Shown here: positions 1 to 37,009 of the stretch, one piece after another | How positions within the stretch are numbered: the first letter of the stretch is position 1 | Layout: each line of letters begins with the position of its first letter | NCBI GenBank assembly: GCA_012026835.1 | Contig: VEPN01000031.1 | Coordinates: 1-37,009, forward strand | Origin: Candidatus Methanoperedens sp. | Lineage (GTDB): Archaea > Halobacteriota > Methanosarcinia > Methanosarcinales > Methanoperedenaceae | Length of the DNA stretch: 37,009 nt | Direction of reading: 5' to 3' | Notes under the pieces: model-generated | The model's input: the letters and a program-made list of their open reading frames with translations, nothing else | Told to the model about the DNA's origin: nothing | Database searches by the model: none | Translations under genes and position numbers: made by a program

Positions 1-65
1 CATTCATCGATCGGTTATAAATCGCCAGTTGATTTTGAGAAGACGTTATGTTTAAATATACCACC

Positions 66-605
66 TTAACTAACTGTCCACTCGAAGGGGCGCACTCCAT
101 ATACTGATAAATCCAAAATTTGTTGAGTAATCCGTATTTTATCTTGTATGCCACCAGTATATGTGACAGTAGCGACATAGCTCAATGGATTATTATTATT
201 AAAATATTGCACCGTACCATCAAAAAAGGTTCTTATTTCATATCCTGGTGGAATCGAATCTATACCCTTCTTAATTAATGGTGTGTCGTTTATGTCCTTC
301 CCACGGCTATTTTTTAATCTAGGCTCAAACTCCAACTTTACATTTTTTGCGACTGCTTTACCTAAGTTTTTTATAACTAGATACATTAGAAACTCACCAT
401 ATGGTACATCAAAATAAGTTACAACGTGCGGTGCGGTTTCTTGGTCTCTTGTTGCTCTCATCTCTTCAAACATATTTTGAGATGCTTTAGCAGAATCCCT
501 TGTGGCAGAAGCAATATGCCATGTTTTTATTACATAAAAAACTAACGCGATTAATGTTAGTACTTGAGTTACAAGAAGAATTGTCTCCATTGTTTCTTTA
601 TCCAT
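66..605 (-). CDS. Membrane-anchored hypothetical protein
   Basis: A 179-residue protein whose family I do not recognise. The start at 605 was chosen because a GGAGA ribosome site lies 8 nt upstream; the longer ORF beginning at 659 has no such site. A single hydrophobic segment at about residues 8-27 (ETILLVTQVLTLIALVFYVI) should place it in the membrane, followed by a short charged stretch and a soluble domain rich in beta-type sequence (KNLGKAVAKNVKLEF). This layout is common in small proteins of accessory regions, some near defence genes. It is on the same strand as the nuclease-like gene at 952-1524 but about 350 bases from it, so a shared operon is uncertain. Function unknown. Confidence 0.65.
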   Translation of the reverse strand: MDKETMETILLVTQVLTLIALVFYVIKTWHIASATRDSAKASQNMFEEMRATRDQETAPHVVTYFDVPYGEFLMYLVIKNLGKAVAKNVKLEFEPRLKNSRGKDINDTPLIKKGIDSIPPGYEIRTFFDGTVQYFNNNNPLSYVATVTYTGGIQDKIRITQQILDLSVYGVRPFEWTVS

Positions 606-951
606 CTTATGATTCTCCTTAATTTCATAATTAGGTTTATTAATTTGTGATCTTAACAATTTTTATACAAAGTCGCTATTCCTTATTATAGTTATTCTGC
701 ATCTTCACCCTATATGCGCCTTTTTTAGGTCAGAGGGGTTATCGGATTTATCATCGCCATTCTGAGCACGAGAATGTCTATCTTTTTCAATAATGGGCTC
801 CGTTCTGGAAGATGCAAAGCATAATCGCCCATGCTCGACGTTTACGATTCAGTCTATTGACAGGATGTCCCTTTTTTTGCGGATAGCAAACGGTTAAAAG
901 TGTTCTAAAGATTTTATGACTGCGATTTAAAAAGGTTAGAAATCAAACTAA
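606..951. other. Non-coding stretch, nothing recognised
   Basis: About 350 bases without a convincing gene. The first ~50 bases upstream of 605 would hold the promoter of the membrane protein. A 35-codon minus-strand ORF exists at 725-832 but shows no ribosome site or family resemblance. No tRNA, repeat array or strong hairpin was seen. Confidence 0.4.
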
Positions 952-1524
952 TTATGGATTTACAGAAAAGCATCCAGCGTCCCAATACCAAATTACTCCG
1001 TCATCATCTTTTCTCTTCTTAGGACCAAAGCGGCGCTCTAGAGTTGTTCCACTATTATCAGCCATATTTTTAAGCCGATTGTTTATTGTCTTAGGTTTTC
1101 CTGCGGCTGTATACGCTACCAATAGACCTTTCTGAATTGTGCTCTCCTTATTTATCAATTGCCGTAATCTTCTTGCATCTTTATTTAGTGCATAATTTGT
1201 CCAAGCTTTTTTTACTTCTATAAGGATTCTAGGAGTCTCATCAGCCCACCATACAATAATATCCATCCTGCCAAGAGCTGAATTCCGTGGCTTTGGTCCT
1301 CTTAAATCAGCCTCAGCATTTTCTAATATACTTCGTATTGTATCTTGAAGTGTAATGTAAGGAACAATTTTAGATAAAGAATTGGCAATTTCAGTCTCAA
1401 TAAAACTTTCCGGGGCGGCACCAAGCCACCAGCCATTACTCCATTTATGATATTTTCTGAAGGCGTTATTAATGCCTTCAAGTGATATATTAACGATTTC
1501 TTGATATGAGATAGCTTGACTCAT
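952..1524 (-). CDS. PD-(D/E)XK nuclease-like protein
   Basis: A 190-residue protein with the core of a PD-(D/E)XK nuclease fold: GRMDIIVWW carries the Asp (D88), followed after a turn by ILIEVKKAW with Glu103-x-Lys105. An acidic residue in the preceding helix (E43 or E45, FIETEIANSL) could complete the metal site. A GAGGT ribosome site lies just upstream of the ATG. This fold is typical of restriction enzymes and other defence or DNA-repair nucleases; which one cannot be told here. The next gene upstream on the same strand is a broken HNH endonuclease (1572-1870), so the pair looks like the remains of a nuclease or defence locus. The nuclease-like assignment rests on the motif only. Confidence 0.6.
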   Translation of the reverse strand: MSQAISYQEIVNISLEGINNAFRKYHKWSNGWWLGAAPESFIETEIANSLSKIVPYITLQDTIRSILENAEADLRGPKPRNSALGRMDIIVWWADETPRILIEVKKAWTNYALNKDARRLRQLINKESTIQKGLLVAYTAAGKPKTINNRLKNMADNSGTTLERRFGPKKRKDDDGVIWYWDAGCFSVNP

Positions 1525-1571
1525 CTTTAATAACCTCTAAGTTAGAGAACAAAGCTGAAGAATCTAACTTT

Positions 1572-1870
1572 CTACTTGCTTTTGCGGCCTTCTCCATTTT
1601 CCCAGCTTTCTGGTACCTTTCGATCATTCAATTTATTAAGTGCCTTAAAAATTGTAGGTTTCAATATGACATCAAATGCTACCAACAATTTCAGCATAAT
1701 GCCATGCAATTTATTTCCTCATCTCTACCACCATCTTTCTTTGAAATAATATGTGACCATTCAAGACCATTATTATTTAAATATGGGAATTTTCTACCAC
1801 AAATTTGACAACCATTCTCACATAAATCAATAAACCACTTTTTCTTTTTTGCAGTTGGTTTCGCTACCAT
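1572..1870 (-). pseudogene. Frameshifted HNH endonuclease
   Basis: Starts at an ATG with a GAGGGA ribosome site. The first frame reads 59 residues with a zinc-type Cys pair (CQICGRKFP), then LEWSHIISKKDGG, which carries the His of an HNH motif, and ends in CMALC at a stop codon (1691-1693). Moving one frame, the reading continues as AFDVILKPTIFKALNKL and ends at 1572. The second frame is a plausible continuation after the usual second Cys pair of HNH proteins, so a short indel seems to have broken the gene. The total span of 299 nt is not a multiple of three. A sequencing error could give the same picture. It precedes the PD-(D/E)XK gene on the same strand by 48 nt. Confidence 0.6.
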
Positions 1871-2314
1871 ATTCTTTTCCCTCTAAAAAATGTAAAATTA
1901 GAGTTTTTAAATTTTATTTCTTTAATACATAATATAATTTATGGTCTTTGTACTCTTTTTTGTGGGCGTCTGAGTTTTCTCATTTCAAGAAGAATTCGGG
2001 CTATTATCGCCTTTTTAAGAGCATGAGAACAAACGTAGATACAGTCACCAGTATACCCCGTACGATGTACGAGGCCTGTATGGGATACATCACAAACTCT
2101 TATTTCTTAATTCTATACTGCGTACTATTTGAGGTGAACGGTTCTATATGGCTTGTATTGAAATCAAGGAATGGAATAAAATTTGGGTATAAATGTAATT
2201 TCATTTTATTACATTATAATTATTTTGGATTCTTTCCCTGCCGAAGAGAAAACATAAGATACCACTACTCCGGAAAGTGAGATATATGTGGCTAAACAGA
2301 CCAGAATAATATAA
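1871..2314. other. AT-rich non-coding stretch
   Basis: About 440 bases between the divergent HNH remnant and the deformylase-like gene. It should hold both promoters. A TATA-like GATATATG at 2281-2288 lies about 30 nt before the ATG at 2315. The plus-strand ORF at 1948-2280 has biased, low-complexity composition and no ribosome site, and I do not call it. Confidence 0.4.
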
Positions 2315-2836
2315 ATGAATATCAAAGAACTCAATGAAATGATAACCTTCACAAACGCCGAAAAAAGGCTGGTATCAGACTATAACATTCCTGCTGATGC
2401 TTTCCTCCCGCTCCTGCTCTCATTAAGAACCGGAGGCGACTGGAGCTATTCTTCAGAGAATATCAAAACTATATCTGTGATGGATAAGACTACTATTTAC
2501 GACCACAAGAATAAATCCGGATATTCGCTTGAGGAAATATATCTCTTCATAAACCCTGTTCTTAAATGCGGGGAGGGAACAGTGCACAGGCTTGAAAAGT
2601 GCGGGGACGAGGAAATAAGATTACTTGTCAGGCGGCCTTACAGGGTTAAAGTTGTGAGCGAACGCGTCATAAAAGCGACTGTCAACCCTTTTGAAAGGCA
2701 AATCAAGACTGAGGAACTTCATGGAAAAGAACTTACTTTTGATGGCTCAACTGCATATGATATATCCCATGAGATAGAGCACCTGGAGCAGAAAGAAATA
2801 AAAGGCGAAAGTTTGTGGGGATTCAAATTTATTTAA
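2315..2836 (+). CDS. Divergent peptide deformylase-like protein
   Basis: A 173-residue protein whose C-terminal half resembles peptide deformylase. It has NPVL at about 80-83, a Cys in an EKCGDE context (C96, where the family has EGCLS), VRRPYRVKV at 105-113 (family pattern VxRPxxVxV), and HEIEHL at 152-157 (family HExDHL), giving possible metal ligands C96, H152 and H156. The family's first motif (GxGxAAxQ) is not visible, so the active-site floor is altered. Bacterial-type deformylase removes formyl groups from nascent proteins, but archaeal initiation does not use formyl-Met, so another deacylase or amidase role is likely if it is an enzyme. The ATG has no ribosome site and lies ~30 nt after a TATA-like sequence, fitting a leaderless mRNA. 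Confidence 0.5.
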   Translation: MNIKELNEMITFTNAEKRLVSDYNIPADAFLPLLLSLRTGGDWSYSSENIKTISVMDKTTIYDHKNKSGYSLEEIYLFINPVLKCGEGTVHRLEKCGDEEIRLLVRRPYRVKVVSERVIKATVNPFERQIKTEELHGKELTFDGSTAYDISHEIEHLEQKEIKGESLWGFKFI

Positions 2837-2927
2837 AGATAGACACTCTATAAGGGATTCCCTGCATACCACAATATTAAAGAGAAAGTGAAGATATACG
2901 ATTTATTAAGGAATGGAGAGTGTTAAA

Positions 2928-3122
2928 ATGGTTGTATATACACCTGAAGAAATCGTAGAAATGGCAGAAAAGTTAATGAACGATATTGCAGACACAAAAG
3001 ATAATATTGACATTACAATGGCCGCAAGTTTTGCAGACAGATGCGCCCAGCTTGTCAAAACCCTTGCAGAAAATGTTGCTGAGCTTCATCAGCGGGTGGA
3101 CGTGCTCACTGAAAAAGAATAA
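2928..3122 (+). CDS. Small helical hypothetical protein
   Basis: A 64-residue acidic protein, predicted all-helical, with a heptad-like C-terminal half (LVKTLAENVAELHQRVDVL) that suggests a coiled coil or oligomerisation helix. The start at 2928 follows GGAGAG by 7 nt; the in-frame ATG at 2913 has no such site. It carries one Cys (near residue 39) and no recognisable domain. It lies 91 nt after the deformylase-like gene and 70 nt before the hydrolase, so it may be separately transcribed. Function unknown. Confidence 0.55.
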   Translation: MVVYTPEEIVEMAEKLMNDIADTKDNIDITMAASFADRCAQLVKTLAENVAELHQRVDVLTEKE

Positions 3123-3192
3123 TTGCTATATAATTGCCATATATTTGAAAGATAATATTATTGCTATGCCCGACTTTGTGGGCTAATAAATA

Positions 3193-4131
3193 ATGAAAAA
3201 GAAACAAGTGAAAATAAACTCAAAAAAAATAGAGAGAAAACCTTCTAAAAATCCGGTGATCATTCTTGCGGTAATCGCCGCCATACTTCTTCTTTTATTT
3301 ATTTTCTCCTTAATCCCCAAAGAAAGCCAGGAGTGGAGCGTGAGTAGAGATGGTATCCTCTCTTATCCTGAAAATCGGGGATGGGTCGATGTCACGGTGC
3401 TGAAAACAGAACTTGGAAACAACTACACCCTCGAAACTATTTCTTTTGCAAGCAAGGATTATAATGTTGAGGGGCTTCTTCGCATTCCATCGACGGGGAA
3501 AAAGGTGCCTGCTGTCGTGATCCTCCCGGGTGCCACAGTCACGAAGGAGGGGACGCAGGGGCTGGCCGGGATACTTTCCAGCATGGGATATGCAAGTCTT
3601 GGCATTGAGCAGCGTAACACAGGTGGTGTGGACCTTGAATATGATTACGGGTTATTTAGAGAAGGCAATGAGCCGATAGAACACAAGATGGTTTTTGATG
3701 CACTGCGCGCTGTTGATGTTTTAAGGCAGGATAAAAGGATCGATGCACAAAAAATCGCAATCCTTGGTGAAAGCAACGGCGGACGTTTTGCCATTATTGC
3801 AACGGCACTTGACCCTGGTATTAAAGGTGTTATCGGCATCAGTACAAGCGGCTATGATACGGAGTCCCAGATTGTCAATGTAAAGGATGAAACCCTTATC
3901 AGGTTTTACCGATCCATAGACCCTGAGACCTATCTTGGATTAATACCACCGCGCAGGTTCGTGATGATGCATTCGGCCAATGACAGCATTATTAAAATCG
4001 GATTTGCAGAAGACACCTTCAAGAAGGCAAAAGAGCCGAAAAAGTTCTATCTGGTGAAAAACGGGGGTCACGGATTCAGCGAAGATATGAAAGCGCCTCT
4101 TGAGGAAGAACTGGGGCTTATGTTCAGTTGA
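3193..4131 (+). CDS. Membrane-anchored alpha/beta hydrolase
   Basis: A 312-residue serine hydrolase of the dienelactone hydrolase/prolyl oligopeptidase type. A basic N-terminus and a transmembrane segment (about 21-41) suggest that the catalytic domain lies outside the cell. The fold is traceable: VVILPG oxyanion strand, nucleophile elbow GESNGG with Ser194, SANDS with Asp264, and GGHGF with His293, a complete catalytic triad in the right order. Substrate unknown; esters or peptides are possible. No strong ribosome site precedes the ATG. It converges with the marker-2 gene, their stop codons only 2 nt apart. Confidence 0.8.
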   Translation: MKKKQVKINSKKIERKPSKNPVIILAVIAAILLLLFIFSLIPKESQEWSVSRDGILSYPENRGWVDVTVLKTELGNNYTLETISFASKDYNVEGLLRIPSTGKKVPAVVILPGATVTKEGTQGLAGILSSMGYASLGIEQRNTGGVDLEYDYGLFREGNEPIEHKMVFDALRAVDVLRQDKRIDAQKIAILGESNGGRFAIIATALDPGIKGVIGISTSGYDTESQIVNVKDETLIRFYRSIDPETYLGLIPPRRFVMMHSANDSIIKIGFAEDTFKKAKEPKKFYLVKNGGHGFSEDMKAPLEEELGLMFS

Positions 4132-4133
4132 AT

Positions 4134-5111
4134 TTATTGCGTAATCCCTGTGACAACATCTTTCTTGAAATCAAAAACTGTCTCACATTCGTTTTCATAG
4201 CATATGTCAAGCCTTGACGTATTTTCTATGATCCCGATATTAGAAGCCGTATACCCCGCATTCTCAAAAAGCCGGATAACTTCGGGATCGTCCCCCTGAG
4301 TGCATGTTACTACGAATCCTGTTGCAGGGTGTATCTTGAGCCACTGGATGAAATCAATATTTCCAGGCGCAGGTATCTTTGCAAGGTCAACCTTTGCTCC
4401 TTTCCTGCTTGTTTCAAGGAGCATCCCAAGAGTTCCGATCACGCCCGGGTTGCTGATATCCTTGCCTGCCGTGACAAGCCTTTTTTCTCCGAGTTCCTGC
4501 ATGACCCTGTATTTTGCCCTTACCTCTTCCGGCTCTTTCATTGTTGTTGAATCAAAACTGTATGGCGAGTTCGGCCCCACTTTTCCATCCATATCATAAG
4601 CTGCTATTATCGCATCACCCGCTACCGCCGTACTGCTCCTTATCTCGCAGCCCCTTTTTACTGTCCCGATAATGGCAACTGAAAGCGAGGTATATGGAGT
4701 ATCGGGATGCAGATGCCCTCCTACCATGGGGACGCCGAACCTGGCTATCCCGTCCCTGATTCCCCGGAGGATATCCCTGCATGTATCCCTGTCATCGGAT
4801 GAAAGCACATTGACCATTGCAACGGGTCTTCCTCCCATTGCAGCTATATCGTTAACATTAACGAGTACGGAGCTGTAACCTGCCCACCATGAACTTGCCT
4901 TGATAAGCCGCCCCCAGATACCATCAGCGGCGAACAGGATGTAATCGTCTCCCCCGATATCAATAACTGCGGCGTCATCCCCGAAATCAACCACCGAACT
5001 GGCATATTCACAGCGCACGCTCTCAAAAATATTTATAAGGTCTGCAATGGACTTTTTCCTTGTTACGCCCTCGAATTCACGGATTTCCTTTGCTATTTTA
5101 TGCATGTCCAT
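4134..5111 (-). CDS. AIR synthase-related protein, methanogenesis marker 2 type
   Basis: A 325-residue member of the PurM/SelD/HypE/ThiL superfamily. The N-terminal half has the nucleotide-site motif GDDAAVIDIG (about 44-53) and ADGIWG (about 60-65), then NVNDIAAMGG and PMVGGHLHPDTPY; the C-terminal half has ISNPGVIGTLGMLLE and HPATGFV. The whole-length pattern matches my recollection of methanogenesis marker protein 2, conserved in organisms with methyl-coenzyme M reductase. Family members bind ATP and usually phosphorylate or activate an acyl or amide oxygen; the exact reaction here is not known to me. GGTG lies just before the ATG. A second in-frame ATG is two codons later. Its presence is the main sign of a methanogen or methanotroph. 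Confidence 0.8.
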   Translation of the reverse strand: MDMHKIAKEIREFEGVTRKKSIADLINIFESVRCEYASSVVDFGDDAAVIDIGGDDYILFAADGIWGRLIKASSWWAGYSSVLVNVNDIAAMGGRPVAMVNVLSSDDRDTCRDILRGIRDGIARFGVPMVGGHLHPDTPYTSLSVAIIGTVKRGCEIRSSTAVAGDAIIAAYDMDGKVGPNSPYSFDSTTMKEPEEVRAKYRVMQELGEKRLVTAGKDISNPGVIGTLGMLLETSRKGAKVDLAKIPAPGNIDFIQWLKIHPATGFVVTCTQGDDPEVIRLFENAGYTASNIGIIENTSRLDICYENECETVFDFKKDVVTGITQ

Positions 5112-5250
5112 GGCACCTTAAACATGCAGGATTGTTAATTATAGTTTTGGGACAAGAAAGCATTTTGTGATATGAGATATATCAGAATTTGACGGAATGG
5201 GTGAAGTATATATACATTCACAAACAAAAATATGTATGGGAGTAGATGTT

Positions 5251-5457
5251 ATGGAAGAAATAGATACTACAAGAGAGATAGATACTTCAAAAATATTGGA
5301 AACATTAACTGCTAAAGTTGATGAACTGACTAAAGCAGTTAACGAAAAAAAAGAACATACTGAAGTAAAGATAAGAGAGAATCCTCTTGCTTACGTGGCA
5401 GGGGCATTTGCCGGGGGAATGATAGTGGGTTACCTGATGGCAAGGGGAAAAAGTTAG
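5251..5457 (+). CDS. DUF883/YqjD-like small membrane protein
   Basis: A 68-residue protein with an acidic helical N-terminus (ILETLTAKVDELTKAV) and a C-terminal glycine-rich hydrophobic segment IRENPLAYVAGAFAGGMIVG followed by YLMARGK. That is the classic layout of the DUF883 (ElaB/YqjD) family, inner-membrane proteins that in E. coli bind ribosomes in stationary phase. The start at 5251 has GGGAG 9 nt upstream; an upstream in-frame ATG at 5197 has no such site. The stop overlaps the start of the next gene by one base, so the two are translated together. Confidence 0.7.
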   Translation: MEEIDTTREIDTSKILETLTAKVDELTKAVNEKKEHTEVKIRENPLAYVAGAFAGGMIVGYLMARGKS

Positions 5458-5753
5458 TGCAAAAACAGGACATAATGGGTTTTCTCCACGGCTTTCTACA
5501 TTCATTTCTCCAGGGCCTTGGCAACATGCAGAGGCATGGCGGGCTTGGTGATGAAATAGTCGAAGGCATAGAGAAATCAAGAAAAAAGCTGTTCACCATC
5601 GGGATTTCAATTGCGCTTGCAGGAACCGGTTTTTTCCTGATCCTGTGGGGAATAGCATCAACCATTGACACAATATTTGCGATGCGGGGCCTCGGATTTG
5701 TGATCGTAGGCATAATTGCGATACTGACCGGGGCACTCACATATAAAAAATAA
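5457..5753 (+). CDS. Two-helix membrane protein, YqjE-like
   Basis: A 98-residue protein starting at GTG, one base overlapping the preceding stop; GGGG in the upstream coding end serves as ribosome site. After an amphipathic N-terminus (GFLHGFLHSFLQGLGNMQ) it has two hydrophobic segments, about 45-65 (KLFTIGISIALAGTGFFLIL) and 75-95 (LGFVIVGIIAILTG). Size, topology and position directly after a DUF883-like gene recall the bacterial yqjD-yqjE pair, but this is analogy; sequence identity was not tested. A run of nine T follows the stop codon. Confidence 0.65.
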   Translation: MQKQDIMGFLHGFLHSFLQGLGNMQRHGGLGDEIVEGIEKSRKKLFTIGISIALAGTGFFLILWGIASTIDTIFAMRGLGFVIVGIIAILTGALTYKK

Positions 5754-5761
5754 ATAATAAA

Positions 5762-5770
5762 TTTTTTTTT
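5762..5770 (+). terminator. Oligo-T terminator after the YqjE-like gene
   Basis: Nine consecutive T on the plus strand, 9 nt after the stop at 5753. Oligo-T tracts are the usual intrinsic termination signal for archaeal RNA polymerase. Confidence 0.55.
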
Positions 5771-5875
5771 GGAATTTAATCTGTCAGGATTTGTTTTGGG
5801 TTTTTAAATTACTTAGCCTTAATGTCCAGCTACCTGTTGAGGAAAAAAGCTAAACATAGACACCACAAAGTTCGA

Positions 5876-5909
5876 AAAGTTCGCAAAGCGTAGCATCTTT
5901 GCGAACTTT
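5876..5909. repeat. 13-bp perfect inverted repeat
   Basis: AAAGTTCGCAAAG (5876-5888) and its exact complement CTTTGCGAACTTT (5897-5909) flank an 8-nt loop. It is in the 376-bp non-coding region between two convergent operons (5754-6129). It shares the GTTCG core with the larger dyad at 5942-6010. It may be a bidirectional terminator or part of a repeat family. Confidence 0.7.
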
Positions 5910-5941
5910 GCACGCTGGTATGAAAAACGGCACCATATAAA

Positions 5942-6010
5942 CAACGAACTGGCACGAACTGAAACGAACTCATGCCATCAGAGTTCGTTTCAGTTCGTAT
6001 TAGTTCGTTG
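5942..6010. repeat. Palindromic array of six phased ACGAACT heptamers
   Basis: An 18-bp perfect inverted repeat, ACGAACTGAAACGAACTC (5954-5971) with its exact complement at 5981-5998 and a 9-nt loop. After a 3-nt mismatch the pairing resumes for 9 bp (CAACGAACT at 5942-5950 with AGTTCGTTG at 6002-6010). Read as DNA, ACGAACT occurs at 5944, 5954 and 5964 and its complement at 5982, 5992 and 6002, each with a 10-bp period, so all copies in one half face the same side of the helix. No gene overlaps it. Confidence 0.75.
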
Positions 6011-6129
6011 CTAAAGTCTGTTTTGTTGCTCTTTTTCGTGGTTATCTGTGAACGGTTCATAGCCGACTTTGCGGTAAGATTTACCCCACCGGCTCTGTGG
6101 ACACTAACCTTAGCCAAGTTTGCTTGAGG

Positions 6130-8085
6130 CTATCCCTCATATCTCACCGGGTGCTTCCTCAACCCTACGAGATGTTCTTTTCCGACAGGGATTTTGATAC
6201 TTGAACCTCTAAAATCATCTCCTATAGGCTCGTATTGGCCTCCAAGACAGCCGGAAAGGAAAGCTTCTGTCACAGCATTGAAGGACATACGGTTCTCGGG
6301 CCTGACAAAACCATGCCCCTCATCGGGGTAGAGTACATATGTAACAGGGATATTTTTCTCCTGCATGGCCCGGACTATTTGATCCGATTCATTCTGTTTG
6401 ACACGGGGGTCATTGGCTCCCTGGCCTATCAAAAGCGGCCTTTTTATCCTGTCAGCGTAACTCAGGGGCGAACGTCTGGTAAGGAAAGCCTGTCCCTCCT
6501 CTGTCGTGTGGTCGCCCACGCGTTTCTTAAATAGCTCGATCCCGGGTGTCCAGTATGGCGGAATTGTATTCAGCAGGGTTACAAGGTTAGAAGGACCCAC
6601 GATATCCACACCGCAGGCAAATTGATCGGGCGTCATGGTCATTCCCACAAGTGTGGCATACCCGCCATAACTTCCGCCCATAATGGCAATGCGTTCCGGG
6701 TCTGCTATACCTTCTTTTACAGCCCAGTGTGCAGCATCGATGATATCATCATGCATTTTCCCTGCCCATTCCATATTACCTGCGTTCAGGAACTTCTTGC
6801 CAAAACCTGTGGACCCGCGGAAATTAACAGAAAGGACTGCATACCCGCGATTAGCCAGCCATTGGTGAGATGGATTATAGCCCCATTCATCCCTTGCCCA
6901 CGGTCCGCCATGTACGTATAACACCATTGGCAGGGGCTTTTCAGGGCTGTCATGAATCTCTGTTCCCCGTGGTAATGTGAGATAACTGACCATAGGAAGT
7001 CCGTCGCGAGCCTTAATAATCACGGAATGCATCCTGGCCAGGGGAACACCTTCCAGGTCTTTACGATTTGTGAACAGGAAAAAAGCTTCATTTTTTTCAC
7101 GGTCATAGTGATAGAAACGCACAGGGCCATTGTCTATTATATAGGCTACGAGCCAGTGTTTATCATCCAGGGTGCGGCTGGCCACCTCTATGTCGCCAGG
7201 GGAAACGTTTCCAAGATATGCCAGGTCTTTTTCGATAGACTTATCCAGTACCTGCCACTGTTTTCGCTCATATGTAAAAATCACGGCCTGGATGTTCTTC
7301 TCTGTAGGATGGATTAATGCGTCATCAAAATCTGCCCGCGCATCCTGGGCTATCAGAGCCCGGTCGCCTGTTCCGAGATCGATAGCAGCCAGAGCCCCTG
7401 TATCACGGCCACGGCTGTCCACCATGTATAAGACTTTGCCCATCTTATCAAATCCCAGGGGAAATGTGGTTAGCGTGTCCTCCATTGCGATTTTCATGAA
7501 AGGCTCCCAGCCGCCGTTATTATCCGGCCTCAGGATTTCATTATCTCCATGTTGAGTGAAGCGCATGGCAAAGCGGATTTTATAGTCGTCATCAGTGACA
7601 AACTGCATGAATCCGTCATTCTTCTCAAGCAGAATTTTCTCACCTGTAACGATATTTACCTTATAAACATCATGGAACTTCGGATTTCTATCATTGAGCC
7701 CGATAAGGATCTCATCCGGAAACCTGAAGCTGACATTCTGTACCTGCGCATTCACACCCTCAAGCGGGGTAAGGTCCTTTTCCTGGCCTGTGTCCATATC
7801 AACACAGTGTACACGCCAGTTCTCATCGCCTTTTTTATCCTGAAGATAGAGAATATGCCTGTTTGTGTACGCCCAGAAATAAATACGGATACCGCGGCCT
7901 GTATCCCTGGTTACAGGTTGAGCAGATTCCGGATCATCCGGGGATCCGACCCAAACATTAAGCACACCGTCAAGCGGGGCCAGGTAGCTTATCTTTCTCC
8001 CATCAGGACTTATCCCGGGCGATGCCCTGTCCGGATTTCCGAAAAGCACTTTACGCGGGATCAGTGACTCATTTTTTGGAGTCAT
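6130..8085 (-). CDS. S9 family prolyl oligopeptidase-type peptidase
   Basis: A 651-residue cytoplasmic serine peptidase of the acylaminoacyl-peptidase/dipeptidyl-peptidase group. The N-terminal ~370 residues form the beta-propeller (repeats such as ISPDGRKISYLAP), which restricts access to small peptides. The C-terminal alpha/beta hydrolase domain has the oxyanion motif VLYVHGGPW, the nucleophile in GGSYGG (Ser472), Asp559 in GANDPR and His591 in GHGF, so the triad is complete. No signal peptide is visible. The ATG overlaps the stop of the HtrA-like gene (ATGA at 8082-8085), so the two are translationally coupled and probably share a role in peptide turnover. Confidence 0.9.
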   Translation of the reverse strand: MTPKNESLIPRKVLFGNPDRASPGISPDGRKISYLAPLDGVLNVWVGSPDDPESAQPVTRDTGRGIRIYFWAYTNRHILYLQDKKGDENWRVHCVDMDTGQEKDLTPLEGVNAQVQNVSFRFPDEILIGLNDRNPKFHDVYKVNIVTGEKILLEKNDGFMQFVTDDDYKIRFAMRFTQHGDNEILRPDNNGGWEPFMKIAMEDTLTTFPLGFDKMGKVLYMVDSRGRDTGALAAIDLGTGDRALIAQDARADFDDALIHPTEKNIQAVIFTYERKQWQVLDKSIEKDLAYLGNVSPGDIEVASRTLDDKHWLVAYIIDNGPVRFYHYDREKNEAFFLFTNRKDLEGVPLARMHSVIIKARDGLPMVSYLTLPRGTEIHDSPEKPLPMVLYVHGGPWARDEWGYNPSHQWLANRGYAVLSVNFRGSTGFGKKFLNAGNMEWAGKMHDDIIDAAHWAVKEGIADPERIAIMGGSYGGYATLVGMTMTPDQFACGVDIVGPSNLVTLLNTIPPYWTPGIELFKKRVGDHTTEEGQAFLTRRSPLSYADRIKRPLLIGQGANDPRVKQNESDQIVRAMQEKNIPVTYVLYPDEGHGFVRPENRMSFNAVTEAFLSGCLGGQYEPIGDDFRGSSIKIPVGKEHLVGLRKHPVRYEG

Positions 8086-9041
8086 GCAGGCTGTGGTGGC
8101 ATTGTTACAGATGGTGCTTTCTCAATCCTTGTATCGAGCATGAGCTTTTTCTGTCCCCTGCATAATCCTATGGTAACCACATCACCCACATCATGTTTGA
8201 TGATTGTTTTGATAAGATCCTTCACATTATTGATTTTCGTATCATCTATCTGTATTATTATGTCTCCGGTATCAATGCCTGACCTGTCGGCTTCACTTCC
8301 TGAAATCACCTTTGTGATGACCACTCCCCTGTTAACCGGCAGGTTGTAGTACGCTACCAGTTTGGGATTGACATCTACTGCATTGATGCTGATCCAGGGT
8401 CTTATGACTTCCCCGCGTTCCATCAATTGTTCGGCTATCCACATGGCTGGCCCTATCGGGATCGCAAACCCGATGCCCTGGGCAAAGGGTATGATGGCGC
8501 TGTTGATCCCTATAATCACACCTTCGCTATTTATGAGGGGACCGCCGCTGTTCCCGGGGTTGATAGCCGCATCGGTCTGTATAAGACCTTCCATAAACGT
8601 CACTTCTGTCTGGATAGACCTCTCCAGCGCACTGACAACTCCTACGGTAACGGTCGGGCCTCCCACCAGGCCTAACGGACTCCCGATGGCAATTGCCATC
8701 TGGCCTATCCTGAGATTGTTATCTTTTGCCATTTCAGGGACATGCAGGTTATCGGCCTCTATCCTGACAACTGCAAGATCCATTATCATATCTATACCCC
8801 TTACATTCCCGGAAAATATTTTGCCATTTTCCAGCGTTACTTTTGTTTCATGGGAGCCAATCACTACGTGGGCATTGGTCAATATATAACCGTCTTCACG
8901 GATTACAAATCCTGAACCCACCCCCGGAACCGGATGAACGTGCAGGTATGCATCCCTTATCAGCTTCACTTCGCTGATATTTACAACGCTCGGTATCACT
9001 TTTTCTACTGCCCCTGTAACCATTTCATCAAAACTTTTCAC
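8082..9041 (-). CDS. HtrA/DegP-like serine protease with PDZ domain
   Basis: A trypsin-fold protease of the HtrA family, 319 residues if it starts at the GTG at 9041, which follows the near-ideal archaeal ribosome site GGTGAT; an upstream GTG at 9050 would add three residues. The triad is His58 (NAHVV), Asp88 (DLAVV) and Ser165 (GNSGG), then one PDZ domain (about 215-305) with the GVVITKV carboxylate-binding loop. No signal peptide or anchor is visible, so it appears cytoplasmic, unlike most bacterial HtrA proteins. It lies between a hypothetical gene (gap 23 nt) and an S9 peptidase (4-nt overlap), suggesting a quality-control operon: HtrA cuts misfolded proteins and the S9 enzyme trims the peptides. 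Confidence 0.88.
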   Translation of the reverse strand: MKSFDEMVTGAVEKVIPSVVNISEVKLIRDAYLHVHPVPGVGSGFVIREDGYILTNAHVVIGSHETKVTLENGKIFSGNVRGIDMIMDLAVVRIEADNLHVPEMAKDNNLRIGQMAIAIGSPLGLVGGPTVTVGVVSALERSIQTEVTFMEGLIQTDAAINPGNSGGPLINSEGVIIGINSAIIPFAQGIGFAIPIGPAMWIAEQLMERGEVIRPWISINAVDVNPKLVAYYNLPVNRGVVITKVISGSEADRSGIDTGDIIIQIDDTKINNVKDLIKTIIKHDVGDVVTIGLCRGQKKLMLDTRIEKAPSVTMPPQPA

Positions 9042-9064
9042 ACTTATCACCCCGTACTAAAAAC

Positions 9065-9676
9065 TTATCTTTGAATAATTTTATTATCTGCGTGCCTCAA
9101 TCTCATGCTCAGCTTTCTGGTTTTATTAAATTCCCTTGATTCTTTCATTACTTTAGGATATACTGACAACCATCCGTCGTTGATTAACACGGTCGCATCT
9201 CTTATTTTTTCTTTGCTCAATGTTCCCAATCCGAACTCCATAAGCAACTGGATTATGGCAAAATATCCTGCGATGTATTCATCCATATCCTTGCTTTCAG
9301 TTGCAATATCATGGAGCAGCTTTTTGAAGAGACCTCTGAATTTTTCTTTTGGGATTGATTGTGCTTCATCCACTCTTGTAAGAACATTGAGTTCAACAAG
9401 CTCATCGATTAATTGTTTCGTTTTCTCTTCTCCCCAAACCTCTATTGGACATTCTGTATTTTTATATGCTGTCTTCACATCTTCAAGTATCTCTTCAATT
9501 TCCTCCCTGTTCTCTACCCTTTTTAAGGCGTAGTGTGACGATTTTAGTGCAGGTATGGTATACAGATAATACCTGAACAGATTTCTTAGCTTCTCACCAT
9601 GTATTCCTTCCACATTTTTTAGTTCTGTAAGAACTTCATATTCCTTATCGCTCAGGTCCACACATACAATAGGCAT
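9065..9676 (-). CDS. Hypothetical protein, first gene of the HtrA-S9 operon
   Basis: A 203-residue charged, mostly helical soluble protein with no family I recognise. It starts at an ATG with GGGGG 6 nt upstream. The N-terminus (VCVDLSDKEYEVLTELK) looks like a short strand followed by a helix; the rest has regular Lys/Glu-rich helices and no transmembrane segment. It leads the operon with the HtrA-like and S9 proteases, so a role as substrate adaptor or regulator is possible but is only inference from context. Confidence 0.6.
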   Translation of the reverse strand: MPIVCVDLSDKEYEVLTELKNVEGIHGEKLRNLFRYYLYTIPALKSSHYALKRVENREEIEEILEDVKTAYKNTECPIEVWGEEKTKQLIDELVELNVLTRVDEAQSIPKEKFRGLFKKLLHDIATESKDMDEYIAGYFAIIQLLMEFGLGTLSKEKIRDATVLINDGWLSVYPKVMKESREFNKTRKLSMRLRHADNKIIQR

Positions 9677-9878
9677 TTTTACCCCCCGTAATCATAACAA
9701 ACATACAAACCTTACTTATTACCCCAATAATCCTATTGTGCTAATCTTACTTAATAGTTATGGTAGTTACCAGTTGATAGGAATCGAAATTTAAACTTAA
9801 CCATCTTTACACTATCAGTCAACTATTGTAATCTATTGTAATATTTGCAATACATGCAGGTAAAATTGCCTTAGCAAA

Positions 9879-9916
9879 TTTTATTACTATTTTAACTTGT
9901 TATAATAGTAATAAAA
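9879..9916. repeat. 13-bp inverted repeat in divergent promoter region
   Basis: TTTTATTACTATT (9879-9891) pairs exactly with AATAGTAATAAAA (9904-9916) around a 12-nt spacer. It is AT-only apart from one pair, so it is weak as an RNA terminator. Position about 55-90 nt upstream of the TATA box suggests a possible regulator site. Confidence 0.55.
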
Positions 9917-9969
9917 AAAATTACCAATGGTTTTAGGTAAGAGTTGATAACCACCATCTATCAGCAAAG

Positions 9970-9978
9970 TATTTAAAT
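9970..9978 (+). promoter_or_regulatory. TATA box for leaderless metalloprotease mRNA
   Basis: TATTTAAAT centred 24 nt before the ATG at 9998, the spacing expected if transcription starts at the start codon. No ribosome site precedes the ATG, consistent with a leaderless transcript. Confidence 0.55.
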
Positions 9979-9997
9979 CCCTTTTACAGAATATCAT

Positions 9998-11557
9998 ATG
10001 GGAGTTATGTTTGAACTTACGGGGGAACAAGAAGAGCTTGCGGAGAGATTGAAAAATCTGGATAAGGATGTCAAAATACTGTGGAACCGCAAGGGAGTAG
10101 TGTCCATGATAGACGGGCTTATCACAATCCCGGTAATAAGAGACATTGATGAGTCGGTACGTCATTTCCTGATGGAATACAGCGCCCTCTTCGGGATCAG
10201 GAACGACCTGTCGGATTTAAAATTCACAACTAAAGTTTATGGCATTGGTACATCTCATATAAGATATCAGCAATACCACGAAGATGTACCTGTCACGTGT
10301 GCTTTTACATCAGTCCACCCGAATGAGAAATCCAGGATCATTATGGTCAAGAACAATTACCATCCCGTAATACCGCTGGATACCAAAGGCATCCTGGAGC
10401 GCGGGATTCCAAAAGAGAAGGCCATAAAAATAGTAAACTCATTTTTCAACGCGGGAACAAGGCTGAAAAGAGATACTTCTGCTGAACTCGTAATATATCC
10501 AAAAGATGAACAATATTATCTTGCATGGAAGGTTTGCATATCATTGAAGAGACCGTCTGAAGGCTACCATGTCTATGTAAATGTTGAAGATGGGAAGGTC
10601 ATCAACAAGATCAATATTTTTAAAAGGAAGACCATCGGGAAAGGCAGGGTTTTCATCCCTAACCCAATAGTAGCTTTAAAAGACCAGAGCCCTTCTCCTG
10701 ATTCAGATATCTCAGAGGACTACTACATTCCGGTGGTTTTAAGAGGTCTTGACGGTTCAGGTTTTTTAAGAGGTGAATATGTGGATACATGTGATACGCC
10801 TGTCAGGGCGTATGAAACATCCCTTTTGTTCTATTACAAACGGGGAGACAGCAGGTTCTGCGAGGTAATGGCTTATTACCACATCGATTCATTCCAGAGA
10901 TTTATCCAGAAACTCGGGTTTAAGAATATCTGCAATAGACAGGTAAAAGTGAATGCCTGCGCAGAAGGAGTGGGTTCGTACTTTGATCCCGATACCGGGG
11001 CGATCACTTACGGTTCAACCAGAATACCAGACGCAGAAGATGCTGATATTATCATTCATGAATATGCCCATGCTATAATGGAATGCCAGACACACTTTTT
11101 CGGTATGACGGATGAAGGCAGCGCGATGGAGCAGGGATTCGGGGATTTTCTCGCAGCATGTTATTTCTCGGAAGAGGGCGATGGATTCAATCGCGAGTGC
11201 ATGGGCGAATGGAGCGGCATAGGCAATGTACTTAATTGTGTCAGGAGAGTAGATAGCCAGAAATATTATCCTGAGGATTTCCGCGGAGTTGGGAATTGCG
11301 ACTCAGATTCAGAAATATGGTCTGCGGCTTTATGGGATATGTATCTTGCTTTAGGCGGGAACTCAAAAGAGAAAGATAAAAGGATTAAATCAAGAGACCG
11401 TTCAATAAGGCTTGTACTCCAGAGTAATTTTTTCCTCAATCCACTCTCAGGGTTCATCGATGGGGCCGAGGCCATCATTATGGCCAACAAGCATCTCTAC
11501 AAAGGGAAAGATGAAGGAAAAATAAAGGGCGCTTTTATAAAAAGAGGCTTTTTTTAA
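9998..11557 (+). CDS. Thermolysin-like zinc metalloprotease with FTP propeptide
   Basis: A 519-residue gluzincin-like protein. Residues about 45-200 look like the FTP/PepSY propeptide region of M4/M36 proteases (HFLMEYSALFGI, then HIRYQQYHEDVPV), which usually acts as chaperone and inhibitor. The catalytic region has HEYAH (His354, Glu355, His358) and, 20 residues on, AMEQGFGDF. Related proteins as I recall them read GEGFGDY here, where the Glu is the third zinc ligand; in this protein that position is Gln379, with Glu378 one residue earlier. No signal peptide is visible despite the secreted-type architecture, so export is unclear. It may be an active protease with a shifted ligand or a degenerate one. 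It is monocistronic and ends in a T-rich run. Confidence 0.75.
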   Translation: MGVMFELTGEQEELAERLKNLDKDVKILWNRKGVVSMIDGLITIPVIRDIDESVRHFLMEYSALFGIRNDLSDLKFTTKVYGIGTSHIRYQQYHEDVPVTCAFTSVHPNEKSRIIMVKNNYHPVIPLDTKGILERGIPKEKAIKIVNSFFNAGTRLKRDTSAELVIYPKDEQYYLAWKVCISLKRPSEGYHVYVNVEDGKVINKINIFKRKTIGKGRVFIPNPIVALKDQSPSPDSDISEDYYIPVVLRGLDGSGFLRGEYVDTCDTPVRAYETSLLFYYKRGDSRFCEVMAYYHIDSFQRFIQKLGFKNICNRQVKVNACAEGVGSYFDPDTGAITYGSTRIPDAEDADIIIHEYAHAIMECQTHFFGMTDEGSAMEQGFGDFLAACYFSEEGDGFNRECMGEWSGIGNVLNCVRRVDSQKYYPEDFRGVGNCDSDSEIWSAALWDMYLALGGNSKEKDKRIKSRDRSIRLVLQSNFFLNPLSGFIDGAEAIIMANKHLYKGKDEGKIKGAFIKRGFF

Positions 11558-11568
11558 CTGAATACACC

Positions 11569-11835
11569 TCATTTTTGACCCGCCAGCTTTGGTTCGATAA
11601 TAAGGATTACTTCAGTGGAATGGGAACCTCCATTATAAATCCTTTGCTGAACAGTGGTTATGCTCTTGATGTCATGATTTTTTGAAACCTCCTTTATGCC
11701 GGCATTGATTGCTCCGCAAGGGTCATCATCAACCCTCAACGGCATTATTGCTACAATCCTTCCAGGGTCTATCACGAAAATTTTATATTTATCTATATAC
11801 GGTTTTTCCCATTCCGATGTGTCCCATTCTGACAT
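11569..11835 (-). CDS. Small hypothetical protein
   Basis: An 88-residue soluble protein of alternating strand and helix (KIFVIDPGRIVAIMPLRV; STEVILIIEPKL). GGAG lies about 9 nt before the ATG, so translation seems real. It converges with the metalloprotease gene with 11 nt between stops, and diverges from the stressosome operon, whose promoter lies in the shared 168-bp gap. No family recognised. A DNA-binding role cannot be argued from the sequence. Confidence 0.6.
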   Translation of the reverse strand: MSEWDTSEWEKPYIDKYKIFVIDPGRIVAIMPLRVDDDPCGAINAGIKEVSKNHDIKSITTVQQRIYNGGSHSTEVILIIEPKLAGQK

Positions 11836-11950
11836 TTTTTAATCACTCCTTAATTGGAATAATATGTAACAGGATATATGAGAAATTTTGCACGATATGG
11901 ATTCTCTTTAAATTTAAATTTTTTTTGTTATTTTTTCAATATCCATCAAG

Positions 11951-11960
11951 TTAATATAAG
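11951..11960 (+). promoter_or_regulatory. TATA box of the stressosome operon
   Basis: TTAATATAAG about 50 nt before the ATG at 12004, predicting a start near 11980-11985. A ribosome site GAAGGGAGA follows at 11992-12000. This is the only clear promoter I see for the seven genes to 20097. Confidence 0.5.
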
Positions 11961-12003
11961 AAATAAATCCATAGACGGAATATTATTTTGAGAAGGGAGA
12001 GTT

Positions 12004-12909
12004 ATGAAAAGAAAAGAAACAAACGAACCATCCAATGAAGCAGATACCGCATTGCGGCAGGAACTGGTGGAACATTTCCGTGAAAAGCGGGAACTGCTTC
12101 GGCAGCAATGGGTAGAGCAGATGACAACAAAAGGCTTGCTTGCAGGCATGACCCGGGAAGATATCGAAAATGAGTCAATCACTATCTACGATACTTGTAT
12201 TGTCTGTCTGGAAACCGGGGAGTACGAAGGCGCCCAGACCTATGCCATGCGCATGGCAGAACGCGGCGTGCTTCGCGGGATGACGACCGAACAGATAATC
12301 GGCGGCATACTCACGCTGCGCGATGTGTACGGGCGCAGCCTGTTTGAGTGGTACCAGCAGGATATGGAGAGGCTGTCTGCGGCGCTTGATATCTACGAAC
12401 CTGTCGCCAATAAGATCATTTCCATCGTTGCTCTTGCTTTTGTAGAAGAGCGCGAAAAAGTCGTCCGGCAGCAGCAGGAGGCCATCCGGGAACTTTCAAC
12501 GCCCGTATTGCAGGTCCGGGACCAACTGCTCATCCTGCCAATTATCGGAGTTATCGATACCCATCGCGCCCGCCAATTAACCGAACAATTACTGCGTACC
12601 ATCCGCACCAGGCGCGCCAAGGTCGTGGTTATGGATATCACGGGCGTTCCTGCCGTAGATTCCAAGATCGCAGGCCACCTTGTGCAAACGGTGGATGCTT
12701 CCAAGCTAATGGGGGCGACGGTCATCGTTACGGGCATATCACCTGAGATAGCCCAGACGCTTGTGACCCTTGGAGTGGATATAGCCAAGATGAACACCGT
12801 AGGAGACCTGCAGGGCGGCATCGAAGTAGCGAACCAGTTTTTGGGTTACAAAGTAGTCAGAACATATCCGGAAGCCGATTTAAATCACAAAGAAAAAAAG
12901 GTGCAATGA
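12004..12909 (+). CDS. rsbR: RsbR-type stressosome scaffold protein (RsbRD N-domain + STAS)
   Basis: A 301-residue RsbT co-antagonist. Residues about 15-150 form a helical sensor domain resembling RsbRD_N (REKRELLRQQWVEQM), and residues about 160-285 a STAS domain. Two phosphorylation sites of B. subtilis RsbR have counterparts: Thr186 in VIDTHRA (T171) and Ser220 in DITGVPAVDS (T205, here Ser). RsbR and RsbS build a large cytoplasmic complex that holds the kinase RsbT until stress. It is the first gene of the operon; RsbS follows after 3 nt. What the N-domain senses cannot be read from sequence. Base composition of this and the next genes looks more GC-rich than the surroundings, which fits acquisition from a bacterium. 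Confidence 0.88.
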   Translation: MKRKETNEPSNEADTALRQELVEHFREKRELLRQQWVEQMTTKGLLAGMTREDIENESITIYDTCIVCLETGEYEGAQTYAMRMAERGVLRGMTTEQIIGGILTLRDVYGRSLFEWYQQDMERLSAALDIYEPVANKIISIVALAFVEEREKVVRQQQEAIRELSTPVLQVRDQLLILPIIGVIDTHRARQLTEQLLRTIRTRRAKVVVMDITGVPAVDSKIAGHLVQTVDASKLMGATVIVTGISPEIAQTLVTLGVDIAKMNTVGDLQGGIEVANQFLGYKVVRTYPEADLNHKEKKVQ

Positions 12910-12912
12910 ACG

Positions 12913-13284
12913 ATGCTGGTTCCGATACTCAAACAGGGTGATTACCTCATTGCTTCCATCCAGTCAGAACTTAGCGATGCCGATTTGCTGAAATTACGTG
13001 ATGACCTTGTAAGACGGGTAAGCGAGTTCCGCTCGCGCGGGGTTATCGTGGATGTCACGGTGCTTGATGTAATGGATTCGTTTGCGACCCGCACCCTGCG
13101 CTCAATGGCGCATATGGTTATGCTTCGCGGGGCAGAAACCGTCATAGTCGGGATACAGCCTGAAGTTGCGTTCTCGATGGTGCAACTGGGTTTAAGGCTG
13201 GAAGGCGTAACGACCGCGCTTGACCTGGAAGAAGGACTTTCACTCCTGGACCATAAAATAAAAGGAGATAACGGGCTTGGCTGA
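12913..13284 (+). CDS. rsbS: RsbS-type STAS-only stressosome protein
   Basis: A 123-residue single STAS domain. The conserved acceptor Ser is visible in VMDSFATR (Ser56, equivalent to B. subtilis RsbS S59), preceded by the strand GVIVDVTVLD. In the known system RsbS binds and inhibits RsbT; RsbT phosphorylates it during stress and is released. GGTG lies about 9 nt upstream of the ATG, inside the end of rsbR. The 3' end overlaps the rsbT start by 8 nt. Confidence 0.9.
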   Translation: MLVPILKQGDYLIASIQSELSDADLLKLRDDLVRRVSEFRSRGVIVDVTVLDVMDSFATRTLRSMAHMVMLRGAETVIVGIQPEVAFSMVQLGLRLEGVTTALDLEEGLSLLDHKIKGDNGLG

Positions 13285-13690
13285 TAAAGCGTGCGTACCT
13301 ATCAATTCAGAAATTGATATCGTTACTGCCCGCCAGAAAGGACGGGAGATGGCACAGCAGTTGGGCTTCTCGTCCACCGAACTGACCCTAATTGCCACTG
13401 CCATCTCTGAGGTGGTGCGCAATATCGTGGAATATGCCAAGCACGGTGAACTTTGTGTGGACATTGTTCAGCAGGGTGATAAACGCGGAATCTCCGTAAT
13501 CGCCCAGGATAACGGACCGGGTATTCCTAATATCAAGCTGGCTATGCAGGATGGTTACTCGACAGGGAAAAGCCTTGGTCTGGGCCTGCCTGGGGCTAAG
13601 AGATTGATGGATGAGTTTGATATTGTCTCCGAGGTCGGAAAAGGGACGAAAGTGACCATGAAGAAGTGGGTGCAAAAGAATGTGCGATGA
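13277..13690 (+). CDS. rsbT: RsbT-type serine/threonine protein kinase
   Basis: A 137-residue GHKL kinase. It starts at TTG with GGAG 9 nt upstream. The N box is SEVVRNIVEYA (about 44-54), the G1 box DNGPGI and the G2 region GLGLPGAKRL, all intact, so it should bind ATP. In the known pathway it phosphorylates RsbS and RsbR, then leaves the complex and activates RsbU through RsbU's N-terminal domain. No RsbU phosphatase is encoded here. Instead an RsbU_N-like domain forms the N-terminus of the histidine kinase two genes downstream, the obvious candidate partner. Confidence 0.9.
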   Translation: MADKACVPINSEIDIVTARQKGREMAQQLGFSSTELTLIATAISEVVRNIVEYAKHGELCVDIVQQGDKRGISVIAQDNGPGIPNIKLAMQDGYSTGKSLGLGLPGAKRLMDEFDIVSEVGKGTKVTMKKWVQKNVR

Positions 13691-14309
13691 AACCGCCGAC
13701 CCGTTACGTTCAATCGAATTTGGTCTTGTCACGATACCATTGCAGGGAGAGTCCGTTTCAGGCGACGATTATATCATAAAGCCCTTCCATAATGGTGTTC
13801 TTGTGGCCGTGGTTGATGGATTGGGACACGGCTATGAGGCGGCCAGGGCTTCCGGGATCGCCATTGCTGCGCTTGATACCTATGTTCATGAATCAATCAT
13901 CCCGCTTGTAAAACACTGCCATGATGCATTGAAAGGAACACGCGGAGTGGTGATGAGCATTGCAAAGTTCAACCTGCCTGATAATACGCTGTCCTGGCTG
14001 GGTGTAGGAAATATCGAATGCGTGCTGCTGCGAGCGGACGAAAAATTTGCCCCCTCGCATGAGAGGCTGCTGCTTCGCGGTGGAGTGTTAGGCTACCAGC
14101 TCCCGACGCTAAGGGAATCCATAATCCCGGTGATGCGGGGTGATACACTGGTTTTTGCCACAGACGGCATCCGAAGCGGCTTTGAGGAAGGACTGAAAGC
14201 TGGCGAAAGGCCGCAGCAAATTGCAGATAATATCATGACGGGATTCTCAAGGGGGACGGATGATGCATTGGTGTTGGTTGTGCGGGTTGTGCGATATATA
14301 TGCAAATAA
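13680..14309 (+). CDS. rsbX: RsbX-type PP2C phosphatase
   Basis: A 209-residue PP2C/SpoIIE-type phosphatase with metal-binding motifs SGDDY (about 27-31), VVDGLGHG (about 44-51), FATDGI (about 159-164) and TDDALVLVV near the C-terminus. RsbX resets the stressosome by dephosphorylating RsbS and RsbR. It lacks the N-terminal extension of RsbU, which favours the RsbX assignment. The start overlaps rsbT by 11 nt and the end overlaps the next gene by 10 nt, so translation is coupled throughout. Confidence 0.85.
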   Translation: MCDETADPLRSIEFGLVTIPLQGESVSGDDYIIKPFHNGVLVAVVDGLGHGYEAARASGIAIAALDTYVHESIIPLVKHCHDALKGTRGVVMSIAKFNLPDNTLSWLGVGNIECVLLRADEKFAPSHERLLLRGGVLGYQLPTLRESIIPVMRGDTLVFATDGIRSGFEEGLKAGERPQQIADNIMTGFSRGTDDALVLVVRVVRYICK

Positions 14310-16135
14310 AGTATGACACTTTAAAAGAATTAGAAAAACAATATGTTTTAGCACTTGAGGATTATGTTGCAGAGGGGGAAGAAAGGGCTTTAGAGTGCGC
14401 GTATGAACTCGGGCGCAGGGCCATAGCCGACGGGCAGGGCATCCTGGATATAGCAGCGGTCCACCAGAGGGCTCTTGCCAGTGTCCTGCTACGCACGCAA
14501 GAGAGGGAAGAGACCATGAAGAAAGCAGGGCAATTCTTCGCTGAAAGCATAGCTCCTTTTGAGATGACATTTCGCGGGTTCCAGGAATCCATCATTAAGC
14601 TGCAGAACCTGAACAGGACGCTTGAGCAGTCTGAGATGAAATTCCGCTCTGTGGTTGAAGCTGCCAACGACGCGATAATTTCAAGCGATAGCAGCGGGAA
14701 TATTATTTCGTGGAACAAACGCGCACATGCTGTCTTTGGATATTCCGGAGAAGAAGTGATGGGCAAACCGCTTACTATCCTGATGCCTGGGCAATATGAA
14801 GATGTTCACTTAATGGGGTTGGGACGGATTAGGTCAACAGGTGAATTCGGATATAAAGGGAAAACATTTGAATCTCATGGGTTGAGGAAAGATGGCACTG
14901 AATTCCCAATTGAGATTTCCATAGCCGGATGGAAAACTGAAGACAGAGCTTTTTACACAGGTATCATCCGCGATATTACAGAGAAAAAAAGACTTGAAGT
15001 ACAATTATTACGTAAACAGCGAATGGAGAGCATAGGCACACTTGCAGGAGGTATTGCGCATGACATCAACAATATACTGACACCGATAATGCTGTCGCTT
15101 CAAATATTAAAAGAAAAAACCAAGGATGAGCAGAGCCGGAAAGTTATTGCCATCATGGAGCAAAGTTCACAGCGGGGCGCTGATCTAATAAAGCAGGTTC
15201 TTTCATTTTCACGGGGGATTGAGGGTGAACGCAAGCCTCTTCAAATCACAGACCAGATATCTGAAATCGAGAAGGTCTTAAAAGAGACATTCCCAAGAAA
15301 TATCGAAATCCGAACCGATATAGAAGAGAGACTTTTTACTATATCAGGGGACGTTACACAAATAAATCAGATTCTGATGAACCTGTGTGTAAATGCCCGC
15401 GATGCAATGCCTGATGGCGGTATTCTAAATATCACAGCTTCAAATTTTTTCATTGATGAAAACTATGCACGGATGGACAATGAGGCAAAAGCAGGTTCTT
15501 ACGTTATAATTGGGGTCTCGGACACCGGGGTCGGTATTTCACCTGAAATACTCGACAGGATTTATGAACCGTTTTTCACAACAAAGGAGTTCGGAAGAGG
15601 CACAGGGCTTGGTCTCTCAACAGCTCTTGCGATCGTGAAAAGTCACGGCGGGTTCATAAATGTGGACAGTAAAGTTGGAAAGGGGACAGCATTTAAGGTA
15701 TATCTACCTTCGACCATAGCCGAAACAGAAAACGCGGATGAGCGCCAGTCACCAGAGCGCGGGCATGGAGAATGGATTCTTGTGGTTGACGATGAGGCCT
15801 CGATCCGGGATATAACTACTGCAACATTGAAATCGAACCTTTACAATGTGATTGCAGCAGAAGATGGTATAGAAGCAGTAGCATTGTATTCTCAAAAAAG
15901 AAAGGATATCAAGGCTGTCCTTATGGACATGGCGATGCCCAATATGGGCGGACTGGCGTGTATCAGTATACTGCGTAAAATTGACCCCAAAGTAAAGGTT
16001 ATTGCAGTAAGCGGATTGACTGAGAAAGACAAGCTTGCAAAAGTTGAAGATGCCCGTATAGGCGCCTTTTTATCCAAGCCTTATACTGCCGATAGATTGC
16101 TGAGAACCATACACGAAGTCATAAGCTCGAAATAG
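14300..16135 (+). CDS. Hybrid histidine kinase with RsbU_N-like N-terminus
   Basis: A 611-residue soluble protein. Order: an RsbU_N-like helical domain (about 1-95; LEKQYVLALEDYV, AAVHQRAL, ESIAPFEM), one PAS domain (about 112-228), HisKA with phospho-acceptor His254 in AHDINN, HATPase (NLCVNARDAM at 361-370, DTGVGI, GTGLGL), and a C-terminal receiver with Asp543 in LMDMAMP. No transmembrane segment. The first domain is the part of RsbU that RsbT binds, so RsbT probably docks here and links the stressosome to His-Asp phosphotransfer. It has no DNA-binding output, so a downstream carrier is needed. The kinase core and receiver are close paralogues of the second kinase in the operon. Confidence 0.85.
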   Translation: MQIKYDTLKELEKQYVLALEDYVAEGEERALECAYELGRRAIADGQGILDIAAVHQRALASVLLRTQEREETMKKAGQFFAESIAPFEMTFRGFQESIIKLQNLNRTLEQSEMKFRSVVEAANDAIISSDSSGNIISWNKRAHAVFGYSGEEVMGKPLTILMPGQYEDVHLMGLGRIRSTGEFGYKGKTFESHGLRKDGTEFPIEISIAGWKTEDRAFYTGIIRDITEKKRLEVQLLRKQRMESIGTLAGGIAHDINNILTPIMLSLQILKEKTKDEQSRKVIAIMEQSSQRGADLIKQVLSFSRGIEGERKPLQITDQISEIEKVLKETFPRNIEIRTDIEERLFTISGDVTQINQILMNLCVNARDAMPDGGILNITASNFFIDENYARMDNEAKAGSYVIIGVSDTGVGISPEILDRIYEPFFTTKEFGRGTGLGLSTALAIVKSHGGFINVDSKVGKGTAFKVYLPSTIAETENADERQSPERGHGEWILVVDDEASIRDITTATLKSNLYNVIAAEDGIEAVALYSQKRKDIKAVLMDMAMPNMGGLACISILRKIDPKVKVIAVSGLTEKDKLAKVEDARIGAFLSKPYTADRLLRTIHEVISSK

Positions 16136-16144
16136 GGTGCGTAT

Positions 16145-16178
16145 GAGATGGAGAATGAGATGGAGAATGAGATGGAGA
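16145..16178 (+). repeat. 12-bp tandem repeat at the start of the binding-protein gene
   Basis: The unit GAGATGGAGAAT occurs just under three times. It encodes MENEMENEME and supplies an in-frame ATG every 12 nt (16148, 16160, 16172), with GGAG 6 nt before each later ATG. Slippage would add or remove four residues without a frameshift. Confidence 0.75.
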
Positions 16179-17230
16179 GAACCAGTGATAAAATGGAAAA
16201 AATTGGCATGAAATCATCAAAGCGGTTTATCCTGGTAATTATCGTTATTGCCGCAATTTTGGCGGTAGTTTTAGGCTTAATGTTTTACCAGAATCAGGGC
16301 TATACAGGGAAGACGGAATCAATCACCATCGGATATTCGCCGTTTGAGCAAACCGCACTTTTCTGGATTGCAAAAGACCAGCACTTTTTCGAGGCGAACG
16401 GCCTTAATGTAACCTTGCGTAAGTATGATAGCGGGGTAGGTTCACTGGATGGGATGTTAAACGGTGAAGCGGATATTGCGGTAGGAGTAACAGAGTTCCC
16501 CACTGCCTGGAGGATACTCCAGAAAGAAAGAATTCGCATAATTGGGGGCATCGCTAAAACCGAACAGATATATCTTGTTGGCCGCAAAGACAGGGGAATT
16601 GAATATATCTCAGATCTTAAGGGGAAAAGGGTTGGGACTACCTTAAGAACGATATCGCATTTCTATCTCGGCAGATTTCTTGAGCTTCATGGCATGAATA
16701 TGAAGGATATAACCCTTGTTGAACTCAAAACACCCGCAGAATGGGTTGATGCTGTTGCAAACGGAGACATTGATGCAGTTGCCACTTCCCAGCCGTATGT
16801 TAATTCAGCCAAAGAGCGTCTGGGAGATAATGCTGTTATCTGGCCTGCACAGGGTGGCCAGCTCCTGTTTGGATTGATTGTTTCCACAGATGAATGGGTA
16901 ACAAAGCATCCTGAACCGGTCACCAGGTTACTTAAGTCTCTGGCACAGGCCGAAGAGTATATCATACATAATCCCGCTGAAGCAAAAGTAATTGTACAGA
17001 AGCGGCTAAACATGGACTCCGCGTATATAGAAACAATCTGGTCTCAAGACCAGTTCTCACTCTCACTCGACCAGTCACTTATTCTGGCTATGGAAGATGA
17101 GGCACGGTGGATGATTAATAATAACCTGACGGATGAGACAAACATACCTGATTTCCTGGACTACATCGGCGAGGACGGTCTCAAAGAGGTAAAACCCGAA
17201 GCTGTAGATATCGTACGGCAAAAGACATGA
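16148..17230 (+). CDS. Membrane-anchored NMT1/SsuA-type solute-binding protein
   Basis: A 360-residue protein. After a charged repeat (MENEMENEMER) and a basic stretch comes one transmembrane segment (about 25-47), then a type-II periplasmic-binding fold of the NMT1/TauA/SsuA class: ITIGYSPFEQTALFWIAKDQ, NGEADIAVG, LKGKRVGTT, GDIDAVATSQPYV. Such proteins bind small anions or amines such as sulfonates or thiamine precursors; the ligand here is unknown. No ABC permease or ATPase is nearby; instead its stop overlaps the start of a membrane sensor kinase (ATGA, 17227-17230). It probably acts as an extracellular sensor subunit. The true start could be any of three ATGs. Confidence 0.82.
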   Translation: MENEMENEMERTSDKMEKIGMKSSKRFILVIIVIAAILAVVLGLMFYQNQGYTGKTESITIGYSPFEQTALFWIAKDQHFFEANGLNVTLRKYDSGVGSLDGMLNGEADIAVGVTEFPTAWRILQKERIRIIGGIAKTEQIYLVGRKDRGIEYISDLKGKRVGTTLRTISHFYLGRFLELHGMNMKDITLVELKTPAEWVDAVANGDIDAVATSQPYVNSAKERLGDNAVIWPAQGGQLLFGLIVSTDEWVTKHPEPVTRLLKSLAQAEEYIIHNPAEAKVIVQKRLNMDSAYIETIWSQDQFSLSLDQSLILAMEDEARWMINNNLTDETNIPDFLDYIGEDGLKEVKPEAVDIVRQKT

Positions 17231-20097
17231 AGATCAAAACCCAGTTTATCAATAGTATGGTCATCTTCGGTATAATATTGCTTATTATTGCCATATCGGT
17301 GATTGCCACAAACCAGCAGGTAGAGCGGCTTAATATGCAGGAAGAGATCACTAAGAATATCGAGCACGATATAAGCGAACTCGGCTATCTGTCGAATGAT
17401 TATCTCCTTTATCACGAAAGCCCGCAACGTGCCAGGTGGGAAGCAAAATTTTCCGAGCTTTCAGATAAACTATCGAACCTGAAGCCGAACAATCCGGAAC
17501 AACAGGTTCTTATCAATGATATCAGGGAGAATCAGCAACGATTGGAAGCAATCTTCACAGATGTGGTAGCGACCTTTGAAAACGCATCTCAGGATACTGA
17601 TCCATCATTATTTCAGATATCATGGAGCCGGATGGCAGTTCAAAATCAGGGAATGATGTTTGATGCTTCACGGTTATCGCAGATGTTACGTGACCAGGAA
17701 GACCAGGTGAAGCAAACAAATATCACACTCATTTTTGTGTTGCTGGGAATATTTGCTGCGTATTTTCTTATAAATTATCTAATAGTTTACCGCAGTGCTT
17801 TAAAATCGATATCTGCTCTTCAGGCCGGAATAAAGATTATCGGTTCCGGCAACCTGGATTATTTCATCGAAACGAACAAGCAGGATGAAATCGGCGAATT
17901 ATCCCGTGCCTTCAACCAGACAACAGCGGATTTGAAAGGTGTCACCGCTTCCAGAGCTGAGCTGGAGAAGGAAATTATCGAGCGTAAGCGGGCGGAAGAG
18001 GGGCTGCGGGAAAGCAACCAGCATCTCGATTTACTCTCCTACACAGCAGGCAGGCTTCTGACAAGCGATAGGCCGCAGCAGATAATTGAGGAACTGTGCC
18101 AGAGGGTGTTAATATCCCTGGATTGCTCAGTATTCTTCAATTATCTTATGGACGAAGAGAGGCAGCGATTGCATCTCAATGCCTTTTCAGGAATCCCGGA
18201 GGAAGCCATCCGGGAGATCGAATGGCTGGATTATGGAGTTGCGGTGTGTGGATGCGCTGCCCGTGATGGAAGCCGGATAGTCTGCGAGAACATCCCTGAC
18301 ACCCCCGACCCCCGGACTGATCTTGTCCGTTCCTTCGGCATCAAAGCCTATGCATGCCATCCGCTTTTCTCCCATGGGAACGTCATAGGGACGCTTTCCT
18401 TTGGTACCAGGTCAAGACTTTTCTTTAATGAGGATGAGCTGACACTGATGAAGACTGTAACTGACCAGGTGGCAATTGCAATCGAGCGTGTAAAGGCTCG
18501 TGATGAGTTAGAACTGCGGGTTAAGGAAAGAACCATAGAACTGGAAGTTACTAACAAATCACTGCTGGCTGAAATAGAAGAGCGCAAGCGTGCCGAAGAG
18601 AAGATACGGGAACAAGCCGCTCTTCTTGATAAAGCGCAGGATGCCATTGCAGCCCGGGATCTGGAACATCGCCTCATCTACTGGAATAAAGGTGCACAGC
18701 GACTTTATGGCTGGACAGCGGAAGAAACCATAGGCAAAAATGCTGATGAACTTTTATATAAAGAAGAATCATCTGACCTCATTGAAGCCAAGAAGAGCGT
18801 AATTGAAAAAGGAGAGTGGATAGGTGAGCTGCGGCAACGGACTAAAGATAATAAGGATATCATTGTAGAAGGCCGCTGGACCCTGGTGCATGATAACGAT
18901 GGAAAACCAAAATCGATACTTTTTATCAACACCGACATTACTGAGAAAAAGAGGCTTGAAGCGCAGTTATTACGTGCGCAGCGGATGGAAAGCATAGGTA
19001 CTCTTGCAGGCGGCATAGCGCATGATATTAACAATATGCTGACACCGATTATGCTCTCTTTGCAAATGCTAAAAGAAAAATTCGGGGATGAACAGAGCCA
19101 GAAATTGCTTACTATTCTTGAACAGAACTCCCAGCGCGGGGCAGCTTTAATAAGGCAGGTCCTTTCATTTGCACGGGGTATTGAGGGTGAACGAAAGCCA
19201 CTTGAAATTACTCATATCATATCTGAAATTGAGAAAATTATAACAAATACCTTTCCAAGAAATATAGAAATTCAAATAGATATAAATAAAGACCTCTATA
19301 ATATCTCAGGGGATGCCACGCAGTTGCACCAGGTCATAATGAACCTGTGCATAAACGCCCGTGATGCTATGCCTGATGGCGGGACCCTTCACATCTCTGC
19401 CGGGAATGTTTCCATTGATGAAGACTACGTAAGGATGCATAATGAGGCAAAAGCGGGCTCTTATATCGCCATTTCAGTCTCGGACACCGGAGCAGGTATC
19501 CCCTCCAAAATACTTGACAGGATTTTTGATCCGTTTTTCACGACAAAGGAGTTCGGGAAAGGAACTGGACTTGGCCTGCCAACAGCCCTTGCAATTGTGA
19601 AGAGCCACGGGGGATTTATAAATGTAGATAGCAAGGTTGGGAAAGGAACAACGTTCGGGGTATATCTGCCAGCTACTCTGGACAAAATACGAAATGTAGA
19701 GGAACAGCAGCTTGAATTGCCTGCCGGGCACGGGGAATTGGTACTCGTTGCCGAAGACGAAGATTCAGTTCGTGAGGTTACTATTTCTATATTGGAAAAA
19801 TACGGGTATAATGTGCTTGCAGCAAACGATGGAGCAGAAGCTGTGGCATTATATACCCAAAATAAAGATAAAACCAAAGTTGTTCTTATGGATATGATGA
19901 TGCCGGTAATGGATGGTTACATGGCTATCAGGGCTATTAGAAAGATTACTCCTGAGGTTAGGGTTATTATAGTCAGTGGATTAGCAGAGAAAGATAAACT
20001 TAAAAACATGGTAGATTGTACTAATGCTTTCCTGCCAAAACCTTACACTGCCGAGAGATTGCTAAGAACAATACATGAAGTCATAAGCGCGAAATAG
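17227..20097 (+). CDS. Membrane hybrid histidine kinase (TM-HAMP-GAF-PAS-HK-REC)
   Basis: A 956-residue sensor kinase. Domains in order: TM1 (about 8-27), extracellular helical region (about 28-164), TM2 (about 165-188), HAMP (about 190-245), coiled coil, GAF (about 266-425, with Cys in VCGCAA and YACHPLF), second coiled coil, PAS (about 460-580), HisKA with His599 in AHDINN, HATPase and a receiver with Asp889 in LMDMMMP. Coupled to the solute-binding protein by a 4-nt overlap, so that protein is the likely external input. The C-terminal ~380 residues are closely similar to the first kinase of the operon, implying duplication and possibly shared partners. Confidence 0.88.
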   Translation: MKIKTQFINSMVIFGIILLIIAISVIATNQQVERLNMQEEITKNIEHDISELGYLSNDYLLYHESPQRARWEAKFSELSDKLSNLKPNNPEQQVLINDIRENQQRLEAIFTDVVATFENASQDTDPSLFQISWSRMAVQNQGMMFDASRLSQMLRDQEDQVKQTNITLIFVLLGIFAAYFLINYLIVYRSALKSISALQAGIKIIGSGNLDYFIETNKQDEIGELSRAFNQTTADLKGVTASRAELEKEIIERKRAEEGLRESNQHLDLLSYTAGRLLTSDRPQQIIEELCQRVLISLDCSVFFNYLMDEERQRLHLNAFSGIPEEAIREIEWLDYGVAVCGCAARDGSRIVCENIPDTPDPRTDLVRSFGIKAYACHPLFSHGNVIGTLSFGTRSRLFFNEDELTLMKTVTDQVAIAIERVKARDELELRVKERTIELEVTNKSLLAEIEERKRAEEKIREQAALLDKAQDAIAARDLEHRLIYWNKGAQRLYGWTAEETIGKNADELLYKEESSDLIEAKKSVIEKGEWIGELRQRTKDNKDIIVEGRWTLVHDNDGKPKSILFINTDITEKKRLEAQLLRAQRMESIGTLAGGIAHDINNMLTPIMLSLQMLKEKFGDEQSQKLLTILEQNSQRGAALIRQVLSFARGIEGERKPLEITHIISEIEKIITNTFPRNIEIQIDINKDLYNISGDATQLHQVIMNLCINARDAMPDGGTLHISAGNVSIDEDYVRMHNEAKAGSYIAISVSDTGAGIPSKILDRIFDPFFTTKEFGKGTGLGLPTALAIVKSHGGFINVDSKVGKGTTFGVYLPATLDKIRNVEEQQLELPAGHGELVLVAEDEDSVREVTISILEKYGYNVLAANDGAEAVALYTQNKDKTKVVLMDMMMPVMDGYMAIRAIRKITPEVRVIIVSGLAEKDKLKNMVDCTNAFLPKPYTAERLLRTIHEVISAK

Positions 20098-20100
20098 GGT

Positions 20101-20511
20101 TTACCTTCCAAGGATGGTATGAATTTTCTCTCTCAGTAAATTTAGATCAAACGGCTTTGTAATATAGTCGTTCGCCCCCAATTCTATACCCGGTATCCTG
20201 CCTGTTTCGCCCATCCCGGTCAGCATAATAATCGGGATATCTCTGGTCAGGGGATCTTTCCTGAGCTTGTTGCATATTTCATAACCTGTCCTGTCAGGAA
20301 GCATGATGTCTAATAAGATCAGATCAGGAATCTCACTGCGCGCTTTTCGGATAGCTCCATCGCCGCTATATGCCTCGATGACGTCATAGTTATCTGATTC
20401 AAGGGACATTTTCAATGCATCAACTATGCTCTTTTCATCATCTACAACCAGTATTTTGCCACGTGCATCAGGTAAGTTATTCATCCTTCTCACACTTATC
20501 CAATTACCCAC
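20101..20511 (-). CDS. Stand-alone response regulator receiver
   Basis: A 136-residue single REC domain: acidic pocket VVDDE (about 23-27), phospho-acceptor Asp in LLDIMLP, Thr in MLTGMG and Lys in TKPFD. There is no output domain, so it probably acts by protein-protein contact or as a phosphorelay carrier. The start could be the GTG at 20511 or an ATG at 20484; the second has GAGAAGG directly against it, so I keep the longer form. It converges with the large hybrid kinase (3-nt gap). Both hybrid kinases lack effectors, so this is a possible shared target. Confidence 0.82.
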   Translation of the reverse strand: MGNWISVRRMNNLPDARGKILVVDDEKSIVDALKMSLESDNYDVIEAYSGDGAIRKARSEIPDLILLDIMLPDRTGYEICNKLRKDPLTRDIPIIMLTGMGETGRIPGIELGANDYITKPFDLNLLREKIHTILGR

Positions 20512-20634
20512 GTAGTTAATATCCTCTACTTAACATTTGCTGTTGTAGAAAACTTAATTTTTGTGACCTCAGAATAAGGATTTCAGGGAAGTATCTTATG
20601 ATCAGGCTTGCAGGAGGTTAGGCTTGCAGGAAGC

Positions 20635-21165
20635 TCACCCTTTCCCATATTCAAAATAACTACAGGCATTTCCCGTGCATCTTATGATTTTTCCACTGAT
20701 GTTTTTACAGGCTATTTCAAGCTCCATCGCGCTTGGTTCTGCTATGCCTGGCATGGTTGCGCTTCCTGGTGATAGCAGCAGGATTTCGGTCTTTTCAGCT
20801 ATCGGGTGGTGGAAATGCCCAAATATGAGAACATCCACGCCCATCTCTTTTGCAAGGTAGCGAAGACCATCGGTATTCTCTGAAGTGAGCTGCCCTTTGT
20901 GTATGATACCGATTTTTACGCCTTCAATCTCTATGACTTCTCGCTCAGGAAGAAGAGATATCAGTTCATTGCAATCTGTATCTCCATGTACAGCTACCAG
21001 CCTGCTTAGACTTTGAAGTTCATTATAGCATTGGAGCGAATCGAAATCACCTGCATGGAGGATAAGGTCTGAGTTCTTGATGATAGAAATAAGATATTTT
21101 GGCAGATGCGAAAAGAGGGATTGCCCTGGTTTAAGGTGGGTATCTGATAATACGACCAGTTTCAT
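20635..21165 (-). CDS. YfcE/MJ0936-type metallophosphoesterase
   Basis: A 176-residue calcineurin-like phosphodiesterase. Metal-binding motifs: SDTH (Asp8, His10), GDFD (Asp40), HGDTD at 60-64 where the family usually has GNxD (Asp62 replaces Asn), His89 in IIHKG and GHFHHP (His117, His119). Members hydrolyse phosphodiesters such as 2',3'-cNMP or bis-p-nitrophenyl phosphate in vitro; the natural substrate is unknown. It diverges from the BlaI-type regulator, with 84 bp between starts. Confidence 0.85.
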   Translation of the reverse strand: MKLVVLSDTHLKPGQSLFSHLPKYLISIIKNSDLILHAGDFDSLQCYNELQSLSRLVAVHGDTDCNELISLLPEREVIEIEGVKIGIIHKGQLTSENTDGLRYLAKEMGVDVLIFGHFHHPIAEKTEILLLSPGSATMPGIAEPSAMELEIACKNISGKIIRCTGNACSYFEYGKG

Positions 21166-21218
21166 AGATGAACTGATTATATGTTAATCTGGATAACACT
21201 TAAATACTTTTCCGCAAG

Positions 21219-21228
21219 CTTTAATATC
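21219..21228 (+). promoter_or_regulatory. TATA box of the BlaI-protease genes
   Basis: CTTTAATATC about 26 nt before the ATG at 21250, fitting a leaderless transcript. It argues for the shorter start of the regulator. Confidence 0.45.
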
Positions 21229-21249
21229 TTTTACGTTAATTGTAAACAC

Positions 21250-21609
21250 ATGGTTAAGCTTGATCAGATCAATATTTCAAATGAAGGCCTCACAAAGTTC
21301 TTCAGCCCTATCGAATCTGCGATAATGAAGACTTTATGGAACGAAGGCGAAATGATGACCTCGGAGCTGACTGAAAAGACAAAGATACCCCTTACAAGCG
21401 TGGCAGGTACGCTTGACAGGCTTGTAAAAGCAGGATATGCAATGCGGCGTGTGGAAACCGTGAATGGGAGGGTAAGATATGTGTATGCTCCGGTTTCTTC
21501 CGAGGAAGAGGCTGCTACTGAGATAACAACGAGGGTACTTGATAGCCTTGTGGATGCGTTCGGCCCTCTTGCGCTTGAAAATTTCTCAAAATACAGTGGT
21601 AAGAAATGA
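21250..21609 (+). CDS. BlaI/MecI-type winged-helix repressor
   Basis: A 119-residue regulator of the penicillinase-repressor class. The winged helix is clear: SPIESAIMKTLWNEGEMMTS, then LTEKTKIPLTSVAGTLDRLVKAGYAMRR and the wing NGRVRYVYAPV. The start at 21250 is preferred over 21181 because the family begins near KLDQINIS and a TATA box lies 26 nt before it. Its end overlaps the membrane protease (ATGA, 21606-21609). In bacteria BlaI is cleaved or released when the membrane protease BlaR1 is activated; a similar repressor-protease pair seems to exist here, without a beta-lactam sensor domain. Confidence 0.82.
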   Translation: MVKLDQINISNEGLTKFFSPIESAIMKTLWNEGEMMTSELTEKTKIPLTSVAGTLDRLVKAGYAMRRVETVNGRVRYVYAPVSSEEEAATEITTRVLDSLVDAFGPLALENFSKYSGKK

Positions 21610-22286
21610 AACTCCTGGGCGAAATAAACTGTTTTGGCCAGTGTTTGAGATTGTCCGAGTTTGCATCTTTTATAGCCCTTTTAATAGTAGTTTCAATAGC
21701 CATGCTGGCAGCAAGCCTGATGCTTCGGAATCCGAAACAAAGGATTATGACTTTCGTCTCAGCCCAGGTTTGTGTTCTCCTGGCCATAGCTGCAACATTT
21801 TACGTGATGAATTGTAGCGAAATGCTATCGATTTACCTGTACTCCGGTTATGTGGTTGTATCAACAATCATCATATTCGGCGTGCTTCGGCATTACGACA
21901 GGATTCTGGTCAGGCGCCTTGATGCAAGGCCCATAGCGCCCCTTATGAAATGGACACAGGATTTTGTTGACAGGCTTACATCAGCCACAATATATTATTA
22001 TGATTCTGCGGTACCCCGTGCTTTTGCATCAGGAAGGTCGATTTTTGTTTCTCTTGGGCTTCTTGAAGTCTTAAATGAGGATGAATTGAAGGCAGTCCTG
22101 GCTCATGAGGCATGGCATATCCGCAGTAACTCAAGGACACCTTATTTAAAACAGCTTGCCCTGATGACTTTTTCGCAACCCAAGAAATCCGAACTTGAAA
22201 ACCTTGCTGATGTTTTTGCAGCCGAGATAGCTGGCAGTGAAGCTCTTTCTTCTGCGCGCGATAAACTGGATAAAGTATTTATCTGA
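21606..22286 (+). CDS. Membrane zinc protease, M48/M56 (BlaR1 core-like)
   Basis: A 226-residue membrane protease with three hydrophobic segments in the N-terminal half (about 20-40, 48-68 and 76-94). The catalytic site is HEAWH (His167, Glu168, His171), then ENLAD (Glu198 as third ligand). Before it, PRAFASGRSIFVSLGLLEVL is typical of M48/M56 enzymes. It lacks the C-terminal sensor domain of BlaR1. Position overlapping a BlaI-type repressor suggests that it controls the repressor by proteolysis, though a general quality-control role like its neighbour HtpX is also possible. Confidence 0.8.
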   Translation: MKLLGEINCFGQCLRLSEFASFIALLIVVSIAMLAASLMLRNPKQRIMTFVSAQVCVLLAIAATFYVMNCSEMLSIYLYSGYVVVSTIIIFGVLRHYDRILVRRLDARPIAPLMKWTQDFVDRLTSATIYYYDSAVPRAFASGRSIFVSLGLLEVLNEDELKAVLAHEAWHIRSNSRTPYLKQLALMTFSQPKKSELENLADVFAAEIAGSEALSSARDKLDKVFI

Positions 22287-22347
22287 AAAGGTAAACAATA
22301 ACAAGAGTTAACTATTATAAGATAATTATCAAGAGGTAAGAAAACAA

Positions 22348-23208
22348 ATGAAAAGCATGTTCAAAACAACGGTGCTGTTAGCAGCACTGACTGGATTGTT
22401 AGTAATCATAGGCAGTTTCTGGGGACCGGGTGGCATGGCGATAGCATTCATCTTTGCTATAATCATGAATTTCGGGTCGTACTGGTTCAGCGATAAGATA
22501 GTGCTTGCTATGTACCATGCAAAGGAGGTCACAGAGGCCGAATTCCCCAATCTATACAGGGTTGTGCGCGGCCTTACTTATAAAGCGAGCCTGCCAATGC
22601 CCAAAGTATATATTGTTGAGTCACCTATGGCCAATGCTTTTGCCACAGGAAGGAATCCGGAACATGCAGCAGTTGCCGTAACAACTGGAATAATGCAGAT
22701 ATTAACGCCCGAAGAACTTGAAGGCGTGCTGGCCCATGAGCTGGCGCATGTCTCAAACCGCGATACCTTGATCAGCGCAACAGCAGCGACTATTGCCGGG
22801 GTTATAACCATGATAGCTTCGATGGCACAATGGGCTGCCATATTCGGCGGCTTCGGAGGGCGTGATGATAATGACAACAGCGGGGGAATAATAGGTTTTC
22901 TTGTTCTTGTATTAATTGCGCCGATTGCGGCAACGATTATCCAGCTTGCAATATCCAGATCCCGCGAGTTCGTAGCTGATGAGAGCGGTGCAAAAATGTG
23001 CGGAAAACCCCGGGCTCTTGCCAATGCTCTTGGGAAATTGCATCGTTCAGCCGACATATCTGCGGCGAATGGCCGCGCAGCGGATATTAACCCTTCGACT
23101 GCCCACATGATGATAGTCAACCCGCTTCGCGGGAGTGCGTTAATGTCTCTCTTCTCGACCCATCCCCCAACCGAGGAGAGAATTGCGAGACTGAACAGGA
23201 TGATTTAA
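22348..23208 (+). CDS. htpX: HtpX family M48 membrane protease
   Basis: A 286-residue HtpX-like protease. TM segments at about 8-24 and 29-48, catalytic HELAH (His130, Glu131, His134), two further hydrophobic segments (about 144-168 and 186-206) and the third ligand in [11 protein letters not shown]. This is standard length for archaeal HtpX. HtpX degrades misfolded membrane proteins. A GAGG ribosome site lies just upstream. It follows the BlaR1-like protease by 61 nt on the same strand and may be under the same repressor. T-rich sequence at 23221-23231 follows the stop. Confidence 0.9.
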
Positions 23209-23235
23209 GGAAAATACGCCAACCTTTTTTTATTT

Positions 23236-23703
23236 TTAGTTTTGGCTATATATTTCCTGTATATTCTTGATGCAATCCCATGCGCTGTCAAAAACGTACT
23301 GGGGAATTTCCCACGGGTTTTCTTTGCCATTCTTAATAGCATCAAGGTCTTTTTTGACAGTAAGCCCGATATAAACAGAAAACGGATCTTTAGCAAGTTT
23401 AGGTTTAACGAAAAAATGGAACAGATACACCCTCCTGTCATCGGTTGATAAATATATTGTCCTGGGGGCAGTATTATCATCTATTCTTATATTTTTCAGG
23501 AATTTTTTTGTAATGGCTGCAAACTCAGTTATATATTCTGTCAATTGCTCAAGGGAAAGCACTACCTCAGGAGTCTTGACTCCCGCTATCTCCGAGGCTT
23601 CTCCTTTGAGATATGTCGGATCAAGCAGTATTACTGCCCTTGCATTCAATTTTTCTTTAAGTTTTAATATGCTTGCTTGAAGCTGGCCGCTTAAATTTTC
23701 CAT
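23236..23703 (-). CDS. Hypothetical protein
   Basis: A 155-residue soluble alpha/beta protein. The start at 23703 is preferred; the longer ORF to 23751 would overlap the promoter of the nitroreductase gene and reads through a TATA-like stretch. Pattern: long helix, strand ARAVILLDPTYL, helix LEQLTEYITEFAAITKKFL, then strands PRTIYLSTDDRRVYLFHFFV. This order recalls roadblock/profilin-like folds, but I cannot assign a family. Convergent with htpX, divergent from the nitroreductase gene. Confidence 0.55.
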   Translation of the reverse strand: MENLSGQLQASILKLKEKLNARAVILLDPTYLKGEASEIAGVKTPEVVLSLEQLTEYITEFAAITKKFLKNIRIDDNTAPRTIYLSTDDRRVYLFHFFVKPKLAKDPFSVYIGLTVKKDLDAIKNGKENPWEIPQYVFDSAWDCIKNIQEIYSQN

Positions 23704-23794
23704 AATTATATATATAGTAAAAATGCATATTAAATTCTTACGGTATACCAAAAGGCTTAAATCTGGTATGGGCTTATTCTATAAAGGGAACTGT

Positions 23795-24337
23795 ATGGAA
23801 GTATTAGATGCAATAAGGAACAGGCGCAGTGTCCGGGAGTTCAAACCTGATATAGTTCCGGACGAAGTTCTGCGGAAAATACTGGAAGCTGCCAGGTGGG
23901 CCCCAAGCCCGTTCAATACCCAGCCATGGGAGTTCATAATTATTAAAGATAAATCTACACTTAAAGCTATCTCTAAGATTGCAAGGTATTCAAGTTATCT
24001 TGAATTCGCCCCGATGGCGGTTGCTGTGGTCGTGCCGCCTATAAACAGTAAATTCTCGTGGATTGAGAGCATAGGTGAACCCGGATTTGCTGCTGCAATG
24101 GCTGTCCAGAATCTGATACTTGCAGCCTGGGATGCGGGGGTCGGGACATGCTGGGTGAGTATTGAACGGGATAAAGTGCGTGATATCCTGAAATTGCCGG
24201 ATACTCACTTTGTGCTGACTGTAATTCCAATAGGGTATCCAGTAACAGAACCGGCAAAGCATGATGAGAATTCCAGGAAAAAGCTCAGCGATATTATATC
24301 CTATGAAACATCCGGAGAAAGAACAGGATCAATATGA
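23795..24337 (+). CDS. Nitroreductase family protein
   Basis: A 180-residue FMN-dependent oxidoreductase of the nitroreductase fold: RNRRSVREF (FMN phosphate site), AARWAPSPFNTQPWEF, AAMAVQNLILAAWDAGVGTCW and VIPIGYP are all family hallmarks. The ATG at 23795 has GGGA 6 nt upstream and a TATA box about 35 nt upstream; an ORF from 23723 would be too long at the N-terminus. Substrate unknown; family members reduce nitro compounds, quinones or flavins. It overlaps the TusA-like gene by 4 nt (ATGA). Confidence 0.88.
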   Translation: MEVLDAIRNRRSVREFKPDIVPDEVLRKILEAARWAPSPFNTQPWEFIIIKDKSTLKAISKIARYSSYLEFAPMAVAVVVPPINSKFSWIESIGEPGFAAAMAVQNLILAAWDAGVGTCWVSIERDKVRDILKLPDTHFVLTVIPIGYPVTEPAKHDENSRKKLSDIISYETSGERTGSI

Positions 24338-24579
24338 ATGATCAGGATAACATTAAACCAGAAAGAACCCTTGACTGCGTGGGTCTCTATTGTCCTATAC
24401 CTATATTCAATACAACACAGGAAATGGAAAAAATGGAAACAGGCCAGGTGCTGGAGATGGTCACGGACGACCCGGCTGCCGTGCAGGATATTCCGCGCTG
24501 GGCAAAAAGGGCAGGGCACCAGTTTTTAAAGCTCTTTAAAGAAGGCGAACATTACCATTTCCTTATAAAGAAAGGTTAA
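24334..24579 (+). CDS. TusA/SirA-type sulfur carrier protein
   Basis: An 81-residue TusA-fold protein with the signature LDCVGLYCPIPI, the persulfide-carrying Cys being Cys20. Proteins of this family pass sulfur in tRNA thiolation, molybdenum cofactor metabolism or sulfur oxidation and reduction. Full length for the family. Coupled to the nitroreductase by a 4-nt overlap; such a pair suggests a redox step on a sulfur compound, but this is only context. A T7 run at 24618-24624 probably ends transcription. Confidence 0.85.
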   Translation: MNDQDNIKPERTLDCVGLYCPIPIFNTTQEMEKMETGQVLEMVTDDPAAVQDIPRWAKRAGHQFLKLFKEGEHYHFLIKKG

Positions 24580-24630
24580 TTTCCCATGATATTCAACAAA
24601 TATAACGTTAAAATAACTTTTTTTGACCAA

Positions 24631-24679
24631 AAACTGTGAATAGCTGTTTTTAGCCCAAAAATACAACCCCTTTGTTTCT
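24631..24679. repeat. Imperfect direct repeat, copy 1
   Basis: Begins AAACTGTGAATAGCTGTTTTTA and ends AACCCCTTTGTTTCT. The same order of blocks recurs 211-212 bp downstream at 24842-24891. Both are in the AT-rich 612-bp non-coding region 24580-25191. Confidence 0.65.
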
Positions 24680-24841
24680 GGTGGAAACCTGGGATTAATA
24701 ATTGTATAAGCTTTTGAGTGTTTTTTTGCAATATTAATAACCTAATTTACCTTTTGTTACTTGCTATAACTTATTTTTAGGAATAAAGCTTCATAAATCG
24801 TATTTTTAATATATACAGCAAAAAACCCATATTTCAGATAG

Positions 24842-24891
24842 AAACTGTAAATAACTGTTTTTTACTGAAATCAGGTAACCCCTTTGTTTCT
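24842..24891. repeat. Imperfect direct repeat, copy 2
   Basis: AAACTGTAAATAACTGTTTTTTA, then AACCCCTTTGTTTCT identical over 15 nt to copy 1. The middle of the unit varies. A TATA-like TTTAATATATA lies about 35 nt before this copy (about 24805-24815), so each copy might belong to a small transcript or be a protein-binding site. Confidence 0.65.
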
Positions 24892-25057
24892 ACTGCAAAA
24901 TTAATCCCGGTTATCAAATGAATTATTGGTGACATACAGGCATTAAAAGATATCCTAATTACTAACAACCATTTAAAAGTCTATATTTTTAAATTCTACT
25001 GTATTAAACGCTGTTATTTGTTTGCAACTTATTTTAACCTTTATTTCAACTGAAAAG

Positions 25058-25066
25058 TTTATATAA
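25058..25066 (+). promoter_or_regulatory. TATA box of the winged-helix regulator gene
   Basis: TTTATATAA, the strongest TATA box in the window, predicting a start near 25090 and hence a ~100-nt 5' leader before the ATG at 25192. A leader this long is unusual compared with the mostly leaderless neighbours. Confidence 0.6.
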
Positions 25067-25105
25067 GAACACTTCTATTTATTACCTGTTCACAACATTT
25101 CACCC

Positions 25106-25168
25106 GGCAAGGAGACATCGGAGGGGAAATCCGGATGCCTCGCTGTTCGCCTGTAATGGGCGGACAGC
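25106..25168 (+). promoter_or_regulatory. Structured 5' leader with two hairpins
   Basis: Hairpin 1: CATCGGA (25116-25122) with TCCGGATG (25130-25137), one bulged base, loop GGGGAAA; GGCA/TGCC can extend it. Hairpin 2: GCTGTTCGCC (25142-25151) with GGCGGACAGC (25159-25168), ten pairs including one G-U. Both are GC-rich islands in AT-rich surroundings, directly after the strong TATA box. The ribosome site GAGGT is 4 nt before the ATG. It could be a cis-regulatory RNA for the regulator. Confidence 0.5.
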
Positions 25169-25191
25169 CTTCCAGTAATGTGTGAGGTATC

Positions 25192-25716
25192 ATGAAAATA
25201 AGGCTTGAAATCGAAGGAAAAAATGCAGGCAGTGTAAATTACAGAGGGCCTGATTCGGCTGAAATGGCTATTGCTTACCTTAACTCGATTGACGCAGAAG
25301 AGATACAGGTTAATTTAGTGAGCGATGATGGTACGAAGGCTTTTGCAGAATTCGAAGGTGAAATATCTGCCATATCTGCATCCAGATTTATACTCTCAGC
25401 CGCAAAAAGCAAACTCACCCGGGAATCCCCGCAGGTCGGTGAAAACGGATCAGAACTCACTTTAAAAGAGCGGCTTGAGATGTTCCTGAAGTTTGAGTTT
25501 TCCAGAATATGGTTCTCATCCTTTGATGTACAAAAAAAATACGAAGATGTATATGGGAATATCAGTCTCTCAACAGTATCCACATACCTGGCAAGAATGT
25601 ACAGGGATAATTTGCTCGAAAGAAGAGGAAACCGTAACCAGAGGGAATATCACATCAGGGATGGAACTAATCCCCTGGTGAATATTGAGAATATTGAGTA
25701 TGCTGCATCAAAATAA
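25192..25716 (+). CDS. Putative winged-helix regulator
   Basis: A 174-residue protein. The N-terminal ~75 residues form a strand-rich domain (MKIRLEIEGKNAG; AEEIQVNLVSDDGTKAFAEF). The C-terminal half looks like a winged helix: ERLEMFLKFEFSRIWFSSFD, VQKKYEDVYGNISLSTVSTY as recognition region, RDNLLERRGNRNQREYHI as wing. I do not recognise the family. It stands alone between two non-coding regions rich in repeats and hairpins, with a strong promoter and a structured leader, so autoregulation is plausible. Confidence 0.6.
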   Translation: MKIRLEIEGKNAGSVNYRGPDSAEMAIAYLNSIDAEEIQVNLVSDDGTKAFAEFEGEISAISASRFILSAAKSKLTRESPQVGENGSELTLKERLEMFLKFEFSRIWFSSFDVQKKYEDVYGNISLSTVSTYLARMYRDNLLERRGNRNQREYHIRDGTNPLVNIENIEYAASK

Positions 25717-25748
25717 TGGGCGGGTTGATGAGCCGACCCCCACGGGGC

Positions 25749-25794
25749 TTACAGCACCCTCGCAACACTGATATCTGTGTTGTCTTTGCTGTAA
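25749..25794. ncRNA. Candidate structured RNA element downstream of the regulator
   Basis: Nested stems: TTACAGCA (25749-25756) with TGCTGTAA (25787-25794), 8 bp, enclosing CAACAC (25763-25768) with GTGTTG (25777-25782), 6 bp, with unpaired internal segments and an 8-nt loop. A further stem AAGACC/GGTCTT is at 25861-25878. The region is more GC-rich than the flanks and contains no ORF. It may be a terminator, a 3' UTR element or a small RNA. Confidence 0.4.
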
Positions 25795-25960
25795 ATTGCA
25801 CTTCTTGCGCTTTCTTAAACATCCTTGCGGAAGAGATCCCAGTCGAGCCACCTTCCTTTTAAGACCTTGGTTGGTCTTTCAGTAATTACACTTTGGAAGC
25901 CTGGATTTATATTTCCAATGTGGTTTTTCTGCCGATCTCCTGCTAGCTCATCGTAGCATG

Positions 25961-25990
25961 TACTTTATTCACATTGATGTGGATAAAGTA
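25961..25990. repeat. 30-bp near-perfect palindrome
   Basis: TACTTTATTCACAT (25961-25974) and ATGTGGATAAAGTA (25977-25990) are complementary at 13 of 14 positions (the other is T-G) with only two bases between. A two-base spacer is too tight for a stable RNA loop as drawn, so a DNA-binding site for a dimer is as likely as a terminator. Confidence 0.65.
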
Positions 25991-26070
25991 AATAACTATG
26001 TTGTTTTGTCATGATTAATAGTTTTCGATAACAAAACAGATATCAAATAAGATAATCGACAGGATAACAG

Positions 26071-26301
26071 TCAAACGTTACTAATGGTTTCAATCTTGAA
26101 CATCACATTCAAACCACTAAGCGTCATCTGGACCTTATCGCCAAAGCGCAGTATCTCTTCAACATCAACATTTTTTCCCCACTCATAGACGAAATCATGG
26201 GTTCCGCGCATGGGCTTGAAACCCAGCGATAGTAGGCGCTGGTTGATTTCAGAAGGTTTTGCGCCTTCACTATTGAACCAGATAATTAGATAGCTCTTCA
26301 T
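26071..26301 (-). CDS. Small conserved-looking hypothetical protein
   Basis: A 76-residue soluble protein, two strands and helices (MKSYLIIWFNSEGAKPSEIN, GFKPMRGTHDFVYEW, DKVQMTLSGLNVMFKIETI), resembling a ferredoxin-like beta-alpha-beta fold. No Cys or catalytic motif. No ribosome site at the ATG. It follows the 85-residue gene on the same strand after 38 nt and may share its transcript. Function unknown. Confidence 0.6.
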   Translation of the reverse strand: MKSYLIIWFNSEGAKPSEINQRLLSLGFKPMRGTHDFVYEWGKNVDVEEILRFGDKVQMTLSGLNVMFKIETISNV

Positions 26302-26339
26302 GTTTAATAATTACTTTCATTATTATATCACTTTTTTGG

Positions 26340-26597
26340 TCATAATTTTTCATCTAACCCAAGCTCGGCCAATAGTTTCTTTGCTATATCCAGTGATTCC
26401 TCCCGGCTCCCTGCTTTGATTATCATTCTTCCGCTTGGATACATTGAAATTTCCACACCCATATAATTTACCAATAATATATGTTTTGTGGCGATCTTTG
26501 TCTCAATTACCCTGCTTACCCTTATAAGATCCATTTTGATATTGGTAGTCACCTCAAATGCAGTCCTGCCTGAACAAAGCCTGGCTGAAATTGTCAT
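26340..26597 (-). CDS. Small hypothetical protein with TBP-like half-repeat
   Basis: An 85-residue protein starting at 26597; the ORF can be extended to 26753 only by running through the divergent gene, so I use the internal ATG. The pattern VEISMYPSGRMIIKAGSREESLDIAKKLLAELG resembles one half of a TATA-binding-protein repeat (strand, strand, long helix), but it is too short to be TBP. It could be a degenerate relative or unrelated beta-sheet protein. It diverges from the S-layer-like gene with 58 bp between starts. Confidence 0.6.
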   Translation of the reverse strand: MTISARLCSGRTAFEVTTNIKMDLIRVSRVIETKIATKHILLVNYMGVEISMYPSGRMIIKAGSREESLDIAKKLLAELGLDEKL

Positions 26598-26655
26598 GGT
26601 TCTTTGAGATGCAATGGAAATATATAAGCATGCGCACAAACTCAATGAAATTGTT

Positions 26656-27174
26656 ATGGTGAGAATGAAGGTATTAATATATATCGTATCAATATTATTA
26701 TTTTCAATAATTACAGGTACAGCAGCCGGGAAAACGTTGATAAACGGGACCAATATTTATATTACCACAGGCGAGCCCATGGGACTGGAGCAGGGATATG
26801 TACTGGTCGCCAAAAGCGTGAGCAACGACGGTTCAGTCTGGCTCCAGTTAATAGATGATGATAAAATAGTAAAAAGTGAAATCGTAAGGGATTACGGATA
26901 TTTCATGTACAATAAAACCAACACAACAATCCTTTCAATCAAAATTGAAAAAATATATTCCGGTTCTGTTGAAAATCTTGTAGCCCTCTCTGTTTACCAG
27001 GTTCCCGACCCTGATAAGCCGGTGCCTGACCGGACGAAAATAAGAGAAAATCCAGAGGACCCCGGAAATGATAGTTCTCTTCCCAGAGTAGTGTCCCGAA
27101 GTGAGGTTGCGCTCTGGCCGCTTGGTATTGCTCTTATTGTAATTCTTTTTTATGCCCTGCGTAAGTTATGGTGA
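26656..27174 (+). CDS. Exported S-layer-domain-like protein with C-terminal anchor
   Basis: A 172-residue protein. Signal-type helix (about 5-20), then GEPMGLEQGYVLVAKSVSND followed by VWLQLIDDDKIVKSEIV and YGYFMYN, which resembles the repeated domain of Methanosarcina-type S-layer proteins (gLeqGYvL...VWLeL...dG), a Pro-rich linker (PDPDKPVPDRTK) and a C-terminal hydrophobic helix (about 150-168) with basic end. Only one domain is present, far shorter than a true S-layer protein, so it is more likely a minor envelope protein. The start is at 26656 or 26665; TATA-like ATATATAAG lies at about 26617-26625. It ends 3 nt before the pelota gene. Confidence 0.65.
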   Translation: MVRMKVLIYIVSILLFSIITGTAAGKTLINGTNIYITTGEPMGLEQGYVLVAKSVSNDGSVWLQLIDDDKIVKSEIVRDYGYFMYNKTNTTILSIKIEKIYSGSVENLVALSVYQVPDPDKPVPDRTKIRENPEDPGNDSSLPRVVSRSEVALWPLGIALIVILFYALRKLW

Positions 27175-27177
27175 AAT

Positions 27178-28224
27178 ATGAAAGTCTTGAAAAAAGAACT
27201 GAGATTCGGTGAAGGTGAAATATCTCTCATGGCCGAATCCCTGGATGACCTGTGGCATTTGAAATATATACTTGAGCCGAAGGATACGGTATATGCATTT
27301 ACGAAAAGGAGAATAGAAGGCGCAACTGATAAATTAAGGCCTGAAAAAGCCGATAAGAAAACCGTCCGCCTCGGGATACAGGTCGAAAAGATCGAGTTCC
27401 ATAAATTCTCAAACCGCCTGCGGGTGCACGGGACTATCATCGATGGGATAGATGCCGGGGCCTACCATACCCTGAATATCGAAGAGGGAACCGATATCTC
27501 AATAATCAAGAGATGGAAGAATGACCAGCTTGAAAGGATAAAGGAAGCTGAAATAGCAGCCAGGCGTCCGAAAGTAATAATCGCCACGATTGAGGAAGGA
27601 GAGGCATGCATCGGGGTGGTCCGCCAGTTCGGGGTTGAGGAATCTTCAAGCCTGCGGCAGTCTCTTGGAAAAGGCGAGGGCAACAGACGTAACGAGTTCT
27701 TCGGGGAACTGGCATCACAATTGAAATGGGCTGCTGAAAAAGTTGATGCTGTGATACTGGCAGGGCCGGGATTCACGAAGGAGGATTTCCTTGATTTTAT
27801 AAGGACAAGGGAACCTGAACTTTCCAAAAAAGTGGTTCTTGAAGATACCTCATCCATAGGAGTATCGGGTTTCCAGGAAGTCCTGCGCCGCGGGGCTGTA
27901 GACAGGATAATGCAGGAATCAAGGATCGGCAGGGAAGCAAAGCTCATAGAGGAATTAATGAAAGAGATCTCGATTGCAGGAAAGGCGGCCTACGGCATGG
28001 CCGACGTCAGGAATGCGCAAAGCCTTGGCGCTATCGAAACACTCCTTATCACGGATGAACTGCTTCGCACAGAACGCGAAAGTGACTCGATAGATGATTT
28101 TTTAAAAAATGTTGAGCGTTCGCAGGGAAGGATAGTGGTATTCAGCACAGAGTTCGAACCGGGGAATAAGCTTGAATCCCTGGGCGGGATAGCGGCCCTT
28201 CTGAGATTCAGGATCAGTTCATGA
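27178..28224 (+). CDS. pelA: Pelota, ribosome rescue factor
   Basis: A 348-residue archaeal pelota (Dom34) of full length. The N-terminal Sm-like domain (about 1-130) has LWHLKYILEPKDTVYAFTKR; the central domain (about 130-260) has VILAGPGFTKEDF and VLEDTSSIGVSGFQEVL; the C-terminal eRF1-like domain (about 265-348) has IAGKAAYGMADVRNAQSLGA and LLITDELLR. Together with an aEF1A GTPase it splits ribosomes stalled on broken mRNA. It lacks the GGQ motif of release factors, as expected. It overlaps the DUF434 gene by 4 nt (ATGA), a sign of a functional link. Confidence 0.93.
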   Translation: MKVLKKELRFGEGEISLMAESLDDLWHLKYILEPKDTVYAFTKRRIEGATDKLRPEKADKKTVRLGIQVEKIEFHKFSNRLRVHGTIIDGIDAGAYHTLNIEEGTDISIIKRWKNDQLERIKEAEIAARRPKVIIATIEEGEACIGVVRQFGVEESSSLRQSLGKGEGNRRNEFFGELASQLKWAAEKVDAVILAGPGFTKEDFLDFIRTREPELSKKVVLEDTSSIGVSGFQEVLRRGAVDRIMQESRIGREAKLIEELMKEISIAGKAAYGMADVRNAQSLGAIETLLITDELLRTERESDSIDDFLKNVERSQGRIVVFSTEFEPGNKLESLGGIAALLRFRISS

Positions 28225-28847
28225 ATTTAAAGGAGGCGGCTGTCGATATAAGGTATCTTCTCGACAGGGGCTACAGGCAAAAAAGCGTTATTGGATTTGT
28301 CTGCGATCATTACAGGCTTGATGAGGCTTCAAGGTATATCCTTACAAGAACCATACTTTCGCATGCGGTCTCTCAGAAAAGGCGGGCAAAATTCCTGTCA
28401 TGTGAAAGTATAAGAGACAGCAATATTATCATTGACGGTTACAATATTATTATCGGAATGGAAAGCATCCTTGAAAAGAAGGCGTATCTTTGCGATGACG
28501 GGGTTATAAGGGATACAAGGGGTGTTTTCAGGAGTTTTAAAATTTCAGGCAGCGCGGAGAAAGCGATCGATTTAATAATGCTGTTTTTAAAAGAAAAGAA
28601 TCCTGCTTATGTTTGTTTTCTTCTTGATTCACAGATAAGCAACAGCGGCCTGCTTGCAAAGATGCTACGTGAAAAAATCAGTTATTACGGGTTTAAAGGA
28701 GATGCAAAGACTTCAAAACACGTAGATTTTGATTTGAAGAATTCAAAAGACATTGTTGCATCAAGCGATGGGGTGATAATAGATGAAGCTCCAAAACTGG
28801 TGAATTTCCTGTACTGCCTGGTATCGGGATTTAAGCATCTGGATTAA
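28221..28847 (+). CDS. DUF434/DUF5616 protein with PIN/NYN-like acidic pattern
   Basis: A 208-residue protein. Residues 1-65 form a helical DUF434-type domain (DIRYLLDRGYRQKSVIGFVC). The rest reads like an NYN/PIN nuclease: strand IIIDGYN (Asp72), strand CFLLDSQISNSG (Asp136), and IVASSDGVIID (Asp183, Asp188), in the order and spacing of the acidic residues of YacP/NYN-type RNases. Coupled to pelota by a 4-nt overlap. A role as an RNA nuclease acting on stalled mRNA is an attractive inference, not shown. It converges with recQ, their 3' ends overlapping by 17 nt. Confidence 0.72.
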   Translation: MNLKEAAVDIRYLLDRGYRQKSVIGFVCDHYRLDEASRYILTRTILSHAVSQKRRAKFLSCESIRDSNIIIDGYNIIIGMESILEKKAYLCDDGVIRDTRGVFRSFKISGSAEKAIDLIMLFLKEKNPAYVCFLLDSQISNSGLLAKMLREKISYYGFKGDAKTSKHVDFDLKNSKDIVASSDGVIIDEAPKLVNFLYCLVSGFKHLD

Positions 28848-31275
28848 TCAAATAATTGCCACCGATTTCCATATCATTACTATCCATCCCCATCGTCATT
28901 TTAGCTCTCACAAGTCTGATTTCCCCGTATGAATAATTATCGCCCAGCTTTTCCTTTATCGGCTTCAGGGTTTCTCCCCCCAATTCAAGAATCACCTGCG
29001 ATATCACATCGAACTTTTCCTTCTTTATCAGCTTCCCGACCTGGATATTTTCACCTGTCAGGATCAGTTTTTCAATGTGGCCATAGACAGTGTTCAAAGA
29101 CAAATTCCTTTTTAATGTGATCTCATCAAGGTTCATATCCATATTTAGCATTTCCAGGGTCACATACTCGCTTGACTGTTTTTTGACAGGCTGTCTGGTC
29201 GGGCTGAATGGGCTGATTGGACTGGCTTGGCTGGTTGGACTGGTTTGGTTGGTTGGGCTGGTTTGGTTGGCTGGGCTGGTTTGGTTGGCTGGGCTGGTTT
29301 GGTTGGCTGGACTTGTTTGGTTGGCTGGACTGGCTTGGTTGGCTGGACTGGCCGGGTTAAGTTTCTCACAGAACCTGCGGATTTCGCTTATGAAAATAAC
29401 TCCATATCTTGCAAGCTTCTTATCTCCCACACCTGTTATCTTCCGGAAATCTTCGGGTGTACATGGGCGCCGCGCGGCCATCTGCTTCAGGCTGGCATCA
29501 TTAAAGACCATATACGGAGGATAATTCTCGGCATCAGCCAGCGTCTTCCTTAATGTCCGAAGTACTTCGAACAATCCCTCATCGTCAGGAACAGTCCCTA
29601 TTGTTGATGGTTTTTCGACAACAGGGGGCTTTACAAGGAATATTTTTTCCTTCCTCTTCCCTGATAGCATATCCCTGCCCTTCTGGCACAATTTCAGGAC
29701 CGGATATTCGCCTTCCAGCATGAGATAGCCGCGCCTGAGGAGTTCCCTTATGAACCCGTGCCATGTTTTCTTTGGGAGGTTTTTACCTGAGCCGTAAGAT
29801 TTTAATGCTGCATGGCCATTATGCGTGACGCGGCTGCTCTTACTTGCAGTAAGCACGTCTATGCAATAATTTATCCCGAACTTCTCATCCAGTTCCTCGA
29901 TACAGGAAAGGATGGCCAGTATCTCGCCTGTTGCTTCAATCTCATCTTTTGGCATGAGGCAGTTATCGCAGCCGCCGCATTTTTCCCCTTTATAGTCTTC
30001 ACCAAAATAAGCCAGGAGCAGCTTTCGCCTGCATATGTTCGTCTCACAAAAATTTATTATGTCCATCAGTTTATTATGCGCTATCTGCCTTTCCTTTTCA
30101 TTTGCCATCTGGCTTATAAAATACTCTATCTTCTGCCTGTCGCCGTAACTGTAGAAAAGCACGCAATCGCTCTTCAGCCCGTCCCTGCCGGCCCTCCCTG
30201 TTTCCTGGTAATAGGCCTCAAGGTTTTTGGGGAGGTCATGATGTATCACAAAACGAATATTTGGTTTATCGATGCCCATTCCGAAAGCGATAGTTGCGAC
30301 AAGTATTTCCACATCGTCTTTTATGAACTTTTCCTGGTTCATTGACCTTACACCTGCCGAAAGGCCTGCATGATACGGAAGCACCCTGAACCCGGCGTTC
30401 TTTAAGTTTTCCGCAAGAGAGTCCACGCTCTTTTTGCTGTAGCAGTAGATTATGCCTGATTCCCTGGGCTTTGTTTTTAAGAACTCAACGATCTGCCTGA
30501 ATGCTTCCTTCTTGGGCCTGACATAATATACAAGGTTCTCCCTGTTGAAGCTGGCAACATATTTTTTGCAATCTTTGAGGGCAAGCTGGTTTATGATATC
30601 CTCCCTGACCTTCTGCGTGGCAGTAGCGGTAAGGGCTATTATGGGGACATCAGGAAATGACGAGCTTATTATCTTTAACTGCCTGTATTCAGGCCTGAAA
30701 TCATGCCCCCATTCAGAGATGCAGTGGGCTTCATCAATTGCAAAGAGACTTATCTTTAATCCTTTCAGGAAGGAAAGAAACGTTGGGATTGTCAGTCTTT
30801 CAGGCGCTATATAGAGCAGCCTGACCTTATTCTGCAAAAGAGAAGATTTTATTTTTGCGATTTCCTCGTATTTCAATGAACTGTTGATATATTCAGCAGG
30901 GATGCCGTTTGACCTGAGGCTGTCCACCTGGTTCTTCATCAGGGAAATGAGGGGTGAGACAACTATCGTCAATCCTTTAAGAAGCAGGGACGGGTACTGA
31001 TAGCACAGGGACTTCCCGCCGCCTGTGGGCATGAGCACAAGCACGTCGCTCCCTTTCAGGACGTCAAATATAATATCCTCCTGGAGCTGCCTGAATTCGC
31101 AATAGCCGAAATACCGCCTGAGTACCTCTTTATCGATGCCCGGAATCGTGGCTTTTTTCTTTGCTTCGGGTTTTACCGCCTTTTCAACAGTTTTCAATTT
31201 CGGGCACAGGTCAAAAAGCCCTTCATTTTTTAACCCGCACCTGCCGGACGCCTCGCATGTGATGCAAACCTGCAT
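28831..31275 (-). CDS. recQ: RecQ-type DNA helicase with repeat linker and HTH_40-like C-terminus
   Basis: A RecQ helicase of 814 residues from the ATG at 31275 (a TTG at 31296 would add seven). Order: four-Cys N-terminus (Cys4, 7, 13, 24), helicase domain with PTGGGKS (Lys88), AIDEAH and the RecQ-typical EWGHDFRP, the zinc region CETNIC...CGGCDNC, RQC winged helix, HRDC domain (about 570-640), a low-complexity linker of ~9 hexapeptides (NQTSPA type), and a C-terminal domain like HTH_40 ([20 protein letters not shown]). It unwinds recombination intermediates with 3'-5' polarity. The Cys-rich start and repeat linker are unusual. No ribosome site is evident at either start. Confidence 0.9.
29200..29354. 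repeat. 18-bp tandem repeat inside recQ
   Basis: About eight to nine copies of an 18-bp unit (on the plus strand GGCTGGACTGGTTTGGTT-like) encode the hexapeptide NQ(T/A)SP(A/T) on the minus strand. The central copies are nearly identical, the edge copies ([12 protein letters not shown]) diverged, as expected of repeat growth by slippage. The length change is always in frame. Confidence 0.85.
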
Positions 31276-31355
31276 GAAAGCTATTGACAATTGCAATCAG
31301 GATAACGGTTTCCATTCAGTTTTTTCAGAAACAAAGGTTTTTAGCCCTTCATGTG

Positions 31356-31365
31356 CTATATAAAG
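31356..31365. promoter_or_regulatory. Nearly palindromic TATA box between recQ and the small gene
   Basis: CTATATAAAG lies in the 144-bp gap between recQ (minus) and the 59-residue gene (plus). Because TATATA reads the same both ways it may serve both directions. For the plus-strand gene it predicts a ~30-nt leader containing GGAGAT. Confidence 0.45.
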
Positions 31366-31419
31366 ATGGTTTACAGGTTATAAAATTAAGTGGACAGTAA
31401 GGACAGGAGATAAGAAATT

Positions 31420-31599
31420 ATGAAGAACGTTGAAATGTCAGTTGAAGGGAACATCTTAACGATCAAGGTGGATTTAACCAGGGATTTCGGGCCGTCGTCT
31501 TCCGGCAAGACGATTATTATAGCTTCAAGCGAAGGTAATCAGTCCGTTCCGGGGAAAGAAGCGATCAAAATTGGGCTGAATGTGTATAAGAAAAAATGA
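31420..31599 (+). CDS. Small conserved-looking protein, 59 residues
   Basis: The ORF (MKNVEMSVEGNILTIKVDLT, then RDFGPSSSGKTIIIASSEGN, ending NVYKKK) is 59 residues with GGAG about 10 nt upstream. It forms a strand-turn-strand pattern and closely matches my recollection of a short protein of unknown function found in many archaea and bacteria. A P-loop-like GPSSSGKT is visible but the protein is far too small for a P-loop ATPase. It overlaps the start of the ORF carrying the BRO/DinD remnant. Confidence 0.72.
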   Translation: MKNVEMSVEGNILTIKVDLTRDFGPSSSGKTIIIASSEGNQSVPGKEAIKIGLNVYKKK

Positions 31600-31634
31600 C
31601 CTGTCACGGTTTGAAATTGCCTAGCAGATGGCGT

Positions 31635-31939
31635 ATGGATTCAAAAGATGCGCTTGTTGTTTTTGAAGGGAAAAAAGTACGACGAACATGGAACAATAAC
31701 GAATGGTGGTTCGTTTTAGAGGATATAGTCTATATATTAACTGATTCCAGCGATTCTATTTTGAAGAGAACAAGAATGCTGCAAAAGAAGGAGGAACTGT
31801 TGCCAGAGTGGCAAGAGAAGAATTGAAAAGAAGCAGGGAGAAGGTAGTTTCCAGGGAGAATTATATTAATGAACCTCAAATAAGGAAAAATCAAGAGAAA
31901 TTCCATGAAAAAAATCGGAATCGCAGTAACAGACCCTGA
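31635..31939 (+). pseudogene. Decayed BRO-N/DinD-type gene
   Basis: From the ATG at 31635 the reading MDSKDALVVFEGKKVRRTWN continues with NEWWFVLEDIVYILTDSSDS, matching the beginning of BRO/antirepressor-type and DNA-damage-inducible protein D families. The frame then becomes meaningless and stops at 31826. In another frame, from 31775, EGGTVARVAREELKRSREKV and VVSRENYINEPQIRKNQEKF resemble the C-terminal end of DinD proteins. The large middle part is missing. So an internal deletion plus frame loss has left only both ends. The second frame runs into the start of the ligase gene (31905). Confidence 0.65.
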
Positions 31940-32777
31940 TGACTGGACCGGGGTTGCCCTGGGGAACGCTGTCCGGCGCATCGGTATGCAGCCCCTTAAA
32001 TTCAGCTTCACAGCAGCGACTTCGGATATCCAGGAAGGGAAGTTATACGCTGGCGACCTCGACCTGTCAGCGCTTGATGCTATCATCGTAAGAGACATGG
32101 GGCCAAGCACCAAAAATGACATATCCTTCAGGTTCGATATACTCTGCCAGCTCAAAGAGCTTGGGGTAGAAGTAATCAATTCGCCTGAATCCATCGCGCG
32201 GGCTGCGAACAAGTACGTTTCAAGCTATCTCTTCAGAAGAAACGGCATCACCACCCCCGGAACAGTGGTGACCAATAACCTTGATGAAGCCGTAAAGGCG
32301 CTCTCTACCTTCGGATGCGCTGTAGTGAAACCTGTTTTCGGATATAAAGGGATCGGTGTGGAGCGCATTGAAAACAACGAGGCGGGATTAAAGAAGCTCA
32401 AGGAACTGCTTGAAAAAAACAACCTGCTCTACATACAGGAATTCATATCCAATCCCGGAAGGGATATAAGGGTATTCGTGGTGGATAATAAAGTGGCGGG
32501 TTCCATATACAGGATCGCGCCGCCCGGAAGCTGGATAAATAACCTGAGCCAGGGCGGCAGCGCCAGACCATGCATATTAACAGGTGAGCAGGAAGAACTT
32601 GCCCTGAAAGCTGCGCAGGCAACAGGTACGGTCTATGCCGGTGTGGATATTATTGAGGGTGACAGGGATTATGTTATAGAGATTAACGGGACGCCATCAG
32701 GGAAAGGCATTTTTGAAGCCAGCGGGGTTGATGTTGCCGTTAAGATTGCCGGGTATTTGAGGAATCTGCTGGAATAA
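31905..32777 (+). CDS. RimK-family ATP-grasp ligase, MptN-like
   Basis: A 290-residue ATP-grasp glutamate ligase. Motifs: NSPESIARAANKYVSSYLF (lid/ATP region), VVKPVFGYKGIGV (phosphate loop), YIQEFI, RDIRVFVVDNKV, and the Mg-binding GVDIIEG...YVIEINGTPSGKG. In methanogenic archaea close relatives add glutamate to tetrahydromethanopterin (MptN, giving tetrahydrosarcinapterin) or to F420 (CofF). I favour MptN because a dihydropteroate synthase-like gene lies two genes on, but CofF or another specificity is possible. SD weak (GAGA). It begins within the remnant of the BRO/DinD gene. Confidence 0.72.
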   Translation: MKKIGIAVTDPDDWTGVALGNAVRRIGMQPLKFSFTAATSDIQEGKLYAGDLDLSALDAIIVRDMGPSTKNDISFRFDILCQLKELGVEVINSPESIARAANKYVSSYLFRRNGITTPGTVVTNNLDEAVKALSTFGCAVVKPVFGYKGIGVERIENNEAGLKKLKELLEKNNLLYIQEFISNPGRDIRVFVVDNKVAGSIYRIAPPGSWINNLSQGGSARPCILTGEQEELALKAAQATGTVYAGVDIIEGDRDYVIEINGTPSGKGIFEASGVDVAVKIAGYLRNLLE

Positions 32778-32848
32778 CCGGAACTGATTCAGGACTCTGC
32801 AAAAACCAGGCAAAAGATTGAATATCTTTTAAACGATATTAACAGTAA

Positions 32849-33529
32849 ATGGTAACGGACTTTACATCAGACTTTACTTTTTTTATCCAGGCATTCATAG
32901 CCATTTTTTCAATCGTCAATCCCCTCAGCGGTGTGATGGCTTTTATCTCCATAACATCACACATGAACAAGGAGGACAGGATATACGTTGCAAAACGCTG
33001 TTCATTTATTGCCTGCATTATAGCCATTATTTTTGCATTATCAGGGGAATATATATTGCAGAATCTTTTCCAGATCACGGTAAATCACCTGAGGATAGCA
33101 GGCGGCGTTTTACTGTTCCTTGTGGCAATGGACATGCTGTTTGGCAGGATAACAAGAGAGAGCATTACATCCGAGGAACTCAAAGATGCTGCGCAGAGGG
33201 AAGACGTCTCGATTTTCCCTATGGCAATGCCCATGCTAACAGGCCCGGGCGCAATTACAACTATCATATTATATACTGCCACAGGTACTGATAAAATAAA
33301 AGCGGCTGAATATAATCTTGATCCGATATCGGCAAAAATTATTGTGATAGGGGCTATCCTGCTCACGTTTGTAATTACTTTTGTGATTTTCAGGTTTTCA
33401 GATTATTTTAACAAAGTTGTCGGGCTAACAGGTATGATGGTAATGACGAGATTAATGGGCCTTTTCCTTGGCGCTATAGCTGTCAGCTTTATTGCAGATG
33501 GGATAAAAGGATTGTTTGGATTGAGCTAA
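32849..33529 (+). CDS. MarC family membrane protein
   Basis: A 226-residue integral membrane protein with six hydrophobic segments and the MarC/UPF0056 signatures FIQAFIAIFSIVNPL, FSLAIVA-like LSGEYILQ, RIAGGVLLFLVAMDML and PMAMPMLTGPGAITT. Function of the family is unclear (once linked to antibiotic resistance, not confirmed). TATA-like TTTTAAAC about 24 nt before the ATG suggests a leaderless start. It ends 1 nt before the dihydropteroate synthase-like gene. Confidence 0.88.
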   Translation: MVTDFTSDFTFFIQAFIAIFSIVNPLSGVMAFISITSHMNKEDRIYVAKRCSFIACIIAIIFALSGEYILQNLFQITVNHLRIAGGVLLFLVAMDMLFGRITRESITSEELKDAAQREDVSIFPMAMPMLTGPGAITTIILYTATGTDKIKAAEYNLDPISAKIIVIGAILLTFVITFVIFRFSDYFNKVVGLTGMMVMTRLMGLFLGAIAVSFIADGIKGLFGLS

Positions 33530-33530
33530 G

Positions 33531-35009
33531 ATGAATATCCTTGTTGTCACCGGGAGGCTGGCAGAAAAGACGGTAGGGAAGTCGGTTCGAAATGAAGCCG
33601 AAATTCTTGTCCTTGATATAGAGGTGGCAGCGTTTACCACTCCCGGTCTACTCCGGCGTTCCCTGCCCCATAAAAAGTATGACCTGATACTTATTCCGGG
33701 TCTTGCATCGGGGGATTTTTCAGGACTTGAAAAAGAAATAAACACGCCAATAAGGCTTGGACCGAAACATGCTGTTGACCTCGGTTTTGTTCTTTCTTTT
33801 GCTGAGAACACTCCTTTTTCCACACAGGTCCCTGCATGTGAACTTTTGACTGAAAAAAAAAGATCAGATGCGATTGGAAAAATAAACAAACTTGAGATGG
33901 AGGCGGCTGCTTCCCTGTTCATAAAAGGGGTAAAGATCGGCGGGAATTCCCGTATGAAAGTGATGGCTGAAGTGGTGGACGCCGGGAATTTGGAACAACA
34001 AAAGTTGATCGACAGGATATTGTATTTCAAAGAACAGGGCGCTGACATAATCGACCTTGGAATATCGCTTGAAACGACAAGGGAACAGGTAAGAACTGCG
34101 GTATTAACTGCAAAATCTATCACCTCCCTGCCTCTTAGCATCGATACGCTGGAACCCGGCCTGATAAATGAGGGACTGGATGCTGGTGCAGACATCGTAC
34201 TGAGCCTGAATTCTGAAAATATTAATGAAGTAAGGGATAATATCATCAGGAGTTCTGCTGCCGCCGTAATAATCCCCGATTGCTCCTGTGAGCTTGAGAG
34301 CCTTTTTAACACAATCGTATCAGCCCGTGATTCAGGAATAAATAATATAATTGCAGATCCCGTGCTTGAACCACTGGGTCACGGATTTGTTGAATCAATT
34401 GACAGGTATTATGAGTTCAGGAAACGCGACGGGTCAACACCGCTGTTTTTTGGCGCAGGTAATGTGTCAGAACTAATGGATGCGGATTCTGCGGGAATCA
34501 ATGCATTGCTTTCAGGTATTTCAATGGAGCTTGATGCGAGTATCCTGTTCACTCCCGAATACAGCGATAAGGCCCGCGGCAGCGTGCATGAGTTAAAAAC
34601 AGCTTCAATGATGATGATTCTTGCAAGAGAAAGGGGCAGCGCTCCCAAGGACCTGGGTATCGATCTCCTGGAGATAAAAGAAAAAAGAAGGCGGGAGTTC
34701 GGGAAGCTGCCTGTTTCATCCATAAAAGCAGAGGGCAGTAGGCAATGGCATCTTGATCCTGCCGGCTGCTTCAAAATCGAGATCACGGAGGATGAAATCA
34801 GGGATGGGAAGCCCAAGTCCGGAAAAATCGTTGCAAAGCATAAGAATAAATCCATCGAAGGTGAAACGGCCAAAGAAGTTCTTGATACGATACTTCGTTT
34901 CGGCCTTGTTTCGAATCCTGACCATGCAGGTTATCTTGGAAGAGAACTAATGAAAGCCGAAATTGCCCTGAAATTCAGGAGGAGTTATTCCCAGGATGAC
35001 AAGTTTTGA
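33531..35009 (+). CDS. Archaeal dihydropteroate synthase-like protein
   Basis: A 492-residue protein. Residues 1-140 form an N-terminal domain (MNILVVTGRLAEKTVGK); residues about 145-390 a TIM-barrel pterin-binding domain with ILYFKEQGADIIDLGISLET (the DHPS pattern for binding pterin), LPLSIDTLEP, DIVLSLN and FFGAGNVSEL; residues about 410-485 a C-terminal DUF4346-like domain. This long form is known in methanogens and is thought to take part in pterin (tetrahydromethanopterin) synthesis or binding, where p-aminobenzoate-ribofuranosyl phosphate replaces pABA; the exact step is uncertain. It overlaps the mqnC-type gene by 14 nt. Confidence 0.82.
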   Translation: MNILVVTGRLAEKTVGKSVRNEAEILVLDIEVAAFTTPGLLRRSLPHKKYDLILIPGLASGDFSGLEKEINTPIRLGPKHAVDLGFVLSFAENTPFSTQVPACELLTEKKRSDAIGKINKLEMEAAASLFIKGVKIGGNSRMKVMAEVVDAGNLEQQKLIDRILYFKEQGADIIDLGISLETTREQVRTAVLTAKSITSLPLSIDTLEPGLINEGLDAGADIVLSLNSENINEVRDNIIRSSAAAVIIPDCSCELESLFNTIVSARDSGINNIIADPVLEPLGHGFVESIDRYYEFRKRDGSTPLFFGAGNVSELMDADSAGINALLSGISMELDASILFTPEYSDKARGSVHELKTASMMMILARERGSAPKDLGIDLLEIKEKRRREFGKLPVSSIKAEGSRQWHLDPAGCFKIEITEDEIRDGKPKSGKIVAKHKNKSIEGETAKEVLDTILRFGLVSNPDHAGYLGRELMKAEIALKFRRSYSQDDKF

Positions 35010-36102
35010 TTTGATAAAACAATTTTACAATGATGAAGATGATATTGCGGGAATTCTTACCGCTGCATTGGATAATGATCCTCCCGGATTAGATGATGGT
35101 GTTAAGCTTCTTGAATGCAGCAATATCAACCTTACTGGTGCGGCTGCTGACATGCTGAGAAAAGACAGTGCAGGAGAGCTTGTTACTTTCGTTATAGACA
35201 GGAACATAAATTACACCAACATCTGCTCTTCAAAATGCAAATTCTGTGCATTCTACAGGGAGCCCGGGGCAGAAGATGCATATGTCCTTGGAATAGATGA
35301 GATTATTTCAAAAATTGACGAGGCAGTCAGGCTCGGCGCGACCCAGATATTGATACAGGGAGGAGTGAACCCTTCAATTACCATAGAATATTACGAAGAG
35401 ATGCTAAGGCAGGTTAAAAAAAGGTTCAATGTCCAGATGCATGCGTTTTCACCTCCTGAGATAGTTCACATCTCGAAGCTGTACGGGGCAGGCATCAGGG
35501 AAACGATCTCGCGCCTGCATGACGCAGGGCTTGATTCCATTCCAGGAGGTGGGGCTGAGATACTTGATGACAGGGTACGCAGTTATGTTTCACCGGATAA
35601 GATCGGATGGGAAAAATGGCAGGAAGTCATGCTTACCGCCCATTCGCTCGGGATCCCGACAACTGCAACGATGGTATTCGGGCATGCCGAAACCCTGAGG
35701 GAAAGGGTTGAACACATTATCAGGATACGGGATATGCAGAAAAAAACCAGCGGCTTCACTGCATTCATTCCGTGGAGTTTCCAGTCAGAAAACACGCAGT
35801 TAAGCGGGAACTCGACAGGAATAGATTATCTTAAAATTGTCGCAGTATCGCGGATTTTGCTAAATGGTTATATCAGGAACATCCAGGCTTCATGGGTAAC
35901 GCAGGGGCTTTCCATGGCCCAGGTGGCATTGAACTACGGGGCCAACGACCTCGGGGGGACAATGATAGAAGAAAATGTTGTCAGGGCTGCAGGTGTGCCG
36001 TTTCACAGCAAGAACGTAGAGGAATTCGTGCATATAGCTAAAAAAATGGGGCGTCCCATAGCGAAAAGGGATACGCTGTATAATATATTAGAGCGATATT
36101 AG
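34996..36102 (+). CDS. mqnC: Radical SAM enzyme, MqnC-type (cyclic dehypoxanthinyl futalosine synthase)
   Basis: A 368-residue radical SAM protein with CSSKCKFC (Cys77, Cys81, Cys84) binding the [4Fe-4S] cluster. The distinguishing stretches GLDSIPGGGAEIL, TTATMVFGHAETLRERVEH, FTAFIPWSFQSENT and IQASWVTQGLSMAQVALNYGANDLGG match MqnC of the futalosine menaquinone pathway; the F420 enzyme CofH typically reads GLDTIPGTAAEIL and FVPLPF instead. MqnC cyclises dehypoxanthine futalosine. Finding it in an archaeon with marker-2 fits menaquinone-dependent methane oxidizers. Coupled by overlap to the preceding gene. Confidence 0.82.
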   Translation: MTSFDLIKQFYNDEDDIAGILTAALDNDPPGLDDGVKLLECSNINLTGAAADMLRKDSAGELVTFVIDRNINYTNICSSKCKFCAFYREPGAEDAYVLGIDEIISKIDEAVRLGATQILIQGGVNPSITIEYYEEMLRQVKKRFNVQMHAFSPPEIVHISKLYGAGIRETISRLHDAGLDSIPGGGAEILDDRVRSYVSPDKIGWEKWQEVMLTAHSLGIPTTATMVFGHAETLRERVEHIIRIRDMQKKTSGFTAFIPWSFQSENTQLSGNSTGIDYLKIVAVSRILLNGYIRNIQASWVTQGLSMAQVALNYGANDLGGTMIEENVVRAAGVPFHSKNVEEFVHIAKKMGRPIAKRDTLYNILERY

Positions 36103-36104
36103 TC

Positions 36105-36596
36105 ATGCCATTTACACCATTCCACTGGGGGCCGGCTGCTTTGGCAGGTTTGATTTTTTCCAGGGTATTTTATTTCCCGGCGCTTCTTGCAGCCAGCGTG
36201 ATAATTGACATTGAGCCGTTTAGCATCCTGGTTTTCGGTCTGGATTACCCCCTTCATGGATTTTTCCACAGTTTCCCGGGCGGGTCCCTGATCGCAGTAT
36301 TTACCTCTGTCGTTATTTATTTTTTCAGGAATGACATAAATAATTTGATGAGGCTGTTCAAACTTGAACAGGTTTCATCATTTAAGAAAATTTTATGGAC
36401 TTCGTTTTTCGGTGTTTATTTACATATCCTGCTTGATGCAACGATATATGGAGACATGAAGCCGTTTTATCCTGCCGGGATTAACCCGTTCTATGGGTTT
36501 TTCTCAGCGGGGCAGGTTTATCTTTTTTCGGGTTTGTCGCTCCTGGCTGCAATAATCGTATATCTGGTCAGGATTTTCTTTGTAAAAAAGAACTGA
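36105..36596 (+). CDS. Multispanning membrane protein, YdjM/DUF4184-type
   Basis: A 163-residue membrane protein with four or five hydrophobic segments. The N-terminal MPFTPFHWGPAALAGLIF, then IDIEPF, DYPLHGFFHSFPGG and YLHILLDATIYG, match membrane-bound metal-dependent hydrolase-like proteins (LexA-regulated YdjM type): conserved His and Asp residues in or near helices could bind a metal. Substrate unknown. Starts 2 nt after the mqnC stop, so probably in the same operon. Its stop codon lies in a hairpin shared with the convergent ORF. Confidence 0.8.
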   Translation: MPFTPFHWGPAALAGLIFSRVFYFPALLAASVIIDIEPFSILVFGLDYPLHGFFHSFPGGSLIAVFTSVVIYFFRNDINNLMRLFKLEQVSSFKKILWTSFFGVYLHILLDATIYGDMKPFYPAGINPFYGFFSAGQVYLFSGLSLLAAIIVYLVRIFFVKKN

Positions 36597-36608
36597 ACTT
36601 TTTCAGTT
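36591..36608. terminator. Bidirectional hairpin over two stop codons
   Basis: AACTGAA (36591-36597) and TTCAGTT (36602-36608) pair exactly around CTTT. The TGA stop of the plus-strand gene (36594-36596) and of the minus-strand ORF (36603-36605) both lie inside the stem. T-rich sequence on the plus strand follows the first arm. Confidence 0.5.
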
Positions 36609-36955
36609 AAGTTCGTACTTCTGTGTCACAGTATTGAATGTTGGCGGGATCATCCTGTATTTTTTCGCCCAGACTATCCAGCCATTTTCGTATATGGCGG
36701 TGGCATAATCATCGTAAAGCACTATTCCATAATAGTCATATTTTTTAGAATTTATTTTAATAGTATTGTTATTACGGTATAATTTGTATGCTGCCCTGTC
36801 TTTGTCATCACCTATCTCAACTTCATTTTCCTTAAAAGTATAAACCAGAGACGGTTGCCATTCGGCCCACTGGACTTCGAGCCTGAAAGGTACTTGGGGG
36901 ATCAGACTCTTATAGCGTGATTCTAAAGCCTCCGTAATTTTTAAGAATCATTAAA
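36603..36955 (-). pseudogene. Open frame without a usual start codon, hypothetical
   Basis: A minus-strand frame of about 115 codons, RLEVQWAEWQPSLVYTFKEN, then KYDYYGIVLYDDYATAIYEN, ending in VTQKYELN. There is an in-frame stop at about 36953 and no ATG, GTG or TTG between that stop and well inside the domain, although GGAGG lies near the 5' end (about 36930). A frame one base different starts ATG ATT CTT (36950) but stops after 13 codons, so one indel would restore a start. Either a 5'-frameshifted gene or a sequencing error. No family recognised. Confidence 0.45.
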
Positions 36956-36980
36956 CAGATTATTTAATGGGGGTATTAAA

Positions 36981-37009
36981 ATGACAATAACACCAAGAGG
37001 TGAATCATT
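36981..37009 (+). CDS. Start of a gene cut by the window edge
   Basis: ATG with GGGGG 8 nt upstream and TATTTAAT about 20 nt upstream, reading MTITPRGES to the window end. Nothing can be said about the product. Confidence 0.35.

Follow-up and report, generated by a model that had tools for sequence, protein, structure and literature searches.

The window, by which the whole 37,009-nucleotide stretch of contig VEPN01000031.1 from Candidatus Methanoperedens sp. is meant, carries a large palindrome of repeated heptamers between two convergent genes, and the question which arises is whether this array is a dispersed repeat, a set of protein-binding sites or a structured RNA. An earlier note on this DNA placed the array between convergent operons; the gap which holds it measures 376 bp and lies between a 98-amino-acid ORF on the plus strand ending at 5753, which gave no Pfam match, and an S9 peptidase gene on the minus strand ending at 6130. 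The six heptamers described in that note, three facing three inverted copies at a 10-bp period, were found to be exact. ACGAACT occupies 5944-5950, 5954-5960, and 5964-5970 in the left arm (5944..5970, plus strand, spacers GGC and GAA), and AGTTCGT occupies 5982-5988, 5992-5998, and 6002-6008 in the right arm (5982..6008, minus strand, spacers TTC and ATT). The two rows of boxes are separated by an 11-nt variable centre, C-N9-G (5971..5981), and the longer 30-nt arms (5942-5971 and 5981-6010), 9 nt apart, show 90% complementarity, in agreement with the proposed palindrome and its 9-nt centre. The full 3+3 pattern has a single occurrence in the window, and none of 100 dinucleotide-preserving shuffles contained it. 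Alignment of 37 copies showed that the outermost boxes are also part of longer conserved terminal pieces, ATTAACA/TGTTTAT.

The suggestion that the array might be a genome-wide repeat was borne out. A two-box pattern gave 23 strand matches in the array's own genome, including 12 array sites, against none for a reversed-pattern control. A covariance model built from the 37 copies was used for searches of the genus and the order, and it matched all 31 Methanoperedens genomes, with 2 to at least 136 strand matches in each. The search of the whole genome and of relatives that had been advised thus revealed an array dispersed throughout the genus, and not one found here only with no conservation in close relatives. 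In the order-wide sample, the model matched 39 of 119 genomes, namely, the 31 Methanoperedens genomes and 8 of the 88 others; of these eight, five came from one sister family and three from two further genera of the same family as Methanoperedens. Among the matches listed, 55 of 80 contig titles named Methanoperedens or Methanoperedenaceae, 11 were of loosely named archaea, and 14 of bacteria or Archaeoglobus. One contig titled Bacteroidales (L099) is probably misbinned and was retained in the set because its arrays are of the Methanoperedens type. The contig scan yielded at least 116 stretches, from which 19 (13 titled bacteria or Archaeoglobus and 6 untitled) were removed by eye because their decamer arrays run in one direction, in most cases with identical spacers; these 19 were absent from the blind heptamer scan, the spacer test, and the neighbor-ORF and masked gene-placement analyses, and the unmasked placement kept all 116. 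Stretches L052, L072, and L125 contained about ten head-to-tail copies of the decamer ACGAACTTAG in Psychrobacter intergenic DNA (L125 is untitled, with flanks similar to the Psychrobacter ones), which is a different, simple tandem repeat. No match to the array was found in plasmid and phage collections. A viral origin was rejected, as the seven viral-contig matches lacked the 3+3 array and those with at least four boxes were head-to-tail decamers; the same results speak against the plasmid-type site considered earlier.

Some copies deviated from the 3+3 organization. One-arm arrays of three direct boxes were present at orthologous places in L067 (1289-1315) and L106 (2273-2299), with flanks 94% identical, showing that a single arm can persist. 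Single contigs also carried several one-arm arrays spread over a few kb (L093 at 205, 2936, and 6304; L083 at 5530 and 7027), partly as larger repeats, among small genes which by eye resemble toxin-antitoxin genes. Three consecutive array units in steps of ∼131 bp were located at L112:4959-5260 between apparent type I restriction-modification genes, the start of HsdM and the end of HsdS being recognized by eye from the sequence.

The comparison of copies within the array's own genome resolved the window copy into three layers. The array is carried by an inner element (5917..6064, plus strand) with the ends GGTATGAAAAA (5917-5927) and TTCATAGCC (6056-6064), which is common to unlinked copies in this genome. 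The inner element lies in a second phased palindrome, CGCAAAG/CTTTGCG with a period of 9, namely in its right arm. The left arm of this palindrome, together with a portion of the right one, spans 5862..5911 (plus strand), and CTTTGCGGT (6067..6075, plus strand) is apparently the rest of the right arm beyond the inner element. Both are enclosed by an outer element (5813..6112, plus strand) with the imperfect terminal inverted repeats TTAGCCTTAATGTCCAGC (5813-5830) and GTGGACACTAACCTTA (6097-6112); imperfect inverted ends were also observed at L010/L011. The inner ends of L116 are GGTATGAAT/ATTCATACC, and other copies are truncated. In four elements of the GGTATGAAAAA type, L018:2036-2170, L024:1836-1990, L173:1873-2010, and L175 (minus strand), an ACGGAT phased palindrome replaces ACGAACT. 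All four have a similar inner left end and three have like right ends, L024 being different. Hence, the same set of ends can enclose different cores, and the ACGAACT boxes are not obligatory ends.

Presence and absence of copies were compared between genome G000 and its closest relative G011. At L010 (2033-2308), a 276-bp insert in G000 is replaced by 6 bp in G011, with flanks 92.6 and 94.5% identical, and at L012 (1909-2069), a 161-bp insert faces 10 bp, the flanks being 91.3 and 83.2% identical. A third presence/absence pair was formed by L116 and L087. Another copy compared in this way, L011, has its right flank elsewhere in G011. No target-site duplication of 3 nt or more was found at the junctions of the two clean sites, L010 and L012. 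The L012 insert consists of a fragment of the inner element and part of the CGCAAAG palindrome, and insertion ends differ from copy to copy, unlike precise transposon ends. This insert takes the place of the final codons of an ORF, a putative gene, that continues to its own stop in G011, which hints at an insertion in G000, deletion in G011 being the alternative. In G011, the gap that corresponds to the window locus is next to an S9 peptidase with 93% identity across 255 residues; neither the outer element nor the GGTATGAA end is present there, but a different, degenerate ACGAACT palindrome is. Judged from these sequence comparisons, in which two copies face near-empty sites in G011, the repeat is mobile. 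The nucleoid or plasmid-type site put forward earlier is disfavored by the same empty sites and by the different copy in the window gap.

With regard to genomic placement, none of the 105 facing arrays fell inside a called gene when spurious short ORFs were masked, as compared to 72% of random positions; without masking, 17 of 165 arrays lay inside crude ORF calls. Tandem gaps were as frequent as expected (54 vs. 54.6), convergent gaps were in slight excess (28 vs. 20.2), and divergent gaps were fewer (12 vs. 19.2), with P of 0.058 over the three classes and 11 arrays at contig edges. The role of an operator or regulon was also examined and rejected, as the 109 neighbor ORFs used, of the 210 found, gave 156 families, none of which was present in more than four ORFs. 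The earlier view that a promoter operator is unlikely therefore agrees with both the low number of divergent sites and the lack of a recurrent neighbor gene.

The conservation of the boxes was evaluated against that of their surroundings. Five divergent copies compared with L009 differed at 13 of 187 box positions, 26 of 52 spacer, 29 of 55 centre, and 68 of 145 flank positions, four of these copies having been obtained by BLAST, which may favor intact boxes, and one via a flanking gene. For six close copies, the differences were 8 of 252 in boxes, 12 of 72 in spacers, 18 of 66 in the centre, and 21 of 180 in the flank. In the 37-copy alignment, for which only boxes with no more than one mismatch had been admitted, the box helices were 89–98% paired and the spacer helices 35 and 60%; owing to this pre-selection, the divergent copies provide the fairer measure. 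Four pairs were changed on both sides against 3.6 expected, and 260 of 500 shuffles reached the observed pairing; hence, covariation was not detected among the 37 copies. The unpaired spacers and the lack of covariation indicate that the box sequence, rather than the hairpin, seems to be kept, which points to recognition by a protein. The boxes being kept far better than spacers and flanks, as would be expected if a protein reads them, agrees with the protein binding proposed in the earlier note, and the structured RNA that it also considered is disfavored by the lack of covariation. The spacers of the two arms appeared to be anti-complementary (0.32 matched vs. 0.51 in shuffles), and this rule was dropped: the shuffle makes an unfair control, as the 38 elements are largely one family in two orientations. 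Other phased-palindrome families include complementary spacers.

The reading we consider somewhat favored is that of a non-autonomous, MITE-like dispersed repeat of Methanoperedens whose boxes are putative phased protein-binding sites. Each arm would offer three binding sites in a row to a sequence-specific protein, and the period of one helical turn would place these sites on one face of the DNA. The two arms would then face each other like both ends of a small mobile unit. The protein may be encoded elsewhere and could either help the repeat to copy itself or bind to it afterwards. The copy in the window may have arrived as part of a composite, in which an element with the CGCAAAG palindrome holds the ACGAACT unit. 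Against this reading count the lack of a target-site duplication at the two clean sites, the variable insertion ends, the different cores found within the inner ends, and the existence of one-arm arrays. No transposase gene bordered by the repeat was found among the neighbor ORFs or at 20 Y1 transposase loci. RAYT was rejected as a partner, since Y1 transposases were present in 23 of the 24 genomes searched and arrays were near only 1 of the 20 loci fetched; the sole Y1 locus with exact boxes was L208, where the proximity is likely due to chance.

It is unlikely that the repeat acts instead as a REP/BIME-like hairpin at the RNA level, with a downstream stem that would block exonucleases or terminate transcription bidirectionally. 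The dyad does fold very stably on both strands (RNA, −44.3 and −45.4 kcal/mol, z about −10; DNA, −29.6 kcal/mol, z −9.5), and this reading would also fit the slight convergent excess and the outer flanks, which are rich in A to the left and in T to the right (from 37 of the 38 elements, since one lay at a contig edge). Furthermore, in an ACAGGAT palindrome of Thiodictyon the innermost box is changed on both arms together, so that pairing may matter there. However, the lack of pairing in the spacers and of covariation argues against it, as do tandem gaps that are no rarer than expected, and a stem has no need of three identical direct boxes per arm. A single weak intrinsic terminator-like site was found in the region against 0.6 expected, the consensus flank TGTTTATAT is devoid of a terminator T run, and all 11 Rfam matches were below the gathering score.

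Passive debris, in which fragments are copied into breaks during repair and the boxes stay alike through exchange among copies instead of recognition, appears quite improbable. Variable insertion ends, the few target bases replaced without target duplication, and truncation points that differ between copies are what it would leave behind, but such exchange would homogenize the spacers as well, yet half of the spacer positions differ in the divergent copies while the boxes hardly do, and the same ends are met again on elements at unlinked locations. Less probable still is a chromosome-organizing site, at which a host protein would bind arrays chromosome-wide, as in nucleoid, macrodomain, or segregation systems. 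Although phased and conserved boxes, the intergenic placement, and the occurrence in every genus genome searched would suit such a site, the copy number varies from 2 to more than 100 strand matches, and the copies in G000 and G011 do not keep to the same positions.

The MITE-like repeat with its putative phased binding sites was compared with known systems. Phased binding arrays with short sites once per helical turn are familiar from iterons and operator repeats; in contrast, the present arrays are dispersed, mobile, and not tied to a regulated gene family. Like the MITEs described in PMC10969869, the repeat is short, non-coding, multi-copy, and intergenic, with inverted repeats and insertion polymorphism between relatives, but it is without target-site duplication or a cognate insertion sequence found, its ends vary between copies, and its core is a phased six-box array. 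Owing to the lack of target duplication and of a known partner, it is filed here as a variant of MITEs and not as a member. With the REP/REPIN elements and their RAYT transposases, as described in PMC3733652 and PMC3116915, it shares extragenic, dispersed, hairpin-forming palindromes, mostly in tandem and convergent gaps, but it has three direct boxes per arm and a length of about 65 bp as compared to 20–40 bp. According to the account in PMC3733652, most REP elements carry GTAG or CGTC motifs; such a tag is absent from 5934-6018 of the window, and only 7 of 37 copies have one within 15 nt on either side. The tandem repeats of Borgs, extrachromosomal elements of Methanoperedens, belong to the same biological system, but in the account of PMC9879509 these are perfect head-to-tail units virtually absent from host genomes, whereas the present repeat is found in host genomes as arrays that face each other and have variable spacers, and is hence a different thing. 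No description of the repeat or of its class was found in the literature covered, which left preprints and most subscription papers outside its scope.

Phased heptamer palindromes were not limited to ACGAACT. A blind scan for any heptamer at 8–12 bp facing an inverted pair gave 77 places against none in block-shuffled sequence, of which 59 were of the ACGAACT type, 6 CGCAAAG, and 4 each ACAGGAT, CACAGAG, and CACGGAT, proportions that are biased as the loci were chosen for ACGAACT. With a degenerate pattern, related palindromes were found in 18 of 294 genomes of a phylum sample, the reversed control giving none among the matches listed. BLAST with two of three related palindromes retrieved similar palindromes from Spirosoma, Thiodictyon, and Parabacteroides plasmids, and the third retrieved none. 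Another family of the phylum harbors CGCGAAG/CTTCGCG phased palindromes (L183, L184, and L197), with 26 matches per strand in genome G200 and 2 in G297, and CGCAGAT/CACAGAT phased palindromes were observed in genome G275 (L196), with 38 matches per strand. The only related sequence met in the literature covered is a CTCTGTG unit pair within a Bacteroides fragilis PCR primer given in PMC3090145. It is possible, though we hold it only tentatively, that phased heptamer palindromes form a broad, undescribed mobile class in archaea and bacteria, with a fixed 3+3 architecture at 9–10 bp, a family-specific heptamer "alphabet" (ACGAACT, CGCAAAG, CACGGAT, CACAGAG, ACAGGAT, or CGCGAAG), exchangeable cores, and a predicted DNA-binding protein of its own for each alphabet.

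Methanoperedens is an important consumer of methane and is known mostly from enrichments and metagenomes, and the plasticity of its genome is a live question because of the Borgs. The repeat, present in all the genus genomes searched, marks insertion differences between relatives, its boxes being kept as their surroundings drift. If the wider class is true, many unannotated intergenic palindromes of archaea and bacteria would have one common mechanism.

Follow-up and report, generated by a model that had tools for sequence, protein, structure and literature searches.

An RsbRSTX stressosome operon of Candidatus Methanoperedens with a histidine kinase as its likely output

Stressosome genes in the genome of an archaeon raise the question of what such a module could control. 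We analysed a stretch of 37,009 nucleotides from Candidatus Methanoperedens sp. (contig VEPN01000031.1; hereafter the window), for which an earlier note, made from the letters alone, had proposed a complete stressosome operon in canonical bacterial order that is wired to two hybrid histidine kinases and a solute-binding protein and has a phosphorelay as output.

Seven same-strand genes occupy window positions 12004-20097. The widest gap is 12 nt, in agreement with the claim that no gap through the kinases and the solute-binding protein gene exceeds 13 nt. Gaps of at most 3 nt separate the genes of the rsbR-rsbS-rsbT-rsbX-HK1 segment (12004-16135), and the genes for the solute-binding protein (SBP) and HK2 overlap by 4 nt. 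With rsbR, rsbS and rsbT adjacent and rsbX also present, the gene set that defines a stressosome is there. The features are listed below, including a block delimited by comparison with the closest named relative, LFW-280_3_2 (contig CABMIH010000039.1), which has been described as 'Ca. Methanoperedens' (PMC8561730).

12004-12909, + strand: rsbR, helical N-terminal sensor domain and C-terminal STAS domain with phosphorylation sites T186 and S220 (PF01740, 2e-16)
12913-13284, + strand: rsbS, STAS-only scaffold with S56 (PF01740, 4e-12)
13277-13690, + strand: rsbT, TTG start, GHKL-fold serine/threonine switch kinase (PF13581, HATPase_c_2/PF02518)
13680-14309, + strand: rsbX, single-domain PP2C (SpoIIE) feedback phosphatase (PF07228, 1e-14)
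14300-16135, + strand: HK1, RsbU_N (residues 13-89)-PAS-HisKA (H254)-HATPase-REC (D543), proposed RsbT target (PF08673, 1.5e-7)
16148-17230, + strand: SBP, NMT1/SsuA-like solute-binding protein with an N-terminal membrane anchor (PF09084, 1.7e-23)
17227-20097, + strand: HK2, hybrid kinase with TM-extracytoplasmic-TM-HAMP-GAF-PAS-HisKA-HATPase-REC architecture and no RsbU_N
20101-20511, - strand: receiver-only protein of 136 aa, convergent with the operon, candidate phospho-acceptor (PF00072, 2.8e-27)
16137-20619, no strand: 4.48-kb block, replaced by 38 bp at the collinear LFW-280_3_2 locus (blastn, 87% identity on either side)

The order R-S-T-X is the common Gram-negative layout, so that "canonical bacterial order" applies in this sense, but not in that of Bacillus, where the order is R-S-T-U-V-W-sigB-X. 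Most of the 11 operon upstream regions compared contain Shine-Dalgarno-like sequences. A TATA-like GTTAATATAAG is common to the window and LFW-280_3_2 only, and no promoter box conserved throughout the genus was found in the 11 regions. Further downstream, at 21181-23208, a gene for a BlaI/MecI-like repressor (Penicillinase_R) is followed by M56/M48-like and M48 peptidase genes, an arrangement that resembles a BlaR-BlaI pair in an archaeon.

The residues on which the switch would depend are retained. In an alignment of the window RsbR and RsbS with 74 other RST sets (75 in total), the serine at RsbS S56 is invariant (75/75), while RsbR position 186 (T186 in the window) is T or S in 54 and position 220 (S220) is S or T in 67 of the 75 sets. 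A profile search with RsbR matched the Listeria RsbR structures 9o4r/7b0u at 1e-74, and the AlphaFold model (pLDDT 85.7) had 7b0u as its top Foldseek match (E 8.9e-12). Since a search of the whole genome returned no RsbRD_N domain (PF14361), we leave the sensor type of RsbR without a name. The ATP site of RsbT is intact: its N box reads RNIVEYA, and both DNGPGI and the lid SLGLGLPG are kept. The four rsb genes, their coordinates and the intact functional residues were thus correctly read in the earlier note. Comparison with LFW-280_3_2 yielded dN/dS values of 0.015 for RsbS, 0.06 for RsbR, 0.11 for RsbT, 0.25 for RsbX and 0.19 for HK1; by this measure the operon proteins are under strong purifying selection.

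The nearest matches of RsbT outside the genus are bacterial RsbT proteins with up to 67% identity, as would be expected if bacterial DNA had contaminated the assembly. We rejected this explanation, the probability of which we regard as negligible: McrA is encoded in the host genome (3.32 Mb in 116 contigs, completeness 99.8%), the contig itself carries archaeal eRF1/pelota-type and CofH-like genes, both flanks of the operon are collinear with LFW-280_3_2 at 87-88% identity, and orthologues are present in 13 genomes of the same genus. The operon is therefore archaeal, as had been claimed. Carriage by a plasmid or phage was also rejected as a candidate; the only matches, at less than 60% identity, were to bacterial plasmids and phage-labelled records. 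RsbT of the window type (66-90% identity) was found in 13 of 30 same-genus relatives, all 13 of which share the gene order R-S-T-X-RsbU_N protein. Because the other 17 are without this RsbT type, the module is accessory in the genus. Elsewhere in the genus and the family some genomes carry a second, more distant RST type, and differing types occur in other archaeal families.

The classical output is not available in this organism. No sigma-70 region 2 (Sigma70_r2) was detected in the 99.8% complete genome, with control searches positive in 10 of 14 genomes. The only SpoIIE-type phosphatase domain of the genome is that of RsbX itself, and there is hence no RsbU phosphatase. Searching the genome with RsbT for RsbW-like proteins (E 1e-3) returned RsbT alone, and no RsbV gene adjoins the operon. 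Consequently, the module cannot act on a sigma factor, which upholds the earlier reading that sigma-dependent output is impossible.

HK1 may offer a different route. The genome contains exactly one RsbU_N domain, located in HK1, and no other protein therefore carries the docking domain known for RsbT. The Pfam match is above the cut-off but modest (PF08673, 31.9 bits); a profile built from this domain matches the B. subtilis RsbU chains 2j70/1w53 at 6e-20/2e-18, and Foldseek gave a weak, non-significant match of the modelled domain to 1w53 (E 0.72, prob 0.90). HK1 has no transmembrane segment and is cytosolic, whereas HK2 has two and the SBP anchor peaks at residues 27-45. The kinase H, N and G motifs and the receiver D are present in both kinases. 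Judged by its domain anatomy, HK1 appears to be the one obvious target of RsbT, and it alone would be wired in this way. Its orthologue directly follows rsbX in all 13 same-genus relatives with the module. Three of these kinases (G014, G024, G007) are without a fused REC domain, in G028 the gene is fragmentary, and several contain a second PAS domain that is absent from HK1 and 67-79% identical to the PAS domain of HK2.

Taken together, we consider it likely that the operon encodes a functional Gram-negative-type RsbRSTX stressosome that is conserved in part of the genus and has the soluble histidine kinase HK1 as its output. From the genes, RsbR and RsbS would be expected to assemble into a complex that holds RsbT. 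A signal at the helical N-terminus of RsbR would cause RsbT to phosphorylate RsbR (T186/S220) and RsbS (S56) and to leave the complex. Free RsbT could then bind the RsbU_N domain of HK1 and alter its kinase or phosphatase activity in either direction, while RsbX would reset the switch by removing the phosphate from RsbS and RsbR. HK1 may pass phosphate to its own receiver, to separate receivers or to both, with the product of 20101-20511 as the first candidate. The best reading of the sequences is thus that RsbT, acting on RsbU_N of HK1, switches a His-Asp pathway in place of RsbU. In Vibrio vulnificus an interaction between RsbT and D1 was not detected, which counts against this reading, although D1 does not contain RsbU_N (PMC9237108).

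Alternatively, RSTX could have been acquired horizontally without a working link, in which case HK1 would respond mainly via its PAS domain and RsbT would have its target elsewhere. The grouping of the window RST type with bacteria instead of other archaeal RST modules (see below) and the reshuffling of kinase parts fit this explanation. We nevertheless find it very improbable, as RsbU_N is retained at 57-89% identity beside RSTX in 13 relatives and the dN/dS of HK1 is 0.19.

The genes following HK1 may have a separate history. At the LFW-280_3_2 locus, HK1 runs straight into a metallophosphoesterase gene, and SBP, HK2 and the receiver-only gene are absent. The block 16137-20619 is thus an insertion or deletion, and its boundaries are situated close to where HK1 and HK2 terminate in almost identical 3' sequence. 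The HisKA-HATPase-REC tail of HK2 is 68% identical to that of HK1, and altogether five kinases of the genome including HK1 share it, the other four being 65-68% identical to HK1. The best NCBIfam matches of HK1 and HK2 are CckA-type models, and the match of SBP is to TIGR01728, all of them below cut-off. Tail-sharing hybrid kinases on contigs C44, C75, C100 and C106 of this genome (G000) combine nearly interchangeable tails with differing sensor heads. Such tails appear to have been swapped or duplicated among different sensor heads.

The seven genes might still form one circuit, in which SBP and HK2 sense an extracellular solute and the stressosome senses an internal signal, with a single receiver serving both kinases. 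Gaps of no more than 12 nt, the 4-nt SBP/HK2 overlap, the similarity of the two tails and an SBP fragment that also follows HK1 at a contig end in G023 (L040) would agree with such a circuit. Yet the entire SBP-HK2-receiver block is missing from the sister locus, SBP-HK2-like pairs exist without RSTX in the same-genus genomes G008, G017 and G007, and three further kinases of the genome carry the same tail, so that we consider one circuit unlikely. The proposed wiring of the stressosome is therefore supported by domain anatomy for HK1 through RsbU_N, but not for SBP and HK2, which are best explained as an independent cassette for extracellular sensing, possibly with the phospho-acceptor of HK1 in common.

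With regard to the acceptor, the genome contains 24 receiver matches and one HPt domain, which lies in a 671-aa frame next to receivers on contig C25 and probably belongs to CheA. A His-Asp-His-Asp relay is therefore poorly provided for. A His-Asp kinase loosely fits the phosphorelay output that had been suggested, but with a single HPt domain and three orthologous RsbU_N kinases without a fused receiver, a classical four-step phosphorelay is doubtful. In Methanosarcina acetivorans, a receiver-only protein encoded nearby accepts the phosphate of a hybrid kinase (PMC11784639). In G003 (L032), the RsbU_N kinase gene is immediately followed, on its own strand, by the gene for an orthologue of the receiver-only protein (84% identity); the gene in the window is inverted relative to this orthologue. 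Owing to this orthologue and its proximity, we infer that the product of 20101-20511 is the first candidate to accept phosphate from HK1.

The search across archaea that the earlier note had recommended covered a sample of 393 genomes of the phylum, 23 of which, single-contig genomes among them, contain RsbU_N. Around most of the archaeal RsbU_N loci examined we found RsbR, RsbS, RsbT and often RsbX, together with an RsbU_N-HisKA-HATPase fusion; a few of the proteins have RsbU_N-GAF or other architectures. A PP2C domain is absent from every archaeal RsbU_N protein examined, whereas it was present on RsbU_N proteins at 22 of the fetched bacterial loci, mostly from Bacillales. In many other bacteria a response regulator follows the RsbU_N protein (LuxR-type in two scanned examples of 210-221 aa). 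Some archaeal RST operons (L184-L186, L046, L047, L054) contain a second RsbT-like gene immediately after rsbT, which in the f4 family is approximately 36% identical to the window RsbT. At L052 and L053, RsbT adjoins an RsbU_N-GAF-GAF-HK gene, and RsbR and RsbS were not detected within the fetched stretch.

In the proposed tree analysis, with RsbR, RsbS and RsbT joined, the window type groups with bacteria of the Gram-negative type (support 100), and the remaining archaeal types lie elsewhere; these trees are unrooted, contain long branches and include the best 80 bacterial matches only. With this bacterial sample and these long branches, a single archaeal origin of RST was rejected (constrained monophyly, AU test, p 0.0005). 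This suggests a transfer of the module from bacteria before the genus diversified, the direction being unproved because the tree is unrooted. As a map including several single-contig genomes, the archaeal RST set allows the number of transfers from bacteria to be tested. It may tentatively be speculated, as a possibility we still regard as doubtful, that archaeal stressosomes are rewired as a class, with RsbT driving histidine kinases via RsbU_N and never an RsbU phosphatase, resulting in sigma-free His-Asp signalling, and that in this strain, through the common tail, a kinase for extracellular solutes also signals to the same receiver.

The novelty implied by the earlier note was overstated. 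Occurrence of rsbRSTX in 'even some archaeal species' as well as bacterial RsbU_N and HisKA/REC outputs have been published (PMC9237108), and stressosome modules of archaea are named in two further papers (PMC8942246, on bacteria and archaea; PMC10014275, citing Pane-Farre 2017). Given these cases and an acidobacterial locus of the same layout (L102), the combination of rsbRSTX with an RsbU_N kinase is of a known kind. In the open literature searched, archaeal stressosomes are mentioned only in passing, and no paper contained both 'Methanoperedens' and 'stressosome'. The case for a sigma-free stressosome output in this organism is good. Should HK1 respond to RsbT, a methane-oxidising archaeon would possess a stressosome that does not end in a sigma factor. 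With only one possible target, such a system would allow the link between stressosome and two-component signalling to be studied.

Among known systems, the sigB operon of Bacillus and Listeria shares the RsbR/S/T/X residues and folds and RsbU_N as RsbT docking domain, but continues with the RsbU phosphatase, RsbV, RsbW and sigma-B, whereas the window genome has no sigma factor. MA4377 of M. acetivorans and the receiver-only protein R3 (PMC11784639) form a comparable arrangement of hybrid kinase and nearby acceptor, although MA4377 has no RsbU_N and no stressosome genes are described. The VvrsbRSTX-D1-D2 genes of V. vulnificus (PMC9237108, PMC10014275) likewise place a two-component system after RSTX; unlike in the window, D1 has no detected RsbU_N, and the predicted target of D1/D2 is cyclic-di-GMP. 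Other archaeal RST(X) operons (L184-L191, L193) also have RST beside RsbU_N-HisKA-HATPase, but differ in their PAS-type RsbR sensor, a sometimes present second RsbT-like gene, a non-hybrid kinase and their position on other branches of the RST tree. Gram-negative RsbRSTX modules with an RsbU_N kinase (PMC9237108; L066, L102, L107, L138) have the same R-S-T-X order followed by RsbU_N-HisKA-HATPase. They often add a response regulator (with LuxR-type HTH in the two scanned), where the window has a fused REC and a receiver-only gene nearby; the acidobacterial locus L102 has a fused REC as well and, like HK1 and its neighbours, combines RSTX with an RsbU_N-hybrid kinase.

Follow-up and report, generated by a model that had tools for sequence, protein, structure and literature searches.

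The stressosome operon of this Candidatus Methanoperedens archaeon probably has an output of its own in a hybrid histidine kinase whose N-terminal RsbU_N dimer would bind the released switch protein RsbT and from which a long helix would relay the signal. What can be observed, in the window (the whole stretch of 37,009 nucleotides that was analysed) and in its relatives, are the domains of this kinase, their order and conservation, the co-occurrence of RsbT with RsbU_N, linkers spaced by heptads and matched classes of RsbT and RsbU_N. In the mechanism that we propose, RsbT would at rest be held on the RsbR/RsbS core; under stress it would phosphorylate the core, depart and bind the RsbU_N dimer of the kinase. 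This binding would order or turn the helix of residues 85-121, and the two-stranded helix would then drive the PAS and HisKA helices in fixed register, the outcome being an altered autophosphorylation of His254 and transfer to Asp543, while RsbX would reset the RsbR/RsbS core. The binding of RsbT, an activating rather than inhibitory effect, the stress itself and any partner acting after the receiver are elements that we infer. Control by RsbT is the favoured reading because of the RsbU_N matches, the overlapping genes, the conserved order, the co-occurrence with RsbT, the unbroken helix and published precedent, and as a prediction from sequences and models it finds good support in the gene order, in the co-occurrence, in the residue classes and in the helical linker.

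The window corresponds to contig C44 of an archaeal assembly of 3.32 Mb, with 116 contigs and a completeness of 99.8%, which carries an archaeal 16S match of 757.6 bits (the same model also matches some bacterial control genomes) and McrA (the model for which matches only the two methanogen controls). Contamination of the assembly is ruled out by the eRF1/Pelota-type (27178-28224) and CofH-type (34996-36102) genes on the contig, and by an operon common to congeners. A five-gene run on the forward strand (12004-16135) encodes RsbR-, RsbS-, RsbT- and RsbX-like proteins, which adjoin one another at 12004-14309, and then the kinase, the last four genes overlapping. The RsbR-like protein (12004-12909, 301 aa, STAS 2e-16) combines an N-terminal sensor region, common to many bacterial RsbR proteins, with a STAS domain in which Ser220 (VDS) and Thr252 (PEIAQT) stand at the usual phosphosite positions; the RsbS-like STAS protein (12913-13284, 123 aa, STAS 4e-12) has Ser56 within MDSFATR, and we take these three residues to be the phosphosites. 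The RsbT-like switch kinase (13277-13690, 137 aa), assigned by HATPase_c_2 (6e-13) and the RsbT tree, overlaps rsbS by 8 bases, and the RsbX-like stand-alone PP2C phosphatase (13680-14309, 209 aa, SpoIIE family 1e-14) overlaps both rsbT and the kinase gene. No sigma-B partner-switch genes were seen in the operon.

Several neighbours of the operon merit a brief description. The gene at 9998-11557 encodes, here in an archaeon, a metallopeptidase of the M36 type that has a thermolysin propeptide motif. On the other side, a gene for an SsuA/NMT1-type substrate-binding protein (16148-17230, forward strand, identified by domain match) is possibly part of the same operon as the five-gene block; in most relatives it does not adjoin that block. 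It overlaps the start of the gene for a second hybrid kinase (17227-20097, forward strand; HAMP-GAF-PAS-HisKA-HATPase-REC by Pfam, without RsbU_N), whose sensor the binding protein may be, and a lone receiver gene (20101-20511) is convergent to the second kinase gene. At the congener locus L028, a receiver 84% identical to that of 20101-20511 adjoins the RsbU_N kinase gene.

The kinase itself is encoded by an intact open reading frame (14300-16135, forward strand, 611 aa) with the order RsbU_N-PAS-HisKA-HATPase-REC, as judged by Pfam and active-site motifs, such that RsbU_N, HisKA and HATPase stand in one protein adjoining rsbT and rsbX. The PAS domain covers residues 115-226 (14642-14977, forward strand; PF00989/PF13426, with a model matching FixL-type PAS folds), and Pfam places HisKA at 246-306, HATPase_c at 350-472 and Response_reg at 493-604 (15035-16111 in all, forward strand). 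The usual motifs are present, namely His254 and the N-, G1- and G2-boxes in the kinase and Asp497/498, Asp543 and Lys593 in the receiver, these being the residues that presumably matter for activity. Pfam finds no PP2C domain within the 611 residues, the adjoining PP2C (13680-14309) being the separate RsbX-like protein; a misread phosphatase was rejected, since the protein of 14300-16135 is without PP2C. The initial annotation had proposed that the PP2C of RsbU is here exchanged for PAS-HisKA-HATPase-REC, and the Pfam detection of all four domains, with PP2C absent, bears this out. Its proposal of a His-Asp phosphorelay is unproven: the single Hpt match in the assembly lies inside a CheA (according to a Pfam model that a divergent HPt could escape). 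The best structural matches of the PAS domain (14642-14977) are the haem PAS domains of FixL, at about 30% identity, and the histidine in YEDVHLMGLGR seems, by comparison with FixL, to occupy the haem-His position. By eye, however, a histidine is kept there in no more than 7 of the 13 genus copies read, so that a role in haem sensing is not conserved.

The assignment of the N-terminus to RsbU_N (PF08673; residues 13-89, 14336-14566, forward strand) is based on Pfam and on profile matches to the structures of RsbU. Residues 1-117 alone score 36.0 bits (E 8e-9) and the whole 611-aa protein 31.9 bits, the gathering cut-off being 25.5 bits, and this protein is the sole RsbU_N match across the assembly. 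A profile of 20 archaeal copies, containing zero Bacillus sequences, finds the B. subtilis RsbU structures first (2j6z, 2j70, 2j6y and 1w53, at 9e-20 to 2.5e-19), with KaiA next and far weaker (1.5e-4), and the reverse profile, made from bacterial copies, scores the domain of the window at 104.8 bits. These matches in both directions reject a chance similarity. The idea that the kinase keeps the pattern of the RsbT-binding domain of RsbU, for which a profile search had been suggested as a check, stands with the score of residues 1-117, and the three motifs originally quoted for it are found in the reading frame. The similarity needs a profile to be seen, because phmmer with the single sequence from the window retrieved no RsbU structure from the solved structures, and NCBIfam has no model for residues 1-117. 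The AlphaFold2 model of the region is all-helical, with four helices and a long one; its top 50 matches in Foldseek are all PAS folds, LOV folds or proteins that bear a PAS domain, and RsbU is not among them. Tyr28 of RsbU, the mutation of which is described as abolishing RsbT binding (PMC12143880), has Glu32 as its equivalent in the window.

The putative signalling helix (residues 85-121, 14552-14662, forward strand) joins RsbU_N to PAS. In the AlphaFold2 model (residues 1-237, 36-row alignment, mean pLDDT 91.5), the four helices are followed by one unbroken predicted helix that continues into PAS with a block pLDDT above 90, and heptad spacing is apparent in the corresponding lengths of relatives. 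The distance from the conserved Glu82 to the first PF00989 position in 15 proteins is 21, 24 (two proteins), 31 (five), 38 (two), 45, 52 (two), 63 or 77 residues, a count limited to scanned PAS-bearing proteins with usable Pfam coordinates and a usable PF00989 start (L159, where the PF00989 match is a later PAS, was dropped). Modulo 7, the remainder is 3 in 12 of the 15 (24, 31, 38, 45, 52) and 0 in the other three (21, 63, 77). Remainders differing by 4 are allowed by a coiled-coil stutter. Eight random distinct lengths fall into such a remainder pair in 8e-5 of draws, by a two-class test chosen post hoc with the lengths already seen, and at least five of the eight share one class in 0.006; a control loop inside RsbU_N, from His55 to Glu82, has 11 lengths in which all seven remainders are represented. 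In direct fusions, the distance from Glu82 to the kinase histidine is 39, 46 or 67 residues in archaea, and 35, 42 and 49, or 51 and 65, in bacterial subtypes, while in HisKA_3 proteins it is 38 (12 of 13) or 42 (1 of 13), and a HisKA_2-like archaeal protein again has 38. The steps inside any one HisKA subtype come in multiples of 7; since the phase differs between subtypes, the heptad rule does not impose one phase on all.

Gene order is well conserved within the genus. The arrangement R-S-T-X followed by the RsbU_N-PAS kinase recurs at 10 of 11 congener loci (L027-L037), and three further loci (L071, L073 and L074) have R-S-T-X-RsbU_N. At L036, an RsbU_N-PAS-kinase follows two PAS-STAS proteins, and the 16 kb covered at this locus contain no S, T or X gene; for some copies RsbT may therefore have been lost or be a shared one. 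The kinases of L036:6591-10696 and L072:4392-8462 are alike in having RsbU_N-PAS and in following two RsbR paralogues of the PAS-STAS type, and neither rsbS nor rsbT nor rsbX is seen in the sequence covered around them; they are perhaps accessory outputs that draw on RsbT from another locus. Among 31 genus genomes, true RsbU_N occurs in 16 and RsbT in 17, all 16 being among the 17 (Fisher p 6e-8, kinship ignored); in G332, which has RsbT and no RsbU_N, the 3,407-base contig stops about 600 bases past rsbT. Before curation RsbU_N exceeded the cut-off in 17 of the 31 genomes, including a false match in G302 (26.1 bits), by eye an ArsA/GET3-type ATPase; three sub-cut-off matches (G304:C66, G314:C16 and G295:C121; 17.5-18.9 bits, ORFs of 96-100 aa) were likewise dropped before the co-occurrence count. 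Within the genus, moreover, kinase cores that differ in origin are found attached to one and the same RsbU_N-PAS: the core at L028 is sister (100/98) to that of another kinase gene at the same locus, L036, L037 and L072 carry the genus RsbU_N-PAS on another core without receiver, and L071 and L073 keep RsbU_N but have a longer linker, a replacement of the first PAS and a different PAS-kinase next to it.

The RsbT tree, which has few columns and an incompletely settled bootstrap, groups 14 window-type genus rows with 48 bacterial rows in one clade (99/98), apart from other archaeal RsbT. Because archaeal and bacterial rows are mixed on this tree, with six changes of label, at least two of them by the starred branches alone, the stressosome cassette has probably moved between bacteria and archaea, most simply from bacteria. 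The RsbU_N domains follow the same division. Residue 88 is acidic in 59 of 59 proteins accompanied by RsbT of the window's clade (Glu in 54, Asp in 5) and in 0 of 58 with other RsbT, which have Gly (45), Ala (8) or Ser (5), whereas residue 32 is Tyr in none of the 59 proteins that share the window's class, against 46 of 58 others. Residue class and RsbT clade thus agree in all 117 proteins, the clade being assigned by hand from the tree and ten RsbU_N proteins with no RsbT in view being left out. Since the phosphatases of L112 and L162 (PP2C output) belong to the acidic class and archaeal kinases such as L077 to the other, the class tracks RsbT and not the output. An allosteric path from RsbT to the kinase is supported by this uniform match and by the heptad-step linkers; the matched classes could also arise in the absence of contact, from the joint inheritance of linked genes.

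The outputs attached to RsbU_N vary widely. A scan with an RsbT profile covered the best 80 of 544 loci; the 80 are all from bacteria and form a sample biased to close RsbT, and 73 of them contain RsbU_N, in 74 proteins mostly adjoining T or X. PP2C is present in 29 of the 74, comprising 27 of 27 Bacillus-type proteins and 2 of 47 others. The 23 of these 47 non-Bacillales proteins that were scanned with Pfam are 18 histidine kinases, 2 PP2C, 2 GGDEF-EAL and 1 HD; in some of them RsbU_N lies just under the Pfam cut-off (e.g. L112, L087, L159, L092 and L095) or is missing from the Pfam listing (L134), and these calls rest on our own RsbU_N profile. The architecture RsbU_N-PAS-GAF-HisKA-HATPase-REC of L120 (Acidobacteria) is near that of the window. 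The rarity of the fusion implied by the initial annotation is accordingly wrong: besides the 18 of 23 scanned proteins from these best 80 loci, RsbU_N kinases beside rsbT are published for Proteobacteria. For the archaea, 53 RsbU_N proteins of Halobacteriota were collected, counting that of the window, and PP2C is found in none of them; 39 include a histidine kinase within one ORF, 2 (L068, L081) are kinases that are broken or cut, and in the remaining 12 only GAF, PAS or a cut end is seen. The proteins of L038-L040, considered as phosphatases, proved to be kinases.

Further variants were encountered. In some relatives RsbU_N is followed by GAF domains; L066:5523-7913 and L070:5539-7938 have RsbU_N with four GAF and no kinase, separate kinase genes then following, and another family comprises six RsbU_N proteins, each about 360 aa long, of which the four that were scanned (L184, L187, L191 and L193; L190 and L192 make up the six) match GAF weakly. 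RsbU_N is joined to an HD-type (HD_5) domain, possibly a c-di-GMP phosphodiesterase, in L142:7400-9199 (Bipolaricaulota), and to PAS-GAF-GGDEF-EAL behind rsbRSTX in L092:6984-9587 and L095:6997-9636 (Noviherbaspirillum). An RsbT-type ATPase and an RsbX-type PP2C share one chain in both archaea and bacteria (L068:4458-5444, L201:5395-6417, also L104, L125 and L142). Stressosome genes are present on haloarchaeal plasmids of Halanaeroarchaeum and Halobaculum (L200, L201), where Pfam found no RsbU_N in the two neighbouring proteins scanned.

Counted against control by RsbT are the change of Tyr28 to Glu32, the L036 kinase without RsbT nearby, linked inheritance as an alternative source of the matched classes, and the Foldseek search without RsbU. 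The loss of the Tyr28 equivalent and the lack of S, T and X near L036, together with a full PAS domain most similar in structure to FixL haem PAS domains, would suit a kinase governed by PAS, perhaps through haem or redox, in which RsbU_N is a mere dimerisation or scaffold remnant of the fusion and RsbT has no part. We consider such an arrangement quite unlikely, given that RsbT is present in 16 of 16 genus genomes with RsbU_N, that the residue class of RsbU_N tracks the RsbT clade, that L071 and L073 retain RsbU_N though the first PAS is replaced, and that the FixL-like histidine is restricted to 7 of 13 copies.

The direction of the effect is unreadable from sequence, and HisKA kinases are often both kinase and phosphatase. 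RsbT binding might in principle inactivate the kinase, or shift it to acting as a phosphatase of its own receiver or of a free one, such as that of 20101-20511, the counterpart of which at L028 adjoins a kinase gene; RsbT is nevertheless described as an activator of RsbU (PMC12143880), and inhibition appears unlikely. Alternatively, RsbT might act as an enzyme, through Ser/Thr phosphorylation of the kinase, instead of as an allosteric partner. Transient phosphorylation has been suggested for the downstream kinase of V. vulnificus, in which RsbU_N was undetected (PMC9237108), but that suggestion concerned kinases without RsbU_N, whereas the kinase of the window has the docking domain, and, by the title of a reference that two papers cite, switch-protein kinase activity is unneeded to activate the PP2C target; we regard an enzymatic role as very improbable. 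For allosteric control by RsbT there is precedent, as RsbT acts on RsbU, and reportedly also on a GGDEF protein, via RsbU_N (PMC12143880); for RsbU a KD of 4.5 uM is given in PMC12143880.

RsbU_N kinases in stressosome operons are already known, and the protein of the window is an archaeal member. According to PMC9237108, some alpha-, beta- and gamma-Proteobacteria have RsbU_N-like domains on signalling proteins behind rsbRSTX, HisKA/REC being among the downstream types named, and rsbRSTX is present in some archaea. The fusion type is not new, because such Proteobacterial kinases are published (PMC9237108, PMC12143880). Those of Heinz et al. 2022 (PMC9237108) likewise have an N-terminal RsbU_N and are encoded behind rsbRST(X), and the coiled-coil linker proposed for them, with an NreB-type example modelled in PMC12143880, is a further likeness; the member described here differs, by comparison with the text of these sources, in being archaeal and in having PAS and a C-terminal receiver. 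B. subtilis RsbU shares the N-terminal RsbT-binding domain and the rsbR-rsbS-rsbT neighbours, but has PP2C in place of the kinase, whereas in the window RsbX precedes the target gene, Tyr28 is not kept and the operon is without visible sigma-B partner-switch genes. In MtG of Moorella thermoacetica (RsbU_N-GAF-GGDEF), for which RsbT control is reported (PMC12143880, citing Quin 2012), RsbU_N similarly plugs the stressosome into another output, there a diguanylate cyclase. The Vibrio vulnificus stressosome (VvD1/VvD2) also has rsbRSTX followed by two-component genes, but its RsbR is globin-type and its authors detected no RsbU_N (PMC9237108).

What is modestly new, then, are the archaeal members (0 of 53 with PP2C), the heptad rule and the matched classes. 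Literature searches of titles and abstract openings, with earlier stressosome-distribution reviews outside their scope, yielded no archaeal RsbU_N kinase, and the term 'heptad' is absent from the main text of PMC12143880. On a broader view, which we put forward tentatively, the stressosomes of Halobacteriota may do without a phosphatase and sigma factor altogether, the regular target of RsbT being a histidine kinase or else a GAF/PAS protein that has kinases beside it; RsbU_N may be a phase-locked plug that takes any output in heptad register, and RsbT and RsbU_N may form at least two specificity classes that pass jointly from one domain of life, bacteria or archaea, to the other. If the heptad register holds, a helix longer by 7 residues should preserve control and one longer by 1-2 should break it; if the classes reflect specificity, a cross-class swap of RsbT should fail and a joint swap of RsbT and RsbU_N should work. 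For a group with little-known stress signalling, the operon supplies a clearly delimited archaeal example of a His-Asp kinase that should be under the control of a Ser/Thr switch protein.
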